64,000 nucleotides of DNA from Parabacteroides sp. (GTDB lineage Bacteria; Bacteroidota; Bacteroidia; Bacteroidales; Tannerellaceae): assembly GCA_017481945.1 (NCBI GenBank), contig JAFUOJ010000010.1, forward strand, positions 1 to 64,000. Reading direction: 5' to 3'. The notes under the pieces are model-generated. The model ran no database searches, was not told the origin of the DNA, and was given only the letters and a program-made list of their open reading frames with translations. Positions 1-64,000 of this stretch are shown here, piece by piece (positions within the stretch are counted from its first letter, which is position 1; each line of letters opens with the position of its first letter). Made by a program: the position numbers and the translations under genes.

Positions 1-14
1 CGGAGGTAAACAGT

Positions 15-121
15 AGTAAACTGTTGTCGCCTTTCTACACGATGTGACTATCATCACATATCGGGGCGGAATTTGTCGCTCGTTGTAAACGGTTGTAAAC
101 CCTTGTCAACTATCTACACGA
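15..121. repeat. degenerate direct repeats at window start
   Basis: A 28-bp segment at 15-42 recurs with a few mismatches at 94-121; both copies end in TCTACACGA. Just before and inside the second copy a 10-nt unit of the form nsTTGTmAAC occurs three times in tandem (81-110). No open reading frame covers 1-292. The repeats lie beyond the 3' end of the BspA-like gene. I cannot tell whether this is an iteron-like array, a recombination scar or the edge of something outside the window. Confidence 0.5.
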
Positions 122-292
122 AATATCAAAAAATAAGCTCCGCAAATTCTCCACGTCAGAAATATGTATCAAAAATATGTGGAAATTTGGGAACCATCAA
201 AAAGCAGCCTGAAAGTGTTAAATTTTAGAATATATTGATAATTAAAGGTTTATATTTGGTTATTTCTGGTTGTTTTGGGTTGTTTTGGGCTT

Positions 293-1291
293 CTAAATAC
301 AATCTTCAAAGGCCCATTCTCCTATGGATTTCACACTATTAGGTATTGTTATATTAGTTAAATTTTTACAATCTTCGAAAGCACTAACTCCTATTGAAGT
401 AATAGAGTTCGGTAAAATAATTGTAGCTAAGTCACTACAGTAAGCAAAATCTTCATCCTCAATGGCTGTTAATCCCGTGAAATATTGGAACTCTGTAAAG
501 ATACTTATATTGGAATTTCGAAATGCTCCATTTAAGGAAGTTACTGCTGCAATTTCTTTATAGGATAGTTCTCCATCTGAGTTTGTGTCCCATCTTAAAC
601 AAATGGCTTTTACTTGTGAATCTGTAAATTGAATAATATTGGGGTTACTTCCGTTATTGCTTTTCTTTATGGATATGATTTCACCATTTGAAAGAGTAAA
701 ATAGACATATTCATCATCTTGGGTAACGGTTATACTGTTACCGTCATTACCTGTTGCTTTGTCTAATTTTTTCCAAGAGGTTCCATTATCATAAGATATA
801 TACCAATAACTATTGATTATTTTAAGTTGTGGAGTGTTACCGTTTGTACCATCTTTTCCATCTTTACCGTCTGTTCCAACGGCTTTTATCTTTTTCCCAT
901 TTTCGTCAGTGAGCCATTCTCCGTTTAGAGTCCAATAATATATGCCATCACTGTCTTTTACAATATCAATTACTGGCGTTGTACCATCTTTTCCATTAGT
1001 TCCATGATAGATTGTTATACTCTTGGATTTTGCAAAGGTTATGGTGTAGCCAATTTCTGTATCACCACTTGTAATAGGGGCTATATTAGTGATATAATCC
1101 CCTTTCTCTAAAGCTGAAACAATTGTTTGAATAGAATTTATGTTTGTATTCATTTGGTTACATAAATCCTCTAAACTACTAACTCTTTCCTCTAAGGAAT
1201 TGTAATTCTCCCAAATGGAAGAATCGTCATATTCGCAACTAACCAATGCGAATACAAATAAAAGGGCAACGGTTTTAATAGATTTGTACAT
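293..1291 (-). CDS. BspA-like leucine-rich-repeat surface lipoprotein with DUF4988 region, probably truncated
   Basis: The 332-residue protein starts with a lipoprotein signal (lipobox LVSC, Cys19). A short heptad-like segment (about 25-65) is followed by a DUF4988/PL29-N-type region with collagen-like GKDG linkers (about 98-190), an EF-hand-like stretch DTNSDGELSYKE (about 235-246), and two to three BspA-type (LRR_5) repeats, the last ending in FEDC two codons before the stop. Proteins of this kind normally carry many more repeats and a C-terminal region, so this looks like a shortened copy. It is probably exported and surface-exposed by lipid anchoring; the ligand is unknown. It stands alone, with AT-rich repeats on both sides, in a patch that looks acquired or rearranged. 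Confidence 0.8.
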   Translation of the reverse strand: MYKSIKTVALLFVFALVSCEYDDSSIWENYNSLEERVSSLEDLCNQMNTNINSIQTIVSALEKGDYITNIAPITSGDTEIGYTITFAKSKSITIYHGTNGKDGTTPVIDIVKDSDGIYYWTLNGEWLTDENGKKIKAVGTDGKDGKDGTNGNTPQLKIINSYWYISYDNGTSWKKLDKATGNDGNSITVTQDDEYVYFTLSNGEIISIKKSNNGSNPNIIQFTDSQVKAICLRWDTNSDGELSYKEIAAVTSLNGAFRNSNISIFTEFQYFTGLTAIEDEDFAYCSDLATIILPNSITSIGVSAFEDCKNLTNITIPNSVKSIGEWAFEDCI

Positions 1292-1341
1292 TGTTTTGTT
1301 TTTGTGCCTCTAAGTTCCCGGAAAAAGGCAATAATAAAATA

Positions 1342-1420
1342 GGTGTAGGAACTTTATTGTTTTATCCTAAAGTCTGGTCTTCGCATTACCATTGGAATGG
1401 ATAAAACAATAGCCCACACC
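1342..1420. repeat. compound inverted repeat (hairpin)
   Basis: The arm TATTGTTTTATCC (ending 1366) pairs perfectly with GGATAAAACAATA (1399-1411), and after a small bulge GGTGTAGG (1342-1349) pairs with CCCACACC (1413-1420). The loop is about 32 nt. It lies about 50 bp upstream of the BspA-like gene. The string TTTTATCCTAAAGT beside it resembles TTTTATCCTATAGT in the terminal repeats at 1689 and 2077, so the two structures may share an origin. No U-run follows, so it is not an obvious terminator. Confidence 0.6.
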
Positions 1421-1688
1421 TAAGTGATGATATCCAAACCTTTTTTAGGTAAGTATATACCAAATGATGTGGTGCTACTGCCATCATCTTCATTCCAATA
1501 TCAAAGTTGCGAAGTTTGACTTTAGAAGATAATTTCAATAACACCTTTTCGTTAATATGTCCTTCCTGTTTGTCCAACGCAATGAACGCATGGAATTGTT
1601 GCAAAAATAGTAAAAAGAAATTTTGTTATCGTTTGAATTTATAAAAAACTATGGATACCTGTTTGAAAACATATATTTATCCTCTGAT

Positions 1689-2077
1689 AAAAAGTTCCAA
1701 AAGTTCCATTTTATCCTATAGTATATTTTAAAAATTGAATTTTTGAAGAGCGCTTGGTAACCTGCTTATTATTATATGTTTATGTGCTACTTTTGGGTGG
1801 ATTGATAACTTTTTATAAGTGATTTTGTCCCTGCTTCCGGACACATTTAGAGAGAAAAAAGAGTATGTACAAGAGGGAGCTTGTCTTTGGGCTTGTTTAG
1901 ATGTCTTTTTGTGTCCGTAACATGTCGTTATATACAGGCCTTTGAGAATTGAAACAAGTGATATAAATGTTATTATATAATTGATATATAAATTATTATG
2001 AATAAATAGAGGATTGAAAATGTATAGTGTATTTTTAGAAAGTACTATAGGATAAAATGGAACTTTTGGAACTTTTT
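1689..2077. repeat. 389-bp gene-free element with 35-bp terminal inverted repeats (MITE-like or invertible)
   Basis: Positions 1689-1723 are the exact reverse complement of 2043-2077 (35 bp); each tip contains two tandem copies of AAAAGTTCC followed by TTTTATCCTATAG. The 319-bp interior has no plausible gene. It holds a Bacteroidota-like -7 element TACTTTTG on the plus strand (1788-1795) and an inner inverted pair CGGACACA (near 1843) / TGTGTCCG (near 1912). No target-site duplication is seen outside the tips. It could be a non-autonomous transposon relic or an invertible segment upstream of the BspA-like lipoprotein gene. Confidence 0.65.
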
Positions 2078-2205
2078 CTTTTGAAATAGATCTTTATTCG
2101 TGAATAAAAAGATGGTAATTGCCAAAAATAGGAATAGGCATTGGATAGGCAAGGGATGAGGAGTGATTTTTATTTTGATAGTATTTGGTATAAAAGAGAG
2201 AAAAT

Positions 2206-2242
2206 AAAAAAGTCCTAACAACTTTCGTTATTAGGACTTTTT
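2206..2242 (-). terminator. terminator of the tRNA-Tyr/tRNA-Gly unit
   Basis: AAAAAAGTCCTAA and TTAGGACTTTTT form a 10-12 bp stem with U-runs in both directions. It sits directly after the 3' end of tRNA-Gly on the minus strand. Confidence 0.8.
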
Positions 2243-2244
2243 AG

Positions 2245-2317
2245 AGCGGAAGACGGGGCTCAAACCCGCGACCCTCAGCTTGGAAGGCTAATGCTCTATC
2301 AACTGAGCTACTTCCGC
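2245..2317 (-). tRNA. tRNA-Gly (anticodon TCC)
   Basis: The minus strand folds as a complete cloverleaf: 7-bp acceptor stem GCGGAAG/CTTCCGC, D-arm AGCTCAGTTGATAGAGC, anticodon loop with TCC, T-arm with GGTTTGAGCC, and discriminator U, which is usual for glycine tRNAs. CCA is not encoded. It is 23 bp downstream of tRNA-Tyr and is probably cotranscribed with it. Confidence 0.93.
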
Positions 2318-2340
2318 ATTTTTTGCAATCTTAAATTTAG

Positions 2341-2423
2341 TGGGCAGTGATGGATTCGAACCACCGAAGGCGAAAGCCAGCTGAGTTACAGTCAGCCCCA
2401 TTTGGCCACTCTGGTAACTGCCC
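2341..2423 (-). tRNA. tRNA-Tyr (anticodon GTA)
   Basis: On the minus strand an 83-nt class II tRNA with acceptor GGGCAGT/ACTGCCC, anticodon GTA (context GACTGTAACTC), a long variable arm as expected for bacterial tRNA-Tyr, T-arm GGTTCGAATCC and discriminator A. A near-consensus promoter lies just upstream, and tRNA-Gly follows. Confidence 0.93.
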
Positions 2424-2444
2424 CTGTTATTTTCAATTGCAGTG

Positions 2445-2452
2445 CAAAGGTA
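2445..2452 (-). promoter_or_regulatory. -7 element of the tRNA-Tyr/tRNA-Gly promoter
   Basis: The minus strand reads TACCTTTG, matching the Bacteroidota -7 consensus TAnnTTTG, about 22 nt before the tRNA-Tyr 5' end. No clear TTTG is found at the -33 position. Confidence 0.55.
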
Positions 2453-2478
2453 CTACTTTTTTTGAAACCTGCAAGCGT

Positions 2479-2961
2479 TTACGCAGAAAAATTTATCATT
2501 TTAAGTGCAGTTACTGCAGCTTCATCTCCTTTGTTACCATATTTTCCTCCGGCACGATCTTCAGACTGTTGCATAGTATCGGTAGTTAATAGACCGAAAA
2601 TGAACGGAATATCGTACATAAGGTTTAGCTCTGTAATCCCTTGTGTCACGCCTGAACATACATAATCAAAATGTGGTGTATCTCCTCTGACAACACAACC
2701 TAAAACAATTACAGCGTCTAAATCTTTTGTTTCAGTAATTCTTTTTGCTCCAAAAGTAAGTTCAAAGCTACCAGGAACACGTTTTACAAAAATGTCTTGT
2801 GCTAAGACGCCGTGTTTCTCTAATGTATTACAAGCTCCTTCTAAAAGTTTTTCTGTGATGTTCTTGTTCCATTCTGCCACCACGATACCAATTTTTTTTC
2901 CAGCTCCGTTTGGAACGCTATTGAAATCGTATTCTGATAAGTTTTGATAAGCTGTAGCCAT
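2479..2961 (-). CDS. ribH: 6,7-dimethyl-8-ribityllumazine synthase
   Basis: The penultimate step of riboflavin synthesis: condenses 5-amino-6-ribitylaminouracil with 3,4-dihydroxy-2-butanone 4-phosphate; cytosolic and usually assembled into pentamers or icosahedral shells. The 160 residues are normal for the family. Visible motifs are PGSFE (63-67) and [12 protein letters not shown] (88-99) with the catalytic His97; a conserved GGK..N motif lies near the C-terminus (138-143). No FMN riboswitch is seen upstream. A strong hairpin at 2984-3017 separates it from the TPR gene, so ribH may have its own promoter in the short gap or depend on read-through. Confidence 0.96.
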
Positions 2962-2983
2962 AATCTTATTTTTTATTTAAAAG

Positions 2984-3017
2984 AAAAGGATGTCTTGTTG
3001 TGTTTAGACATCCTTTT
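2984..3017 (-). terminator. hairpin terminator after the TPR gene
   Basis: AAAAGGATGTCT (2984-2995) pairs with AGACATCCTTTT (3006-3017), giving a 12-bp stem with a U-run on the minus strand between the TPR protein gene and ribH. Confidence 0.75.
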
Positions 3018-3045
3018 TATGTTTATAACATTGATGTATTACTCT

Positions 3046-3729
3046 TTATTTAGCTGCAGAAGCACGAGCGATATATTTATCAATATCGGCAGCTTCCATT
3101 GAGTTAAAATATTTTTCTTTGATAGTAGTGTACACCTTAACAGCGTCACCATATTGTTTCAAACTTTCATAAGCAATACCTGCTTTCTTTAAGTAGGCCG
3201 GGCTGATTACTTCGTTGTTTGCTTGGTTAGCAGCCTTTTCAAAGTAGCTGATACCCTCTTTTACATTTCCCATGTTTACATAGCAATCACCGATCAAACC
3301 TGTGATAGCCGGAGAAATCATTTCGTCACTTCCGCTGAATGATTTTAAAAGATTCAAAGCCTTTTCGTTTTCTCCTAATTTGAAATAGCAGATACCCGCA
3401 TAAGCTTTTGCTAAATTGCCAGCGTCTGTACTACCATATTGGTCAATAATTGCTTCAAAACCTTCATAATCCGCACCGTTTCCGTTCAATGCCAAATTAA
3501 AAGAGTCTTTTGCAAAATATTGTTCACCTTTGAACATAGCAGCTGCTGCTTTCTTTTCTTGTGGAATTAAGTATCCGTGTTTGATACCTAAAACAGCTCC
3601 AACAACGAGTGCGAGTGCTATAATACCATAAATAATTTTCTTTGAATTGTTCTCAATAAATTGTTCTGACTTAGAAACAATTTCTTCGACCTCTAACTCT
3701 TTGTTGATGTCTTTTTCCTTAGTAGCCAT
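3046..3729 (-). CDS. membrane-anchored tetratricopeptide-repeat protein (YfgM/TPR_21-like)
   Basis: The 227-residue protein has a charged cytoplasmic N-terminus (1-30), one transmembrane helix (about 31-50), and then TPR-like helical pairs (about 65-220, e.g. AKAYAGICYFKLGENEKALNL). This is the layout of YfgM-type proteins, which tie TPRs to the membrane and work with periplasmic chaperones or the translocon in other bacteria; whether that applies here is inference. It is divergent from recF with a 135-bp gap and lies upstream of ribH. Confidence 0.75.
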   Translation of the reverse strand: MATKEKDINKELEVEEIVSKSEQFIENNSKKIIYGIIALALVVGAVLGIKHGYLIPQEKKAAAAMFKGEQYFAKDSFNLALNGNGADYEGFEAIIDQYGSTDAGNLAKAYAGICYFKLGENEKALNLLKSFSGSDEMISPAITGLIGDCYVNMGNVKEGISYFEKAANQANNEVISPAYLKKAGIAYESLKQYGDAVKVYTTIKEKYFNSMEAADIDKYIARASAAK

Positions 3730-3837
3730 AATGTTTTATAGTTGTTATTATTTTATCAAATATTTATGCCTGTGGCAATTCAAGTCGCAAAAGTAGTTTT
3801 TTTTACTGAGATAATCTACATTTAGAAGTATATTTTT

Positions 3838-3845
3838 TATTTTTG
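3838..3845 (+). promoter_or_regulatory. candidate -7 element for recF
   Basis: TATTTTTG matches TAnnTTTG and ends 19 nt before the ATG at 3865. No good -33 TTTG is seen, so support is moderate. It also argues against the upstream GTG codon at 3859 as start, since that would leave almost no leader. Confidence 0.4.
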
Positions 3846-3864
3846 TACGACTAATACAGTGCGA

Positions 3865-4968
3865 ATGATACTTAAAAAGCTTTCTATACTTAATTATAAA
3901 AACATTCTTCAGGCGGAAGTGCAGTTCTCTTCCGGGATAAATTGCTTTTTTGGCAACAATGGAATGGGAAAGACAAATCTGTTGGACGCTATTCATTATC
4001 TCTCTTTTTGTAAGAGTCATATCAATACGCCGGACTCCCAAATTATTAATAACACACAAGAACTTTGTGTATTACAGGGAAACTATGACTATGATGGGAG
4101 AGAAGAGGAGATCTTTTGTGCGATTCGCCGTAAACATCGAAAACTGTTTAAGCGGAATAAGAAAGAATATGATAAGTTGTCGGAACATATAGGATTGTTA
4201 CCTTTGGTGCTGGTCTCTCCTGCTGATTCCGAATTGATACGAGGAGGAAGTGATGAACGCAGGCGTTTTATCGATGTGATTATTTCGCAGCAAGATAAAC
4301 CCTATCTACATGCACTTATACAATATAATAAAGCGTTGTTTCAACGAAATTCTTTATTAAAAGGGCAGTGTTTGGACGCTTCACTTTATGAGGTGTTGGA
4401 AATGCAGTTGGATATGTATGGGCAGATAATCTATGAAAAGCGTAAAAAATTAGTAGAAGATTTTACGCCTATTTTCAATGAATATTATCAGACCATTTGT
4501 CTCTCTACAGAACAGGTACATTTAAGCTATGTTTCTCAATTGGAAAAAGGAGGTTTGGCGGAACAGTTAGCAGCGAATCGTGATCGTGATCGTGTTTTAG
4601 GATATACTTCGACTGGTATTCATAAGGATGAATTAGAGATGACGTTGAATAATTATCTGATTCGGCGCGTTGGTTCCCAAGGACAAAATAAGACTTACCT
4701 GATTGCGCTTAAGTTGGCACAATTTGTTTTTCTTTCTCGAAGGGGACAGACTCGTCCGATTTTGTTATTGGATGATATTTTCGATAAGTTAGACGCTGAT
4801 CGAGTAGAGCAGATTATTAAATTGGTAAGTGGAGATCAGTTTGGTCAGATATTTATAACTGATACTAACCGAAAATATTTAGACGCAATTTTACAGACGA
4901 TGGATCATGGATATGCCTTGTTTAAAGTCGAACAGGGAGCTGTTCAACCTATGGAGGATGTGGAATGA
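3865..4968 (+). CDS. recF: DNA replication and repair protein RecF
   Basis: RecF is an SMC-like ATPase that binds DNA at gaps and helps load RecA with RecO and RecR. Walker A GNNGMGKTN is at residues 30-38, an ABC-type signature region GSQGQNKT near 273-280, and Walker B ILLLDDIFDKLD near 312-323. About 367 residues is normal. I chose the ATG at 3865 (MILKKLSI) over a GTG two codons upstream because the product begins like other RecFs. Its stop overlaps the start of the DUF721 gene (ATGA), so the two are translationally coupled. Here it is not next to dnaA or dnaN. Confidence 0.95.
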   Translation: MILKKLSILNYKNILQAEVQFSSGINCFFGNNGMGKTNLLDAIHYLSFCKSHINTPDSQIINNTQELCVLQGNYDYDGREEEIFCAIRRKHRKLFKRNKKEYDKLSEHIGLLPLVLVSPADSELIRGGSDERRRFIDVIISQQDKPYLHALIQYNKALFQRNSLLKGQCLDASLYEVLEMQLDMYGQIIYEKRKKLVEDFTPIFNEYYQTICLSTEQVHLSYVSQLEKGGLAEQLAANRDRDRVLGYTSTGIHKDELEMTLNNYLIRRVGSQGQNKTYLIALKLAQFVFLSRRGQTRPILLLDDIFDKLDADRVEQIIKLVSGDQFGQIFITDTNRKYLDAILQTMDHGYALFKVEQGAVQPMEDVE

Positions 4969-5258
4969 TACATCGAAATGGACAATCTTTGGGAGAGGCG
5001 ATTCGGGAATTCTTTGAGGAGAATACCGAATTGCGAGGAAAGATTTTGACGGCTCGCGCTTTACGAGCTTGGGGAGAGGTGTTAGGACCGATAGCCGCTA
5101 AATATACACGAGACGTTTATATAAAAGATAAAGTGTTATATGTTTTTCTGACTTCAGCAGTGCTGCGAAATGAGTTAATGCTTTGCCGAGAACGTTTGGT
5201 TAAAAGTTTAAACGATCATGTAGGAGCAGAAGTTATACAGGAGATAATTATTCGATAA
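4965..5258 (+). CDS. DUF721 (DciA-like) protein
   Basis: This 97-residue protein belongs to the DUF721 family, which includes DciA, a loader or partner of the replicative helicase DnaB in bacteria without DnaC. The AWxEVLGPIAAKYTRDVYIKDKVLYVFLTSAVLRNEL core is typical. It overlaps recF by 4 bp (ATGA) and is followed after 16 bp by the DUF1232 gene. Its position in a recF operon fits a replication role; the exact function is inferred. Confidence 0.85.
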   Translation: MIHRNGQSLGEAIREFFEENTELRGKILTARALRAWGEVLGPIAAKYTRDVYIKDKVLYVFLTSAVLRNELMLCRERLVKSLNDHVGAEVIQEIIIR

Positions 5259-5274
5259 ATATAGAGTTTGGAGT

Positions 5275-5670
5275 ATGAAAGCAAAGGAGATAGAAGATAT
5301 TTCATTTGAAGAGGTTTTTGAGGTAGAGAAATATGGGACTTATTATTCTGAAAATAAGTTCTGGAAGAAGGTACAACGAGTGGCAAAGAAAGTCGGGGCA
5401 ACAGTCATGCGTCCTGTTCTTCAGTTATACTACTTATTACATGATCCTCATGTCTCTTTGCAACATAAAGCCTATATCATTGGAGCATTGGGTTATTTTA
5501 TTTTACCCATAGATTTGATACCGGAAAGTATTCTTTCTGTAATTGGTTTTACGGATGATATAGCCGTTATGGGATTTGTCTTGAAGTTATTGAAAGAGAG
5601 TATTACTCCGGAAATTAATACAAAAGTGAATGCTAAAATACAGGAACTTTTGCAAACGGATAAGATTTAA
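5275..5670 (+). CDS. DUF1232 (YkvA-like) membrane protein
   Basis: The 131-residue protein has the DUF1232 signature: hydrophobic segments around KAYIIGALGYFILPIDLIPE (about 64-83) followed by GFTDDIAVMGFVL (90-102). The function of the family is unknown. It is the last gene of the recF-DUF721-DUF1232 run and ends only 6 bp from the convergent cyclo-ligase gene, with no obvious terminator between them. Confidence 0.85.
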   Translation: MKAKEIEDISFEEVFEVEKYGTYYSENKFWKKVQRVAKKVGATVMRPVLQLYYLLHDPHVSLQHKAYIIGALGYFILPIDLIPESILSVIGFTDDIAVMGFVLKLLKESITPEINTKVNAKIQELLQTDKI

Positions 5671-5676
5671 TGCTAA

Positions 5677-6231
5677 TTAGAATGTCTCTTTCTCTGTAAC
5701 GATTATATCCATTTTCTTATCAAAAGGTTCTACAGGAATGCTTTCTTTTAATTGAAAGTCATAACAAATACCTATTTTAGGTGTTTGTAGCGTTGTCAAT
5801 AGACGGTCATAAAATCCTTTTCCTCTTCCTAACCGATTATGTTGTCGATCGAAAGCGACTCCCGGTACAATGACTAAATCAATGTCGCTTTCTGGTATAG
5901 ACAAGCAACTTTCTTTAGGCTCTAAAATTCCAAAAGCTCCTATTTCTAATGATTCTTTTCCGGCATATAATCGCAATTGTAGATCCTCTCCTTTGACTAT
6001 AGGAAGTAACAATTGCTTTTTTTGATACCATTTTTCTATGAAATCAGCGGTTTGTACTTCACCCGGAAGAGCATGGTAAAGTGCAATACAAGAAGCCTGT
6101 TGGAAGAGTTCGGTCTCTTCCAACCGTTTCATGATTTTAGCAGAAAGATCCTGCAAGGTAGTTTTCGAATAGGATCTCTTTAGAGAAGCCATATCTGCTC
6201 GAAGTACCTGTTTGGCATTGTGCAATTTCAT
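5677..6231 (-). CDS. 5-formyltetrahydrofolate cyclo-ligase
   Basis: Converts 5-formyl-THF to 5,10-methenyl-THF with ATP, recovering folate from a dead-end form. The C-terminal half shows the family motif GRGKGFYDRLL (about 136-146) with VIVPGVAFD upstream. I start at Met 6231 (MKLHNAKQVLR) because the conserved basic KxxLR near the N-terminus fits this start; the open frame extends to 6279. With this start it overlaps the end of the S41 protease gene by 95 bp; a start at 6192 would reduce this to 56 bp. It is the third gene of comEB-S41-cyclo-ligase. Confidence 0.9.
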   Translation of the reverse strand: MKLHNAKQVLRADMASLKRSYSKTTLQDLSAKIMKRLEETELFQQASCIALYHALPGEVQTADFIEKWYQKKQLLLPIVKGEDLQLRLYAGKESLEIGAFGILEPKESCLSIPESDIDLVIVPGVAFDRQHNRLGRGKGFYDRLLTTLQTPKIGICYDFQLKESIPVEPFDKKMDIIVTEKETF

Positions 6232-7870
6232 TAGATGTATTGTTCTTATTGTCCAATGAAGGGAAAGACTTTCCCTCATTTATAATTTGAATTGCCCGTT
6301 TTAAAGTAACATCATCGTTTTGGAATACGGGATAGAAGCCTGCGTCATCAAAAAAGTTACGGATGATGTATGCCTGTATCTGTTTCTCAATCAACTTACC
6401 TGAGATGTTAATTAAATTCGGACGTTTCTTGAATCCTTTTGCCGCAGCAAAGTTTGTGAAGTCATAAAGCAAAGGTTGCTGTTGCAAGTATTTATATAAC
6501 TCCTCATAGGTCTTGAAAGAAGATAGTTTCTCATAATTACGATCCGAGTAATCAAGAGCATATAGATTGATTGTCCCTGAACTGGATACGTTAGAGAAAT
6601 AGGAGGTGATACCGCTTGTGTCACGTGGAATAAAAATATCTGGCATAATACCGCCACCCCCGTAAACCGGGCGACCTATAGAGGTTTCAAATTTCTCTTC
6701 ATCATTTAATTTGATACTGTCAGCAGAATCAAATTCTCCACGCATGAAACGATTGTAAATATCATGGTCATAATCATCCTCTTTCCCTAACTCATATTTC
6801 TTTTGAATACAACGTCCGGAAGGAGTGTAATAACGAGCAATCGTTAAACGAATTTCAGATCCATCGCTTAGGTGCATGGGGGATTGTACTAAACCTTTTC
6901 CAAATGTACGGCGACCAATGATCAAACCTCGGTCGTTGTCTTGGATAGCTCCTGAAAAGATTTCGCTTGCAGAGGCAGAAAATTCATCTGTTAATACGAC
7001 AATAGGAGTCTCTTGACACGTTCCTGTACCATTTGTGTAAACATCGTTGCGTGGAAACTTTTTCCCTTGGGTATAGACGATTAGGCGACCTTCTGGCATA
7101 AATTCATTTACCATATTAATAGCTGCGTCCATATAACCTCCGGTATTTCCACGTAAGTCAATAATAAAAGAACCGCAACCTGCTTGTTTAAGCTTAGCGA
7201 TAGCTGTAATAAATTCGTTATAAGTAGTACGAGCGAACTTACTTACTTTGATGTACCCTATACCTTTACTTACTTCATAAGCAACATCTACAGAGTTGAT
7301 AGGAACATCTCCACGTGTCACATCGAAGTAAAGAAGTTCTGGCTCATTTTTACGTTTTACCCCTAACTTAACGGTACTGTTTTTAGCTCCACGTAGGGTT
7401 TTCATCACAAGCTCTTGGTTGCTTTTATTCCCAGCGAATAAAGAATCATTGATTGTGATAATACGGTCGAATGGTTTTAGACCTGCCTTCTCAGAAGGGC
7501 CTCCCGGAATGACACTAACTACTAAAATAGTATCTGTTTGCATATTGAAAGATACTCCAATACCACTGAATGAACCTTCCAGATCTTCGTTGGCACGTTG
7601 AGCGTCTTTTGCGGGAATGTAGATAGAGTGGGGGTCCAATTCGCTAAATATTTTAGGTATAGCGTCCTCTATCAGTTCACTCATGTTTACGGTGTCGACA
7701 TATTGTTCATCGATGATGTCAAGAATCGCATTAATCTTATTCCCACCTGTGTAAATATGTCTCTTCCCTTGTGTTAATCTCATATAATGATTTCCTACAA
7801 AGATACCGAGAGCAACACTTAATGCTATGATTATAGGCAACCAAACTGATAACCCTTTGTTTTTCTCCAT
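6137..7870 (-). CDS. S41 family carboxyl-terminal processing protease with PDZ domain
   Basis: A 577-residue CtpA/Prc-type serine protease. An N-terminal membrane anchor (about 9-26) places the rest in the periplasm; a PDZ domain lies around 95-175, and the catalytic region shows LRGNTGG (239-245), the nucleophile Ser300 in SASASEIF and the general-base Lys325 in RTFGKG. Such enzymes trim C-termini of exported proteins. The gene is 18 bp downstream of comEB and its 3' end overlaps the cyclo-ligase gene. The last 30 or so residues are low in conservation-like features and lie in the overlap. Confidence 0.92.
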   Translation of the reverse strand: MEKNKGLSVWLPIIIALSVALGIFVGNHYMRLTQGKRHIYTGGNKINAILDIIDEQYVDTVNMSELIEDAIPKIFSELDPHSIYIPAKDAQRANEDLEGSFSGIGVSFNMQTDTILVVSVIPGGPSEKAGLKPFDRIITINDSLFAGNKSNQELVMKTLRGAKNSTVKLGVKRKNEPELLYFDVTRGDVPINSVDVAYEVSKGIGYIKVSKFARTTYNEFITAIAKLKQAGCGSFIIDLRGNTGGYMDAAINMVNEFMPEGRLIVYTQGKKFPRNDVYTNGTGTCQETPIVVLTDEFSASASEIFSGAIQDNDRGLIIGRRTFGKGLVQSPMHLSDGSEIRLTIARYYTPSGRCIQKKYELGKEDDYDHDIYNRFMRGEFDSADSIKLNDEEKFETSIGRPVYGGGGIMPDIFIPRDTSGITSYFSNVSSSGTINLYALDYSDRNYEKLSSFKTYEELYKYLQQQPLLYDFTNFAAAKGFKKRPNLINISGKLIEKQIQAYIIRNFFDDAGFYPVFQNDDVTLKRAIQIINEGKSFPSLDNKNNTSNEIAQCQTGTSSRYGFSKEILFENYLAGSFC

Positions 7871-7888
7871 AAAGGTCTTTTTACTTTT

Positions 7889-8326
7889 TTAATCGTTAAC
7901 TTCTTCTATATAATCAATTATAACACCTGCTCGGCGCAATAAGTTGCAACCGTCTTCAACTCTATATTTTTCTGAATAGACAACTCGTTCAATTCCTGAT
8001 TGGATGATTAGTTTTGCGCATTCAATACAGGGTGCTGAAGTTACATATATAGTTGCTCCTTTACTACTGTTAGAGGAGGCGGCTACTTTAGTAATGGCAT
8101 TCGCTTCAGCATGCAGGACATAAGGCTTTGTGACATTGTTTTCATCCTCACAAATGTTTTCGAAACCTGCCGGTGTCCCATTATATCCATCAGAAATAAT
8201 CATTTGATCTTTCACGATAAGCGCTCCGACTTGGCGTCTTTTGCAATATGAATTTTCGGCCCATACAGCCGCCATTCGAAGATAGCGTTTGTCCAGCTCC
8301 AATTGCTTTTCCTTCTTATTGCACAT
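7889..8326 (-). CDS. comEB: deoxycytidylate (dCMP) deaminase
   Basis: Deaminates dCMP to dUMP for thymidylate synthesis. The cytidine/dCMP deaminase zinc site is complete: HAEANAI (His72, proton-shuttling Glu74) and PCIECAKL (Cys100, Cys103). The 145 residues match short bacterial ComEB-type enzymes. First gene of a tight operon with the S41 protease and the cyclo-ligase; the two folate/thymidylate genes flank a protease, an arrangement common in Bacteroidales. Confidence 0.93.
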   Translation of the reverse strand: MCNKKEKQLELDKRYLRMAAVWAENSYCKRRQVGALIVKDQMIISDGYNGTPAGFENICEDENNVTKPYVLHAEANAITKVAASSNSSKGATIYVTSAPCIECAKLIIQSGIERVVYSEKYRVEDGCNLLRRAGVIIDYIEEVND

Positions 8327-8473
8327 TGTTCTTTGTTTTTAAGCTATAAAGTTATATCTAAAAGTAGACAAAAGTACATATATATTGGGAGATATGGAAT
8401 AACTTAACTATAAAAATATTCCTCTTGGAATTAAAAAGGTGGTATGATGAAAGTTCTGATAGGGTTTGTTTTG

Positions 8474-8481
8474 TATATTTG
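8474..8481 (+). promoter_or_regulatory. -7 element for the small lipoprotein gene
   Basis: TATATTTG matches TAnnTTTG. It lies 23 nt before the ATG at 8505 and overlaps nearer in-frame upstream codons, which supports 8505 as the start of the small lipoprotein. Confidence 0.5.
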
Positions 8482-8504
8482 CGATGAACTTAATTTTGAT
8501 TTAT

Positions 8505-8801
8505 ATGAGAATAAAAGAAATTTTCCCCTTTGTTTTATTGGTTTTGTTTTTTGCCTGCCAAGAACGTACGGAAAAGAAAAGTATAACTAATGATTCTACT
8601 TTTGTAATTCCTGAAATGAAAGTAAAACCGTTTGAAGAGGGTCTTGCTCTTTTTACGGAACCTGTTTTTATAAAGTTGAAAAGTAATACCATGAAAATAT
8701 TTTGCCCCCTTTTAATCTTATTTAGAAAAAGGAGTTTAAGGATGGAAATAATTGGAGAGATTAAAAAATATCATAGAAAAACCTTACAATTCTTAGATTA
8801 A
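8505..8801 (+). CDS. small putative lipoprotein, possibly a gene fragment
   Basis: From ATG 8505 the product is about 98 residues: MRIKEIFPFVLLVLFFAC is a clean lipoprotein signal with the acylated Cys at 18, then a polar region. The second half (after about residue 63) turns hydrophobic and basic (FCPLLILFRKRSL) and looks unlike the first, so the gene may be frameshifted or truncated. I do not recognise the family. Monocistronic between comEB (divergent) and the purine permease. Confidence 0.5.
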   Translation: MRIKEIFPFVLLVLFFACQERTEKKSITNDSTFVIPEMKVKPFEEGLALFTEPVFIKLKSNTMKIFCPLLILFRKRSLRMEIIGEIKKYHRKTLQFLD

Positions 8802-8860
8802 AGATTGTGAGAAGTTTTTTTTATATGTAGTTTTGCAATCAATTATTAACTTTTTAGAAA

Positions 8861-10144
8861 ATGCTTGAAAAACTATTCGGTTTCAATCCAAAAGAAACCA
8901 CTGTTCGAACTGAGATTATGGCAGGGATTACAACATTCTTGACCATGGCTTATATTTTGGCTGTTAATCCTAATATCCTGAGTGAAACAGGAATGGATAA
9001 GGGAGCCTTGTTTACTACCACTGTTGTAATGTCTGCATTGGCTACCATTTTTATGGGGCTTTATGCAAAGTTACCTCTTGCTCTTGCTCCGGGAATGGGA
9101 CTGAATGCTTTCTTTGCTTATTCCGTATGTATGATTATGGGATATTCTTGGCAATTTGCATTGACGGCTGTATTCTTGGAAGGTATTGTGTTCATTTTAT
9201 TGACAATCACTAATCTGCGAGAAAAGATTGTTGATGTGATACCTGAAACTTTGAAGCACTCTATTAGTGCGGGTATAGGTCTTTATATTGCCTTTATCGG
9301 TTTAAAAAGTGCAGGTATTATTGTTAATAATGAAGCAACCTTGGTTAGTTTAGGAGGATTAACTTCAGGTTCTGCTCTATTAGGAGTTATAGGTATTTTG
9401 GTGACCTCTGTTCTGTTGGTAAAACAGGTGAAGGGGTCTCTTTTGTTTGGTATTCTGGCAACAACCTTAATTGGTATTCCCTTGGGAGTAACTAAGATTG
9501 ACGGAGTGTTTAGTGCTCCTCCTTCTATTGAACCGATTTTTATGCAGTTTGAATGGGATAATATCTTTACAAAAGAGATGTTTATTATTGTATTTACATT
9601 TTTGTTTGTGGATTTATTCGACTGTATAGGTACAGTTATTGGGGTTACAACTCGTGCCGGTATGGTGAAAGATGGAAAAATTCCTCATTTAAAAGAGGTA
9701 TTTATGGTTGACTCCGTAGCTACTACAGCCGGGGCTGTGATGGGAACGAGTACAGTTGCTGTATATGTTGAAAGTGCAGCTGGTGTAAACGAAGGTGGTC
9801 GTAGTGGACTTACTGCTGTTGTTACTGGAGCTTGTTTCTTTTTAGCTATGTTTTTTGCACCTCTTTTTTTAGCTATCCCGGCAGCAGCAACAGCTCCAGT
9901 GTTGGTATTAGTCGGACTGATGATGATGAGTGCAGTTTTAAAGATTGATTTTGGTAATTATGCAGAAGCAATACCTGCCTTTCTTTGTATAATCTTTATG
10001 CCCCTTTCTTATAGTATTTCAGAAGGTATTGTATTGGGACATTTAAGTTATGTATTTATCCATCTTCTTAGCGGAGATTATAAAAAGGTTTCTGTGGGTA
10101 TGTGTGTGCTGGCCGCATTCTTCCTATTAAAATTCTTGGTATAA
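8861..10144 (+). CDS. NCS2-family purine permease (guanine/hypoxanthine type)
   Basis: A 427-residue polytopic membrane protein (about 12-14 helices) of the AzgA/PbuG-like branch of NCS2 transporters, which import adenine, guanine or hypoxanthine with protons. Typical stretches are TFLTMAYILAVNPNILSETGM near the N-terminus and FVDLFDCIGTVIGVTTRAG (about 249-267). The next gene, 32 bp downstream, is hypoxanthine phosphoribosyltransferase, so uptake and salvage are probably co-expressed. Confidence 0.92.
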   Translation: MLEKLFGFNPKETTVRTEIMAGITTFLTMAYILAVNPNILSETGMDKGALFTTTVVMSALATIFMGLYAKLPLALAPGMGLNAFFAYSVCMIMGYSWQFALTAVFLEGIVFILLTITNLREKIVDVIPETLKHSISAGIGLYIAFIGLKSAGIIVNNEATLVSLGGLTSGSALLGVIGILVTSVLLVKQVKGSLLFGILATTLIGIPLGVTKIDGVFSAPPSIEPIFMQFEWDNIFTKEMFIIVFTFLFVDLFDCIGTVIGVTTRAGMVKDGKIPHLKEVFMVDSVATTAGAVMGTSTVAVYVESAAGVNEGGRSGLTAVVTGACFFLAMFFAPLFLAIPAAATAPVLVLVGLMMMSAVLKIDFGNYAEAIPAFLCIIFMPLSYSISEGIVLGHLSYVFIHLLSGDYKKVSVGMCVLAAFFLLKFLV

Positions 10145-10176
10145 CAGAGATGAAATAAAATTAAAATATAAATCAA

Positions 10177-10713
10177 ATGAATACTGTACAAGTAAAAGAC
10201 AAACAGTTTGCTCTTTATATTTCTAAAGAAAGAATACAAGAAAGAGTAAGAGAAGTCGCTGCTCAAATGGATGCAGACTTAAGAGAAAAATGTCCGCTTT
10301 TTCTTGTTGTTTTGAATGGTTCCTTTGTCTTTGCTGCTGACTTATTGCGTGATGTTAATTTCCCTTGTGAAATAACGTTTATTCGTATGGCTTCTTATGA
10401 AGGAACAAGTACGACTGGTCAAGTAAAACAAGTTCTTGGGTTAAAAGAAAGTATAGAAGGGCGTACTGTTGTAATCGTAGAAGATATTGTCGATACTGGA
10501 TATACTATGCAGGAGTTATTACGTATTCTTGCTGAAAAGAATCCGAAGGAGGTAATTGTGACTGCTCTTTTTGTGAAGCCAAACAATTTGAAAATTGATT
10601 TAGATATTCATTATCGTTGCTTTGATATTGATAATGATTTTATAGTAGGGTATGGTCTCGATTATGATCACGTGGGACGTAATTTACCCAATATTTATAA
10701 GGTCATAGAATAG
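10177..10713 (+). CDS. hpt: hypoxanthine phosphoribosyltransferase
   Basis: Transfers phosphoribosyl from PRPP to hypoxanthine (and usually guanine). The PRPP-binding motif VVIVEDIVDTGYT is at 98-110, the PPi loop LNGSFVFAADL at 46-56, and the C-terminal purine-binding DNDFIVGYGLDYD at about 154-166. 178 residues is normal. Follows the purine permease and ends at a strong bidirectional hairpin. Confidence 0.95.
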   Translation: MNTVQVKDKQFALYISKERIQERVREVAAQMDADLREKCPLFLVVLNGSFVFAADLLRDVNFPCEITFIRMASYEGTSTTGQVKQVLGLKESIEGRTVVIVEDIVDTGYTMQELLRILAEKNPKEVIVTALFVKPNNLKIDLDIHYRCFDIDNDFIVGYGLDYDHVGRNLPNIYKVIE

Positions 10714-10725
10714 GTTTTTTATTTT

Positions 10726-10758
10726 AAGAAGGAAGATTCAATTGAAATCTTCCTTCTT
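10726..10758. terminator. bidirectional terminator
   Basis: AAGAAGGAAGATT (10726-10738) pairs with AATCTTCCTTCTT (10746-10758): a perfect 13-bp stem between convergent hpt and the M3 peptidase gene. Confidence 0.85.
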
Positions 10759-10789
10759 GTTTTTTGTGGAAACGATATTCTTTAGAATA

Positions 10790-12835
10790 TTAAAGACCAT
10801 TTCTTTTTAGTAAAGCTCCTATTTCAGGGTCTTTCCCTCTGAATCGTTTGTATAATATATCCGGATCTTCTGAACCTCCTTTTTCTAATATGTTTTTTCG
10901 GAAAGAAAGAGCTGTCTCTTGGTTGAAAATACCAGTTTCTTTAAATAAAGAGAAAGCGTCTGCGTCTAATACTTCTGCCCACTTGTAACTATAATAGCCA
11001 GCTGAATAACCACCAGAGAAAATATGACCAAAGCTGCTACTCATTAGAGTATCTGCCACTTCAGGAACGATATTCGTTTGTTTCCATGCCTCTTTTTCGA
11101 ATGCTATAACATCTCCTTGAAAAGGATTCTTTAAGGTATGCCAAGCCATGTCTAAAAAGCCAAAACTAAGTTGTCTGCAACAAGCATATCCAACATTGAA
11201 GTTTGCAGCATCAATAAGCTTTTGTATGAATTCTTTTGGAATTTTTTTACCACTTTGATAATGAATGGCTATTTGATCTAAAAATTCTTTTTCAGTCAGC
11301 CAGTTTTCCATGAGTTGTGAAGGGAGTTCAACAAAATCTCTGTAAACATTCGTTCCGGAAAGACTTGCATAAGCTCCTTGAGCAAACATACCATGTAATG
11401 CGTGACCAAATTCATGTAATAGCGTATTTACTTCGTCAAAAGTTAATAAAGACGGCTTGGTCTCTGTCGGTCGCGTGAAGTTCATTACGATAATTACTTG
11501 TGGGCGACTGTCGCTCCCGTCAGTTTCGTGGTATTGTTCTTTTATGTTGTTCATCCAAGCGCCAGATTGTTTACCTTCTCGTGGATGGAAATCTGTGAAT
11601 AATATAGCTAGAAATTTTCCATCAATATCAAATACTTCATACGCTTTGACTTCCGGGTGGTAAACAGGTATATCTTTATTTGGTTTGAAGGTAATACCGT
11701 ATAGTTGAGTTGCCAAATTAAAAACTCCTTTTCTTACTTGCTCTAATTCAAAGTAGGGACGTGTCATCTCATCGTTTATGTTGAATCGTAGATCTTTTAG
11801 CTTCTCTGAGTAATAACTCCAGTCCCAAGGCATGACGGTAAAAGCAGTTTTCTCTATTTCTGAAGCATATTCTTGAACTGCTTTATACTCTTTAAGAGCA
11901 ACCGGTTTGTAGGCTTCCAATAAATCATATAAAAGTTTATAAACACGAGTAGGGGTTTTTGCCATAGTATGTTTGAGTTGGTAATCTGCATAGGTACTGT
12001 ATCCCATTAGATGTGCAATCTCCAAACGGATATTAACAATCTTACGGATGATTTCTTTGTTGTCGTATTCATCTCCTTTATTTCCGATACTCATATATTC
12101 TCGATACATCTTTTCTCGTAATTCTCGCGAAGCTGCATATCGCATAAAAGGAATATAACTTGGAGCTGAAAGATTAAAAAGCCATCCGTTTTTCCCTTTC
12201 TCTTTTGCTTGTAAAGCAGCTGCTTCACGAATACTTTCAGGAAGGCCTGTTAATTCCTCTTCTTGTGTTAGTAAAAGTTCATACCGATTTTTGTCTTTAA
12301 GAATGTTTTGGTCAAAAGTCAAAGAGAGCAAACTTAGTTCCGTACTTAGCTCGCGATATTTCTCTTTGTCTTTAGAATTAAGAGTGGCTCCCCTAACTGA
12401 AAAGGCTTCAAATGTTTCATCTAATAAACGAGTGTCTTCTAAAGAGAGGGATAGTAATTCTTTTTGATCGTAAATACTTTTTACTCGTTTGAAAAGTTTC
12501 TCGTTTAGATAGATGTTGTTATAGCTTTCAGATAACTTAGGTGAAATACGTTGGGAGATTTCCATCATTTCTTCATTTGCCTCTGCACTTAGGACATTAA
12601 AGAATACAGAACTGACTTTGTTTAGTAATTTTCCACTACGTTCTAAAGCAATGATCGTGTTTGAGAAAGTAGGAGTCTCTACATTGTTGGCAATGTTTTG
12701 AATTTCTTCGTTAAGTAAACGAATTCCTTCATCAAACGCAGGTTCGTAGTGTGCTATTTGAATCTGATCGAATGGAGGAGTTCCGTAAGGTGTACTATAA
12801 TTTTTGAAAAAAGGATTGTCTATTTTATTTTCCAT
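10790..12835 (-). CDS. M3 family metallopeptidase (oligopeptidase A / peptidyl-dipeptidase Dcp type)
   Basis: A 681-residue zinc peptidase with the thermolysin-like HEFGHALH motif at about 474-481 and the downstream Glu region (FVELPSQLMENW). No signal peptide is seen, so it probably degrades oligopeptides in the cytoplasm. Length and sequence (FSGGYSAGYYSYKWAEVLDADAF) fit the Dcp/OpdA branch. It stands alone between convergent hpt and the divergent glycogen operon. Confidence 0.93.
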   Translation of the reverse strand: MENKIDNPFFKNYSTPYGTPPFDQIQIAHYEPAFDEGIRLLNEEIQNIANNVETPTFSNTIIALERSGKLLNKVSSVFFNVLSAEANEEMMEISQRISPKLSESYNNIYLNEKLFKRVKSIYDQKELLSLSLEDTRLLDETFEAFSVRGATLNSKDKEKYRELSTELSLLSLTFDQNILKDKNRYELLLTQEEELTGLPESIREAAALQAKEKGKNGWLFNLSAPSYIPFMRYAASRELREKMYREYMSIGNKGDEYDNKEIIRKIVNIRLEIAHLMGYSTYADYQLKHTMAKTPTRVYKLLYDLLEAYKPVALKEYKAVQEYASEIEKTAFTVMPWDWSYYSEKLKDLRFNINDEMTRPYFELEQVRKGVFNLATQLYGITFKPNKDIPVYHPEVKAYEVFDIDGKFLAILFTDFHPREGKQSGAWMNNIKEQYHETDGSDSRPQVIIVMNFTRPTETKPSLLTFDEVNTLLHEFGHALHGMFAQGAYASLSGTNVYRDFVELPSQLMENWLTEKEFLDQIAIHYQSGKKIPKEFIQKLIDAANFNVGYACCRQLSFGFLDMAWHTLKNPFQGDVIAFEKEAWKQTNIVPEVADTLMSSSFGHIFSGGYSAGYYSYKWAEVLDADAFSLFKETGIFNQETALSFRKNILEKGGSEDPDILYKRFRGKDPEIGALLKRNGL

Positions 12836-13153
12836 ATTGTAATAATTTTATGTATAAAGAAAAACAAAGATACGGAATAATTGCTTATATAAAATGGTTT
12901 AGTCTTTTAATAAGAAAGGAATAGGCTGTTTTGCTGTTTTTAACAACTTTGTATATGTTTGATAACATGTATATCTATTGTTGAAATATTGTAATTTATT
13001 GATGGATAATCGTTTGTAAAATATGACACTAAAGAAAATCTAAATAAATATGAATGTCGATTTGTTTTTTTAATATTAAAGTGATACTTTTGGTCACATT
13101 ATACTGTTTGATAGAATATCACGTGAAACACAAATTTAAAACCAAATATAAGT
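12836..13153. other. intergenic region upstream of the glycogen operon
   Basis: 318 bp between the divergent M3 peptidase and debranching-enzyme genes. It holds the promoter at 13061-13092 and AT-rich sequence; no further gene or RNA is apparent. Confidence 0.6.
13061..13092 (+). promoter_or_regulatory. promoter of the glycogen operon
   Basis: TTTG at 13061-13064 and TACTTTTG at 13085-13092 with a 20-bp spacer match the Bacteroidota housekeeping promoter. Transcription would start near 13098, giving a leader of about 55 nt before the debranching-enzyme ATG. Confidence 0.75.
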
Positions 13154-15091
13154 ATGAGTTACTTACGATTTGACAAGACTCTTATGACGAACTTAGAAGA
13201 AACTCTTCCCAGAGAAATTCTTCGCACAAACCGTTCAGGAGCTTATCATTGTACAACTATTGTTGACTGCAATACGAGAAAATATCATGGCTTGCTCGTG
13301 ATTCCGGTTCCGGAGCTAGATGATGAAAACCATGTATTGTTATCGTCTTTGGATGAGACAGTTATACAACATGGCGCTGAATTTAACTTAGGTCTTCATA
13401 AGTATCAGGGCGATAATTATAGCCCGAGGGGACATAAATACATTCGCGAATTTGAATGCGAAAAAGTACCGACAACAATTTACAGAGTGGGTGGTGTTAT
13501 TCTGAAGAAAGAAAAGTTATTTGTTCACCACGAAAATCGTATATTGATTCGTTATACATTGTTGGACGCTCATTCTGTAACTACTTTGCGCTTACGCCCA
13601 TTTTTAGCGTTCCGCAGTGTTCGCCAGTATACGCATGAAAATCCACAGGCTAATCGAGATTATAAAGAGATTACGAATGGTATAAAGACTTGTATGTATC
13701 CGGGGTATCCTGAATTATGCATGCAGTTGAATAAGAAAAACGAGTTCCATTTTCAGCCGGATTGGTATCGTGGTATTGAATATCCAAAAGAACAAGAGAG
13801 AGGATATGCTTTTAATGAAGATCTCTATGTGCCAGGATATTTTGAAGTGGAAATAAAGAAAGGTGAAAGCATTGTCTTTTCAGGAGGAGTTTCAGAAGTA
13901 AATACTCGTTCTTTGAAACGCGTTTTTGAAGAGGAAGTGGAAGAACGTACTCCTCGTGATAATTTCCAACATTGTTTGATTAATGCTGCTCACCAGTTTT
14001 TGAATAAACAGGGAGATAATTATTATATTCTTGCAGGTTATCCTTGGTTTAAATGCCGTGCGCGTGATTTGTTTATCTCTTTACCAGGTTTAACTTTGTC
14101 TATTAACGAAGTAGAAAAGTTTGAAATGGTAATGGAAACAGCTCGAAAAGCTGTTTTACACTTTATGAACGGAGAAACCAATGATATTAAGATTTATGAG
14201 ATAGAACATCCTGATATTTTACTTTGGGCTGTTTGGAGTATTCAGCAGTATGCAAAGATGGTATCTCGTGAGAAATGTATTGAAAAATATGGTTCTCTAT
14301 TAGTAAAGATTATGGAATACATTCGTGGTGGAAATCATCCGAATCTATTCTTACATCCTAATGGTTTGCTTTATGCTAATGGAACAGGTAAAGCTATTAC
14401 TTGGATGAACTCTACTGCTAATGGAATGCCTGTAATCCCTCGTACTGGATATATCGTTGAAATCAATGCTTTGTGGTATAATGCATTGTGTTTTGTAGCA
14501 GATCTGCAGGGTGACGCGAATGGAGCATTGAGTGAGACTCTAAATACGTTAGCTGAAACAACTGCAAAATCTTTTGTTGAGACATTCTTGAATGAATATG
14601 GCTATCTACTTGATTATGTAGATGGTAATATGATGGATTGGAGTGTTCGTCCAAATATGATTTTCACAGTTGCTTTTGATTATTCTCCGTTAGATGCCCG
14701 TCAGAAGAAAGGGGTATTGGATATCGTAACAAAGGAATTACTAACTCCAAAGGGACTTCGTTCATTAAGTCCAAAGAGTGGTGGATATAATCCAAATTAT
14801 GTAGGTCCGCAAATTCAGCGTGATTATGCTTACCATCAGGGAACAGCTTGGCCTTGGTTGGCAGGATTCTATTTTGAAGCTTATCTTCGTATTTATAAGA
14901 TGAGTGCGTTAGGATTTATAGAACGTCAGCTTATCGGTTATGAAAACGAAATGACTTCTCATTGTATTGGTTCTATCCCAGAATTGTTTGATGGTAATCC
15001 ACCGTTTAGAGGTCGTGGTGCAGTATCATTCGCTATGAATGTGGCTGAGATATTACGAGTCTTATATTTATTAAATAAATACAATTATTAA
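13154..15091 (+). CDS. glycogen debranching enzyme (amylo-alpha-1,6-glucosidase family)
   Basis: A 645-residue protein with an N-terminal glycogen-debranching domain (about 15-245; RTNRSGAYHCTTIVDCNTRKYHGLLV) and a C-terminal (alpha/alpha)6 GDE_C catalytic domain (about 280-640; e.g. YILAGYPWFKCRARDLFISLPGL and YHQGTAWPWLAGFY). Removes alpha-1,6 branches in glycogen. First of three genes, 15 bp ahead of the glycosyltransferase and cotranscribed with it. No signal peptide, so intracellular. Confidence 0.93.
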   Translation: MSYLRFDKTLMTNLEETLPREILRTNRSGAYHCTTIVDCNTRKYHGLLVIPVPELDDENHVLLSSLDETVIQHGAEFNLGLHKYQGDNYSPRGHKYIREFECEKVPTTIYRVGGVILKKEKLFVHHENRILIRYTLLDAHSVTTLRLRPFLAFRSVRQYTHENPQANRDYKEITNGIKTCMYPGYPELCMQLNKKNEFHFQPDWYRGIEYPKEQERGYAFNEDLYVPGYFEVEIKKGESIVFSGGVSEVNTRSLKRVFEEEVEERTPRDNFQHCLINAAHQFLNKQGDNYYILAGYPWFKCRARDLFISLPGLTLSINEVEKFEMVMETARKAVLHFMNGETNDIKIYEIEHPDILLWAVWSIQQYAKMVSREKCIEKYGSLLVKIMEYIRGGNHPNLFLHPNGLLYANGTGKAITWMNSTANGMPVIPRTGYIVEINALWYNALCFVADLQGDANGALSETLNTLAETTAKSFVETFLNEYGYLLDYVDGNMMDWSVRPNMIFTVAFDYSPLDARQKKGVLDIVTKELLTPKGLRSLSPKSGGYNPNYVGPQIQRDYAYHQGTAWPWLAGFYFEAYLRIYKMSALGFIERQLIGYENEMTSHCIGSIPELFDGNPPFRGRGAVSFAMNVAEILRVLYLLNKYNY

Positions 15092-15106
15092 AAAGGAGGA
15101 GCCTAT

Positions 15107-16375
15107 ATGAAAGTATTAATGTTTGGATGGGAATTTCCTCCCAAAATATTAGGTGGTCTTGCGGTAGCGTCTTATGGTATTACAAAAGGTTTAAGTGTAC
15201 AAGGAGATGTTGAAACAACATTCTGTTTGCCGAAACCAACCGGAGAAGAAGAAAAGTTTCTGAATATTATAGGTATGAATCAGGTACCTATAGTTTGGCG
15301 AGATGTGGATTATAATTATTTGAAGTCCCGTTTGCCGAATTATACGACTCCTGAACAATATTATGCTTTTCGTGATCATATTTATGCGGATTTTTCATAC
15401 ATGCATGTAAATGATTTAGGGTGTATGGAATTTGCCGGTGGTTATCCGCAGAATCTTCATGAAGAAATCAATAATTATTCTATTATTGCCGGAGTTGTAG
15501 CACGTCAGCAAGAGTTTGATATTATTCATGCACATGATTGGTTGACTTATCCTGCTGGAGTTCATGCAAAGATGGTAAGTGGAAAACCTTTATGTATTCA
15601 TGTTCATGCGACTGATTTTGACCGTTCACGTGGTAAAGTAAATCCTACGGTTTACTCTATTGAAAAGAATGGTATGGATCATGCTGATTGTATTATGTGT
15701 GTATCTGAATTGACGCGTCAAACAGTTATTCATCAGTATCACCAAGATCCTCGTAAGTGTGTAGCTATGCATAATGCTGTATATCCACTTTCACAAGAAC
15801 TTCAGGATATACCTCGTGTAGAACATCCGAAAGAAAAAGTAGTTACTTTCTTAGGACGTATTACTATGCAAAAAGGACCAGAATATTTTGTGGAAGCTGC
15901 AGCTTTGGTATTACAGCGTACACGTAATATTCGTTTTGTGATGGCTGGATCTGGAGATATGCTTGAAGCTATGATTCATTTGGCTGCAGAAAGAGGTATT
16001 GCAGATCGTTTCCATTTCCCTGGTTTCCAGCGTGGACGTCAGGTGTATGAGGCTTATAAGAACAGTGATGTTTTCGTGATGCCTTCTGTTTCTGAACCGT
16101 TTGGTATTGCACCATTGGAAGCAATGCAATGCGGAACCCCGTCTATCATTTCCAAGCAGTCAGGTTGTGGTGAAATTCTTGAGAATGTGATAAAAGTCGA
16201 TTATTGGGATATCAACGCAATGGCTGACGCTATTTATTCTATTTGTACCAATCCTTCATTGTTCCAATATCTACAGGAAGAAGGGAAAAAAGAAGTAGAT
16301 GGTATTACTTGGGAAAAGGTAGGCTTGAAGCATCGTGCTATTTATGAAGAATTAATTAGGAATAATAGAAAATAA
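15107..16375 (+). CDS. glycosyltransferase, glycogen synthase-like (GT-B fold)
   Basis: A 422-residue GT-B glycosyltransferase: N-terminal FGWEFPPKILGGLAVASYG (5-23) contains the donor-binding GGL loop, HAHDWLTYPAGV (about 141-152) is glycogen-synthase-like, and the C-terminal domain has GRITMQKGPEYFVEAA and the nucleotide-sugar motif EPFGIAPLEAM (about 327-337). Between a debranching enzyme and a GH57 protein it most likely builds or extends alpha-glucan; whether the donor is ADP- or UDP-glucose cannot be read here. An AGGAGG-like stretch precedes its ATG, unusual for this genome. Confidence 0.88.
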   Translation: MKVLMFGWEFPPKILGGLAVASYGITKGLSVQGDVETTFCLPKPTGEEEKFLNIIGMNQVPIVWRDVDYNYLKSRLPNYTTPEQYYAFRDHIYADFSYMHVNDLGCMEFAGGYPQNLHEEINNYSIIAGVVARQQEFDIIHAHDWLTYPAGVHAKMVSGKPLCIHVHATDFDRSRGKVNPTVYSIEKNGMDHADCIMCVSELTRQTVIHQYHQDPRKCVAMHNAVYPLSQELQDIPRVEHPKEKVVTFLGRITMQKGPEYFVEAAALVLQRTRNIRFVMAGSGDMLEAMIHLAAERGIADRFHFPGFQRGRQVYEAYKNSDVFVMPSVSEPFGIAPLEAMQCGTPSIISKQSGCGEILENVIKVDYWDINAMADAIYSICTNPSLFQYLQEEGKKEVDGITWEKVGLKHRAIYEELIRNNRK

Positions 16376-16392
16376 TAAAATAAAAAGTAGAT

Positions 16393-17697
16393 ATGAAAAC
16401 AATCTGTCTTTATTTCGAAATACATCAGATTATCCATCTGAAACGCTATCGTTGTTTTGACATCGGTCGTGACCACTATTACTATGATGATTATGAAAAT
16501 GAACGTAGTATCACTGATATTGCAGAACGTTCATACATCCCAGCTTTGAGTACTTTGATTGATATGGCAAAATCTAATGATGGAGCTTTCAAAGTGGCGC
16601 TTTCTCTTTCTGGAGTAGGTTTGGAACAACTTGAAATTTATGCACCGAAAGTAATAGAGTTGTTGCATAAATTGAATGAAACGGGTTGTTGTGAATTCCT
16701 TTGTGAACCTTATTCTCATGGTCTTTCTTCTTTAGCTAATGAAGAATGTTTCCGTGATGATGTAGAACGCATGCGCAAGAAGGTTAAACAGATGTTTGGT
16801 CAGGACCCTAAAGTATTTCGTAACTCAAGTTTGATCTATTCAAATGAGATTGGAGCGATGGTTGCAGATATGGGTTTCAAAGGTATGTTGACGGAAGGTG
16901 CTAAACATGTGTTAGGCTGGAAGAGTCCTCATTATTTGTATCATTGTGCTCATAATCCAAATTTGAAACTTTTATTGCGTGATTATAAGTTATCCGATGA
17001 TATTAGTTTACGTTTCTCTAATCCTGATTGGAGTGAGTATCCTTTATTTGCGGATAAATATATTGGTTGGATAGCTGATTTACCAGAAGAAGAACAAGTA
17101 ATCAATATTTTTATGGAGCTTTCTTCTTTGGGTATATTCCAACCTCTTTCATCTAACATTCTTGAGTTCTTGAAAGCATTACCTGCTTGCGCAAAAGAAA
17201 AAGGTATTATATTCTCAACTCCGACAGAGATTGTCACTAAATTAAAATCTGTGGATCAAGTAGATGTGCCTTATCCATTGTCTTGGGTTGATGAGGAAAG
17301 AGATATTAGCTGTTGGTTAGGAAATGTTATGCAGCGTGAAGCATTTAATAAATTGTATAGTGTTGCTGAACGTGTTCACTTGTGTACAGACCGTCGAATC
17401 AAACAGGATTGGGACTATATGCAGGCAAGTAACAACTTCCGTTTCATGACTACGAAGAATACAGGTGTTACTTTGAATCGTGGTATCTATGATTCTCCGT
17501 TTGACGCGTTTACTAACTATATGAATATTCTTGGCGATTTCATTAGTCGTGTAAATTCATTGTATCCTGTTGATATGGATAATGAAGAATTAAACTCTTT
17601 ATTGACTACGATTAAGAACCAAGGTTTGGAAATTGAGGCTTTGGAGAAAGAACTTAATAAATATAAGAAAAAAGCAGCGAAGAAATCTGCGGAATAA
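16393..17697 (+). CDS. GH57 family glycoside hydrolase (alpha-amylase/branching type)
   Basis: A 434-residue GH57 protein: conserved region 1 appears as YFEIHQ (His11) and region 2 as EFLCEPYSHGLSSL (101-114); an N-terminal TIM-like barrel is followed by a C-terminal helical part ending in a Lys-rich coiled segment (about 400-434). GH57 enzymes act on alpha-glucans as amylases, 4-alpha-glucanotransferases or branching enzymes; which applies cannot be decided from motifs. Third gene of the glycogen operon, followed by a strong terminator. Confidence 0.88.
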   Translation: MKTICLYFEIHQIIHLKRYRCFDIGRDHYYYDDYENERSITDIAERSYIPALSTLIDMAKSNDGAFKVALSLSGVGLEQLEIYAPKVIELLHKLNETGCCEFLCEPYSHGLSSLANEECFRDDVERMRKKVKQMFGQDPKVFRNSSLIYSNEIGAMVADMGFKGMLTEGAKHVLGWKSPHYLYHCAHNPNLKLLLRDYKLSDDISLRFSNPDWSEYPLFADKYIGWIADLPEEEQVINIFMELSSLGIFQPLSSNILEFLKALPACAKEKGIIFSTPTEIVTKLKSVDQVDVPYPLSWVDEERDISCWLGNVMQREAFNKLYSVAERVHLCTDRRIKQDWDYMQASNNFRFMTTKNTGVTLNRGIYDSPFDAFTNYMNILGDFISRVNSLYPVDMDNEELNSLLTTIKNQGLEIEALEKELNKYKKKAAKKSAE

Positions 17698-17718
17698 AAT
17701 ATAGTGATAAATAGGATA

Positions 17719-17756
17719 AAAAGTCGGGATATTTTCTGAAAAATATCCCGACTTTT
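17719..17756 (+). terminator. terminator of the glycogen operon
   Basis: AAAAGTCGGGATATTTT pairs with AAAATATCCCGACTTTT (17-bp perfect stem, 4-nt loop) followed by T residues. Confidence 0.9.
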
Positions 17757-17774
17757 TTGTTCCCTTTTCATTAA

Positions 17775-17808
17775 AAAAGGAAGTAACCGTTTGAGACTAC
17801 TTCCTTTT
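17775..17808 (-). terminator. terminator after the DUF4270 gene
   Basis: AAAAGGAAGTA (17775-17785) pairs with TACTTCCTTTT (17798-17808); U-run on the minus strand, 17 bp past the DUF4270 stop. Confidence 0.75.
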
Positions 17809-17824
17809 AGGTATGTTTGAAATA

Positions 17825-19189
17825 TTATTGTTTGTATTCAATTGTCGCTATTCGTAATAGCATTGCGTCTTTATCTATTCGTAGCTTTACTCCAGCAGGT
17901 TTTAGATAGTTCTCAATAGCAATTGTATATTCTGTTGAGTACCCATAGTAGTTTGTTGTTGTACCTGTTCTACGTGTTACAGGGATAACATTTAATATTA
18001 AATCTTCTTCTGGATTATTTTCAATATGTTTTTGTACCAACTTGGCTATATTTCCAAAAGAGTATGTTCTGGATGAAGATGTATAAGAACCTAAAAACGA
18101 CGTCGTGTTGTTTTCTGTACTACTCTTTTTGAAGAAAGAGTCTACAGAATCTTTAGGTAATATCAATACATAATTAGGTACATCAAAAGCATATTTCCAA
18201 TCTTCTTGTGGAAGGGCTTTCAATGATAAATCTACGCTACTGATGATACGTCCTTCAATGACTGGTGCTATTTCTTTTGTAGGTATTGTTAATTCTGTAT
18301 ATACACCAGCAGGACTTTTTATATAAGAAATACTATCGTTCGGTTTTAACAGATGATCAATGTCTGTGTTTTTCAAACGATTCAGTTGGACGATTTCCGT
18401 TGTCGCACTAAAAAGAATAGAGGTCGTTACCAAAGAGTCCTGACCTGCCGTATCTTTTGCCGCATAATTATAATAGATTCTCAATCCGGAACCATCTATG
18501 TTCAAGATATTACCAGAACCAAAAGTATTAGTTACATATACTCCGGGGAAAAATTCATTGAATGTTTCTTGATTGTTAAATACTTCAGGAGTATTAATTG
18601 TTGCGTCATAGAAACGTTGTCCTAATTCTACCGGCATTTGGATAGTAACATTGGGTTGGAATGTTGTATATAAATCATTTCGGATAGAATCAGACACAGT
18701 CATATCATACGCTGTATAAGTTTGTGTTCCTAAAGAATTCTGCATATTACAGTATTTTTCAGGATTAATATTCGTATAGAAGTTCCGATCTAAAGATTGC
18801 GTAACTTCATATATCTGTGCTCGCATTGGAGTTAATGAATCTCCAGTCCAGCTACTATAGTTAATTTCAAATTTAACCGAATCTATTTTTCCGTCTATTG
18901 GGGTATGACTGAATCTAAAGTTATCTGGACAGTAAAACTGGCACATAAAATCAGATTTCAAGCTCCCATATAAAGGATCATAAATTTCTCCCAATGATCC
19001 ATATATTGTACGTGCATAAATAGAATCTGTCTGTACAGTTCTAGCTTTCATGTAGAATGTATCCGCATAAACCATCGGTCTATCATTCTCTGGTTGAATA
19101 CTTGCTCCCACCTGCGTCAAATCATCATTACACCCGCTTAGGATAGAAACCCCAAGACTAAGGCCAAGTATAAAAAGCTTTATTTTCAT
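17825..19189 (-). CDS. DUF4270 lipoprotein
   Basis: 454 residues with lipoprotein signal MKIKLFILGLSLGVSILSGC (Cys20) and the DUF4270 family body typical of Bacteroidota (N-terminal DDLTQVGASIQPENDR and a later TDIDHLLKPNDSISYIKSPAG). The function is unknown; family members are predicted beta-rich envelope proteins. The start lies 9 bp after the stop of the starch-synthase-like gene, and this pairing recurs in Bacteroidales (from general knowledge), suggesting co-expression. Confidence 0.88.
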   Translation of the reverse strand: MKIKLFILGLSLGVSILSGCNDDLTQVGASIQPENDRPMVYADTFYMKARTVQTDSIYARTIYGSLGEIYDPLYGSLKSDFMCQFYCPDNFRFSHTPIDGKIDSVKFEINYSSWTGDSLTPMRAQIYEVTQSLDRNFYTNINPEKYCNMQNSLGTQTYTAYDMTVSDSIRNDLYTTFQPNVTIQMPVELGQRFYDATINTPEVFNNQETFNEFFPGVYVTNTFGSGNILNIDGSGLRIYYNYAAKDTAGQDSLVTTSILFSATTEIVQLNRLKNTDIDHLLKPNDSISYIKSPAGVYTELTIPTKEIAPVIEGRIISSVDLSLKALPQEDWKYAFDVPNYVLILPKDSVDSFFKKSSTENNTTSFLGSYTSSSRTYSFGNIAKLVQKHIENNPEEDLILNVIPVTRRTGTTTNYYGYSTEYTIAIENYLKPAGVKLRIDKDAMLLRIATIEYKQ

Positions 19190-19198
19190 TTCTAAAAT

Positions 19199-20017
19199 TT
19201 ATTTAGTGTCTAATATGACATCATAGAATTCATTGATTTTGTCCATATATATGTCTGGAGACTGATAAGGTAAGAAAGGAGTTTCTGGCTTAGTAGCGAT
19301 ATAATCTAATACTTCTTGGTTGATTGTTTCACTACCTTGTATGATACCGTCAGCAAAATTAATCGCCAATTTTGTTAGTTCCACAAAATTGGTATTTGCC
19401 TTAATTCCTTTTAAGTCGCTGTCCTTAGCTCCATCAATCTTTAATTTGCTTGCAAATTCTTTTCTAAATGGAGTTTTAAAATCGTCGTTGTAAATAGAAT
19501 AGACAATCTTTGCGTCTTTGAGACAAGGATCGTCTGCATACATACGTTTAATATATAGAGCCGTCAATGCCGACATCCATCCATGACAATGAATTACATC
19601 TGGAATCCAACGTAACTTCTTGATTGTTTCCAATACACCACGAACATAGAAAATAGAACGATCGTCATTATCTTCATATTCGTTACCGTCTTCGTCACAA
19701 ATCGTATGCTTTCTTTGGAAGAAATCATCGTTATCGATGAAATATACCTGCATGCGTGCAGATTGAATGGACGCCACCTTAATGATTAGTGGATGGTCTG
19801 TATCATCAATAATCAGATTCATACCAGAAAGGCGAATCACTTCGTGTAATTGATTGCGACGTTCGTTGATATTTCCAAACTTTGGCATAAACGTTCTAAT
19901 CTCACGACCACGTTCTTGTATACCTTGTGGCAAGTTTCTGCAAATTGTTGCAATCTCGGATTCTGGGAGGTAAGGAGTAATTTCTTGAGCTATAAACAAG
20001 ATCTTTTTTGCATCCAT
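19199..20017 (-). CDS. starch/glycogen synthase-like protein, N-terminal GT5 domain only
   Basis: About 272 residues matching only the N-terminal (acceptor-side) half of GT5 glycogen synthases: KILFIAQEITPYLPESEIA (4-22), MPKFGNINERR (about 49-59) and DVIHCHGWMSAL (about 140-151). The usual donor-binding KxGGL loop after the first strand is absent (PESEIATICRNLP instead), and the C-terminal nucleotide-binding domain is missing; full enzymes are about 480 residues. It may be regulatory or structural rather than catalytic. Start at 20017 (MDAKKILF) fits the family; the frame opens ten codons earlier. Divergent from panC; followed by DUF4270. Confidence 0.85.
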   Translation of the reverse strand: MDAKKILFIAQEITPYLPESEIATICRNLPQGIQERGREIRTFMPKFGNINERRNQLHEVIRLSGMNLIIDDTDHPLIIKVASIQSARMQVYFIDNDDFFQRKHTICDEDGNEYEDNDDRSIFYVRGVLETIKKLRWIPDVIHCHGWMSALTALYIKRMYADDPCLKDAKIVYSIYNDDFKTPFRKEFASKLKIDGAKDSDLKGIKANTNFVELTKLAINFADGIIQGSETINQEVLDYIATKPETPFLPYQSPDIYMDKINEFYDVILDTK

Positions 20018-20116
20018 TCTGTAAAATAGTTTTTTTAGACTGTGCAAAGATACAAAAAATCTTTCATTTATCGCAATTATTTATTTGCTTTGCATCGTCA
20101 ATAAGCATCTAAAAAG

Positions 20117-20980
20117 ATGAAAATAGTAAATAATATTAAGGATTTAAAGGGTTATCTTGCTGAAGAAAAGCAGAATAACAAGCAAATTGGCTTTGTTCCG
20201 ACGATGGGGGCATTGCATGAGGGACACTTGAGCTTGGTTAAGCGTTGTGTAGAGGAAAACGATGTTTGTGTGGTCAGTATTTTTGTAAATCCGACTCAGT
20301 TTAATGATAAACATGATTTAGAGACGTATCCTCGTACCTTAGATAAGGATTATGCTTTATTGGAGCCTACGGGTTGCAAATATGTCTTTGCTCCCTCTGT
20401 TGAAGAGATGTATCCGGAACCTGATACTCGTACTTTTGATTTTGGTACCGTATCGGCAGTGATGGAAGGGGCACGCCGTCCCGGACATTTTAACGGTGTA
20501 GCTCAAATCGTAAGTAAATTGTTTTACGCGGTTGAACCGGATAACGCCTATTTTGGAGAAAAAGATTTCCAGCAGATTGCAGTGATTAGAGCAATGGTAA
20601 ATCAATTGAATATACCGGTAAAAATCAATGCTTGTCCTATTTTGCGTGAAGCAGACGGTTTGGCATTAAGTAGTCGAAATGTCCGTTTGACTCCAGAGCA
20701 ACGTCAAAAAGCGCCTTTAATTGCACGTACGTTAAAAGAAAGTACTAACTTTGCACCCGAAAAGAGTGTACAGGAGGTAATTGATTACGTTGTTAATACC
20801 ATCAATGCCGATCCGGTTATGCGCGTAGAGTATTATGAAATTGTAGACGGTAATACGATGGAATCCATCCAGAGCTGGTCTGATACGACTTATCCGGTTG
20901 GATGTATTACGGTATATTGTGGGGAAGTTCGACTTATAGACAATATAAAATATCAAGGATTTGTGATTTATGGATTATGA
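20117..20980 (+). CDS. panC: pantothenate synthetase
   Basis: Joins pantoate and beta-alanine with ATP. The nucleotidyltransferase motif [13 protein letters not shown] is at 28-40, [12 protein letters not shown] near 154-165 and the KMSKS-like LALSSRN near 180-186. 287 residues is normal. It lies just upstream of panD, which makes the beta-alanine, and is divergent from the starch-synthase-like gene. Confidence 0.96.
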
Positions 20981-21031
20981 TGTCAAGTCTTAATGATAAA
21001 TCATAAGTCTGAAATCATAAATCAAGAAGTT

Positions 21032-21382
21032 ATGTTAATAGAAGTTGTTAAATCAAAGATTCATCGGGTCACGGTAACGGAGGCTAACTTAAATTACATT
21101 GGGAGTATCACGATCGATGAGGATTTATTAGATGCAGCTAATCTGATTCCGAACGAGAAGGTCTCTATTGTGAATAACAATAACGGTGAACGTTTTGAAA
21201 CGTATATTATCAAGGGAGAGCGCGGCTCGGGCGTTGTTTGTTTGAATGGGGCTGCAGCACGTAAGGTGCAACCGGGAGATATTGTGATTATTATGTCGTA
21301 TGCTTTAATGGATTTTGAGGAGGCAAAGACTTTTAAACCGGCTGTTATTTTCCCTGATACGGCAACAAATAAGTTGATATAA
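21032..21382 (+). CDS. panD: aspartate 1-decarboxylase
   Basis: Makes beta-alanine from aspartate for pantothenate. Self-cleaves between Gly24 and Ser25 (YIGSITID) to create the pyruvoyl cofactor; NGAAAR (about 71-76) and [10 protein letters not shown] are conserved. I use ATG 21032 ([13 protein letters not shown]), giving 116 residues and the family's normal N-terminus; the frame extends 13 codons upstream. 51 bp after panC, same operon; followed by a strong terminator. Confidence 0.95.
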
Positions 21383-21410
21383 ATCTTTTTTCTCAAGAAG
21401 AATAGAAATA

Positions 21411-21437
21411 AAAAAGCTCGCCTGCAGGCGGGCTTTT
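21411..21437 (+). terminator. terminator of panC-panD
   Basis: AAAAAGCTCGCC tgca GGCGGGCTTTTT forms a GC-rich stem with a U-run, 29 bp after panD. Confidence 0.85.
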
Positions 21438-21632
21438 TTATTTTACCCGTAGTAAAAATTTTTTCCTCCTGAGGAAAGAAAAAATGGGTCGGCAGGAAGT
21501 TTTAAATGCTTGCTGACCTGTTTTGTATTCGGTCTGCATTTGTTTTTGATCCTGATAAAATGAAAATAAATCTTGTTTCTTGTAATTTTTGAAATGAAAT
21601 AGCGACTAATGAGGAAAAAAGAATAAGTTAAG

Positions 21633-22127
21633 ATGGACACGCAAGAAGTAGAAAGACAATTTATTGCTTTGATAACAGCGAATCAGCAAGTAATCTATAA
21701 AGTTTGCTATGTTTATGCGACAGATGATTATACGCTTGAGGAACTTTATCAAGAGACGGTTATTAATCTTTGGAAAGCCTTTCCTAAGTTTCGTGGAGAT
21801 AGTAAAATTTCGACTTGGATTTATCGGATTGGGATGAATACTTGTATCTCCTATTTCCGGAAATCTTCTTCGGAACTTCGTACAATACCAATTTCTTTTG
21901 ATTTGGGAGTAAGTCTTACTTATGAAGATAGTGATAAAAATTACTATTTACAGGAGCTTTATCGGATGATCAACAAGTTAGGAAAGCTGGAACGCGCGCT
22001 GGTTTTACTTTGGCTTGAGGAACGGAGTTATCAAGAGATTTCGGATATATTGGGGATTTCTAAGAATAACGTGGCTGTTAAACTTAATCGTATTAAAGAG
22101 AAACTGAAAACAATGTCGAATCAGTAA
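21633..22127 (+). CDS. ECF-type RNA polymerase sigma factor
   Basis: 164 residues with sigma region 2 (LYQETVINLWKAFPKFRG, then TWIYRIGMNTCISYFRK, about 36-78) and region 4 with a helix-turn-helix (YQEISDILGISKNNVAVKLNRIKEKLK, about 132-158). It would direct RNA polymerase to a small regulon. Its partner is probably the membrane protein starting 11 bp downstream. No target promoter can be identified with confidence in the window. Confidence 0.92.
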   Translation: MDTQEVERQFIALITANQQVIYKVCYVYATDDYTLEELYQETVINLWKAFPKFRGDSKISTWIYRIGMNTCISYFRKSSSELRTIPISFDLGVSLTYEDSDKNYYLQELYRMINKLGKLERALVLLWLEERSYQEISDILGISKNNVAVKLNRIKEKLKTMSNQ

Positions 22128-22138
22128 AACGAAGATTT

Positions 22139-22723
22139 ATGGATTTAGAAAAGATGAAATTAGGCTGGGATGCTCTGAACGAACGTTTAGAACGTAACGA
22201 AGTTGTTAATCAAAAGATTATAAAAGAGATGATTTCCGCAAAGACCAAGTCGGCTTATAGTCATGTGTATCGTAATGTAAAGAACGGTTTATGGGCTATT
22301 ATTTTTAACGGCGGGGTTATTCTCCCTATAGTTTATATGCAGGGAGCGATAAAAGTAACCTCTTTCGCTTTTCTGGAGAGTGTGTTGCTCGTTGGATTTT
22401 TGTATCAGATTTATATGATGTATGTACTTTCCAATTTTAATTTAGAGACGAAGAGAGTAGATGAAATTATGCATTTTGTTCTTACTTATAAAAAGTTGTA
22501 TCTTTATAATTTAAAGTATGGAATAGCTTTGGTTTTGTTTACAATTGGCCTGTTTTTTGTTCTTCAAAATACTTTTGGAGTGTATTCGCTTGTGGCGGTT
22601 GTTATCTTTTTGATTATCTCGATGATTATCGGTTATATTCAGAACCGATCTCATCGCCAACAAATCAAAGAATTAGAATTTGGGTTGGAGGAGCTGAGAG
22701 AGTTTGAACAATGGGAATCATAA
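22139..22723 (+). CDS. membrane protein cotranscribed with the ECF sigma factor (candidate anti-sigma)
   Basis: 194 residues: a charged N-terminal cytoplasmic part (1-55, amphipathic helices), two pairs of hydrophobic helices (about 57-105 and 128-172) and a charged C-terminal tail. Neither a zinc-binding ZAS motif (HxxxCxxC) nor FecR domain is present. Location right after an ECF sigma gene suggests it controls the sigma factor; this is inference from context. Ends at a strong hairpin. Confidence 0.7.
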   Translation: MDLEKMKLGWDALNERLERNEVVNQKIIKEMISAKTKSAYSHVYRNVKNGLWAIIFNGGVILPIVYMQGAIKVTSFAFLESVLLVGFLYQIYMMYVLSNFNLETKRVDEIMHFVLTYKKLYLYNLKYGIALVLFTIGLFFVLQNTFGVYSLVAVVIFLIISMIIGYIQNRSHRQQIKELEFGLEELREFEQWES

Positions 22724-22734
22724 AAATGAAAGGA

Positions 22735-22758
22735 TAGCGCTAAGATTTCTTAGCGCTA
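22735..22758 (+). terminator. terminator of the ECF sigma operon
   Basis: TAGCGCTAAG attt CTTAGCGCTA is a 10-bp perfect stem followed by TTTTTA. Confidence 0.85.
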
Positions 22759-22806
22759 TTTTTATTGAAGTGTATAAAATATATGGTGCAAGTCCGCTCT
22801 TTTTCT

Positions 22807-22814
22807 TACCTTTG
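22807..22814 (+). promoter_or_regulatory. -7 element for ffh
   Basis: TACCTTTG followed by CA fits the Bacteroidota -7 element, 47 nt before the ffh ATG. The -33 region is not consensus. Confidence 0.5.
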
Positions 22815-22860
22815 CAACTTATTTGAAGAATAAAGAATAAAATAAATATACATACAAATT

Positions 22861-24186
22861 ATGTTTGAGAATCTAAGCGAAAGATTAGAACGGTCGTTTA
22901 AGCTGTTGAAAGGTGAGGGTAAGATCACGGAAATCAATGTTGCCGAAACATTAAAGGATGTACGTAAAGCATTACTTGACGCAGACGTAAACTATAAAGT
23001 TGCGAAAAGTTTTACGGATACGGTAAAGACTAAAGCGTTAGGACAAAATGTGCTTACCTCTGTTAAGCCCAGTCAGTTGATGGTGAAGATTGTACACGAT
23101 GAATTGGCTTCATTGATGGGTGGTACAGCTACGGAATTAAACTTGAACGGTAATCCTTCTATTATATTGATGTCAGGTTTGCAAGGTTCTGGTAAAACTA
23201 CTTTTACTGGTAAGTTGGCAAACTTATTGAAGACAAAGAAGAATAAGAAACCGTTATTAGTTGCGTGTGATGTCTATCGTCCGGCTGCTATTGAACAGTT
23301 GCGTGTTGTTGCTGAGCAGGTGGGTGTATCTGTTTATATGGAGCTGGAAAACAAAAATCCGGTTGAAATTGCTATGAACGCAATCCGCGAAGCACGGGCC
23401 AAAGGAAATGACGTTGTGATTGTCGATACAGCGGGTCGTTTAGCGGTTGACGAACAGATGATGAAGGAAATCGCAGCGATCAAGAGCGCTATCCAACCGG
23501 ATGAAACCCTGTTCGTGGTTGACGCAATGACAGGTCAGGACGCAGTAAATACAGCAAAAGAATTCAACGAACGTTTGAACTTTGATGGAGTTGTATTGAC
23601 TAAGTTAGATGGTGATACACGTGGTGGTGCGGCTCTCTCTATCCGTACAGTGGTTGATAAACCAATCAAGTTTGTGGGTACGGGTGAAAAGATGGACGCA
23701 TTGGATGTCTTCCATCCGGAACGTATGGCTGACCGTATTTTAGGTATGGGTGATATTGTTTCTTTGGTTGAGCGTGCTCAGGAACAATATGACGAAGAAG
23801 AGGCTAAGCGTTTACAGAAGAAGATTGCTAAGAATCAATTTGACTTTAACGACTTCATCACACAGATACAGCAGATTAAGAAGATGGGTAACTTGAAAGA
23901 GTTAGCTATGATGATTCCGGGTGTGGGTAAGGCATTGAAGGATGTAGATATTGACGACAATGCATTCAAGAGTATTGAAGCTATTATCTACTCAATGACT
24001 CCTGCTGAGCGAACCAATCCTGCTATCTTAAATAGTTCACGCCGTCAACGTATTGCAAAAGGTAGCGGAACATCAATTCAGGAAGTAAACAAGTTAATCA
24101 AACAGTTTGATGAAACTCGTAAGATGATGCGTATGTTGACTACTGCTAAACCTGGTAGCAAAAAGTTCCCATCATTTAGAAGATAA
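22861..24186 (+). CDS. ffh: signal recognition particle protein Ffh (SRP54)
   Basis: GTPase that binds signal sequences and SRP RNA and delivers ribosomes to FtsY. N domain 1-90; G domain with P-loop SGLQGSGKTT (105-114), DTAGR (about 193-197) and TKLDGDTRGGAA (about 244-255); M domain about 300-430 with methionine-rich GMGDIVSLVERAQEQ and the RNA-binding RIAKGSGTSIQEVN. 441 residues is normal. Monocistronic with its own promoter. Confidence 0.97.
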   Translation: MFENLSERLERSFKLLKGEGKITEINVAETLKDVRKALLDADVNYKVAKSFTDTVKTKALGQNVLTSVKPSQLMVKIVHDELASLMGGTATELNLNGNPSIILMSGLQGSGKTTFTGKLANLLKTKKNKKPLLVACDVYRPAAIEQLRVVAEQVGVSVYMELENKNPVEIAMNAIREARAKGNDVVIVDTAGRLAVDEQMMKEIAAIKSAIQPDETLFVVDAMTGQDAVNTAKEFNERLNFDGVVLTKLDGDTRGGAALSIRTVVDKPIKFVGTGEKMDALDVFHPERMADRILGMGDIVSLVERAQEQYDEEEAKRLQKKIAKNQFDFNDFITQIQQIKKMGNLKELAMMIPGVGKALKDVDIDDNAFKSIEAIIYSMTPAERTNPAILNSSRRQRIAKGSGTSIQEVNKLIKQFDETRKMMRMLTTAKPGSKKFPSFRR

Positions 24187-24305
24187 TAGGTAAAGCTTAT
24201 ATATACTAATTGAAAAAGGAGGAAGTATAAAACTTTCTCCTTTTTTATTACGAGAGCTTCCAATATTGTGTTATTTTTGCATACTAACAAAATAATAAGG
24301 ATTCC

Positions 24306-25403
24306 ATGAAAAAAAACTGTTTTGCACTGTTGAGCCTGCTATGTTTGTTTGTAGCCTGTTCTTCTAATCAAAAGTCTACTTCTTATACGGTAACCGGGGA
24401 GTTGGCAGATGCAACCTCTAACGGAAAGATGATCTATATTGAGCGTGTGGATGATCGTAAGTATATAGACAGTACGCGAGTGGAAGGAAACAAATTTGTA
24501 TTCACAGGACAAATTGATACCGCTGTTTGTTGCCGTATAGACGTTACACCTTATGAGTTTGCAGCATTTATTTTGGAAAGCGGTGACATTCGTGTGTATC
24601 CTAATATGAAGCAACGGACAAAACCTTCTGGAACCCCTTTGAATGAAGCCTATACTCGTCTTACGACGGAAATGGATAGCGTTATACATTTTTTAGATAA
24701 GCGGAAGCAAGAATTTAGAGAAAAGTATACGGATGAAATTGTGTTTAAAGAAAAATGGGGTGAAGAGTGGAAAGAAATTAGTAAAGGTCTGACTAAACGT
24801 TGTATTGAACTTTATAAAGTTCATAATAATGACGCAATAGGATATAGTTTGCTTTATTCTGTTTATATGTCTGCTACAGATTTGGATACCCAAGAGGTAA
24901 TCATAAATACTTTTGGACCTTGGTTGAAATCAACCCGGCAAGTACAAGATTTTATGAATCGGATTCAATCTATTAGACAGACTGCTGAAGGAAAACCCTT
25001 TGTTGATATTAAAGGAAGAGACCTGGAAGGTAAGGACGTGGCTTTATCTGATTATGTAGGTAAAGGTAATTATGTACTGATGGATATGTGGGCAAGTTGG
25101 TGTGGCCCCTGTAAGGAAGAAATACCGAACTTGGCAAAATTGCATAATCAGTTTAAGGACAAAGGGCTTACGGTTGTAGGTTTGTTCGTATGGGATAAAG
25201 AAGAAAAGTTGAAAAAAGCAGTAGAGAAAGAAAAGATTTGCTGGCCTCAGATATATGATAAAGAAAATGTGGCAAGGGATTTGTATGGAGTAAAAGGTAT
25301 TCCTTTTATTGTATTATTTGCTCCAGATGGTACAATCCTGAAGAGAGAACTTCGAGGAGAAGTAATGATAAAAACTGTAACGGAATTATTAACTAAAAAA
25401 TAA
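24306..25403 (+). CDS. TlpA-like thiol-disulfide oxidoreductase lipoprotein with DUF4369
   Basis: 365 residues: lipoprotein signal with acylated Cys18 (LFVAC), DUF4369 domain (about 25-120), a linker, and a thioredoxin-fold domain (about 230-365) with active site WCGPC (265-269) and the cis-Pro region GVKGIPFIVLF. It probably reduces or shuffles disulfides in the periplasm at the outer or inner membrane. Nine bp ahead of folD, likely one operon. A similar protein is encoded at 56956. Confidence 0.9.
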   Translation: MKKNCFALLSLLCLFVACSSNQKSTSYTVTGELADATSNGKMIYIERVDDRKYIDSTRVEGNKFVFTGQIDTAVCCRIDVTPYEFAAFILESGDIRVYPNMKQRTKPSGTPLNEAYTRLTTEMDSVIHFLDKRKQEFREKYTDEIVFKEKWGEEWKEISKGLTKRCIELYKVHNNDAIGYSLLYSVYMSATDLDTQEVIINTFGPWLKSTRQVQDFMNRIQSIRQTAEGKPFVDIKGRDLEGKDVALSDYVGKGNYVLMDMWASWCGPCKEEIPNLAKLHNQFKDKGLTVVGLFVWDKEEKLKKAVEKEKICWPQIYDKENVARDLYGVKGIPFIVLFAPDGTILKRELRGEVMIKTVTELLTKK

Positions 25404-25412
25404 ATATAGAAG

Positions 25413-26294
25413 ATGCAATTAATTGATGGAAAAGCAATCTCTGAACAAGTGAAGCAAGAGATTGCAGCGGAAGTTGCAGAGATTGTGGCGAATGGAGGGA
25501 AGCGTCCACATTTGGCAGCAATTTTAGTAGGACATGATGGCGGTAGTGAAACGTATGTTGCAGCGAAAGTCAAAGCATGCGAAGTCTGTGGTTTCAAATC
25601 CTCTTTGATTCGTTATGAAGCAGATGTAACGGAGGAAGAACTATTGGCAAAGGTTCGTGAATTAAATGAAGACGAAGATGTCGATGGTTTTATCGTACAA
25701 CTCCCTTTGCCGAAGCATATCTCTGAACAGAAAGTTATTGAGACTATTGATTATCGCAAGGATGTAGACGGATTTCATCCGATTAACGTAGGTCGTATGT
25801 CTATTGGTCTTCCTTGTTATGTATCAGCGACTCCCAATGGAATTCTTGAATTGTTGAAACGTTACAATATCGAGACACAGGGTAAGAAATGTGTAGTTTT
25901 AGGCCGTAGTAATATTGTAGGTAAACCAATGGCCAGTTTGATGATGCAGAAGGCTTATCCGGGTGACGCGACTGTAACAGTTTGTCATAGTCGTAGTAAA
26001 GATTTGGTAAAAGAGTGCCAGGAAGCAGATATTATCATTGCTGCTTTGGGACAACCGAACTTTGTGAAGGCTGAAATGGTGAAAGAAGGGGCTGTGATTA
26101 TAGACGTTGGTACGACTCGTGTTCCTGACGCAACTAAGAAGTCTGGATTTAAATTGACAGGGGATGTGAAATTTGACGAAGTCGCTCCAAAATGTTCTTA
26201 TATCACACCGGTACCGGGAGGCGTAGGACCAATGACAATTGTTTCATTGATGAAAAATACGTTACTTGCCGGAAAGAAAGCGATTTATAAGTAA
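25413..26294 (+). CDS. folD: methylenetetrahydrofolate dehydrogenase/cyclohydrolase FolD
   Basis: Interconverts 5,10-methylene-, methenyl- and 10-formyl-THF using NADP. Active-site Tyr48 and Lys52 in the YVAAK segment, the signature IVQLPLPKH (about 94-102), the cofactor loop [14 protein letters not shown] and the C-terminal [10 protein letters not shown] are all present. 293 residues is normal. Downstream of a TlpA-like gene. Confidence 0.96.
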
Positions 26295-26353
26295 GAAAGG
26301 ATGGGGAGAGAATCCGCTCCCCAAAACTTTTTTAGAAAAAAGTTCTCAAATAG

Positions 26354-26384
26354 TTTGCAGTTTAAAAATAAACCCCTATCTTTG
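26354..26384 (+). promoter_or_regulatory. promoter of tRNA-His
   Basis: TTTG at 26354-26357 and TATCTTTG at 26377-26384 with a 19-bp spacer: a textbook match to the Bacteroidota promoter, about 39 nt before the tRNA. Confidence 0.8.
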
Positions 26385-26422
26385 CACCGTCTTAAAGAGA
26401 TAATGATTGGTGATACAACATG

Positions 26423-26497
26423 GTGAATGTAGCTCAGTTGGTTAGAGCATTGGATTGTGGTTCCAAGGGTCGTGGGTTCGAGCCCCATCTTTCACCC
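26423..26497 (+). tRNA. tRNA-His (anticodon GTG)
   Basis: Cloverleaf with acceptor GTGAATG/CTTTCAC, the extra 5' G(-1) opposite a C at position 73 that marks tRNA-His, D-arm AGCTCAGTTGGTTAGAGC, anticodon loop with GTG, and T-arm GGGTTCGAGCCC. CCA is not encoded in full. A hairpin terminator follows directly. Confidence 0.93.
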
Positions 26498-26498
26498 G

Positions 26499-26529
26499 AA
26501 AAGGCTATTCTGAATAAGGATAGCCTTTT
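26499..26529 (+). terminator. terminator after tRNA-His
   Basis: AAAAGGCTAT (26499-26508) pairs with ATAGCCTTTT (26520-26529), followed by G and T-rich sequence, immediately downstream of the tRNA. Confidence 0.8.
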
Positions 26530-26562
26530 GTTTTGTATAAAAATGAATAAGGGTTCCTTAAG

Positions 26563-26626
26563 AAATGAATGCTTATCCGTCCTTTTATGAGTGGGCATTC
26601 GTTGGAGAATGGATAAGCATTCATTT
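26563..26626. repeat. 16-bp perfect inverted repeat downstream of tRNA-His
   Basis: AAATGAATGCTTATCC (26563-26578) is the exact reverse complement of GGATAAGCATTCATTT (26611-26626), with a 32-nt spacer. It lacks a U-run and is separate from the tRNA terminator and the POT-gene terminator. It could be a small mobile relic or a recombination site beside the tRNA. Confidence 0.6.
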
Positions 26627-26664
26627 GGAAGTGAATAATAATTGAAAACTGATAAAATAAAAAA

Positions 26665-26702
26665 AGCGAAAGACCGAGGTGATTATCCTCAAGTCTTTCG
26701 CT
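26665..26702. terminator. terminator between tRNA-His and the POT transporter
   Basis: AGCGAAAGACCGAGG pairs, with a small bulge, with CCTCAAGTCTTTCGCT; flanked by A- and T-runs, so it can work in both directions. It ends 30 bp before the convergent transporter stop. Confidence 0.75.
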
Positions 26703-26732
26703 CTTTTTATTTATCGGAATGTTATTACTTGT

Positions 26733-28232
26733 TTAAGCTACCTTTTCCAAACGTTTCAAGATAACAAAGATGAAGAATGCAGCGACTAAACAGATACCTG
26801 CTAATACGCCCCATACAACCACTAACGGAGCACCCCACATCAAAGATGGAATACTAACCAATAGGTTACCGATTGCTGTTGCAACAAACCAACCACCCAT
26901 CATCATACCTGCGTATTTAGGAGGAGCCACTTTAGAAACGAATGAGATTCCAATCGGAGACAATAGCAATTCTGCAAATGTCAAAATCAGGTATGTAGAG
27001 ATCAACCAGTTCGGAGAAACTCTGACTGCCTCTGTAGCTTGAGCAGCAGGATCAGGCAATCCGATAGAACCAGCTGTTAATAGTACATAAGCAGCAGCAG
27101 CAACTAACATACCTAAACCGATTTTCAATGGAGCAGAAGGCTCTTTTCCTTTCTTAGCTAATGCACCAAAAATGGCAATTGAAACAGGAGTTAATGCTAC
27201 AACGAAGCAAGCATTAAACTGTTGGAAAATAGGAGCACTTACGATTGTTTCTGCTGGTAAACCATTGTATTTGTAAACTAATCCGGCAATAGACGCTGCA
27301 ATAACAGCGGCTGAAATACCTTTTCCTTTACCAGTTTTGCTTTGGAGCAAACCAAACAAACCGTAAACGATCATGATTCCGAATACTAAGTTTACAACGT
27401 CAAATGCCATACTTTCAAGACCCGTTGAGCTGGTAGCCGTATAGTCACGAGCAAAGTATGTTAATGTAGAACCGTTCTGATGGAATGCCATCCAGAAGAA
27501 AATAACTACTGCAAACACTAAGCAAAGACAAATGATACGTTCTTTTGTTTCTGCTGGTGAAAGTTCTTCTGCTTTTGTAGTAGAAGCTGCTTGAGCTTTG
27601 TTGCGGTCTGCATGGCTGAAAGTACTACGGAAACAGTAGTAGATAGCAATAGAAGCAATCAAAGAGAAGCAAGCTACTGCAAATGCTAAATGGTATGAAT
27701 CAGCTTCGCTCATGCCTAATGAATCTTGTGCCCAATCCATGATTTTAATAGCTGCAGTAGGAGCGAACATAGCACCTACGTTGATTGCCATATAAAACAC
27801 TTGGAATCCGGAGTCTCGTTTTGCTCTGTATTCAGGAGCGTCGTATAGGTTTCCTACCATAACCTGTAAGTTCCCCTTAAATAATCCAGTACCGGCAGAT
27901 ACTAAAATCAAAGCACCTCCCATAGCTGCCATAGCCGGAACACCGCTACCCAATGGGATAGAAAGTAATAAGTAACCTAAGAACATGATAGTAATACCGA
28001 TGGTTACCATCTTGCCGAATCCAAATTTATCGGCCAACATACCACCGAAAAGCGGTAAGAAATACACTAATCCAAGAAAAACGGAATAGATTAAACCTGC
28101 TGTTCCTGCGGAGAAACCGAAGTTTGCTTGTAAGAAAAGAACGAATACCGCAAGCATGGTATAGTAACCGAAGCGCTCACCCGTATTCGCTAAGGCTAAA
28201 GCGTATAGCCCTTTAGGTTGTCCTTCAAACAT
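26733..28232 (-). CDS. POT family peptide:H+ symporter (MFS)
   Basis: 499 residues, about 14 transmembrane helices. The N-terminus has the POT signature LANTGERFGYYTMLAVFVLFL (about 14-34; ExxERFxYY type with ERFGYY at 18-23) and GGMLADKFGFGK after helix 2. Imports di- and tripeptides with protons. Starts 21 bp after the end of the DUF4831 gene, same strand, possibly cotranscribed. Confidence 0.93.
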   Translation of the reverse strand: MFEGQPKGLYALALANTGERFGYYTMLAVFVLFLQANFGFSAGTAGLIYSVFLGLVYFLPLFGGMLADKFGFGKMVTIGITIMFLGYLLLSIPLGSGVPAMAAMGGALILVSAGTGLFKGNLQVMVGNLYDAPEYRAKRDSGFQVFYMAINVGAMFAPTAAIKIMDWAQDSLGMSEADSYHLAFAVACFSLIASIAIYYCFRSTFSHADRNKAQAASTTKAEELSPAETKERIICLCLVFAVVIFFWMAFHQNGSTLTYFARDYTATSSTGLESMAFDVVNLVFGIMIVYGLFGLLQSKTGKGKGISAAVIAASIAGLVYKYNGLPAETIVSAPIFQQFNACFVVALTPVSIAIFGALAKKGKEPSAPLKIGLGMLVAAAAYVLLTAGSIGLPDPAAQATEAVRVSPNWLISTYLILTFAELLLSPIGISFVSKVAPPKYAGMMMGGWFVATAIGNLLVSIPSLMWGAPLVVVWGVLAGICLVAAFFIFVILKRLEKVA

Positions 28233-28253
28233 AGAATTAAATTGTTTAAATGA

Positions 28254-29321
28254 TTATTGAATAATTTGTTTTATTGCACCTGTTTCCGGATAGAAATAAA
28301 CTTTCACCGGGGCTTTTTTGTCTTCAAACATGACGGGAGCCAACCCTTCTTGTGTACCAAATTGAGTAATTTGTGCTTCACCTTTGTAGAGTGTCTTTTT
28401 GTTTAAGCTGATCTCTATGCGGGCTTTTCCGGGTACATTATATATAATCCCTTTTAGAGATTTCTCTTTTTTCTCAGCCTCTTTAGGATCTAATTCGGGC
28501 GCACGCTCAATTGCTTTCAGATTCATATAGATGGGATCGCCTCCTAAATCGTCTGGATCAACAATACCCAGCTGAGGAGAAAATCGGAACAAGACCTCTT
28601 TTTCTAAATCGTCAAAAGGAACAACTGTGATTTCATAGTCACTTGTATCTCTTGTCTCGACTCCTGTAAATAGGTTTGTCAAAGCCTTTTCCTGTTCTTC
28701 TAACTGCTGAATGACTAATTTCATCGCTTCACCGTCTGGTGGTAAATTGTCTGCTTCACCTGTTAATATGTTTAAGCGGCTTTCGCGAATACGGTAAATT
28801 TGTTTGGCTGCAACTTCCGCTTGCTTGGCGGTTGAGCCTGCCATCAACAGCTCCTCGGAAAGCACAGAGGCACTTGTTACTTTATTTGCCTTGGCTGTAT
28901 TCTTTTTGTTTGAATCAGCAACGTCAGCCTCCGGGGTATATTCCGCATTGATAGAACAAAGTAATCCCTCTTCGGTTAAATAGGCATAAGGCGCAACTGT
29001 TCCTGCTTTAAACTCAACAATGTAAGTATTATCAGGATCGGGTATTCCTTTATTTACCAGACTAATATTGCCTAACTTGTAATAGGTTTTATCTTCGGTA
29101 ATAATGTTTTTTACTCCTAAATACTTTTCTGCATATTTATAATAAGGACCTGCTTTGCAAGTTATTTTAGTAACTTCTGCATTTACAAGCAAAGAAGTTT
29201 TTGGGAGCGAATAGGTGATACCAAAATTGTTTGCTTTAACCGCATTTTTCTTTACGACTTTAGTTTGTGCCATAAGTGGTAAACTAAGGAGCAAACTAAC
29301 TATAGTGATTAAATTCCTCAT
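28254..29321 (-). CDS. DUF4831 family exported protein
   Basis: 355 residues with a signal peptide (MRNLITIVSLLLSLPLMAQ) and the DUF4831 body, a family limited to Bacteroidota with no known function. Features are YKYAEKYLGVKN (about 61-72) and a later predicted beta-rich region. The protein is probably periplasmic or envelope-associated. Upstream of the peptide transporter on the same strand. Confidence 0.85.
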   Translation of the reverse strand: MRNLITIVSLLLSLPLMAQTKVVKKNAVKANNFGITYSLPKTSLLVNAEVTKITCKAGPYYKYAEKYLGVKNIITEDKTYYKLGNISLVNKGIPDPDNTYIVEFKAGTVAPYAYLTEEGLLCSINAEYTPEADVADSNKKNTAKANKVTSASVLSEELLMAGSTAKQAEVAAKQIYRIRESRLNILTGEADNLPPDGEAMKLVIQQLEEQEKALTNLFTGVETRDTSDYEITVVPFDDLEKEVLFRFSPQLGIVDPDDLGGDPIYMNLKAIERAPELDPKEAEKKEKSLKGIIYNVPGKARIEISLNKKTLYKGEAQITQFGTQEGLAPVMFEDKKAPVKVYFYPETGAIKQIIQ

Positions 29322-29431
29322 ATCTCAATTCAAAATTTATACCTAAGTAAATAATTGCACAAATCTATGAAATATTTTGTTAGTAACCAACCAGATTACC
29401 CTTTTTGCCTATTCCGTACTATTGTATCCTT

Positions 29432-30943
29432 TTACTTTATTTGCTTGAATGCTTTGCCTAACATATTAATAATGTCGCTTGCGATCATACTCTCTTCGGA
29501 TTGATAGACGGCAGCTAAGTCTCCTGCTGTACCGTGTAGGAAGACACCAACGACCGCAGCTGTTTCTGGTTCCATTCCTTGTGCTAATAATCCCAAGATG
29601 ATTCCAGTCAAAACATCTCCACTTCCTGCTGTAGCCATACCCGGGTTACCGCTACTATTGAAATAAACATTGCCGGATGTAGTACAAGTTGCTGTATAAG
29701 CTCCTTTTAGAACGACGCATACCTGGTGATTTACAGCAAAATCTTTAGCCTTTAATAGGCGTTCATAAGAGTTGTTGCTTTCACCTGTAATACGGTCAAA
29801 CTCTTTAGGATGAGGCGTAAGAATACTACGCGCAGGAACATGCTTTAAGATGTTTTTGTTAGCCGCTATCAAGTTGAGCGCGTCTGCGTCAAGGACAACC
29901 GGCTCCTCTGTGGTCTGTAAAAGATGTTCCAATGCCTTGGCAGAATCAGCATGTTTCCCTAATCCCGGACCGATACCAATGGCTGAAAAAGGTCTGATAT
30001 CTGATACATAGGAAAAATGATCCTGATTCGGATCCAAATCTACCATTGCTTCGGGGAATGCTGTTTGTAGGATTTGTTCTCCACGTTGAGGAACGTGTAC
30101 GGTAAGTAATCCGGTCCCACTTTTAAGACAAGCTTGGGCTGCTAAAATTGCTGCACCTATCTTTCCGCGACTTCCCGCAATCAACAAAGCATGTCCGAAG
30201 GTCCCTTTGTGTGAGAAACGATTACGAGGATGAAATACAGAGGCAATATCATTTTCCGTAACTTGGAAATAAGAAGTGGCTGTGTTGGCGATTGCTTCTG
30301 GATGTAATAGGATGTCTAAAACTTTCCATTCACCAACGTATTCTGCATTTTCAGGCAGTAGAAAAGATAGTTTTGGGAAACCAAAAGATAAGGTCAAATC
30401 AGCCCGAATGATAGCTTCTGGATCGTTTTTTTGGTTGTCTTCGCCAAACAGACCTGAAGGAATGTCAATGGAAACAATTGTTGATTCCGATTGGTTGATA
30501 TATTTTACCATAGCGGCAAATCCACCTGTCAAAGGTCGATTCAGCCCGGAACCAAACAAACCATCGATAATAATATCTTGCTTTTCTAAAATAGGAGGCT
30601 CAAAATCATAAATGACTTCTGTAAACTCAATATTTTCCATACTGAGTAAACGTTGTTTGTTAAGCTCGCATTCGTTAGATAATTGCATATACCGGTTGAA
30701 GAGATAAGTCTCTACACGATAGCCTGCGTCTATGAGTAGGCGAGAGATCGCTAAAGCGTCTGCTCCATTGTTACCTTGTCCTGCAAATACGATGATACGA
30801 TTTTGCTTTGAATAACGGCGGCAGAACTCACTGGTGAATGCATTTGCTGCACGTTCTACTAAGTCGATAGAACTGATGGGTTCGTTCTGAATGGTGTATT
30901 TGTCGAGTTCTCTGACCTTGTCTGTTGAGAATATTTTAATCAT
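29432..30943 (-). CDS. nnr: bifunctional NAD(P)HX epimerase / ADP-dependent NAD(P)HX dehydratase
   Basis: Repairs hydrated NADH and NADPH. The N-terminal epimerase (NnrE) half (about 1-215) has VFAGQGNNGADALAISRLL and IIDGLFGSGLNRPL; the C-terminal ribokinase-like dehydratase (NnrD) half (about 225-503) has GIGPGLG, VLDADALN, ILTPHPKEF and GSGDVLTGIILGLL. From ATG 30943 it is 503 residues, normal for the fused enzyme; the open frame extends 63 codons upstream through the promoter and is not coding there. Confidence 0.95.
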   Translation of the reverse strand: MIKIFSTDKVRELDKYTIQNEPISSIDLVERAANAFTSEFCRRYSKQNRIIVFAGQGNNGADALAISRLLIDAGYRVETYLFNRYMQLSNECELNKQRLLSMENIEFTEVIYDFEPPILEKQDIIIDGLFGSGLNRPLTGGFAAMVKYINQSESTIVSIDIPSGLFGEDNQKNDPEAIIRADLTLSFGFPKLSFLLPENAEYVGEWKVLDILLHPEAIANTATSYFQVTENDIASVFHPRNRFSHKGTFGHALLIAGSRGKIGAAILAAQACLKSGTGLLTVHVPQRGEQILQTAFPEAMVDLDPNQDHFSYVSDIRPFSAIGIGPGLGKHADSAKALEHLLQTTEEPVVLDADALNLIAANKNILKHVPARSILTPHPKEFDRITGESNNSYERLLKAKDFAVNHQVCVVLKGAYTATCTTSGNVYFNSSGNPGMATAGSGDVLTGIILGLLAQGMEPETAAVVGVFLHGTAGDLAAVYQSEESMIASDIINMLGKAFKQIK

Positions 30944-30975
30944 GTTTATACGTTTTTCTTTTATATTTGTGCATA

Positions 30976-30983
30976 CAAATGTA
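30976..30983 (-). promoter_or_regulatory. -7 element for nnr
   Basis: On the minus strand TACATTTG matches TAnnTTTG, 32 nt before the nnr ATG. This position inside the longer open frame supports the 30943 start. Confidence 0.55.
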
Positions 30984-31293
30984 TAACAAACTTTGATATG
31001 TTTTTTAATATGTCTCGATGAAAATAAAAATGTATGGATAATGATTTTTTGTTTTAGGGGCATATAGGTGTGGGGAAACCTTGTTGCTTTTTGAAAAAAT
31101 TGTACATTTGTACACTCAAAGAAATCAAGCATTGCGTGAATAGAATCCGATTTGGGAATAACGATTTGAGGTTAAAATGATAAGCGGATAGACGGATAGT
31201 CGTTGAGCTGTTCATGGATTTTTTGAGATCTGATTGCTAATAAACTTGTTTTTTTAGTGAATCATAGTTAATAGAAAGAAGAGAAAAATTTAA
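30984..31293. other. intergenic region between nnr and adk
   Basis: About 310 bp between divergent genes. It contains a plus-strand promoter at 31081-31110 and a leader of roughly 180 nt before adk with no open frame, no clear terminator and no riboswitch I can recognise. Confidence 0.5.
31081..31110 (+). promoter_or_regulatory. candidate promoter for adk
   Basis: TTG at 31081-31083 and TACATTTG at 31103-31110 with a 19-bp spacer. It would give an unusually long (about 190-nt) leader for adk. Confidence 0.55.
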
Positions 31294-31308
31294 ATGAATA
31301 ATAAGAAT

Positions 31309-31878
31309 ATGTTGAACATTGTTATTTTTGGTGCTCCCGGTTCAGGCAAGGGAACACAGAGCGAATTAATTATTAAGGAATATGGATTAGATCATATTTC
31401 TACCGGAGATGTTTTACGTTCAGAAATGAAGAACGAAACAGAACTTGGAAAGATTGCTAAAGATTACATAGAAAAAGGCCAGTTAGTACCAGACGAATTA
31501 ATTGTTGATATGTTGGCAAAGGTATTGGATAGTAAAGGCAGTTCAAAGGGTGTTATCTTTGATGGATTCCCTCGTACTATTCTGCAAGCAAAAGCCTTGA
31601 AAGAAATGTTGAATAAACGTGGTACGGATGTTTCTGTTATGCTAAATCTTCAAGTGGAAGAAGATGAATTGATCAAACGTTTATTGGAACGTGGTAAAAT
31701 CTCAGGTCGCTCAGATGATAATTTGGAAACTATCAAATCCAGATTGGAAGTTTATCATAAACAAACTGCTCCTTTAGCTGATTATTATATCGAAGAAGGA
31801 AAGCATGTGGCAATTAAAGGTATGGGTACGATTGAAGAGATCTTTGGTCGTATAAAAGAAGCTGTAAATAAATTATGA
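31309..31878 (+). CDS. adk: adenylate kinase
   Basis: Interconverts ATP + AMP and 2 ADP. P-loop FGAPGSGKGTQ (7-17), AMP-binding STGDVLR (about 31-37) and DGFPRT (about 84-89), and a short LID (RGKISGRSDDN), as in the short-form enzymes of Bacteroidota. The start at 31309 (MLNIVIFG) gives 189 residues and matches the family; an ATG five codons upstream (31294) is also possible. Upstream of obg. Confidence 0.95.
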   Translation: MLNIVIFGAPGSGKGTQSELIIKEYGLDHISTGDVLRSEMKNETELGKIAKDYIEKGQLVPDELIVDMLAKVLDSKGSSKGVIFDGFPRTILQAKALKEMLNKRGTDVSVMLNLQVEEDELIKRLLERGKISGRSDDNLETIKSRLEVYHKQTAPLADYYIEEGKHVAIKGMGTIEEIFGRIKEAVNKL

Positions 31879-31893
31879 TTTATAAAAGATAAT

Positions 31894-31938
31894 CTATGAG
31901 TGAAGCACAAGTAATATCGCTTGTGCATTAACTCATAG
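31894..31938. repeat. two-step hairpin between adk and obg
   Basis: CTATGAGT (31894-31901) pairs with ACTCATAG (31931-31938), and inside it GCACAAG (31905-31911) pairs with CTTGTGC (31920-31926). No U-run follows, so it may be an RNA-processing or attenuation element and not a full terminator. Confidence 0.55.
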
Positions 31939-31987
31939 CTTATAAGAAGAAAATCATAAGCAATAACTCATAAAAAGAAAAGTTAAA

Positions 31988-33145
31988 GTGGCTGAATCAA
32001 ACTTTGTAGATTACGTAAAAATCTATTGTCGCTCAGGTAAGGGTGGCAGAGGCTCTTCTCACTTTCGCCGCGAGAAATATATTCCGAAAGGAGGACCCGA
32101 CGGAGGCGATGGAGGACGAGGAGGCCATGTCTATCTTCGGGGAAATCGAAACTATTGGACGCTTTTACATTTAAAATACGAACGCCATATCATGGCTACC
32201 AATGGTGAATGTGGAAGCGCAAAGCGTAGCTCTGGAAAGGACGGGGAGGATCGAGTGATTGAAGTCCCCTGTGGAACAGTTGTGTACGATGCGGAAACAG
32301 GCGAATTTATCTGTGATGTTACCGAAGATGGTCAGCAAGTTATGCTCTTGAAAGGAGGGCGAGGAGGTTTAGGTAACTGGAACTTTAAGACTTCAACCAA
32401 TCAGGCTCCTCGTTATGCGCAACCAGGTGAACCAGCGCAGGAGCGGATGGTTATTTTGCAATTGAAGTTGCTGGCTGATGTTGGTTTGGTTGGTTTCCCT
32501 AATGCAGGTAAGTCAACGTTGTTGTCTGTTGTGTCGGCTGCTAAACCAAAGATTGCAAATTATCCTTTTACAACGTTGGAACCTAATTTGGGAATAGTAA
32601 GCTACCGAGATAATCGCTCTTTCGTCATGGCAGATATTCCGGGTATAATAGAGGGGGCCAGCGAGGGAAAAGGATTAGGTTTACGTTTCCTTCGGCATAT
32701 AGAACGAAACTCCTTACTGCTTTTTATGATTCCTGCAGATACGGATGATATTAAAAAGGAGTATGAAATCCTTTTAGGAGAGCTGGTGAAGTATAATCCC
32801 GATTTACAGGATAAGACACGCGTATTAGCAATAACGAAGAGCGATATGCTGGACGAAGAGCTAATACAAGCATTGGCAGAGGATTTGCCGGAAGGTATTC
32901 CGCATGTCTTTATTTCTTCGGTTGTAGGCATGGGGATTATGGAGTTAAAGGATCTTTTATGGAAAGAGTTGAATAAGGAGACATTCCATGAGGTAGAGCA
33001 TATTGTTCATAAGAATATTGATGTAAATACATTGCCAATAGATGACGAGGACTTTATCATTCCATTGGATGATGAAGAGGTAGATGATGAGGAGTTTGAA
33101 GAATATGAAGATTGGGATGACGAAGACGATGAAAGTATTTCCTAA
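31988..33145 (+). CDS. obg: GTPase Obg (CgtA)
   Basis: Ribosome-associated GTPase needed for 50S assembly and growth control. Glycine-rich Obg domain 1-158 ([30 protein letters not shown]), G domain with P-loop GFPNAGKST (about 168-176), DIPGIIEGA and TKSD, and a strongly acidic tail (about 350-385). Start is GTG at 31988, consistent with [14 protein letters not shown] of relatives. Followed by pgeF within a few bases. Confidence 0.95.
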
Positions 33146-33158
33146 TAATAAGGTGAAA

Positions 33159-33950
33159 ATGTTGCAATTTTCAAAGTTAAGTGAAGATTGTAATGTTTCT
33201 CATTTTATAACAACTCGAATAGGAGGGGTAAGCCAAGGGGCTTATTCCTCTTTTAATGTTGGCGAATATTGTGGAGATGATGTAGTCGCTGTTAGGACCA
33301 ATCGGGAATTACTTTCAGAAGTAATTGGTATTCCTTGCGAGCATATTTTTACTCCGTTTCAAATACATGGAGCAGAAGTGTATTCGATAGATACCTCTTT
33401 TTTGTCTCTCTCTCGTGAAGAACAGCAACAGTGTTTATATGGATTTGATGCACTGGTAACGGATGTACCGAATATTTGCATTGCTGTTTCTACTGCTGAT
33501 TGTGTTCCTGTATTATTATATGCTCCAGATGTAAAAGTGGTTGCAGCTATTCATGCCGGTTGGCGTGGAACGGTACAACAGATTGTGAAAACAACAGTTC
33601 AATACCTGATAGATAATTATGCCATAGAAGTTCGTCAATTAAAAGCAGGAATAGCACCTTCCATTAGTCAAGAATCTTTTGAAGTTGGAGAAGAGGTGGT
33701 AGAGGCTTTTCGAAGTACGGGGATTGATATGGAGTGCATTTTACAGAGGAATATGAAGACAGGAAAAGCTCATATAGACCTGTGGGAAACAAATCGTATT
33801 CAGCTATTAGCTTGTGGTCTGTCTCCGGAGAATATAGAGGTTGCAGGAATTTGTACTTATATTCATCAAGAAGAATTTTTCTCGGCTCGTCGCTTAGGAA
33901 TAAAAAGCGGACGTATTCTTTCAGGAATTATGCTTAAAGATAATATTTAA
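33159..33950 (+). CDS. pgeF: PgeF/YfiH family multicopper-oxidase-like (purine nucleoside phosphorylase) protein
   Basis: This family (laccase domain) has been assigned to peptidoglycan quality control and to purine nucleoside phosphorolysis. Conserved zinc-site residues are visible in QIHGAEVY, STADCVPVLLYAP and AIHAGWRGT. From ATG 33159 (MLQFSKLS) it has 263 residues, normal for the family. An upstream ATG at 33129 would overlap obg by 17 bp; the frame opens even earlier. Probably cotranscribed with obg. Confidence 0.88.
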   Translation: MLQFSKLSEDCNVSHFITTRIGGVSQGAYSSFNVGEYCGDDVVAVRTNRELLSEVIGIPCEHIFTPFQIHGAEVYSIDTSFLSLSREEQQQCLYGFDALVTDVPNICIAVSTADCVPVLLYAPDVKVVAAIHAGWRGTVQQIVKTTVQYLIDNYAIEVRQLKAGIAPSISQESFEVGEEVVEAFRSTGIDMECILQRNMKTGKAHIDLWETNRIQLLACGLSPENIEVAGICTYIHQEEFFSARRLGIKSGRILSGIMLKDNI

Positions 33951-33976
33951 TTCATTAATTAGAAATATTAAAAATT

Positions 33977-34669
33977 ATGTTACAAGTTTCAATTTCAGAG
34001 AAAGTCGCTAACGGATGTCCTGATTTATGTATATTGGTTCTTACTTGTAAAGTGAAAAATACAGAATCAGACGAACAGCTTTGGGAAGAGATAACAGAAG
34101 AGGAAAAAAGAATCCGTACATCTACGAAGTTGGAACAAATTAATAAATGGCTTCCTATTCAAGCGACTCGACAAGCGTATAAATGTTTTGGAAAAGATCC
34201 TAATCGTTATCGTCCCTCTGCAGAATCATTACGTAGACGTATCTTGCGTGAGTTACCATTATATAAGGTAGATACTTTAGTTGATTTAATAAATTTGGTC
34301 TCTATCCGTAGTGGTTATTCAATTGGAGGCTTTGACGCTGATAAGGTTAATGGAAATAAATTGGTTTTAGGAGTTGGAGAAGAGGGAGAGGTTTACCGCG
34401 GAATAGGTCGTGGTGAATTAAATATAGCCGGTCTTCCTGTGTATCGAGATAGTATAGGAGGTATTGGAACTCCGACCAGTGATGAGGAACGTACAAAAAT
34501 CAGTTTGGAAACGACTCACTTGTTAATGATTATAAATGGATATTCGGGCTTTGATGGATTAATTGACACAGGAAAGTATGCTATCTCTCTTTTAAGCAAA
34601 TATGTTTCAGCTACAAACATTGAAATTAAAGTGATACAAGGGAAAGAGCAGAAGGAAATTGTATTATAA
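33977..34669 (+). CDS. B3/B4 (PheT-like editing) domain protein
   Basis: A 230-residue stand-alone B3/B4 domain, related to the beta subunit of phenylalanyl-tRNA synthetase. Signature: QATRQAYKCFGKDPNRYRPS (about 55-74), then RRILRELPLYKVDTLVDLINLVSI. Free-standing members may clear mischarged tRNA, but this is not established. 26 bp after pgeF, likely the last gene of the adk-obg-pgeF run. Confidence 0.88.
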   Translation: MLQVSISEKVANGCPDLCILVLTCKVKNTESDEQLWEEITEEEKRIRTSTKLEQINKWLPIQATRQAYKCFGKDPNRYRPSAESLRRRILRELPLYKVDTLVDLINLVSIRSGYSIGGFDADKVNGNKLVLGVGEEGEVYRGIGRGELNIAGLPVYRDSIGGIGTPTSDEERTKISLETTHLLMIINGYSGFDGLIDTGKYAISLLSKYVSATNIEIKVIQGKEQKEIVL

Positions 34670-34746
34670 TAGAATTGTAATAGTGTTAATAAATATTATA
34701 AATGGTAATATGTACTTATTTTTATGCTAAAAAACATATATACCCT

Positions 34747-34776
34747 TTTGTATTAACTGATTAATCTATACTTTTG
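34747..34776 (+). promoter_or_regulatory. promoter of the small winged-helix gene
   Basis: TTTG at 34747-34750 and TACTTTTG at 34769-34776, spacer 18 bp; 35 nt before the ATG at 34812. Confidence 0.65.
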
Positions 34777-34811
34777 TCCTCGTTAACGAATTAGCAAAAA
34801 CGAAAAGAAAC

Positions 34812-35012
34812 ATGATCGAATTGATTGGAACAAACGCCGGCCTTGTTTGGAACGCATTGAATGAAGGCGGTAAAATGAGTGTTAAGGCAGTAAAGAAAGC
34901 TACTAAGATTAAAGCAGAGAAAGACGTATATGCTGCTTTGGGTTGGTTAGCAAAAGAAGGTAAGGTAGCTTTCGAAGAAGTAGAAGGTGAATGGTTTGTT
35001 GCGTTGGTATAA
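34812..35012 (+). CDS. small winged-helix (DUF2582-type) protein
   Basis: 66 residues forming a single winged-helix domain: IGTNAGLVWNALNEGGKMSVKAVKKATKIKAEKDVYAALGWLAKEGKVAFEEVEGEWFVAL is one compact HTH plus wing. Members are common in Bacteroidota and archaea; DNA binding is likely but targets are unknown. Monocistronic with its own promoter. Confidence 0.82.
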   Translation: MIELIGTNAGLVWNALNEGGKMSVKAVKKATKIKAEKDVYAALGWLAKEGKVAFEEVEGEWFVALV

Positions 35013-35118
35013 GATAACGTAATAAAATTTCATTTAGTAGGAGGGCTGTTCGGATTTATTGTTTGAACGGCCTTTTGTATATCTATACGTTTTATAGTAA
35101 AAAAACAAACAGATTATT

Positions 35119-35147
35119 GTTTTATTCAATTCAAAAGTTTACTTTTG
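35119..35147 (+). promoter_or_regulatory. promoter of the coiled-coil/zapA operon
   Basis: TTG ending at 35119 and TACTTTTG at 35140-35147 with a 20-bp spacer; 18 nt before the ATG at 35166. Confidence 0.65.
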
Positions 35148-35165
35148 TGTACAATTTGGTGAGAA

Positions 35166-35459
35166 ATGACCGAAGATTATAAAAGATTGTTGGATGTTTT
35201 TGCGGTTAGGGTTCGTGATTTAATGGAATTTTGTGATGTACAAAAACAGAAGATTAACGAGCTGGAGGTACTTTTGGAGCAAAAAGATGGAGAACTGCAA
35301 CAAGCAATGGATACAATCAGGGAATTGAATACCAAATGTGATAATATGCTGACAGCACGAGTTGTATCCGTGAATGAAGGAGACGTGAAGAGTGCTAAAA
35401 TGCGATTATCAAAGTTAGTGCGGGAAGTAGACAAGTGCATCGCACTTTTAAATGAATAG
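35166..35459 (+). CDS. small coiled-coil protein upstream of zapA
   Basis: 97 residues, mostly predicted coiled coil (about 15-60: QKQKINELEVLLEQKDGELQQ). I do not recognise a named family. Its 3' end overlaps the start of zapA by 8 bp, so the two are translationally coupled; a ZapB-like role as ZapA partner in Z-ring assembly is a reasonable guess but not shown by sequence. Confidence 0.72.
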   Translation: MTEDYKRLLDVFAVRVRDLMEFCDVQKQKINELEVLLEQKDGELQQAMDTIRELNTKCDNMLTARVVSVNEGDVKSAKMRLSKLVREVDKCIALLNE

Positions 35460-35754
35460 AGCGATGGACGATAAGTTTCTTATACATGTAGAAATTGCGG
35501 GTAAAAGCTATGGAGTTAGGATTAATCGTAGTGAGGAAGAGGTAGCCCGTCAAGGGGTAAAGCAGATCCGGGATAAAATAAGTCAGTATCGGAAAGAATA
35601 TCCGGAAGCAGACGAAAAGGATTTGTTAGCTATGGTTACTTTTCAACTGTCAATCGAGAATTTACAGTTAGAGGATAGAAATGACACGAAGCCATTTACC
35701 GATAAAATACAAGAGTTGACCAGCGATTTGGAAAACTATTTAAGAAATAAATAA
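35452..35754 (+). CDS. zapA: cell division protein ZapA
   Basis: 100 residues with the ZapA N-terminal globular part (VEIAGKSYGVRINRSEEEVARQGVKQI, about 9-35) and the C-terminal coiled-coil helix. ZapA cross-links FtsZ filaments. Starts inside the 3' end of the coiled-coil gene; followed by a hairpin and rny. Confidence 0.88.
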   Translation: MNRAMDDKFLIHVEIAGKSYGVRINRSEEEVARQGVKQIRDKISQYRKEYPEADEKDLLAMVTFQLSIENLQLEDRNDTKPFTDKIQELTSDLENYLRNK

Positions 35755-35780
35755 TAAGAAGAATTTGAGTGTATGTTTCC

Positions 35781-35826
35781 GCACTGCTTTACAGGAGTAT
35801 ATCGTGTAAGGTAAGTGCTTTTTTTG
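35781..35826 (+). terminator. hairpin with U-run between zapA and rny
   Basis: GCACTgcTTTACA and TGTAAggtAAGTGC form an interrupted stem directly followed by a run of T. It probably terminates or attenuates the zapA transcript. Confidence 0.6.
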
Positions 35827-35860
35827 TATAGAAATAATTGATTTTTAAACTATAAGTAAA

Positions 35861-37396
35861 ATGGGAATGACTATAATTATATCACTGGTTACCTTTATTT
35901 TTGGAGGTTTACTTGTGTGGTTTGTAATGAGGGTTCTTTTGAAGTCGCGATATGATGCTGTAATACGCGAAGCTGAGAAGGAATCGGAAGTGATGAAACA
36001 GAAGAAGCTGCTTGAAGTGAAAGAGAAGTTCCTTCATTTAAAGGCGGATTTGGAAAAGCAGGTGGCTGCTCGTAACTCTAAAATTCAATCTGTTGAAACT
36101 AAGTTGAAACAACGGGAGTTGAGTTTGAACCAACGCCAAGAAGATCTACAGCGTAAGAATAATGAAGTAGATATTGTTAAGGAGAATTTGGCAGCTCAAT
36201 TGGAAATCGTAGATAAGAAAAAGCAGGATTTAGAAAAGTTACATCAGCGTGAGATTGAACATTTAGAATCTCTTTCAGGTCTTTCAGCAGAGGAAGCAAA
36301 GGAGCGCTTAATAGAATCTTTGAAAGATGAAGCAAAATCTGAAGCTACTTCTTATATCAATGAGATTGTAGAAGAAGCAAAGATGACTGCGAATAAGGAG
36401 GCAAAAAAGATCGTTATTCAGTCTATTCAGCGAGTAGCAACTGAGACTGCAATAGAAAATTCTATTACAGTTTTTCATATTGAATCAGACGAAATCAAAG
36501 GACGTATTATCGGTCGTGAAGGACGTAATATTCGAGCTTTGGAAGCTGCAACCGGTATTGAAATTGTAGTAGATGATACTCCGGAAGCAATTGTCTTATC
36601 AGGTTTTGATCCGGTTCGTCGCGAAATTGCTCGTTTGGCTTTGCACCAATTGGTACAAGATGGACGTATCCATCCGGCACGTATCGAGGAAGTGGTAAAC
36701 AAGGTTAAGAAGCAGGTTGAAGATGAAGTGGTAGAAACAGGTAAGCGAACTGCAATTGATTTAGGTATTCATGGCTTACACCCCGAATTGATTCGTATGA
36801 TCGGTAAGATGAAATACCGTTCTTCTTATGGTCAGAATTTGCTTCAGCATGCACGTGAGACTGCAAATCTTTGTGCAGTGATGGCTTCAGAATTAGGTTT
36901 GAATCCGAAGAAGGCTAAACGTGCTGGTTTGTTACATGATATTGGAAAGGTTCCTGATGATGAACCGGAATTGCCACATGCTATCTTAGGTATGAAGCTT
37001 TGTGAGAAGTTCAAAGAAAAGCCGGATATTTGTAATGCCGTTGGTGCTCACCACGATGAGGTAGAAATGCAGACTTTATTAGCACCGATTGTACAGGTTT
37101 GTGACGCTATTTCTGGTGCTCGTCCGGGTGCTCGTCGTGAAATTGTCGAAGCTTATATTAAACGTTTGAACGATTTAGAACAATTGGCACTTTCATATCC
37201 GGGTGTAGTAAAAACGTATGCTATTCAAGCCGGTCGTGAGTTGCGTGTGATTGTTGGGGCAGACAAGATCGATGATAAGGATACTGAAAACTTGTCTAAT
37301 GAGATTGCAAAGAAGATTCAAGACGAAATGACTTATCCGGGACAAGTAAAGATTACGGTTATCCGTGAGACTCGTGCTGTAAGTTATGCGAAGTAA
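35861..37396 (+). CDS. rny: ribonuclease Y
   Basis: Membrane-anchored endoribonuclease that starts mRNA decay. N-terminal transmembrane helix (about 3-25), long coiled coil (about 30-195), KH domain with [15 protein letters not shown] (about 213-227) and HD domain with LLHDIGK (about 364-370) and AHHDE. 511 residues is normal. Followed by a perfect terminator. Confidence 0.96.
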
Positions 37397-37432
37397 AAGA
37401 TAGTTTTTATACTCATTGATTTTTTAATAAAT

Positions 37433-37472
37433 AAAAGGCGATTATCTGACAGGAATCAGATAATCGCCTTTT
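37433..37472. terminator. terminator of rny (bidirectional)
   Basis: AAAAGGCGATTATCTGA pairs perfectly with TCAGATAATCGCCTTTT (17 bp, 6-nt loop), between convergent rny and the DUF3332 gene. Confidence 0.92.
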
Positions 37473-37499
37473 GCTTTAGATTGGAATATGTTCAACTAT

Positions 37500-38054
37500 T
37501 TATCTTGCTGCATAGAAAGAATATCCCTGTGCAACTTGTTTGAAAGCTAATACACCAGCTTGACTAAGTTCGACATTCATCTCTTGTCCATCTGGTAGAT
37601 ACATAAGCACTTCGTTTTCTCCTGTGAACTTTAATAGTTTGGTCATTTCTCCATTTGCTTCAACATTCCAGCTTTGTTCTGCTTCATTGAAAACTAAATT
37701 CACTTTTTTATCTTCTCCCTCTTTCTGAATTTGGTAGCCATTTTCTTGTGTTTTGATCGCGTATGTACCATCCTTAGTTTCTACCTTTTTAATTTTGCCA
37801 GTATCAGCTACCGGATTACTTCCGCTCCAGAACTCAATAGAATTTAGTACCAGAATGTCTGCTAACATAGATACTTCATATACTGGAACAATCCAGAATG
37901 CAACAAACACTAATTCGTTAACAAATTTACTGTCGATGTTTCTGTTCCAATCCAGTAGTTTGTTTGACAAACCGAATGAACCAATACAAGATGAGAATAA
38001 AAGGCTGGAAGCTAAAGCTGTTACAGCCAGTAATGTAAAACTTCTTTTCTTCAT
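37500..38054 (-). CDS. DUF3332 lipoprotein
   Basis: From ATG 38054 the product has 184 residues: signal MKKRSFTLLAVTALASSLLFSSC (lipobox, Cys23), then the DUF3332 region GSFGLSNKLLDWNRNIDSKFVNELVFVAFWIVPVYEVSMLADILVLNSIEFWSG, which contains one or two hydrophobic stretches. The function is unknown. The frame opens 27 codons earlier, but the lipoprotein signal defines the start. Monocistronic and divergent from the ABC-F gene. Confidence 0.85.
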   Translation of the reverse strand: MKKRSFTLLAVTALASSLLFSSCIGSFGLSNKLLDWNRNIDSKFVNELVFVAFWIVPVYEVSMLADILVLNSIEFWSGSNPVADTGKIKKVETKDGTYAIKTQENGYQIQKEGEDKKVNLVFNEAEQSWNVEANGEMTKLLKFTGENEVLMYLPDGQEMNVELSQAGVLAFKQVAQGYSFYAAR

Positions 38055-38235
38055 AAATATTAAAAATTTGTAGTTAATGTGGGAACGAAGATAGCATTTT
38101 ATTTCGGATTTGTACTTTTTGTTTTTATTATTCACAAATAATAAGAAAATTGCAGATAGTTACTTTTAATTTAGATTCTTTCCTCTTCTATGAAACAGCC
38201 CCTTTTCCCTTGGGTAGTTTTTATTAAGTTATTTG

Positions 38236-38243
38236 TATCTTTG
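38236..38243 (+). promoter_or_regulatory. -7 element for the ABC-F gene
   Basis: TATCTTTG followed by CA, 24 nt before the ATG at 38268; -33 region not consensus. Confidence 0.5.
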
Positions 38244-38267
38244 CAACCATTAAAATAAAAATAGGAT

Positions 38268-40205
38268 ATGATTTCGGTAGAAGGACTTACGGTCGAGTTT
38301 GGCGGATTTACGCTTTTTGATGATGTCTCGTTTGTGGTTAATAAGAAAGATCGAATAGCGTTGGTTGGAAAAAATGGTGCTGGTAAATCTACAATGTTAA
38401 AGATTTTTGCTGGCTTGCAATCCCCAACGTCGGGAACAGTGAGTGTACCCAAAGAGACGACTATTGGTTATTTGCCTCAACAAATGAAGTTAGCAGATAC
38501 GCAAACGGTACGTGCGGAAGCGGAACAGGCTTTTGCTCATATTCACGAAATGGAGCAGGAGATAGAACGTTTGAACTTACAATTGGCCGAACGGACTGAC
38601 TACGAATCAGAGTCCTATCAGAACTTAATAGACCGTGTTACCCATTTGACTGAACATTTCCAAATGATGGGTGGAAACAACTATCACTCTGAATTGGAAC
38701 GTACTCTTATCGGGTTAGGTTTTAATCGGGAAGATTTTGACCGACCGACTTCTGAGTTTAGTGGGGGATGGCGTATGCGTATTGAGTTGGCAAAGTTATT
38801 GCTTCGTAAACCGGACGTTTTGTTGTTAGATGAGCCTACCAACCATTTGGATATTGAGTCTATTCAGTGGTTAGAAAACTTTATCGTAACTCGTGCGAAC
38901 GCTGTGATTTTGGTCTCTCATGACCGGGCATTCATTGATAATACGACTTCCCGAACGATTGAAATTGAATTAGGCAAGATTTATGATTATAAAGTAAAGT
39001 ATTCAGAATATGTAGTCTTGCGTAAAGAACGCCGTGAGCAACAACTTCGTGCTTTTGAGAATCAGCAGAAGATGTTGGCCGATACTGAGGCTTTTATTGA
39101 ACGTTTCCGCTACAAAGCAACGAAGTCTGCCCAGGTGCAATCCCGTATCAAACAATTGGAAAAGGTTGATCGTATTGAAGTGGATGAGATAGATACGGCC
39201 ATGTTAAACCTGAAGTTTCCTCCTGCACCTCGTTCCGGTTCCTACCCCGTAATTATAGAAGATGTTGCCAAACGATACGGTGATCATCTGATATTTGAAC
39301 ATGCTACGTTTACAATCAATCGAGGAGATAAAGTCGCTTTTGTCGGCAAAAATGGTGAAGGAAAATCTACATTGGTTAAATGTATCATGGGCGAGATTTC
39401 GGACTTTACCGGTAAACTGCAATTGGGACATAATGTAAAGATTGGATATTTTGCGCAGAACCAAGCACAATTGCTTGATGAGAACATGACTGTCTTTGAT
39501 ACGATTGATTATGTAGCACAAGGGGATATTCGTTTGAGAATACGGGATATACTGGGGGCTTTCATGTTTGGAGGTGAGGCTTCTGATAAAAAGGTAAAGG
39601 TATTATCCGGTGGAGAAAAAACTCGTTTAGCCATGATTCGTCTTTTGCTCGAACCTGTGAACTTATTAATCTTAGACGAGCCGACCAATCATTTGGATAT
39701 GCGTTCTAAAGATGTTTTAAAGGAGGCATTGAAAGATTTTGACGGAACGGTGATTGTCGTGTCGCACGACCGTGAATTTTTGGATGGTTTAGTAGATAAA
39801 GTGTATGAGTTTGGAAATAAACGAGTAGTCGAACACTTGGGAGGAATTTATGACTTCCTTGAACATAAGAAGATGGATAGTTTACAGGAATTAGAACGCT
39901 CTTCGCAATCAACTGCTACTACAGTTACAGATGTTCAGCCGACTCAAAATAAGCTTTCATACGAAGCCCGAAAAGAATTGAATAAGACCATTAAGAAAAT
40001 AGAGAAGGGTATTGCAGAGTCCGAAAAGACTATTGCTAAGTTAGAGAGTGCCATAGATGAGTTGGAGGCAAAGTTAGCTACGCCTGAAGGAGCTGCAGAT
40101 ACGTCTCTTTATACAGATTATTCCGGTTTGAAGAAGCAACTGTCGGATATGATAGACTTCTGGACGGAACAAACGATGGAGTTAGAAAAATTGAATATTT
40201 CCTAA
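38268..40205 (+). CDS. ABC-F family ATPase (Uup/YheS-like)
   Basis: 645 residues with two ABC cassettes and no membrane segments: Walker A GKNGAGKST (about 34-42) and GKNGEGKST (about 359-367), signatures FSGGWRMR and LSGGEKTR, Walker [13 protein letters not shown] and LLILDEPTNHLD, linker helices between (about 240-300), and a C-terminal coiled coil (about 560-640). ABC-F proteins act on ribosomes (translation factors or antibiotic protection); the C-terminal coiled coil resembles Uup/YheS. Single gene. Confidence 0.92.
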   Translation: MISVEGLTVEFGGFTLFDDVSFVVNKKDRIALVGKNGAGKSTMLKIFAGLQSPTSGTVSVPKETTIGYLPQQMKLADTQTVRAEAEQAFAHIHEMEQEIERLNLQLAERTDYESESYQNLIDRVTHLTEHFQMMGGNNYHSELERTLIGLGFNREDFDRPTSEFSGGWRMRIELAKLLLRKPDVLLLDEPTNHLDIESIQWLENFIVTRANAVILVSHDRAFIDNTTSRTIEIELGKIYDYKVKYSEYVVLRKERREQQLRAFENQQKMLADTEAFIERFRYKATKSAQVQSRIKQLEKVDRIEVDEIDTAMLNLKFPPAPRSGSYPVIIEDVAKRYGDHLIFEHATFTINRGDKVAFVGKNGEGKSTLVKCIMGEISDFTGKLQLGHNVKIGYFAQNQAQLLDENMTVFDTIDYVAQGDIRLRIRDILGAFMFGGEASDKKVKVLSGGEKTRLAMIRLLLEPVNLLILDEPTNHLDMRSKDVLKEALKDFDGTVIVVSHDREFLDGLVDKVYEFGNKRVVEHLGGIYDFLEHKKMDSLQELERSSQSTATTVTDVQPTQNKLSYEARKELNKTIKKIEKGIAESEKTIAKLESAIDELEAKLATPEGAADTSLYTDYSGLKKQLSDMIDFWTEQTMELEKLNIS

Positions 40206-40223
40206 GCACTGGTATAAATTTGG

Positions 40224-40253
40224 ATGCCCATGAAATTTTTATTTCATGGGCAT
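40224..40253 (+). terminator. terminator after the ABC-F gene
   Basis: ATGCCCATGAAAT (40224-40236) pairs with ATTTCATGGGCAT (40241-40253), 13-bp perfect stem; only a weak T-run follows. Confidence 0.65.
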
Positions 40254-40340
40254 TGATTTATAAACGAATGCCTATGGATTTTTTGAGAAACTTTTTACCT
40301 TTGTTGAATTGGAAATAAAACATAACTTAATTCTTGCACT

Positions 40341-41507
40341 ATGCTGACACAGATTATAAATGGTAAAATCCTTACCCCTCAGGGTTGGTTGAAAGACGGC
40401 TCTGTTCTGATAAGTGATAATAAGATTTTAGAAGTAACTAATTGTGATTTGGCTGTAGTCGGCGCTACGCTGATTGACGCTAAAGGCATGTATATCGTTC
40501 CGGGAGGAGTCGAAATTCATGTACATGGCGGTGGTGGACGTGATTTTATGGAAGGGACGGAAGAGGCGTTCCGAACGGCTATCGCAGCTCACATGCAACA
40601 TGGGACGACCAGTATTTTCCCCACATTATCCTCTTCTACCATTCCGATGATTCGGGCTGCGGCTGAGACAACAGAAAAATTAATGGCAGAACCGAATAGT
40701 CCTGTTTTGGGGTTGCATTTGGAAGGACACTACTTCAATATGAAAATGGCAGGTGGACAGCTTCCTGAAAACATTAAGAACCCAGATCCGGAAGAATACA
40801 TTCCACTTTTGGAAGAAACTCATTGTATCAAACGTTGGGACGCAGCTCCGGAATTACCGGGTGCTATGCAGTTTGGTAAATATATCACATCAAAAGGGGT
40901 ATTGGCTTCGGTTGGACATACGCAAGCAGAGTATGAAGATATTCTTACTGCTTATGAGGCTGGTTATACACATGCTACTCATTTCTACAACGCCATGCCG
41001 GGATTCCATAAACGTCGCGAATATAAATATGAAGGTACAGTGGAGAGTATCTATTTGATTGATGATATGACGGTAGAAGTTGTAGCAGATGGTATCCATG
41101 TACCGCCGACCATTCTCCGACTTGTTTATAAAGTAAAAGGGGTGGAACGTACCTGTTTGATTACAGACGCTTTGGCTTGTGCTGCCAGTGATAGTCAGAC
41201 GGCATTTGACCCTCGGGTAATTATTGAAGATGGAGTTTGTAAATTGGCAGACCGTTCTGCTTTGGCAGGAAGTATTGCTACTATGGATCGTTTGATTCGC
41301 ACGATGGTTCAGAAAGCCGAGATACCTTTGGAAGACGCTATCCGTATGGCTTCTGAGACTCCGGCCCGTTTGATGGGTGTGTATGATCGTAAGGGATCTT
41401 TACAGCGTGGTAAGGATGCCGATATTCAGATTCTGGACAAAGATTTGAATGTTCGTGCCGTTTGGGCAATGGGAAAATTAGTAGAAGGAACGAATCGGTT
41501 GTTCTAA
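40341..41507 (+). CDS. nagA: N-acetylglucosamine-6-phosphate deacetylase (copy 1)
   Basis: Removes acetate from GlcNAc-6-P. 388-residue amidohydrolase with all expected metal ligands: His60/His62 (HVHGGGG), Glu128 (HLEGH), His193 (SVGHTQAE), His214 (HATHFYNAMPG) and catalytic Asp276 (LITDAL). The usual HLEGPY motif reads HLEGHY here, a Pro-to-His change. Followed after 13 bp by a second copy; both lie upstream of the NagB-like/PIG-L gene, so the trio probably handles amino sugars. Confidence 0.93.
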   Translation: MLTQIINGKILTPQGWLKDGSVLISDNKILEVTNCDLAVVGATLIDAKGMYIVPGGVEIHVHGGGGRDFMEGTEEAFRTAIAAHMQHGTTSIFPTLSSSTIPMIRAAAETTEKLMAEPNSPVLGLHLEGHYFNMKMAGGQLPENIKNPDPEEYIPLLEETHCIKRWDAAPELPGAMQFGKYITSKGVLASVGHTQAEYEDILTAYEAGYTHATHFYNAMPGFHKRREYKYEGTVESIYLIDDMTVEVVADGIHVPPTILRLVYKVKGVERTCLITDALACAASDSQTAFDPRVIIEDGVCKLADRSALAGSIATMDRLIRTMVQKAEIPLEDAIRMASETPARLMGVYDRKGSLQRGKDADIQILDKDLNVRAVWAMGKLVEGTNRLF

Positions 41508-41520
41508 AATTAAGAATCTT

Positions 41521-42681
41521 ATGCTGACGCAGATAATAAATGGTCAGATCCTAACACCGCAGGGATGGCTAAACGAAGGGTCCGTCTTAATCAGTGACGG
41601 AAAGATTTTAGAAGTTACAAATAGTGACTTGGCGGTTATCGGTGCGAAAGTTGTTGACGCAAAAGGTATGTATATTGTACCGGGTTTTGTCGCAATGAAC
41701 GTACATGGAGGAGGTGGTCATGATTTTAAAGAGTGTACAGAAGAGGCTTTCCGTACCGCAGTCTCTGCTCACTTGAAACATGGTGCTACCACGATATTTC
41801 CAACGTTGTCTTCCTCTCCGATAGAAACGATTTACAAAGCTGTTTCTATTTGTGAGAACCTGATGGCAGAAAAGAACAGTCCGGTATTAGGTCTGCATGT
41901 AGAGGGACCCTATTTGAATGCAAAGATGGCCGGACCCCTATACGAAGTGAAGAATCCGGATCCGGAGGAATATGTGACGCTGTTAGAGAAGACAAATTGT
42001 ATCAAACGATGGGACATCAGTCCTGAATTACCAGGCGCCCATGATTTTGCTCGCTATTTAACCTCTAAAGGTATTTTACCGGCTATTACGCATACTGAAG
42101 CTGAGTTTGGAGACATTAAGGCTGCTTATGCTGCGGGCTTTACGCATGCTGCTCAATTCTATAATGCCATGCCGGGTTTTCATAAGCGTCGGGAGTATAA
42201 ATATGAAGGAACGGTAGAAAGTGTCTACCTGATAGATGATATGACGGTTGAAGTTATCGCAGACGGAAAGCATTTACCGGGTACTATTCTTCGTTTGGTT
42301 TATAAATTGAAAGGAGTAGAGCGAACCTGTTTAGTCACAGACGCGCTTTCTTTTGCAGCCAGCGATATAAAACCGGGGGATGGCTCTCCGGTGATTATTG
42401 AAGACGGGGTTTGTAAAGTAGCTGACCACTCTTCTTTGGCTGGAAGTATTGCAACGATGGATGTCCTGGTACGTACGATGGTGCAGAAAGCAAACGTACC
42501 TTTGGCTGACGCGGTTCGCATGGCTTCCGAAACACCAGCTCGTATGATGGGTGTCTTAGGGCGTACCGGAACATTACAGCGTGGTAAGGACGCAGATATT
42601 ATCATTATGGATCGCAATTTGGCAATACGTGCCGTATGGTCTATGGGACATCTGGTAGAAGAAGCAAATACTTTATTTTAA
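41521..42681 (+). CDS. nagA: NagA paralogue with altered metal ligands (copy 2)
   Basis: 386 residues, clearly a tandem duplicate of the upstream gene; the N-termini are nearly identical (MLTQIINGxILTPQGWL). Glu128 and His191 and the catalytic Asp (VTDAL) remain, but the first His of HxH is Asn60 (MNVHG) and the His of HATHFYNAM is Gln212 (HAAQFYNAM). The latter position is a zinc ligand in E. coli NagA (His216), so activity or substrate may differ. E. coli NagA itself lacks the HxH pair, so Asn60 alone would not be decisive. Ends at a terminator. Confidence 0.88.
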   Translation: MLTQIINGQILTPQGWLNEGSVLISDGKILEVTNSDLAVIGAKVVDAKGMYIVPGFVAMNVHGGGGHDFKECTEEAFRTAVSAHLKHGATTIFPTLSSSPIETIYKAVSICENLMAEKNSPVLGLHVEGPYLNAKMAGPLYEVKNPDPEEYVTLLEKTNCIKRWDISPELPGAHDFARYLTSKGILPAITHTEAEFGDIKAAYAAGFTHAAQFYNAMPGFHKRREYKYEGTVESVYLIDDMTVEVIADGKHLPGTILRLVYKLKGVERTCLVTDALSFAASDIKPGDGSPVIIEDGVCKVADHSSLAGSIATMDVLVRTMVQKANVPLADAVRMASETPARMMGVLGRTGTLQRGKDADIIIMDRNLAIRAVWSMGHLVEEANTLF

Positions 42682-42699
42682 TGATTAATAGATTGTAGG

Positions 42700-42729
42700 A
42701 AAAAGTTGGCAAGTCTTTGTCAACTTTTT
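42700..42729 (+). terminator. terminator of the nagA pair
   Basis: AAAAAGTTG (42700-42708) pairs with CAACTTTTT (42721-42729), followed by further T. Confidence 0.7.
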
Positions 42730-42806
42730 TCTTTTAGCTTTTCGTTAAAGGATTTTATAAATAACTTTCAACTGTCAACTCTTTATTGTTAACTGAAAAA
42801 TGTAGT

Positions 42807-42814
42807 TATATTTG
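42807..42814 (+). promoter_or_regulatory. -7 element of the NagB-like/PIG-L gene
   Basis: TATATTTG matches TAnnTTTG; a TTG at 42786-42788 lies 18 bp upstream. 31 nt before the ATG. Confidence 0.55.
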
Positions 42815-42844
42815 TAGGAGAAGTTGTAACAAAATTGATGAAAC

Positions 42845-44830
42845 ATGAAAACAGATTTGAGTTCGCAAATAAACTTAACGAGAATACCCTTGCGGTATTA
42901 TCGTCCGGAAAATGCTTTTGAGCATTCTGTCTTAACTCGCTTGGAAAAGATTCCAACTACGATATATGAATCTGCTGATGAAGCCTCTTTTGTGGTTGCT
43001 AATGAGATAGCCAGTCAAATCCGTAAGAAACAGAAAATAGGAGAAAACTTTGTAATTGCTATACCCGGAGGTCGCTCTCCTTTGAGTGTGTACAAAGAAT
43101 TGGTACGTATGCACAAAGAAGAACAATTGAGTTTCCATAACGTGATTGTTTTTGTTGAGTATGAGTTCTTCCCGTTGGTCTCTCCTTCAGCCGGAAATGT
43201 GGCACAATTGAAAGAAGCATTATTAGATCAAGTAGATATTGCTCCTGAAAATATTTATGCTCCGGACGGCTGTATGCCTAAAGACGCGATCTTGGATTTC
43301 TGCCAAATGTATGAGGAGAATATTCAGAAGGTAGGAGGTTTGGATTACATTCTCTTGGGAGTAGGTTATGCAAGCAATATCATGTTTAATGGAGCCGGAG
43401 CCTCTTTAAGTTCTCGTACCCGTTTGGTATTGTTGGAAGGAGCTGCGCGTAAAGAAGCTGCGCGTACTTTCCCCTCTTTGGATAATGTCCCGGCAGGAGT
43501 TATCACAATGGGTATCTCTACGATGATGAGAGCTCGTAATGTGATTTTTATGGCTTGGGGAGAGGATAAAGCAGATGTTGTTTTTAAGACGGTCGAAGGG
43601 AAAGTGAGTGACACAGTGCCCTCCTCTTATTTGCAAAACCATTCCAATGCGAAAGTAGTAGTCGATTTGGCTGCTTCGTATGATTTGACTCGTATCAGTC
43701 ATCCGTGGTTGGTTACTAATTGTGAATGGGACAATAAGTTGATTCGCCGAGCAATCGTTTGGTTGTGTCAGCTGACCGGTAAACCGATTTTAAAGCTGAC
43801 AAATAAAGATTACAGCGAGAATGGGTTAGGAGAGCTTTTGGCACTTTACGGTTCTGCTTATAATGTAAATATAAGAGTGTTTAATGACATTCAACATACA
43901 ATCACCGGATGGCCGGGAGGAAAACCGAATGCGGATGATTCTTTCCGTCCGGAGCGTGCAACTCCTTATCCAAAGAAAGTTGTAATCTTTAGCCCACATC
44001 CGGATGATGATGTGATTTCTATGGGAGGAACATTTCACCGTTTGTGCGAACAACACCATGATGTGCATGTCGCTTATGAGACTTCCGGTAATATAGCCGT
44101 TGGAGATGAGGAGGTGATTCGCTATTGTGAATATTTACGGGACGTCTGTGCAAAATACACACAAGACGAGGCCGTAAAAAAGAAAGCTGAAGAGATCATC
44201 CATTTCTTACGGTATGAAAAGGTGGAGGGAGAAGCTGAACGTCCGGATGTATTGTTTATGAAAGGAACTATACGTAGGGAGGAAGCACGTGCCGCTGCTC
44301 GTTACAGTGGAATCAAAAGCGATGAACATATTCACTTCTTAGACTTGCCGTTCTATGAAACAGGTATGGTGAAGAAGAATGATTTAAGTGAAGCGGATAT
44401 TGCAATCGTAAAAAAACTGTTGAACGATGTGAAGCCAGACCAAATGTTTGTTGCGGGAGACTTGGCAGACCCGCATGGTACACATCGTGTGTGTTTGAAT
44501 GCGGTGTTGGCGGCTATTGACGAATTGAAAGATGAAGAGTGGTTGAAGAATTGCCGTATTTGGATGTATCGTGGAGCTTGGGCAGAGTGGGAAATGGACC
44601 ATGTGGAGATGGCTGTTCCTATTTCGCCTGAAGAATTACGCCATAAACGAAATGCAATTTTGAAACATCAGTCACAGGCCGAAAGCGCTCCGTTCTTAGG
44701 AGATGATGAACGTTTGTTCTGGCAACGGGCTGAAGACCGAAATCGGGCGACGGCAGACTTGTATCATCAGTTAGGGCTTGCCTCTTACGAAGCGATGGAA
44801 GCCTTTGTACAATATATACCGATTCGATAA
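42845..44830 (+). CDS. NagB-like domain fused to PIG-L (LmbE-like) deacetylase domain
   Basis: 661 residues: N-terminal glucosamine-6-P deaminase-like domain (about 35-300) and C-terminal PIG-L/LmbE deacetylase domain (about 375-655) with zinc motif SPHPDDD (about 382-388) and DPHGTHR. In the NagB part the catalytic positions known from E. coli are replaced: Asp72 by Tyr106, Asp141 by Ala176, His143 by Asn178, Glu148 by Gly183. The phosphate-loop PGGRSP remains. It is therefore unlikely to deaminate; the deacetylase half looks active. This fusion is typical of Bacteroidales and usually annotated as a deaminase. Close to the nagA pair. Confidence 0.88.
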   Translation: MKTDLSSQINLTRIPLRYYRPENAFEHSVLTRLEKIPTTIYESADEASFVVANEIASQIRKKQKIGENFVIAIPGGRSPLSVYKELVRMHKEEQLSFHNVIVFVEYEFFPLVSPSAGNVAQLKEALLDQVDIAPENIYAPDGCMPKDAILDFCQMYEENIQKVGGLDYILLGVGYASNIMFNGAGASLSSRTRLVLLEGAARKEAARTFPSLDNVPAGVITMGISTMMRARNVIFMAWGEDKADVVFKTVEGKVSDTVPSSYLQNHSNAKVVVDLAASYDLTRISHPWLVTNCEWDNKLIRRAIVWLCQLTGKPILKLTNKDYSENGLGELLALYGSAYNVNIRVFNDIQHTITGWPGGKPNADDSFRPERATPYPKKVVIFSPHPDDDVISMGGTFHRLCEQHHDVHVAYETSGNIAVGDEEVIRYCEYLRDVCAKYTQDEAVKKKAEEIIHFLRYEKVEGEAERPDVLFMKGTIRREEARAAARYSGIKSDEHIHFLDLPFYETGMVKKNDLSEADIAIVKKLLNDVKPDQMFVAGDLADPHGTHRVCLNAVLAAIDELKDEEWLKNCRIWMYRGAWAEWEMDHVEMAVPISPEELRHKRNAILKHQSQAESAPFLGDDERLFWQRAEDRNRATADLYHQLGLASYEAMEAFVQYIPIR

Positions 44831-44833
44831 AGC

Positions 44834-44868
44834 AAAGGGGCTGTCCGATTTTTGGGACAGCCCCTTTT
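44834..44868. terminator. terminator between the NagB-like gene and the HU-like gene
   Basis: AAAGGGGCTGTCC pairs with GGGACAGCCCCTTT (13 bp), flanked by A- and T-runs between two convergent genes. Confidence 0.9.
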
Positions 44869-44886
44869 GTTTTCATTAGTAAAGGG

Positions 44887-45336
44887 TTATAATTCATCTG
44901 GAACCTCATCGGTGTTTCCAGAAGAAGAACTATTAGTGGTTGTTACTACCGGCCACTTCTCGACACTTACATTTGCGATAGCTGTTTTCAATCGGCTGCT
45001 TGGACGATAAATAATGCGAGGATGAGAGAACATGGAAGCATTGTAACTTTCTGCCTCATCTGTACCAACACTACTCATCTTTAATTGGAAATTCCCTAAT
45101 TCACCAAATTGAACAACTTCTCCACGTAATAATGCCTCCGAAGCGACATATACCAAACCATCCAATACTAATTTTACATCTCCCGGCGAAGCTGTGCTAT
45201 ACGCCGAAACACTTGAACAAATTTGTTCGAAGGTTAATGTACCTGTAGCTGAAATGCTACCATAATACTTCTTTGCTCCTGCTTCAGCGTCTTTACTCAT
45301 ATCTGTACGCTGAATTAATCTATACTTTAATGCCAT
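44887..45336 (-). CDS. HU-family DNA-binding protein (HU-HIG type)
   Basis: 149 residues of the Bacteroidota HU-like family: MALKYRLIQR start, an HU-type helical N-terminus, VQFGELGNFQLKM (about 72-84) resembling the GFGTF strand of HU, and a low-complexity tail (TTTNSSSSGNTDEVPDEL). Such proteins are commonly found beside DUF4248 and VirE/DUF3987 genes, as here, where it is divergent with a 327-bp shared control region. The leader contains a 10-bp inverted repeat that could serve autoregulation. Confidence 0.85.
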   Translation of the reverse strand: MALKYRLIQRTDMSKDAEAGAKKYYGSISATGTLTFEQICSSVSAYSTASPGDVKLVLDGLVYVASEALLRGEVVQFGELGNFQLKMSSVGTDEAESYNASMFSHPRIIYRPSSRLKTAIANVSVEKWPVVTTTNSSSSGNTDEVPDEL

Positions 45337-45663
45337 GATTAAATATATAAGAGTTATACAATACTGTAATCAGCTATTATCTTCTGATTACAGTGTAAAG
45401 GTACAAAGTCTGTTTTATACGATATGGAACAACTTGGATGTTCTCCTATGAAAAATATATTTTAAGAAAATTTAATAATTGCGATAGGGCTATTTGGAGT
45501 GAAAAAGGGCGCAAAGATACAATTTGTTTTTATTCCGACAAAATCTAATTAAAAATATAATAGTCATAATAGACTGGAGTCTAAATTATTAAATCTTTTC
45601 AAATCCGTTTGCATGATTCAAAAAAAATATTATATCATTGCAGTATATTTAAAAAAATAAATT
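45337..45663. promoter_or_regulatory. divergent control region of the HU-like / DUF4248 cassette
   Basis: This AT-rich 327-bp gap contains CTGTAATCAG (45364-45373) and its exact reverse complement CTGATTACAG (45384-45393) in the HU leader, a second palindrome AGACTggAGTCT (45575-45586), and a plus-strand promoter TTTG (45608-45611) N21 TATCATTG (45633-45640) ahead of DUF4248. No gene is visible. The palindromes are plausible operators for the cassette's own HU-like or another regulator. Confidence 0.6.
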
Positions 45664-45951
45664 ATGAAATATAATATTTTTTTGAAAAACAGGGAATTGG
45701 CAATGGCCTATTTCCCCGGCGACAAGCCGAAAACAGCCCAGCAAAAATTTGCTAAGTGGCTGAGAATAGACCCTCTCCGACGCAAGTTGGAGTCTCTGGG
45801 GTGGAAGCCTTATCAAAAGGTCTTAACACCGAAGCAGGTTGCCTGCATTATTGATCATGTGGGAGAACCGGATAATTATGAAGATTATATTAATTTTTTA
45901 ATAAAAGAAAATGGAGACGATTTTGGAAAAACTCGAATTCTCAAAATATGA
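45664..45951 (+). CDS. DUF4248 protein
   Basis: 95 residues with the DUF4248 pattern (LAMAYFPGDKPKTAQQKFAKWL, then PKQVACIIDHVGEP); the first half resembles a small helix-turn-helix. The family occurs only in Bacteroidota, nearly always beside a VirE/DUF3987 gene. Its 3' end overlaps that gene by 41 bp, implying coupled translation. Function unknown. Confidence 0.85.
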   Translation: MKYNIFLKNRELAMAYFPGDKPKTAQQKFAKWLRIDPLRRKLESLGWKPYQKVLTPKQVACIIDHVGEPDNYEDYINFLIKENGDDFGKTRILKI

Positions 45952-48229
45952 GAACGTGAGTAGTAACGAAAGAAGTGCTTTTGTAACTCTTGAAGGTACT
46001 GCTAAATCAATCTCACAAAGTCTGAGATTGAAAGAGAAAACCTTAAATGCGAGAGAGGCATTAAGGAATGGTAAGAAAGACGAGTATGACAGAATTAAAA
46101 AGTTTATGCCGGCTGTTACGCCTCATGCTCGTTTTGAGGGGAGCCGTAAAAAAGATAGTGAGTACACCCTAACCGGGCTTATCATGCTTGACTTTGACGA
46201 TCTTGAAACAGAGAGAGCAAAACAGTTAATAGAGAAAGCCAAAACAGTCCCTTGGGTTTGTTTAGCTTATAAAAGTTTAAGTAATAAGGGATTACATCTG
46301 CTTATTAGGTATTCTCCTGTTGAAAAAAGCTCTTTTACAGACTGTTATTTAGGTATCATGGATATAGCTAAGTACTATTTTTGTGAAGAACCGGATAAAG
46401 CCTGTAAGGATGTGACGAGGCTTATGATCGTAAATTACGATTCGGAAGTTTATTATAATCCGGAAGCGGAAGAATTCGATTTAAGTAATATTTTATCATT
46501 ACAAAAAATTAAAGAGATGACATCTTTAAATCATTATTTGGATATCGCTGATTCTAATTTGAATTGGATTGCAGGGAATCGGCATAACACACTTGTCGCA
46601 TTGGCAAGTACCTTGAATAAAGCGGGGTTTGATGAAACTGAAGTAATAAGAGAATGTTGTACCCGCTATGTACAACCTGGATTTGAAGCAGAGGAAATAG
46701 AGCAAACAATTTCAGACGTATATCAACGATATGGTGCTGAACATGGAGCTAATAAGGGACTCTTTTCTTCAAAAAAAGACAAAGGGACAAAGAGACAAAG
46801 AGTCTCGAACATCGAAAAAGAGCGAGAAAGTGAGGACTTCTTTGACGAAGAAAGTATGTACACAGCTGCTTGTCCGAGCGTAGAACCTTTGAGAAAATAT
46901 GTTCCAGACGTATTTTTGAAGTATGTTATTGATCCTAATACCAGTAAAGAGCAGCAATTTACATGTGCAACAGCTTTCCTTGTTATAGCTGGAACAATGA
47001 TGAGGCGTGTGTCTTGTCACGTAAAAAAGAATAAACAGGTGTTCCCGTATTTGTATCTGACATCGGTTGGGGTTGCAGCTTCAGGCAAGAGTTGTATTGA
47101 CTATGCCCGTAATATTTTTAAGTACCACAGTGATAGTATTGAACAAGAATTAAAAAATATCGCTGACAAAGCAAAAAGAGATCTGAAAGAGTGGGAAAAG
47201 TGTCAGAAGAAATGTCAGGAAGAAGATTGTGGATGTGGTGAAAAACCCATAGTACCTTCTGATACACATATATTACTTTCCCCTAATATTTCTGAGAACA
47301 AATTAATTGAGCAATTAGGCATTAATGATGAGATCCCAGCTCTTATCTATGCATCCGAATTGGATTCAACTATGAAGTCAAAAGAAATGCCGTTGTCTTC
47401 TACACTACGAGCCATTTACGAAGGGGAACCTGTTAGTGCTCATTCGCTTTCACGAGGGGATTATGGATGTGATAATCCGCGTGCCAGTATGCTGGTTGCC
47501 GGAACTCCGGCTCAACAACTTCGGTTTTTTGAAAATAAAGAGGATGGATTAACCAGCCGTTTTCTTGCAATTCATTTATCAGAAACCAGATATATACCTT
47601 TAACTGCCTATTCGGATTGTGAAGAAGGACTTTCATATAAGGAGCTGATTGAAAGAAAGAATACGTTAAGACAATGGTCATTAGCTTTCTCTGAATATTG
47701 CAAAAAAAGAGAGATTTTTCTAAAATTGTCACTCAGAGTCAGAACTCTGTTGGATGATTACTTTATGCAGAGAGAAAAAATAAATGCAAAATATTTAAGC
47801 GATCCATTAACCAGCTTCACAAGACGACTGAGAGATATGGATATTCGTCTTGCTATGATATTGACCGTCTGCGATTTGTATAAGGAAAACCAACCGGATG
47901 GAGAGTATGAGATTCCGGAAGAGATCATCCAATTAGTGATTAGCTGGAACGATTTCTTCATCGAACAACACCTCCGTCTGTTAAGTATATTACCCGTTGA
48001 GGCAGAGACTAATAACGGCATGGAAACCGCTTATGCTCACGTGTTTGAAAAGTTACCTTGTGATTTCAAACTTGGCGATGTACTTAATATATTTGAAGAG
48101 GTCGCAAAATGTTCAAGTAAAACAGCGACTCGAAAATTACAATACTGGGTTAAAAAAGGTTTGTTAATTAAAGAGTCACGACGTTATCGGAAAGTAGATT
48201 GTACTGAATCTATGCAACCAACTTTGTGA
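45911..48229 (+). CDS. BT4734/VirE-N plus DUF3987 protein (primase-like and ATPase)
   Basis: 772 residues. The N-terminal BT4734-like/VirE-N domain (about 20-200) has GLIMLDFDDL with Asp94, Asp96 and Asp97, as in archaeo-eukaryotic primase-like polymerases. A PriCT-like helical segment (about 215-275) follows, then a basic low-complexity linker near 290-305 encoded by repeats of GGGACAAAG type, and a DUF3987 P-loop domain (about 320-700) with a GVAASGKSC Walker A near 384-392. The architecture resembles replication proteins of mobile elements, but the gene sits in core genome with DUF4248 and HU-like genes. Role unknown. Confidence 0.85.
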   Translation: METILEKLEFSKYENVSSNERSAFVTLEGTAKSISQSLRLKEKTLNAREALRNGKKDEYDRIKKFMPAVTPHARFEGSRKKDSEYTLTGLIMLDFDDLETERAKQLIEKAKTVPWVCLAYKSLSNKGLHLLIRYSPVEKSSFTDCYLGIMDIAKYYFCEEPDKACKDVTRLMIVNYDSEVYYNPEAEEFDLSNILSLQKIKEMTSLNHYLDIADSNLNWIAGNRHNTLVALASTLNKAGFDETEVIRECCTRYVQPGFEAEEIEQTISDVYQRYGAEHGANKGLFSSKKDKGTKRQRVSNIEKERESEDFFDEESMYTAACPSVEPLRKYVPDVFLKYVIDPNTSKEQQFTCATAFLVIAGTMMRRVSCHVKKNKQVFPYLYLTSVGVAASGKSCIDYARNIFKYHSDSIEQELKNIADKAKRDLKEWEKCQKKCQEEDCGCGEKPIVPSDTHILLSPNISENKLIEQLGINDEIPALIYASELDSTMKSKEMPLSSTLRAIYEGEPVSAHSLSRGDYGCDNPRASMLVAGTPAQQLRFFENKEDGLTSRFLAIHLSETRYIPLTAYSDCEEGLSYKELIERKNTLRQWSLAFSEYCKKREIFLKLSLRVRTLLDDYFMQREKINAKYLSDPLTSFTRRLRDMDIRLAMILTVCDLYKENQPDGEYEIPEEIIQLVISWNDFFIEQHLRLLSILPVEAETNNGMETAYAHVFEKLPCDFKLGDVLNIFEEVAKCSSKTATRKLQYWVKKGLLIKESRRYRKVDCTESMQPTL

Positions 48230-48237
48230 AATTAAAA

Positions 48238-48356
48238 GGGACTTTGTCCCTTTGTCCCTAATGTCCTTTTAAAAAATTACCCTGTTATCAGGATAAATAA
48301 CAGGACATTTACTCAAAAATATCAAGACATTTACCCCAAAATGTCTTGATATTTTT
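48238..48356 (+). terminator. hairpin cluster and terminator after the DUF3987 gene
   Basis: Three hairpins in a row: GGGACtttGTCCC (48238-48250) within GGGACAAAG-type repeats, CCTGTTAT/ATAACAGG (48281-48304), and a strong terminator AAAAATATCAAGACAT (48315-48330) with ATGTCTTGATATTTTT (48341-48356). GACATTTAC occurs twice between the last two. Confidence 0.8.
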
Positions 48357-48409
48357 TTCTAATTAATATAATTCGACAAAGAAAAAGTTATAGCTAAGCC
48401 GAAAGGGAA

Positions 48410-49003
48410 TCAATAAGTAGTCCCTTGGAAGACGTTTGATCCTGAATAGGGAACTAAGGTACCGTTCATTGTGAGGTCATTCCCTGAAAAGTTTGGGTCT
48501 ACTGTGACCATCGCATTGTTACTACCACTATACAAGACTAAATTGACGGTTGCCGAAATGAAGACGCCTTGCACACTCATACTCAGATAGACATTCCCGT
48601 TCTTTTCCTGTTTGACCTGTATGTTGGAGGCAGAGCCTTGTACTGTAATACCTCCTAATCCGTTAGGACCGGGGTAGGGAGAGTTGGAGGCGATCTGTAC
48701 CATCGCTTGTCCATCGTTCAGAGAGACGAAGTTGGTGTTGGAGTTTACAAAATAGACACGTCCGTTCAGCGGTTGTACCGAATTGGCTTCAAGCACGAAA
48801 GACTGATTCGTAATCGCTTGCATGGCTTCGTTGAAAGCTGCTTCCCCCATGATGGAGTCTTTGGCTAATCGAGCCTCTCTTTTCTCTTTTCTTTCCTCTT
48901 TTTTCTCAGCCTTTTCTTCGGCTTTGTTTGTTTGCGCTTGCGTGTGTGTCATTCCGCCTATGATAAAGGTGAAAAGCACGAACATAAATAGAATCCTTTT
49001 CAT
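48410..49003 (-). CDS. DUF4251 exported protein
   Basis: 197 residues from ATG 49003: signal peptide MKRILFMFVLFTFIIGGMTHTQAQ, a highly charged Lys/Glu segment (about 25-55), then the DUF4251 domain (about 60-197; FVLEANSVQPLNGRVYFVNSNTNFVSL). Probably periplasmic; function unknown. The frame opens nine codons upstream, but the signal peptide sets the start. Single gene. Confidence 0.85.
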   Translation of the reverse strand: MKRILFMFVLFTFIIGGMTHTQAQTNKAEEKAEKKEERKEKREARLAKDSIMGEAAFNEAMQAITNQSFVLEANSVQPLNGRVYFVNSNTNFVSLNDGQAMVQIASNSPYPGPNGLGGITVQGSASNIQVKQEKNGNVYLSMSVQGVFISATVNLVLYSGSNNAMVTVDPNFSGNDLTMNGTLVPYSGSNVFQGTTY

Positions 49004-49078
49004 ACGATTTAGTTTAAAACAGTTGTTCAAAATCTAATAAAAAAACAATGGGATAGGGGAAATGTTTAAAATCTCCTG

Positions 49079-49086
49079 TATTTTTG
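49079..49086 (+). promoter_or_regulatory. -7 element of comB
   Basis: TATTTTTG matches TAnnTTTG and ends 21 nt before the ATG at 49108; no clear -33. Confidence 0.45.
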
Positions 49087-49107
49087 TATGGATAATAATC
49101 ATTGGAT

Positions 49108-49821
49108 ATGAAAATAGATGTTTGTTTTTCACCAGCCTTGTATCCGGCTTATCACGACCCGGAAGCGATTGTTGTGGTGGTTGATATTTTCCGAGCAACA
49201 ACTACGATGGCAGCAGCTTTTAGCAACGGAGTTCGTAGTATTCGTCCGGTGGCTACCGTAGAAGAGGCACAGGCTTATAAGGAAAAGGGATGGTTAGTGG
49301 GGGCCGAACGTAATGTAAGGCGTTGTGATTTTGCTGACTTTGGGAACTCTCCGTTTGACTATACGCCTGAGAAAGTAGCAGGGAAAGAGATTGTTTTTAC
49401 TACCACAAACGGAACAAAGGCGATAACGATTGCCCAATCGGCCTATCGTGTAGTGACCGGTGCATTCATTAACTTGCAAGCGGTTGCCGACTACTGTGTA
49501 GGACATAAGCGGAATGTGGTTGTGCTTTGTTCGGGTTGGCAGGATAAAGTGAATATTGAGGATACGCTTTTCGGGGGAGCATTGGTTGATCTTTTGGTGA
49601 ATACAGGTCTGTATGAAAAGGGGAGTGATTCGGCTGTGATTGCTCAAGATATGTGGACAACTAATAAAGAAGACTTGTTGCGCTATTTGGCTCCGACGGA
49701 TCATGTGGCCCGTTTGAAAGCCAATCATTTGGACGATTCTATTCCTTATTGTTTGACGCTAAGCATAACCGATCGGGTTCCGGAATTGTCGATAGAAGAA
49801 GAAACATTACTATTACACTAA
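49108..49821 (+). CDS. comB: ComB family 2-phosphosulfolactate phosphatase
   Basis: 237 residues of the ComB fold: VVVVDIFRATTTMAAAFSNGV (about 19-39), GAERN, GNSPFDYTPEKVAGKEIVFTTTNGTKAI and LCSGWQDKVNIEDTLFGGALVDLL. Archaeal ComB makes sulfolactate for coenzyme M; Bacteroidota do not make coenzyme M, so the substrate here is uncertain (sulfolactate from another source or another phosphate ester). ATG 49108 fits better than the TTG at 49102. Followed by an oxidoreductase gene after 13 bp. Confidence 0.88.
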   Translation: MKIDVCFSPALYPAYHDPEAIVVVVDIFRATTTMAAAFSNGVRSIRPVATVEEAQAYKEKGWLVGAERNVRRCDFADFGNSPFDYTPEKVAGKEIVFTTTNGTKAITIAQSAYRVVTGAFINLQAVADYCVGHKRNVVVLCSGWQDKVNIEDTLFGGALVDLLVNTGLYEKGSDSAVIAQDMWTTNKEDLLRYLAPTDHVARLKANHLDDSIPYCLTLSITDRVPELSIEEETLLLH

Positions 49822-49834
49822 TAAAGAAAAAAAC

Positions 49835-50872
49835 ATGGAGAAGCATACAGGAAAAGTACGTTTTGGAGTAGTTGGGACTAACTTTATTACTGACTGGGTC
49901 ATTGCGGGAGCTCGGCAGGACGACCGTTTTGAATTGGTAGCAGTCTATTCTCGTAAGCAAGAAACGGCAGACGCTTTCGCAGCTAAACATCAGATTCCTC
50001 ATACTTTTATCTCATTAGAAGAGATGGTAAAAAGTCCTCTGATTGACGCAGTCTATATCGCTTCGCCGAATTTTTTGCACGCAGAGCAGAGTCTTTTGTG
50101 TATGAAATATGGGAAGCATGTCCTTTGTGAAAAGCCTTTTGCTTCTAATGTACAAGAGGTACAAAAGATGATTGCTGCTTCAAAGCAATATCAAGTTACA
50201 TTGATGGAGGCAATGAAGCCTACATTAACTCCCAATTTTTTGTCGGTACAGGAGAATCTAAAGCGTATAGGGACTGTTCGTCGTTATTTTTCATGTTATT
50301 GTCAGTACTCTTCTCGCTATGATAAATTTAAAGAAGGTATCGTTTTGAATGCTTTTAAGCCGGAGTTATCGAATGGGGCAATAATGGATATTGGTGTTTA
50401 TACCATTTATCCGATGGTGGTACTGTTCGGACGTCCGAAGAAGATAGACGCTTCAGGAATTGTGTTGTCCTCTGGTGCTGATGGGCAGGGAGCTGTCAAT
50501 TTTGAGTATGATGAAATGAATGCAACGGTTCTTTATTCTAAGATAGCTAACTCCTCTTTGCCGACTGAGATACAAGGGGAAGAGGGTAATATCCTTTTGG
50601 ATCGAATCAATATCATTGGTAAAGTGACTTATACCCCTCGGTTGGCTGTAACATCAGGCAAAGGTCCGATTCCTGAACCACAAGATATAAGTCGAGTGAC
50701 GGATAAGGACGAATATTATTATGAAGTTGCAGAGTTTATAAATCTAATACAATCCGGTAAGCGTGAATCGACTATCAATAGTCACAAACATTCACTTATT
50801 ACGTTGGAGATTATAGATGAAATCCGTAGGCAATTAGGTATTGTCTATCCGGCAGATACACAGGGACTGTAA
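49835..50872 (+). CDS. Gfo/Idh/MocA family NAD(P)-dependent oxidoreductase
   Basis: 345 residues: Rossmann N-terminus (RFGVVGTNFITDWVIAGA, about 9-26), the signature CEKPFASN (about 97-104) with the conserved Lys, and a C-terminal alpha/beta substrate domain. Members oxidise or reduce sugars and inositols; the substrate cannot be told. Cotranscribed with comB. Confidence 0.9.
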   Translation: MEKHTGKVRFGVVGTNFITDWVIAGARQDDRFELVAVYSRKQETADAFAAKHQIPHTFISLEEMVKSPLIDAVYIASPNFLHAEQSLLCMKYGKHVLCEKPFASNVQEVQKMIAASKQYQVTLMEAMKPTLTPNFLSVQENLKRIGTVRRYFSCYCQYSSRYDKFKEGIVLNAFKPELSNGAIMDIGVYTIYPMVVLFGRPKKIDASGIVLSSGADGQGAVNFEYDEMNATVLYSKIANSSLPTEIQGEEGNILLDRINIIGKVTYTPRLAVTSGKGPIPEPQDISRVTDKDEYYYEVAEFINLIQSGKRESTINSHKHSLITLEIIDEIRRQLGIVYPADTQGL

Positions 50873-50889
50873 TTTACAGCCCCTTTTTT
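50863..50889. terminator. small convergent terminator
   Basis: GGGaCTGTAA and TTACAGCCC form a short stem overlapping the stop of the oxidoreductase, followed by a T-run toward the convergent sulfatase gene. Confidence 0.5.
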
Positions 50890-52750
50890 ATCTTCCGCCT
50901 AAGTCATCATAGAGCGTTTGTAATAAAGCTTTCCCTTTGCGTATGCGCAGGTCACTTCCCTCTTGGGTACTTTCGATGATGGGTTTGTTCCCCTCATTGT
51001 CATAGACTGTAACGCCGGTACTATCTATAAATCCAAAGCCATTGGAGTAGGTATAGAAAGCGTACTCCGGATAGTCCGGGCTGAAAATATTACGACTGAA
51101 AGTAAAGTCTTCATGCGGTAGGCCGAGTAGATGAAGCAGAGTTGCAGCTAAATCAGTCTGATTGGCATAACGGGTGATGACTGCCGGTTTTTGAATGACT
51201 CCACCTAACCAAAGCATGGGTATTTGGTATCGACGGGGCTCTTCGTTCTTTACATCTGCCGGATAGGGATATCCATGATCGGAGACCAAGATAACCAATG
51301 TATTCTTCCAGACGGGTAACTTTTTAAGCTGGTCGATGAAGTTACCGATACAACTATCTGTGAAGGCTACAGAGTTAGGATAGAGTCCTACTTCATCTAA
51401 CCGATGATAAGGAACGTCAAACGGTTCGTGACTGCTAAGTGTCAGGAAAGTTGTCAACCAAGGAGACTGTGTATCTCTATTCTTTATCTCTTCATAGAGA
51501 TGGCGGAACGTGATGTCATCGTTTGCACCCCATTTGCTTAGGCGACTGGTAATAGGAAAATCACGATCTGCAGTGATACGACTATAGCCGGAGCTGTAGA
51601 AGTAACTCTGCATATTGGTGAAATTAATATCACCACCATAGAGCATATCTGCTACATATCCGTTTGTTGTCAGTACCTTTGCGATGGAAGGTAGTGTTTG
51701 ACTTTTGGCCGGATATTTCATTATGGAGGTTGTCGGCTGCGCGAGATACCCGTTTAATGTCGCTACAATCCCTCGGTCGGTACGAAAGGAGTTAGCATAG
51801 AGATTGCTGAAGAAGATACCTTCGTTTCGAAGACGATTGTAGTTTGGCATAATGTCTTGAGTCGGGTCTAAAGCATTCGCCGAGAAACTCTCGGTTAAAA
51901 TAATGAGAATGTTCGGCTTTTCTTCATGCAGTTGAATCAATCCGGAGTCATTTGTACATTTCTTTTGATTCTCTTTATCAAACTCTTGAGGGAAGCAGTT
52001 AAGCAGCTCCTCGAATATTTCTTTGCGTTCCTCTTCCGGGAAGAAATCAAATTGGGCTGCGAAGTCCTGTTGTTTACTAAACGAAGCAAGCAGACTGAAA
52101 CAGGGATTAATAGCCGAATGGTTGAGAAATTGGTTATTACTAAAATAGACCATACCGACATTTGCCGTAGAAGTAGTTACTCCTCCACGAATCGGAATGA
52201 ACAGTAGTCCTGCTAAAAGAAGAATCCCCACACTACCGACTACCGGTTTTTCTACGGCTGTATCTGGAAATAGGGGAACAATAAACCGCTTAAGTACCCA
52301 ATACATTCCTGCTGCATAGATGGCAAATAGCAGTAGTTGAGCAAAGAATTGTCCCATTGGCACACTGGCCATTGCGTCTCCCGGGGATTGTAAGTAGAAG
52401 AAAAGTGTGGCGTCTAATCGGAATCCCCAATATCCATATAGAGCAACATCTACTGCAAAGATGGCTGCAATGAGTATCGCCATACAACTAAAATATCCTT
52501 TCAACAGTTTCCGATACCCTGTTCCTGGTAACCAGACGGAAATAAGTGTCATCAATAACGGAAGCACAGTTAAATAACCGGCAATTGTACAGTCAAGCAG
52601 TAACCCATGTGTGATTACTTGTAAGTAATCATTTAGCGTACAACCGTTTGCTAAATCCTGATGGTAACATAAGAAAATGGGTTTCTGAATAGCCAACAAT
52701 GGTAGCCACATTATGTATGAGGTAAGGAGAAACAGGAGTCTTTTCTTCAT
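50888..52750 (-). CDS. LTA-synthase-like sulfatase-family membrane protein
   Basis: 620 residues: five or so N-terminal transmembrane helices (about 1-200), then a periplasmic alkaline-phosphatase/sulfatase domain (about 285-600) with PNILIILTESFSANAL, the nucleophile Thr in the NSFRTDRG segment, SSHEPFDVP and VSDHGYPYP metal-site motifs. Such enzymes move phosphoglycerol or phosphoethanolamine onto envelope glycolipids or glycans. The target here is unknown. Single gene. Confidence 0.9.
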   Translation of the reverse strand: MKKRLLFLLTSYIMWLPLLAIQKPIFLCYHQDLANGCTLNDYLQVITHGLLLDCTIAGYLTVLPLLMTLISVWLPGTGYRKLLKGYFSCMAILIAAIFAVDVALYGYWGFRLDATLFFYLQSPGDAMASVPMGQFFAQLLLFAIYAAGMYWVLKRFIVPLFPDTAVEKPVVGSVGILLLAGLLFIPIRGGVTTSTANVGMVYFSNNQFLNHSAINPCFSLLASFSKQQDFAAQFDFFPEEERKEIFEELLNCFPQEFDKENQKKCTNDSGLIQLHEEKPNILIILTESFSANALDPTQDIMPNYNRLRNEGIFFSNLYANSFRTDRGIVATLNGYLAQPTTSIMKYPAKSQTLPSIAKVLTTNGYVADMLYGGDINFTNMQSYFYSSGYSRITADRDFPITSRLSKWGANDDITFRHLYEEIKNRDTQSPWLTTFLTLSSHEPFDVPYHRLDEVGLYPNSVAFTDSCIGNFIDQLKKLPVWKNTLVILVSDHGYPYPADVKNEEPRRYQIPMLWLGGVIQKPAVITRYANQTDLAATLLHLLGLPHEDFTFSRNIFSPDYPEYAFYTYSNGFGFIDSTGVTVYDNEGNKPIIESTQEGSDLRIRKGKALLQTLYDDLGGR

Positions 52751-52792
52751 TCGAATGAATTTTTAGTCGATAGGTTTATTGTCAAAAGGTAA

Positions 52793-52819
52793 AAAGGGAT
52801 ACCGTTTCAGTATCCCTTT
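52793..52819 (-). terminator. terminator of the second ABC-F gene
   Basis: AAAGGGATAC and GTATCCCTTT form a perfect 10-bp stem, 8 bp past the stop of the ABC-F gene on the minus strand. Confidence 0.8.
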
Positions 52820-52826
52820 AATCTAT

Positions 52827-54452
<1,626 letters not shown>

Positions 54453-54530
54453 TTATTTATTTACTTATTGAGGTTTGCAAAGATACAAAATAATTCTTAC
54501 ACGCAGATAGATTTACAGTAGGGTCTCCCT

Positions 54531-56075
54531 TTATTTATAGAGACCTTCTCTTGATAACTGATGGTCTAAGTTGGCAACACCTAATGTCACTATTGCAATA
54601 ACAGTTGCTGCTTGTTCTTGATACTCAGCGATACTTTTGGAGTAAGTATCACGCTCGGTATGCCAGATCTCATAATAACTGAAATTATACCCTTTGAAAT
54701 CCTCTTCAGTAAATGTTAAAGTAGGAACTCCTTCCATACCAAAGACGCTTGCATCTGTACCGCCTGGACGAGTAGGCTGGGTAAATGGACCTACCTCTTT
54801 CACTTCAAAAGGATAGTCCGCACGAATCTTTTTGATAGGTTCGCAGATCTTTACAAAGTCTTTATACATAGCTTTTGGAACGTTGATTGCTACCGGAGGA
54901 AGCGGACCTCCGTCTCGATTGAACAGATTTGATATTTTGTCTAACTTATCTTTATTTGCTTTTACCCAAGCAAATGCTCCTAATAGACCGAACTCTTCTC
55001 CGGCGAAAGCACAGAACAACATCGTACGTTTCGGTTTAGCTCCTGATTTTGCTATCATACGAGCTGCTTCTAATACGGAGGTCAATCCTGAACCGCAGTC
55101 TACTCCACCTGTTGCTACATCGTATGCGTCTAAATGACCGCTGGCCATGACGTATTCATCCGGGTATTTGGAACCTTTGATTTTACCAATCACATTGTGA
55201 TATTTAACCGGACCCATGCGGAAATGGTTACGGATGTCAAACTCTAAAAGGAAAGAACGGCGCTCTTGGGCCATCCGTTTAATTGTCGCAAATTGATGTT
55301 CATCTAACTTAATATCGCAAACTGTAGGTAAATTGTCGAATGTAAAGTTGGGATCACTCATAATGGTACGGTCATACATACCACACAAAGGAACGGGAGC
55401 TGCCTGAATAAAGCCTAAGACACCGGCTTCGCACATCTGTTTGTAGAATAAAGCCGGGACATCTTCTCTCAAAGGAAGCGTAGGATTGTTTGTCCTATTC
55501 TTTCGATTTTCACGCATGATTTCTCGGTTCTTTACTAAAATCTCTTCATTCTCTTTAATGGCAGCTGCACGGATAGAGTCTCCTCTGGATGAACGGTCGA
55601 TAGCCCAACCGACACTTTTACCATTCACTAAAACCCAAGCCCCTTTTAACTGGCCTTTCATTTGGTCAAACTCTTTTTGTGTTGTCGGCTCAAGTAAAAC
55701 ATGACCTCGTTGAACTCCTTTTGTACCGGCAGTATAAGAAGGCGTTACGAAATGTAAATCCATCCCTTGTTCTCCCAATAGTTTACCAAACCAAGGACCT
55801 CGATTAAAACCGACCGGAAGTGTTCCGGCTTCCTGTATTTCTACCTCTAATCCCCACTGTTTAAACTGATGGGCTACCCATTCCACAGCATTATCATAAG
55901 CATTGGAACCGATAACTCGACCTCCGATTCGGTTTGTGAGGACATCTAAATGGTTCATTACTTGATTGTCTGTCTGTCCTATCTCAATGATTTTGTCTAT
56001 TGCTGCGTTTTGGGCAGGGACAGAAATAATAGTTAGGCAGGAGAGCACTGCCCAAATAAGTAAAGTTCGTTTCAT
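54531..56075 (-). CDS. M28 family zinc aminopeptidase/carboxypeptidase, exported
   Basis: 514 residues with a signal peptide (MKRTLLIWAVLSCLTIISVPAQ), an inserted PA domain (about 100-250) and an M28 catalytic domain with metal ligands in SGHLDAYD, GVDCGSG, AGEEFGLLGA and the C-terminal WHTERDT. It probably trims peptides in the periplasm. Divergent from the EFR1 gene with adjoining -7 elements. Confidence 0.92.
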   Translation of the reverse strand: MKRTLLIWAVLSCLTIISVPAQNAAIDKIIEIGQTDNQVMNHLDVLTNRIGGRVIGSNAYDNAVEWVAHQFKQWGLEVEIQEAGTLPVGFNRGPWFGKLLGEQGMDLHFVTPSYTAGTKGVQRGHVLLEPTTQKEFDQMKGQLKGAWVLVNGKSVGWAIDRSSRGDSIRAAAIKENEEILVKNREIMRENRKNRTNNPTLPLREDVPALFYKQMCEAGVLGFIQAAPVPLCGMYDRTIMSDPNFTFDNLPTVCDIKLDEHQFATIKRMAQERRSFLLEFDIRNHFRMGPVKYHNVIGKIKGSKYPDEYVMASGHLDAYDVATGGVDCGSGLTSVLEAARMIAKSGAKPKRTMLFCAFAGEEFGLLGAFAWVKANKDKLDKISNLFNRDGGPLPPVAINVPKAMYKDFVKICEPIKKIRADYPFEVKEVGPFTQPTRPGGTDASVFGMEGVPTLTFTEEDFKGYNFSYYEIWHTERDTYSKSIAEYQEQAATVIAIVTLGVANLDHQLSREGLYK

Positions 56076-56099
56076 ATATATAAATTGTTTTTAGTGAGA

Positions 56100-56137
56100 C
56101 AAAAGTAATGTATATTCTTGGATAATACCTACTTTTG
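56100..56137. promoter_or_regulatory. divergent -7 elements of the M28 and EFR1 genes
   Basis: The minus strand reads TACTTTTG at 56100-56107 (M28 gene) and the plus strand TACTTTTG at 56130-56137 (EFR1 gene). The two promoters face away from each other across about 22 bp, so each occupies the other's -33 region. Confidence 0.5.
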
Positions 56138-56157
56138 CGAATGAAACAAATAGGAAT

Positions 56158-56940
56158 ATGATATTTTACTTTACAGGAACCGGTAATTCTTTATGGGTTG
56201 CCAAACAATTGAAAGAGACGTTTGACGAACCTTTGATCGCAATTGCTGATGAATTGAAAAGAGGAGAGAAGGTACTAAAATACAATGTACGGACGGACGA
56301 AAAGATATTTTTTGTCTATCCGGTACATTCTTGGGGACCGGCAGTTCTTGTCACTCGCTTTATTGAGCGGTTGGCTTTGGAGGGATACGAAGGGCAACCG
56401 GTCTATTCCGTTTCAACGTGTGGAGATGAGTGTGGACATACAGATAAGTTATTAAGGAAAGCTTTACACAAGCAAGGACTTATTTTGAAAGCGGCTTATT
56501 CTGTAATTATGCCCAATAATTATATTCTGCTACCTGGCTTTACGGTGGATAGTAAAGAGATTGAGGAGGGAAAGTTAGAAAATGCTCCGCAACAAATGAA
56601 GAGGATTATAGCGGCAATCCAACAGGAACTGACAGATAAAAGGGATACGTTGTATCATACAGGAAGCATGCCGGGGATAAAGAGTTATGGTGTCTATCCT
56701 CTCTTTGCTCATGCTGCTATTGGACGGAACTCTTTTCGAGTGACAGAGGCTTGCATATCGTGTGGCTTGTGTGAACGAATCTGTCCGACAAGTACAATCT
56801 CCTTGAAAGAGGGAAAGCCTGTATGGAAAAATACTTGCGTACAGTGTGTCGCTTGTATTCATCGCTGTCCGGTTCGAGCCATAGAATATGGAAAAGAGAC
56901 AGTGAAGAAGGGAAGATACCATCATCCGGAAATTAAATAA
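56158..56940 (+). CDS. EFR1-type flavodoxin-ferredoxin protein
   Basis: 260 residues: N-terminal flavodoxin-like domain (IFYFTGTGNSLWVAKQL, 2-18, the FMN phosphate loop) and two C-terminal 4Fe-4S clusters, CISCGLCERICPTS (about 199-212) and CVQCVACIHRCPVRA (about 225-239). Carries electrons in anaerobic metabolism; partners unknown. Upstream of a TlpA-like gene after 15 bp. Confidence 0.92.
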   Translation: MIFYFTGTGNSLWVAKQLKETFDEPLIAIADELKRGEKVLKYNVRTDEKIFFVYPVHSWGPAVLVTRFIERLALEGYEGQPVYSVSTCGDECGHTDKLLRKALHKQGLILKAAYSVIMPNNYILLPGFTVDSKEIEEGKLENAPQQMKRIIAAIQQELTDKRDTLYHTGSMPGIKSYGVYPLFAHAAIGRNSFRVTEACISCGLCERICPTSTISLKEGKPVWKNTCVQCVACIHRCPVRAIEYGKETVKKGRYHHPEIK

Positions 56941-56955
56941 TAAACAATAGATTAA

Positions 56956-57936
56956 ATGAAGAAAGTAGTATTTGCGGTATTGTCCGCTTTGATGTTGGCA
57001 AGTTGCCAAGAAGCTCCTAAGGGGTATGTGATTAATGGAGAGGTAGAAGGCTTGACAGAGGGTAAAGTCTATTTGAAATCTTTCCGTAATAAGATGTTTT
57101 TTGATGTAGATACAGCAGAAATAAAAGATGGGAAATTTACCTTTACAGGTGAAGTTGAACAGCCTTTATTGTTTGGTCTGGCTACTGAGAAGATGAACTA
57201 TCCGGCTCAACTCTTTGTGGAAAACACAATGATGAATGTTAAGATTGGAAGCGAAGGGCAAATCGTGGCAGTGGAGAACTCCCCGGTTGACGCTGTGTTC
57301 CGTGAAAATGCCAAGCAGGTATTTGGTAATGGTTTCAATATTGATAGCTTGATCACCAAGTTTCCGGACTCACCGGCTGCTGCCTTTTATTTGTATCGCT
57401 ACTTTACTTATCAGTTACCCTTGGAAGAGTTGAAGGCTACTCGTTCAAAGATTTCACCGGTATTGGCAAACTGTCCGTATGTGAAAGACTTGGATGAAAT
57501 CATTAAAAAGTTAGAGAATGTACAGATCGGAAAGACTGCACCAGACTTCTCTTTACCTGATACCGCCGGTGTTTCTGTTTCGTTGGCAGACTTTAGAGGT
57601 AAATATGTCTTGTTAGACTTCTGGGCTTCTTGGTGTCCTCCTTGCCGTCGTGAGAATCCGAATGTGGCAAAGACCTTTAAGGAGTTTAAGGATAAGAACT
57701 TTACGATTATCGGTATCTCATTGGATAAAGATAAAAGCAAATGGTTAAAGGCGATTGCTGATGATCAACTTACATGGACACACGTATCGGATTTGAAGTA
57801 TTGGGATTCAGAGATCCCTGCTTTGTATGGTGTTCGTGGTATTCCTTCTAATATATTATTAGATCCCAATGGCGTCATTATTGCCAAAGATATCATGGGT
57901 GAAGAGCTACCTAAGAAATTGAAAGAGGTACTTTAA
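56956..57936 (+). CDS. TlpA-like thiol-disulfide oxidoreductase lipoprotein with DUF4369
   Basis: 326 residues: lipobox LMLASC (Cys17), DUF4369 (about 23-115) and thioredoxin domain (about 190-326) with active-site WCPPC near 222-226 in FWASWCPPCRRE and cis-Pro in GVRGIPSNILL. It is periplasmic and membrane-anchored. Resembles the protein at 24306 in layout but has a different active-site dipeptide (PP, against GP there), which usually changes redox potential. Cotranscribed with EFR1. Confidence 0.9.
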   Translation: MKKVVFAVLSALMLASCQEAPKGYVINGEVEGLTEGKVYLKSFRNKMFFDVDTAEIKDGKFTFTGEVEQPLLFGLATEKMNYPAQLFVENTMMNVKIGSEGQIVAVENSPVDAVFRENAKQVFGNGFNIDSLITKFPDSPAAAFYLYRYFTYQLPLEELKATRSKISPVLANCPYVKDLDEIIKKLENVQIGKTAPDFSLPDTAGVSVSLADFRGKYVLLDFWASWCPPCRRENPNVAKTFKEFKDKNFTIIGISLDKDKSKWLKAIADDQLTWTHVSDLKYWDSEIPALYGVRGIPSNILLDPNGVIIAKDIMGEELPKKLKEVL

Positions 57937-58000
57937 GGAGTTTAATTCAATAGCTAAGAAAAGATGTTTTAGAATAACTGTTTAACATTTGTTAGTAAGG

Positions 58001-58092
58001 GGTATGGGAACAGTAGTGTTCCCACCCTTGTCAGCCCCGGTATGGGTACTCATGGGAGAGCCGGTGTTCCCATACCTATCAACAGCGGGGCT
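58001..58092. repeat. nested inverted repeats with alternative pairings
   Basis: GGTATGGGAACA (58001-58012) is the exact reverse complement of TGTTCCCATACC (58065-58076) and can also pair with TGTTCCCACC nearby (58017-58026). A second GGTATGGG (58039-58046) pairs with the same CCCATACC, and AGCCCCG (58033-58039) pairs with CGGGGCT (58086-58092). GC-rich compared with the surroundings. Lies between two convergent genes; it may be a REP-like element or a bidirectional terminator. Confidence 0.65.
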
Positions 58093-58116
58093 TCCATATA
58101 TGAGAATAGAGGGGTT

Positions 58117-58563
58117 TTAATAAGTATCATCCTCTTCATTCTCTTCATCCTCAAAATCGAAATCAAAGTCGAAACCATCACTCATAAGACCGGGGTCAGT
58201 AAACTGCTCCAATTCACGACGTTCCTTCTTAGTCGGACGACCTAACCCACGAGCACGGTCTACAAACCCAGATATACGATTCATCTCTAAGATTTCATAT
58301 TGGTCCGGTGTCGTTACGTTTTCCAAATATTCCGGTACTAACTTTGCTCCCATACGTCTTTCGCTTAAAGCAAGTACCTTGAATGAGAAGGTAATAGGAG
58401 GCTTACGCACTTGAATAATTTCTCCTACCTTAATCATTCGAGAAGGTTTTATAGTAACCCCGTTTATCATCACACGTCCCTTCTTACAGGCCTCTGCTGC
58501 GATGGTGCGTGTTTTGAATATACGGGTTGCCCACATCCATTTATCTATACGTACTTCGTTCAT
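58117..58563 (-). CDS. S4-domain RNA-binding protein (HslR-like)
   Basis: 148 residues: S4 domain (about 3-60; VRIDKWMWATRIFKTRTIAAEACKKGRVMINGV) and a C-terminal basic then acidic tail (FDFDFDFEDEENEEDD). HslR/Hsp15 rescues stalled 50S-nascent-chain complexes after heat shock. Starts 4 bp after pth ends; operon rplY-pth-S4 is typical of Bacteroidales. Confidence 0.9.
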   Translation of the reverse strand: MNEVRIDKWMWATRIFKTRTIAAEACKKGRVMINGVTIKPSRMIKVGEIIQVRKPPITFSFKVLALSERRMGAKLVPEYLENVTTPDQYEILEMNRISGFVDRARGLGRPTKKERRELEQFTDPGLMSDGFDFDFDFEDEENEEDDTY

Positions 58564-58567
58564 TTTC

Positions 58568-59131
58568 TTACTTATTATTGTATTGGTTCATGGTTATTTG
58601 TATACCAGCCAAACAAAAGCTTTTAATGATTTCAACAGCCCGTTTAAGCTTTTCAGGCATTTCTTGTAGCTCCTCAGCCGGGAACTTTCCCAATACGAAA
58701 TCAATTTGTCTGCCACGAGGAAAATCATTTCCGATACCAAAACGAAGTCGGCTATACACTTGTGTACCTAATAACTCTTGAATATTTTTCAATCCGTTAT
58801 GTCCGGCGTCACTTCCTTTTGGCTTCAAACGAAGTGTCCCGAAAGGTAACGCTAAGTCGTCTACGACAACCAGAAGATTTTCAACGGGGATGTTCTCTTT
58901 TTGTAACCAATAGCGAACGGCATTACCACTTAGGTTCATGAATGTATTGGGTTTCAATACAATTAACTCACAGTTCTTGATACGCATTCGAGCGATAGCC
59001 CCGTAGCGCTCCTCCGTAAAGGAGACACCGGCGTCTTCTGCCAAAGCGTTTACAACACGGAATCCGATATTATGACGTGTACCTAAGTATTCGGAACCAA
59101 TATTTCCAAGTCCGGTAATTAAATATTTCAT
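58568..59131 (-). CDS. pth: peptidyl-tRNA hydrolase
   Basis: Releases peptides from prematurely dropped peptidyl-tRNA. Catalytic His20 (TRHNIGF) and Asp in [11 protein letters not shown] (about 89-99) are present, with [12 protein letters not shown] (about 107-118). 187 residues is normal. Follows rplY with a hairpin between and precedes the S4 protein. Confidence 0.96.
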
Positions 59132-59177
59132 TGTTTATTTATTTGCCTGTATATAAACAAGATTCTTTAGAATGACA

Positions 59178-59211
59178 AAGGGAAGAATACTCGGTTGAAT
59201 ATTCTCCCCTT
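59178..59211 (-). terminator. imperfect hairpin between rplY and pth
   Basis: AAGGGaAGAATA and TATTCTcCCCTT pair with one mismatch on each side. Likely a weak terminator or attenuator, reducing pth expression relative to rplY. Confidence 0.5.
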
Positions 59212-59238
59212 CGCTAACTAATTGTGTTATGATACAAA

Positions 59239-59826
59239 TTATTGTGCTTTAGCTTGAGCACCACGAACGGCACGAGTCAATTGAACGGCACAAACAACAG
59301 CGTTCTTAGCGTTCATCAATTCAAGACCTTCGAAGTGTAATGAACCAACCTGCATAGTTTTACCTAAACCTAAGTTATCAACGTTGATGAATAACTTTTC
59401 AGGGATAGCTGTGTAGATAGCTTTCACTTTCAACTTTCTCATCTGTAAAGTCAATTTACCACCGGCTTTAACACCTTCAGCGTGACCTTCCAAAACAACC
59501 GGTACTTCCATTACTACAGGTTTGTTTTCTGATACTTCCAAGAAGTCGATATGTAAGATTGCGTCACTTACTGGTTGGAATTGAATATCTTTAACAACTG
59601 CCATTGTCTTGTTGCCATCGATAGTTAATTCTACAGCGTAGATTTCCGGAGTGTAAACCAAGTTACGAACGCTTTCTTTTGTTAATGTGAAGTGAACTAC
59701 TTTTTCACCGCCGTACAAAACAGCAGGGATTTCGTCGTTTTTACGCATTGCTTTCAATGCTCTTTTCTGATCAGCTGATGTAGCTGCGATTTCTCTTCCT
59801 TTTCCTTCTAATTGGAATGTCTTCAT
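59239..59826 (-). CDS. rplY: 50S ribosomal protein L25 (Ctc type)
   Basis: 195-residue long form of L25: N-terminal 5S-rRNA-binding domain (about 5-90; RALKAMRKNDEIPAVLYGGEK) and C-terminal TL5-like domain (about 95-180). Such long forms are also called general stress protein Ctc. First gene of rplY-pth-S4 with a consensus promoter. Confidence 0.95.
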   Translation of the reverse strand: MKTFQLEGKGREIAATSADQKRALKAMRKNDEIPAVLYGGEKVVHFTLTKESVRNLVYTPEIYAVELTIDGNKTMAVVKDIQFQPVSDAILHIDFLEVSENKPVVMEVPVVLEGHAEGVKAGGKLTLQMRKLKVKAIYTAIPEKLFINVDNLGLGKTMQVGSLHFEGLELMNAKNAVVCAVQLTRAVRGAQAKAQ

Positions 59827-59907
59827 TTCTTTAATTAATTTGTGTTACTCAAAATTAGATATTTGCTTTCTAATTTCCCATCACACGTACGGGGTTTAAA
59901 AGCGGTG

Positions 59908-59938
59908 CAAAGGTAGGCTTTTTATTTATATCTACAAA
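59908..59938 (-). promoter_or_regulatory. promoter of rplY
   Basis: On the minus strand TTTG (59935-59938) and TACCTTTG (59908-59915) are 19 bp apart, an exact match to the Bacteroidota promoter. The leader is about 75 nt. Confidence 0.8.
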
Positions 59939-59978
59939 TCTTATTTGTATGAATTTATACTTTGTGTATAAAATATAA

Positions 59979-60019
59979 TTTCCTTGGGGATAAATCGTAG
60001 GTTTATACACCCAAGGAAA
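59979..60019 (-). terminator. terminator of the steroid-reductase operon
   Basis: TTTCCTTGGG (59979-59988) pairs with CCCAAGGAAA (60010-60019), with an inner ATAAA/TTTAT pairing; 10 bp past the stop of the dehydrogenase. Confidence 0.75.
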
Positions 60020-60029
60020 TAGATTTTAG

Positions 60030-60884
60030 TCATAAATGGAATCCCTTTTGCCTGATTAATTGCTCGGTATCCTCCCATAATTGCTTTTGTAGGGGATGTT
60101 TCCGAATGCCTTTCGAGACTTTTTTCTCTTTGCAATTGGCATAACATTGTCCTGTCTTCCCCTTGATTTCATCGGATAATGCCAAGTGGACGGCAGTAGA
60201 AGCTCCCTGTGCGGGTGTTTTTATAAATGGACGGAAGACAACATCCGTGATGGGATCGAACCAAGCTTGCATAGAGATCATATTGGTATCTACGATTCCG
60301 GGGTCTGAAGCATTTACTATAATCCCCTTCTCTTGAACTCGTTCTGCCAGCTCTTGAGAGAAGAGTTGCAGAGCTAATTTAGAGTTTCCATAGACAGGAA
60401 TACGAAAGAAAGGTCCACTTTTTCCCTTCTCAAAAAAGACATGAGGTTCGATTTTCCCTATTATGCTTGCACAAGAGACGGTATTGACGATACGGCTATC
60501 GGTCGGCATAAGGGGTAATAATTGACGAGTAAGCATATAAGGGGCAACGTAGTTGACACTTATAATGGTCTCCAATCCATCTTCTGTTCTTCGTATAGGG
60601 GTTGTTAGGATACCGGCATTATTCATCAATAGGTTAATGGGACGTCCCTCCTTGAGTAGCTGTTCCGTAAAAGAATTGACAGAAGATAAGGAAGCCAAGT
60701 TGATAGTACGAACTTCTATTTGTGAGTTCCCTGTCCCTTGCTTGATTCTTTCACAAATAGGAGTTGCCTTTTTCAAAGTTTGACAAGCCATTATTACTTC
60801 GTAACCAGCTTTGGCTACCTCTTTCGTAATCTCTTGTCCCATGCCTCCATCGGCCCCTGTTATGATCGCTAATCCTTTTCCCAT
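60030..60884 (-). CDS. short-chain dehydrogenase, candidate 3-beta-hydroxysteroid dehydrogenase
   Basis: 284-residue classical SDR: cofactor loop TGADGGMG (9-16), NNAG (88-91), catalytic Ser in NTVSCAS (about 134-140), Tyr165 and Lys169 (YGNSK). Resembles retinol-dehydrogenase-like SDRs. Placed last in an operon with a steroid 5-alpha-reductase and an OYE-type reductase, it most likely reduces or oxidises the 3-keto/hydroxy group of bile acids, as described for the 3-beta-HSDH of gut Bacteroidales; this is inference from context. Its ATG overlaps the stop of the upstream gene (TAATG). Confidence 0.85.
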   Translation of the reverse strand: MGKGLAIITGADGGMGQEITKEVAKAGYEVIMACQTLKKATPICERIKQGTGNSQIEVRTINLASLSSVNSFTEQLLKEGRPINLLMNNAGILTTPIRRTEDGLETIISVNYVAPYMLTRQLLPLMPTDSRIVNTVSCASIIGKIEPHVFFEKGKSGPFFRIPVYGNSKLALQLFSQELAERVQEKGIIVNASDPGIVDTNMISMQAWFDPITDVVFRPFIKTPAQGASTAVHLALSDEIKGKTGQCYANCKEKKVSKGIRKHPLQKQLWEDTEQLIRQKGFHL

Positions 60885-62110
60885 TATTTATATTCTAATT
60901 GTTTGATTTCTTTGATGATACCTTTTGGAAGGTTTTGCATGTGTTTATGGCATGCCATTTCAAGTGAGTACATGCGGGCAATGCAATAATTACTATGTCC
61001 ACAATCACAACGAGCATGTTCGTCTTCTTTCATCTTATTGACAAAAGCCGGATCGTTCACCAAAGCACGCGCCATGCTTACAAACTCAAATCCATCATTT
61101 AAGACCTCTTCGATTTTATCTCGTGAGGTTAGACCTCCTACGTAGACCAGAGGCATTTTGAGTGCTTTTCTAAACTTCAAAGCGTCTTCCAAGAAGTAGG
61201 CCTCTTTGAATGGTTCGGTAGGAATCATAAAACGACCTGCCAGTTTAACACATGGGGGTAACCAGCCAGCTGGCATATAATGCGTCATTGTGTGGATAGG
61301 CATAGCTCCGCGCATAACGTACATGGGGGCTTTACTTACGAATCCTCCACTAAGTATCAATGCTTGTGCTCCACATTCGTCTTGTAGTGTACGAGCGACC
61401 TCTAATGTTTCGTCCAACTCCATACCTCCTTTAAATCCGTCTCGCATATTCATCTTGACCAGTACGGCCATATCCGATCCGGCTGCCTTCATGACTTCGT
61501 CCATACACATCTTCATGAAACGCATGCGATTTTGAAGGCTTCTTCCGTATTCATCTTTTCGATGGTTGGTGTAAGGAGAGAGGAACTGGCTGATGAGATA
61601 CCCATGACCGGCATGGATTTCTACGGCATCCATACCCGCTTCACGTGCCAAATGAACTGCTTGTCCGAAGGCTTTTGACATGGCTACGATTTCGGAAGGT
61701 CTCATCCCTCGGACGAATGTCGGGGAGTAGAGGTTAAAACCGGTGGAAGCAGAGATAGGGGTACATCCACAAATGTTCTTATGTGACATGTTCCCACAAT
61801 GTCCCAATTGGATAGAAGCGGCTGCTCCCTCTTTATGGATAGCGTCCGAGATTCGTTTAATACCCGGAATAATTTCCGGACGCATCCATAATTGACGCTC
61901 AAAAGAAAGTCCACTTTGGGTAACGGCTGCATACGCCAATGTCGTCATTCCAATCCCTCCGGCAGCCACGGAAGTATGGTAATTATAGAGCATATCAGAG
62001 GGGGCATTCCCCGGACACATACTTTCAAAAGCTGCTGCTCGTATCGTTCGATTACGCAAGGTTAAAGGTCCGATTTTACCCGGCGTAAAAAGTATAGATT
62101 CTTTTCCCAT
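60884..62110 (-). CDS. Old-Yellow-Enzyme family NADH:flavin oxidoreductase, candidate 5-beta-reductase
   Basis: 408 residues forming a single FMN-binding TIM barrel: LTLRNRTIRAA (16-26), QLGHCG (101-106), HAGHGYLISQFLSPYTN (166-182) with His166 and His169, and YVGGLTS near 325. The C-terminus has Cys368, Cys370, Cys376 and Cys387, a spacing that could hold an iron-sulfur cluster as in BaiCD/BaiH relatives, but the second (pyridine-nucleotide) domain of BaiCD is absent. In this operon it fits the delta4-3-ketosteroid 5-beta-reductase (5BR). 25 bp after the 5-alpha-reductase gene. Confidence 0.87.
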   Translation of the reverse strand: MGKESILFTPGKIGPLTLRNRTIRAAAFESMCPGNAPSDMLYNYHTSVAAGGIGMTTLAYAAVTQSGLSFERQLWMRPEIIPGIKRISDAIHKEGAAASIQLGHCGNMSHKNICGCTPISASTGFNLYSPTFVRGMRPSEIVAMSKAFGQAVHLAREAGMDAVEIHAGHGYLISQFLSPYTNHRKDEYGRSLQNRMRFMKMCMDEVMKAAGSDMAVLVKMNMRDGFKGGMELDETLEVARTLQDECGAQALILSGGFVSKAPMYVMRGAMPIHTMTHYMPAGWLPPCVKLAGRFMIPTEPFKEAYFLEDALKFRKALKMPLVYVGGLTSRDKIEEVLNDGFEFVSMARALVNDPAFVNKMKEDEHARCDCGHSNYCIARMYSLEMACHKHMQNLPKGIIKEIKQLEYK

Positions 62111-62135
62111 TTTTTATCAAAGAGTAATTTTTAAG

Positions 62136-62903
62136 TTAATAGATAAAAGGAATCACTCGTTTCCGATTTCCTATTTCATTGCCAAACATGGCTTTATATT
62201 TATGATAGATCGTATTGGCCCGAGGTATTAAGTTGGCTGCTGTCCACCAAGCGAAGACGGCTCCACTTGCGCTCCATGTAAGGATGGCAAATCCGCACCA
62301 TTCCAATATTTCACCAAAATAGTTGGCTGATGTCACGTAGTTGAATACTCCCCCCTTAGGTAGATAATGGTTCGTATCTCCCGGCTTACGTAGATGACGG
62401 ACGATATGGTCCGAATGGAGATTGATTCCCATCCCGATAAAGAAGAGGAGTGTCCCTATGAGGAATTGTGGGCTATAGAGCCAACTTTGTGTGTACATAT
62501 CCTCCGGTGCTAAATAGAAAAGCCATTCGCCTTGCATGTATCCATTTAGGATATTGAAGGTAATTCCCATTAGCATAATACCGATAGGCATTTTACTTTT
62601 CCCCTTCATCAATAGCGGGAAGACGAAGGAACGTTGAATGTAATGCAATTCAAAGAATAGGAACATGAGGAGGGGAGCAGTCTCGAATTGTCGTTCCGAG
62701 CCACTCCATAGTAGAAGCATAACGATAAAGACCGGCGCTTCCATACAGATCCACGCTACCCGATTGGATATTGGGAATCCCCATTTCTTATCGAATAGCA
62801 TACCATAGCCTGCTTCAACGAAGTATAGTGCTATAAAAACAATGGCAGCGATCACTGCCATTATTGTTAGAAATATCGAGAAATACTCATTCGTCATTTC
62901 CAT
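62136..62903 (-). CDS. steroid 5-alpha-reductase family membrane protein (3-oxo-5-alpha-steroid 4-dehydrogenase)
   Basis: 255 residues with about seven membrane helices. It carries nearly the whole SRD5A signature: FELHYIQRSFVFPL (84-97; Glu85, Tyr88, Arg91), NLHSD (161-165), LPKGGVFNYVTSANYFGEILEW (from 181; Asn194, Tyr195, Glu198, Glu201), a RANTIYHKYKAMFG segment (about 228-241) and a C-terminal RKRVIPFIY. Reduces the delta4 bond of 3-ketosteroids or 3-oxo-bile acids with NADPH to the allo (5-alpha) form. Its start overlaps the end of the regulator gene by 17 bp. First enzyme of the operon. Confidence 0.92.
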   Translation of the reverse strand: MEMTNEYFSIFLTIMAVIAAIVFIALYFVEAGYGMLFDKKWGFPISNRVAWICMEAPVFIVMLLLWSGSERQFETAPLLMFLFFELHYIQRSFVFPLLMKGKSKMPIGIMLMGITFNILNGYMQGEWLFYLAPEDMYTQSWLYSPQFLIGTLLFFIGMGINLHSDHIVRHLRKPGDTNHYLPKGGVFNYVTSANYFGEILEWCGFAILTWSASGAVFAWWTAANLIPRANTIYHKYKAMFGNEIGNRKRVIPFIY

Positions 62904-63588
62904 GTGTAGATAGTTTATACCCCTTTCCGTGGTAATTAATAATCTTGATTAATGGGTCCTCCTGTAGGATTTTACGTAGCTTAGTGATGTAGACGTCCAT
63001 ACTACGTGCATTGAAATAATTGTCGCTTTTCCAAATGATATGGAGGATATAGGAGCGATCTACTACGTCGTTCCCATGTAAACACAACAGGTGTAACAAC
63101 TCGCTTTCTTTCGTGGTCAATTTGATCACCCGGTCTTCAACCTTTAGAAGTTGCTTTTGGGATTCAAATTTAAACTTACCGAAACGAAAATTCTTCGCTG
63201 TCTGTCTTGACTCCGGTTCATATCGACGTATGATTGCTTTGATACGTGCCAATAGGACGTCATAGTCGAAAGGAATGCGTATCACATCGTCCGCCTCTAA
63301 ACTAAAGAGCAAATGGAGATCCTCTCTACTCGGCTGGTCAAGCAAGTAGATGATAGGAATTGGGTTATCAGCCCCTCGGATAAGGTTAGATAAGGTATGC
63401 ACCCCTTTTTCCAACGGATGATATTGAATGATACAGATGTTGAATTTATCGAATGCAAAAGCGTGATAGGCTTCGTTTTCGGAATCAAAAGCCTGTACTT
63501 TTTGTCCCATGAATTTCAACTGTTCTCTCATGGATTCTCCCTGCTTGCGGTCTTTATTGAAAATGAGTATGTTAAATTTATTATCCAT
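62887..63588 (-). CDS. OmpR-type regulator with a degenerate receiver domain
   Basis: 233 residues from ATG 63588. Receiver-like domain (about 5-118) and an intact winged-helix DNA-binding domain (about 132-228; LTTKESELLHLLCLH, RSYILHIIWKSDNYFNARSMDVYITKLRK, YHGKGYKL). All five phosphotransfer positions are changed: the acidic pair reads Asn11-Lys12, the phosphoacceptor Asp is Gln55, the switch Thr is Leu83 and the Lys is Ile105. It should not be controlled by a histidine kinase in the normal way. Lead gene of the steroid-reductase operon (17-bp overlap). The longer open frame to 63657 crosses the promoter and is unlikely to be used. Confidence 0.9.
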   Translation of the reverse strand: MDNKFNILIFNKDRKQGESMREQLKFMGQKVQAFDSENEAYHAFAFDKFNICIIQYHPLEKGVHTLSNLIRGADNPIPIIYLLDQPSREDLHLLFSLEADDVIRIPFDYDVLLARIKAIIRRYEPESRQTAKNFRFGKFKFESQKQLLKVEDRVIKLTTKESELLHLLCLHGNDVVDRSYILHIIWKSDNYFNARSMDVYITKLRKILQEDPLIKIINYHGKGYKLSTHGNDE

Positions 63589-63600
63589 TATATTGCTCTT

Positions 63601-63615
63601 GATTGTACTACAATC
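63601..63615. promoter_or_regulatory. 15-nt perfect palindrome in the leader of the steroid-reductase operon
   Basis: GATTGTAcTACAATC has perfect 7-bp arms around a single base, between the -7 element (63640-63647) and the regulator's ATG (63588). Position and symmetry suggest an operator for a dimeric repressor, though a short RNA hairpin is not excluded. Confidence 0.6.
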
Positions 63616-63639
63616 TTCTTTCTTCTTAGGTTCACGTCG

Positions 63640-63647
63640 CAAATATA
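63640..63647 (-). promoter_or_regulatory. -7 element of the steroid-reductase operon
   Basis: The minus strand reads TATATTTG followed by CG, 51 nt before the regulator's ATG. No TTTG is found at the -33 position, which is typical of promoters that need an activator. Confidence 0.55.
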
Positions 63648-63682
63648 ATAAAAACAATGGAATAAAAGGGAAAAATACTTAA

Positions 63683-63700
63683 TTGATTAATTTTGATTAA
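63683..63700. promoter_or_regulatory. 10-bp-spaced direct repeat upstream of the steroid-reductase promoter
   Basis: TTGATTAA occurs at 63683-63690 and again at 63693-63700, one helical turn apart, about 40 bp upstream of the -7 element. OmpR-family regulators usually bind such tandem repeats. AT-rich, so chance is possible. Confidence 0.4.
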
Positions 63701-63805
63701 ATAAATTAGAATGTTTTACGAGTCTCCGGATTCGTCTAAAACGATAGTCTGATACCTCTTTGATGTTGAAAGACTGTTATTCTTTGGTAAAAAATGAAAC
63801 ATCCC

Positions 63806-63834
63806 TTTGCTTTTGGAAAAATTATGTACCTTTG
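63806..63834 (+). promoter_or_regulatory. promoter of the gene at the right edge
   Basis: TTTG (63806-63809) and TACCTTTG (63827-63834), spacer 17 bp, slightly short; 30 nt before the ATG at 63865. Confidence 0.6.
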
Positions 63835-63864
63835 CCGAAAACTCTATAATCAATACAAAAAGAG

Positions 63865-64000
63865 ATGATGACACTTCCTATAATCGAATTGGAAAGGCTA
63901 AATCAAAGTATGACTTCCCGAGATAGCTATCAAGATGTTCTTTCTATTGTAGATGTAAATGGCAATATAGATATTGAACATTCTGACTCTCCGGACCGGT
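63865..64000 (+). CDS. unidentified gene, 5' part only
   Basis: An open frame starting ATGATG at 63865 runs off the window: MMTLPIIELERLN, then a polar segment rich in Ser and Asp to SDSPDR. About 45 residues are visible and I do not recognise the family; no signal peptide or motif is seen. A good promoter precedes it, so it is probably real. Divergent from the steroid-reductase operon. Confidence 0.55.
   Translation, partial: MMTLPIIELERLNQSMTSRDSYQDVLSIVDVNGNIDIEHSDSPDR

Follow-up and report, generated by a model that had tools for sequence, protein, structure and literature searches.

In gut Bacteroidales (Parabacteroides merdae, Odoribacteraceae, and Bacteroides), the set of genes for isoallo-lithocholic acid formation, as described in reviews, brings together the same three enzyme families in adjacent positions and in the same host group as the locus described here. 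Flavoenzymes of the BaiCD/BaiP/OsrB types from Firmicutes are OYE-family reductases of 3-oxo-delta4 steroids. Among regulators, RprY of the RprXY system is canonical, near-identical across the genus Parabacteroides, and encoded next to rprX. The P. gingivalis RprY is reported to be an orphan without RprX that is controlled by acetylation (PMC6032018). Pseudo-receiver (atypical) response regulators are defined by a retained receiver fold with missing catalytic residues (PMC12632262). JadR1, SimReg1, HP1043, and CmrT are OmpR/PhoB-type proteins of this kind that lack phosphorylation residues and are often encoded inside the cluster they control. Finally, the RND efflux operons BT2792-2795 and BT2685-2689 of B. 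thetaiotaomicron are reported as bile-induced in two studies (PMC10994844, PMC11078008).

We compared these systems with a gene array located near one end of a 64,000-nucleotide stretch of Parabacteroides sp. DNA, the whole of which is referred to as the window. The array and its surroundings comprise the following features:

63865..64000, plus strand: 5' portion of a divergently oriented AraC-family gene (303 aa, continuing to 64776 in contig coordinates; HTH_18, 4e-18)
63784..63800, minus strand: GTTTCATTTTTTACCAA, conserved block between the AraC gene and the operon
63684..63700, minus strand: direct repeat TTAATCA-N3-TTAATCA, a weak candidate operator picked after being seen
63640..63647, minus strand: TATATTTG, candidate promoter element 52 bp upstream of the start codon of RR
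63588..62887, minus strand: RR, RprY paralogue of the OmpR type whose receiver is degenerate (a pseudo-receiver), 233 aa
62903..62136, minus strand: 5AR, membrane protein of the 3-oxo-5-alpha-steroid 4-dehydrogenase family, 255 aa
62110..60884, minus strand: OYE, FMN oxidoreductase, candidate 5-beta-reductase, 408 aa
60884..60030, minus strand: SDR, short-chain dehydrogenase, candidate 3-beta-HSDH, 284 aa
59978..60020, minus strand: hairpin 3' of SDR, a possible transcript end

The re-derived coordinates reproduced to the base the four minus-strand genes, their order, and the junctions given in the original prediction, namely a 17-bp overlap of RR and 5AR, a 25-bp gap between 5AR and OYE, and a TAATG junction (1-bp overlap) between OYE and SDR. 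That the regulator gene overlaps an enzyme gene was also borne out in relatives, where each of the 11 loci with four consecutive genes (10 of the 38 genus genomes and G408) shows the RR/5AR frame overlap, with start codons in these loci assigned mechanically. Selection was assessed on seven pairs of loci, and in the five close pairs of relatives dN/dS was below 0.25 for RR, 5AR, OYE, and SDR alike (0.07-0.15 for RR); for two of these pairs most genes have a dS close to or exceeding 1, and RR of L175-L177 includes 38-39 extra N-terminal residues overlapping PII. The two pairs that include the window are mostly saturated and gave values for only OYE against L173 (0.022) and the receiver against L174 (0.26). 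The conserved RR/5AR overlap, together with the low dN/dS of all four genes, indicates that the array is beyond chance.

The full gene order in relatives is a divergent AraC gene followed by (TetR)-TolC-MFP-RND-PII-RR-5AR-OYE-SDR, with all genes from the pump to SDR in one direction. RR lies downstream of a same-direction RND-PII efflux block in 8 of the 10 four-gene Parabacteroides loci, and the contig of a ninth (G504) begins inside PII. In L175-L177, PII was detected by tblastn and is overlapped by the longer RR start; L167, L172, L222, and L223 run into contig ends, and L165 has little upstream sequence. The locus of G482, a near relative in which TolC-MFP-RND-PII sits between AraC and RR, is flanked as in the window, by AraC-DUF308-argB-ABC-582 aa at one end and by rplY-pth at the opposite end. 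The pump block is absent between AraC and RR in the window, whose flanking neighbours are otherwise syntenic with G482, and the window's own genome (83% complete) yielded no RND protein with more than 30% identity to the relatives' pump and no PII match. RR thus stands at the head of the window array because the pump block is missing there. The proposal that the operon is led by its own regulator needs revision, for this arrangement is a derived state in the window and, in view of the upstream RND-PII block in relatives, was rejected as a general rule. B. fragilis has a stand-alone TetR-TolC-MFP-RND-PII cluster in the order of the relatives' upstream half, with an RND protein of 64% identity. 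The pump and 5AR-OYE-SDR are apart in B. fragilis and joined in Parabacteroides, and the pump is gone in the window. Our guess is that BT2685-2689 is the B. thetaiotaomicron counterpart of this pump.

The three enzymes belong to the families that had been assigned to them, with invariant key residues. 5AR matched Pfam Steroid_dh PF02544 (1.8e-45), has 7c83 (7.3e-59) and 7bw1 (7.4e-43) as solved relatives, and shows invariant E55 and Y88 in 97 sequences; SDR matched adh_short PF00106 (1.5e-31) with N111, S137, Y165, and K169 invariant in 41 sequences. OYE matched Oxidored_FMN PF00724 (1.1e-51); it contains a single OYE domain and ends in a cysteine-rich region. Its residues C105, C370, C376, and C387 are present in 85 of 85 sequences and may hold an Fe-S cluster, with a spacing unlike that of FadH/BaiCD. 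In contrast to the BaiCD/BaiP/OsrB types, the window OYE is a single-domain protein of 408 aa; identity with BaiCD was rejected at 173.8 bits against the NCBIfam model NF041087 (642 positions), which requires 825. Genes of the 5AR, OYE, and SDR families are adjacent here in a member of the gut Bacteroidales, and the three enzymes fit the 5AR/5BR/3-beta-HSDH set of this order, with bile acids or steroids as predicted substrates. The likeness to the isoallo-lithocholic set is at the level of enzyme families, and the arrangement differs in that RR overlaps 5AR here and the enzymes continue an efflux block in relatives. Rumen and other MAGs, from settings poor in host bile, account for many of the 5AR loci, which would suit enzymes acting mainly on other cyclic ketones or enones, such as plant sterols or vitamin- and quinone-like compounds, rather than on bile acids and steroid hormones. 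We regard this as rather unlikely, given that the conserved enzyme residues align with SRD5A2 contacts, and that the genes are linked to the pump in relatives. In addition, reviews attribute isoallo-lithocholic acid formation in Bacteroides and Parabacteroides to the same enzyme set.

The RR protein scored 61.5 bits against Pfam Trans_reg_C, and its receiver match fell below the Pfam cut-off (27.8 vs 30.2 bits). In the phylogenetic tree, for which the program flagged long branches including that of the window RR, the RRs form a single clade (support 100/99) that is sister to RprY, and the two group together against other OmpR proteins (99/98). RR shares with RprY the domain make-up and an identical presumed recognition helix, but differs from it by lost switch residues and by the lack of an adjacent rprX kinase gene, the neighbours in the window being AraC and 5AR. 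That RR is RprY itself was excluded by its separate clade, by a score of 227 bits against the RprY equivalog model NCBIfam NF051850 (370 needed), and by a true RprY with a kinase gene on contig C40.

The five phosphorylation positions of the window RR are N11, K12, Q55, L83, and I105, which departs from the canonical set (acid pair, phospho-Asp, Thr/Ser, and Lys). Thus the original description of an atypical OmpR-type regulator was apt as to atypical, and the residues expected of a standard two-component output are missing. The Mg-binding Asp (CheY D13 position), present in 23 of 23 RprY proteins, is replaced by Lys in 13 and by Gln in 2 of the 15 RR-clade members; the window RR additionally lacks the phospho-Asp, Thr, and Lys. 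Some members of the clade may still accept phosphate, since the phospho-Asp is retained in 11 of 15 and the Lys in 13 of 15. A structure model of the window RR built with six sequences retained the expected fold (pLDDT 82.5, pTM 0.53) and offered no further lead. The window RR agrees with the definition of a pseudo-receiver given above, its fold being recognisable and its key catalytic residues gone. Given the replaced Mg-binding Asp, the lost phospho-Asp, Thr, and Lys, and the recognition helix of RprY, RR is most likely a pseudo-receiver regulator that works independently of phosphorylation rather than a two-component output. It resembles JadR1, SimReg1, HP1043, and CmrT in this respect but, unlike them, descends from RprY, is associated with steroid reductases and an RND pump, and in 13 of 15 members has Lys at the second position of the acid pair. 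In favour of a switch-free regulator, the CheY D13K substitution is reported to be constitutively active (PMC4671073); against it, a D13K-type change left EpsW unactivated.

Within its eight-member subclade, the window RR sits on the longest terminal branch (0.75) and shows the extra losses Q55, L83, and I105, as might be expected if the receiver has drifted since the pump was lost and the gene is held merely by its overlap with 5AR. We consider such decay unlikely, since the frame is intact over 233 aa and the DNA-binding part retains 59-68% identity to the nearest relatives, compared with 40-46% for the receiver; dN/dS is silent on this branch owing to the saturation of most synonymous sites.

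AraC genes 53-76% identical to that of the window head 17 other loci, making 18 in all, with or without RR; no AraC gene was found in L241 and L242 or in the examined stretches of L144, L152, L156, L158, L168, and L169. The spacers of 13 of the 18 AraC-headed loci were aligned (L145, L151, L166, L221, and L222 were left out), and GTTTCATTTTTTACCAA is exact in 10 of these 13; the block was not seen in the spacers of the three pump-less loci L145, L151, and L221. The TATATTTG element matches the Bacteroidetes -7 pattern, TAnnTTTG. The TTAATCA direct repeat is the sole exact copy in its genome and is absent from the relatives' spacers; with up to two mismatches it occurs twice in the window vs a shuffle mean of 2.12, and with up to one mismatch at 6 sites in the genome vs 1 for the reversed control. 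The hairpin folds at -21.2 kcal/mol (59940-60035; z -4.37), with 0 of 200 shuffles as good. A consensus scan for sigma-70 promoters and terminators, which is not built for Bacteroidetes promoters, detected neither a promoter nor a minus-strand terminator in 59700-60200.

None of the 75 5AR loci read outside Parabacteroides, drawn from the best 80 of 156 and covering flanks of up to 6 kb, contains RR, and within the genus an RR-clade gene occurs in 14 of 38 genomes and is missing from 24. The original prediction named absence of the regulator from most homologous clusters as a refutation, and this is what the counts show. These frequent RR-less 5AR-OYE-SDR loci, the AraC genes that head loci regardless of RR, and the RprY-like recognition helix lend some credit to an operon under the control of AraC (together with TetR in loci that have it), in which RR would be a linked gene acting mainly to tune or oppose the RprY regulon, with little connection to the enzymes. 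We hold this to be less probable than the reading developed below, as the RR/5AR overlap is kept in every four-gene locus and the two genes stay side by side within the moved block of G470.

On balance, we favour the interpretation that the window retains the 3' half of what in Parabacteroides is an efflux-and-reduction run, with RR acting independently of phosphorylation and AraC as the likelier main switch. Sequence comparison shows the relatives' gene order, the pump absence in the window, the placement of the RR clade beside RprY, the lost phosphorylation residues, and purifying selection in close relatives. Bile acids or other steroids entering the cell would be pumped out (in relatives) and reduced, with 3-oxo-delta4 rings as the targets of 5AR, OYE, and SDR. 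The Lys that replaces the Mg-binding Asp is proposed to stand in for the phosphate switch, so that RR output would follow RR amount, and this amount would be tied to the enzymes through a common mRNA and overlapping frames. Binding of RR to RprY-type sites through the shared helix could then provide feed-forward or auto-regulation. To judge from position, the divergent AraC (and TetR where kept) is likelier than RR to be the main on-switch; in the window, pump loss would have left AraC facing RR, which may now have its own promoter. The enzymes may be induced by a bile or steroid signal, as the original prediction supposes.

A different role for RR would be that of a ligand receptor, its pseudo-receiver binding a bile acid or steroid, as substrate or product, and so gating DNA binding; this idea is the mechanistic core of the original proposal. 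Pseudo-receivers can bind ligands, and the end products of their own pathways inhibit JadR1 and RedZ (PMC12632262). The atypical OmpR-type SimReg1 controls both enzymes and an exporter and leaves DNA in the presence of product extracts (PMC3261101). RR, the enzymes, and the pump likewise share one locus in relatives, and a cluster-specific R104 is present in 15 of 15 RRs. However, the clade has just 7 invariant columns out of 121 in the receiver, which argues against one common ligand site, and we hold this role to be improbable. The DNA-binding half is better kept, with 27 of 112 columns invariant, in keeping with the favoured reading. Its widest form is more doubtful still: the RprY-derived pseudo-receiver would be a one-component bile-acid or steroid receptor joining efflux and A-ring reduction in one transcript, such that each entering molecule is either exported by TolC-MFP-RND-PII or made less harmful, and it would have been re-tuned in the window lineage after pump loss, as the long RR branch could suggest.

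Returning to the efflux-and-reduction run with AraC as the likelier switch, no description of such a joined unit was found in the open-licence full-text literature, a search that did not reach the primary papers on the enzyme set. Three candidate regulators can now be named for the unit, AraC, TetR, and the pseudo-RprY. According to reviews, isoallo-type bile acids from gut Bacteroidales act on immune cells, and the genetic linkage to a pump of the bile-induced type suggests that A-ring reduction may be part of bile defence. The genus also offers a natural experiment on the loss of the phosphorylation switch, as its RR clade (Lys at the CheY D13 position in 13 of 15) exists alongside a canonical RprY that hardly varies.

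All three junctions (a 17-bp overlap, a 25-bp gap and TAATG) and all coordinates of the four minus-strand genes in the original prediction, which had proposed a steroid or bile-acid reduction operon led by its own atypical regulator, were confirmed on the sequence. The Pfam domains are Trans_reg_C with a below-cut-off receiver match in the regulator (RR), Steroid_dh in 5AR, Oxidored_FMN in OYE and adh_short in SDR. The run and its flanks comprise the following features:

Start 63865, extending past the window end: divergent AraC-family gene, upstream of the RR spacer
276 bp, upstream of RR: spacer from RR to the AraC gene
63640-63647: TATATTTG box, in the spacer upstream of RR
63588..62887 (-): RR, OmpR-type regulator
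62903..62136 (-): 5AR, 5-alpha-reductase family enzyme
62110..60884 (-): OYE, FMN oxidoreductase
60884..60030 (-): SDR, short-chain dehydrogenase
59978-60020 (-): strong hairpin 3' of SDR, z -4.37

The consensus scan called no terminator at the hairpin, and three further genes, which we take from their sequences to be rplY, pth and an S4-domain gene, follow it in the direction of SDR. The window genome is a 2.79-Mb assembly, 83% complete, and the named 5AR loci nearest to the window are from Parabacteroides.

Family matches and conserved residues indicate that the enzymes had been assigned to the right families. 5AR matches the solved bacterial 3-oxo-5-alpha-steroid 4-dehydrogenase 7c83 and human SRD5A2 7bw1 over nearly full length, and its E55 and Y88, invariant among 97 sequences, align with SRD5A2 substrate contacts. 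The four OYE cysteines are kept in 85/85 sequences and the SDR catalytic tetrad among 41. Reviews describe such an enzyme set in Bacteroides as one for isoallo-lithocholic acid and count Parabacteroides among the bacteria with 5AR and 5BR.

The word "atypical" was borne out, as the window RR is a pseudo-receiver whose next of kin is the canonical two-component regulator RprY and whose phosphorylation residues are gone (N11, K12, Q55, L83, I105). In a tree with 7 other OmpR proteins as the outside, the 15 RRs group into a single clade (100/99) whose sister group is the 23 RprY proteins, with a long-branch warning for the window RR and those of genomes G460 and G408, among others. RprY sequences hardly differ between members of the genus, and the 23/23 examined are canonical. 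At RR position 12, the Mg-binding acid that aligns with CheY D13, lysine stands in 13/15 and glutamine in 2/15; the phospho-Asp is retained in 11/15, Lys105 in 13/15 and Thr83 in one, with serine in one more. All 15 RRs carry R104, against T in RprY. Invariant columns number 27/112 in the DNA-binding half and 7/121 in the receiver. Identity between the window RR and RprY is 56% and 32% in these respective parts, and the presumed recognition helix, NARSMDVYITKLRK, is shared without a difference by the window RR and the RprY of the same genome. In a structure model built from six sequences, both the receiver and the winged helix are intact (mean pLDDT 82.5, pTM 0.53). Across five close relative pairs, two with high dS, dN/dS was 0.07 to 0.15 for RR, compared with 0.02 to 0.05 in 5AR and OYE, while SDR spanned 0.04 to 0.23; window pairs are mostly saturated, so these values describe the relatives' branches.

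In relatives, RR sits inside a longer unit. Of the 10 four-gene genus loci, 8 have co-directional RND and P-II family (PII) genes upstream of RR; in the ninth (G504) the contig starts inside PII, and the tenth is the window. MFP and TolC genes lie upstream of RND, and PII (97 residues; PF00543, 28.4 bits against a cut-off of 25) is followed by RR after 6 to 11 bp in loci L143, L173, L174 and L178. This spacing suggests that the whole run is one mRNA. In two of the eight, G451 and G480, PII and RR are separated by a protein of 185 aa that has no Pfam match; over L170, L171, L147, L157 and L244, a conserved protein of 185-196 aa with no match stands between PII and RR or 5AR. In G470 the pump, PII, RR and 5AR are on a different contig from OYE-SDR. 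A divergent AraC gene heads 18 loci, 17 in the genus plus G408; L241 and L242 gave no such gene, and neither did the stretches fetched for L144, L152, L156, L158, L168 and L169. Of the 13 pump-bearing loci with AraC, 12 also have TetR, the exception being G482. Searches of an open-licence full-text library turned up no account of RR or of efflux and reduction joined in one unit.

The flanks of G482 match those of the window (AraC-DUF308-argB-ABC-582 aa on one side, rplY-pth on the other), but G482, unlike the window, carries TolC-MFP-RND-PII between AraC and RR. Since the pump occupies the same place in the more distant G289 and G465, the simplest account is that the window lineage lost it. 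The window's own genome, at 83% completeness, gave no RND above 30% identity to the relatives' pump and no PII match, although an empty search result is no proof of absence by itself. AraC-headed loci without a pump also occur in G490, G460, G506 and G507. In L166 (G474), at about 6370-8837, a deletion fuses the part of the RND gene that encodes its first 609 residues to OYE from about residue 186, truncating both, and PII is missing. RR is first in the window as claimed, but its head position looks like a deletion product. The original interpretation is therefore partly supported: the enzymes and the atypical regulator appear right, and leadership by RR is not the rule.

RR also proved a minority partner of the enzymes, being absent from most homologous clusters (present in 14/38 genus genomes and, within fetched flanks of at most 6 kb, in 0/75 5AR loci outside). 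OYE matches occur in 36/38 genus genomes, all 36 neighbourhoods being read, with fragments only in some (G474, G502, G507, G496) and none in G417 and G498. RR-clade members were found in the window genome, G289, G465, G460, G470, G451, G480, G504, G482, G105, G448, G437, G454 and G500, and outside the genus in one relative, G408. RR-5AR-OYE-SDR is contiguous in 10/38 genus genomes and in G408. G484, G468, G427, G422, G431 and G476 have 5AR, OYE and SDR matches but no RR or pump in the fetched stretch (little upstream in G476). In many other genus genomes OYE is accompanied by another SDR, and 5AR is absent. Where 5AR is absent, as in L148-L156, the gene after OYE encodes a different adh_short SDR (about 263 aa), which makes this slot of the locus exchangeable.

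Of 156 named 5AR loci, the 80 best were read; five of these were close Parabacteroides, all with RR. In the fetched flanks of the other 75, OYE was found in 48, SDR in 18 and RR, PII or pump in none. Because of these counts, 5AR-OYE looks like the older pair and SDR a common addition, with RR and the pump looking like additions seen in Parabacteroides and G408. Other Bacteroidales show other recurrent genes directly upstream of 5AR (L071-L100, L119-L139): many Paludibacteraceae loci have proteins of roughly 310-345 aa there, whereas loci of rumen Bacteroidales, most of which lack a nearby OYE, have a putatively glycosyltransferase-like protein (about 336 aa) that begins much like MSKLAVVILNWNGK.

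CheY D13K is described as constitutively active, and the same change as having no such effect in EpsW (PMC4671073). A receiver with lysine at this position probably does not have to await phosphate. Control by amount (via transcription) and by ligand are among the modes listed in a pseudo-receiver review (PMC12632262). Control of RR by amount would fit the overlap of its gene with the first enzyme gene. For control by ligand, JadR1 and RedZ (PMC12632262) are precedents; SimReg1, whose control likewise extends to enzymes and an exporter (PMC3261101), may be another. The low receiver conservation among RRs nevertheless argues against one common ligand site. AraC and TetR are the more likely on-switch of the unit. 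Of the aligned spacers, 10/13, including the window's, contain an exact copy of the block GTTTCATTTTTTACCAA, but it is missing from the spacers of three pump-less loci (L145, L151, L221).

The TetR-TolC-MFP-RND-PII order of the Parabacteroides relatives recurs in B. fragilis, where it is a stand-alone unit (identities: RND 64%, MFP 67%, PII 58%, TolC 48%, TetR 41%). The PII-like protein is fixed at the RND operon end in both (e.g. L174, 8813-9106). BT2685-2689 of B. thetaiotaomicron may be the pump's counterpart, judging by the number of genes and a neighbouring gene rather than by sequence comparison. For B. fragilis P207, a study of the deoxycholate response singles out a four-gene efflux operon, which is also reported to matter for crude-bile fitness (PMC10197588), and bile salts are reported to induce B. 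thetaiotaomicron RND operons including BT2792-2795 and BT2685-2689 (PMC10994844, PMC11078008). Given these bile-related RND efflux operons in Bacteroides, a bile signal for the Parabacteroides unit is plausible.
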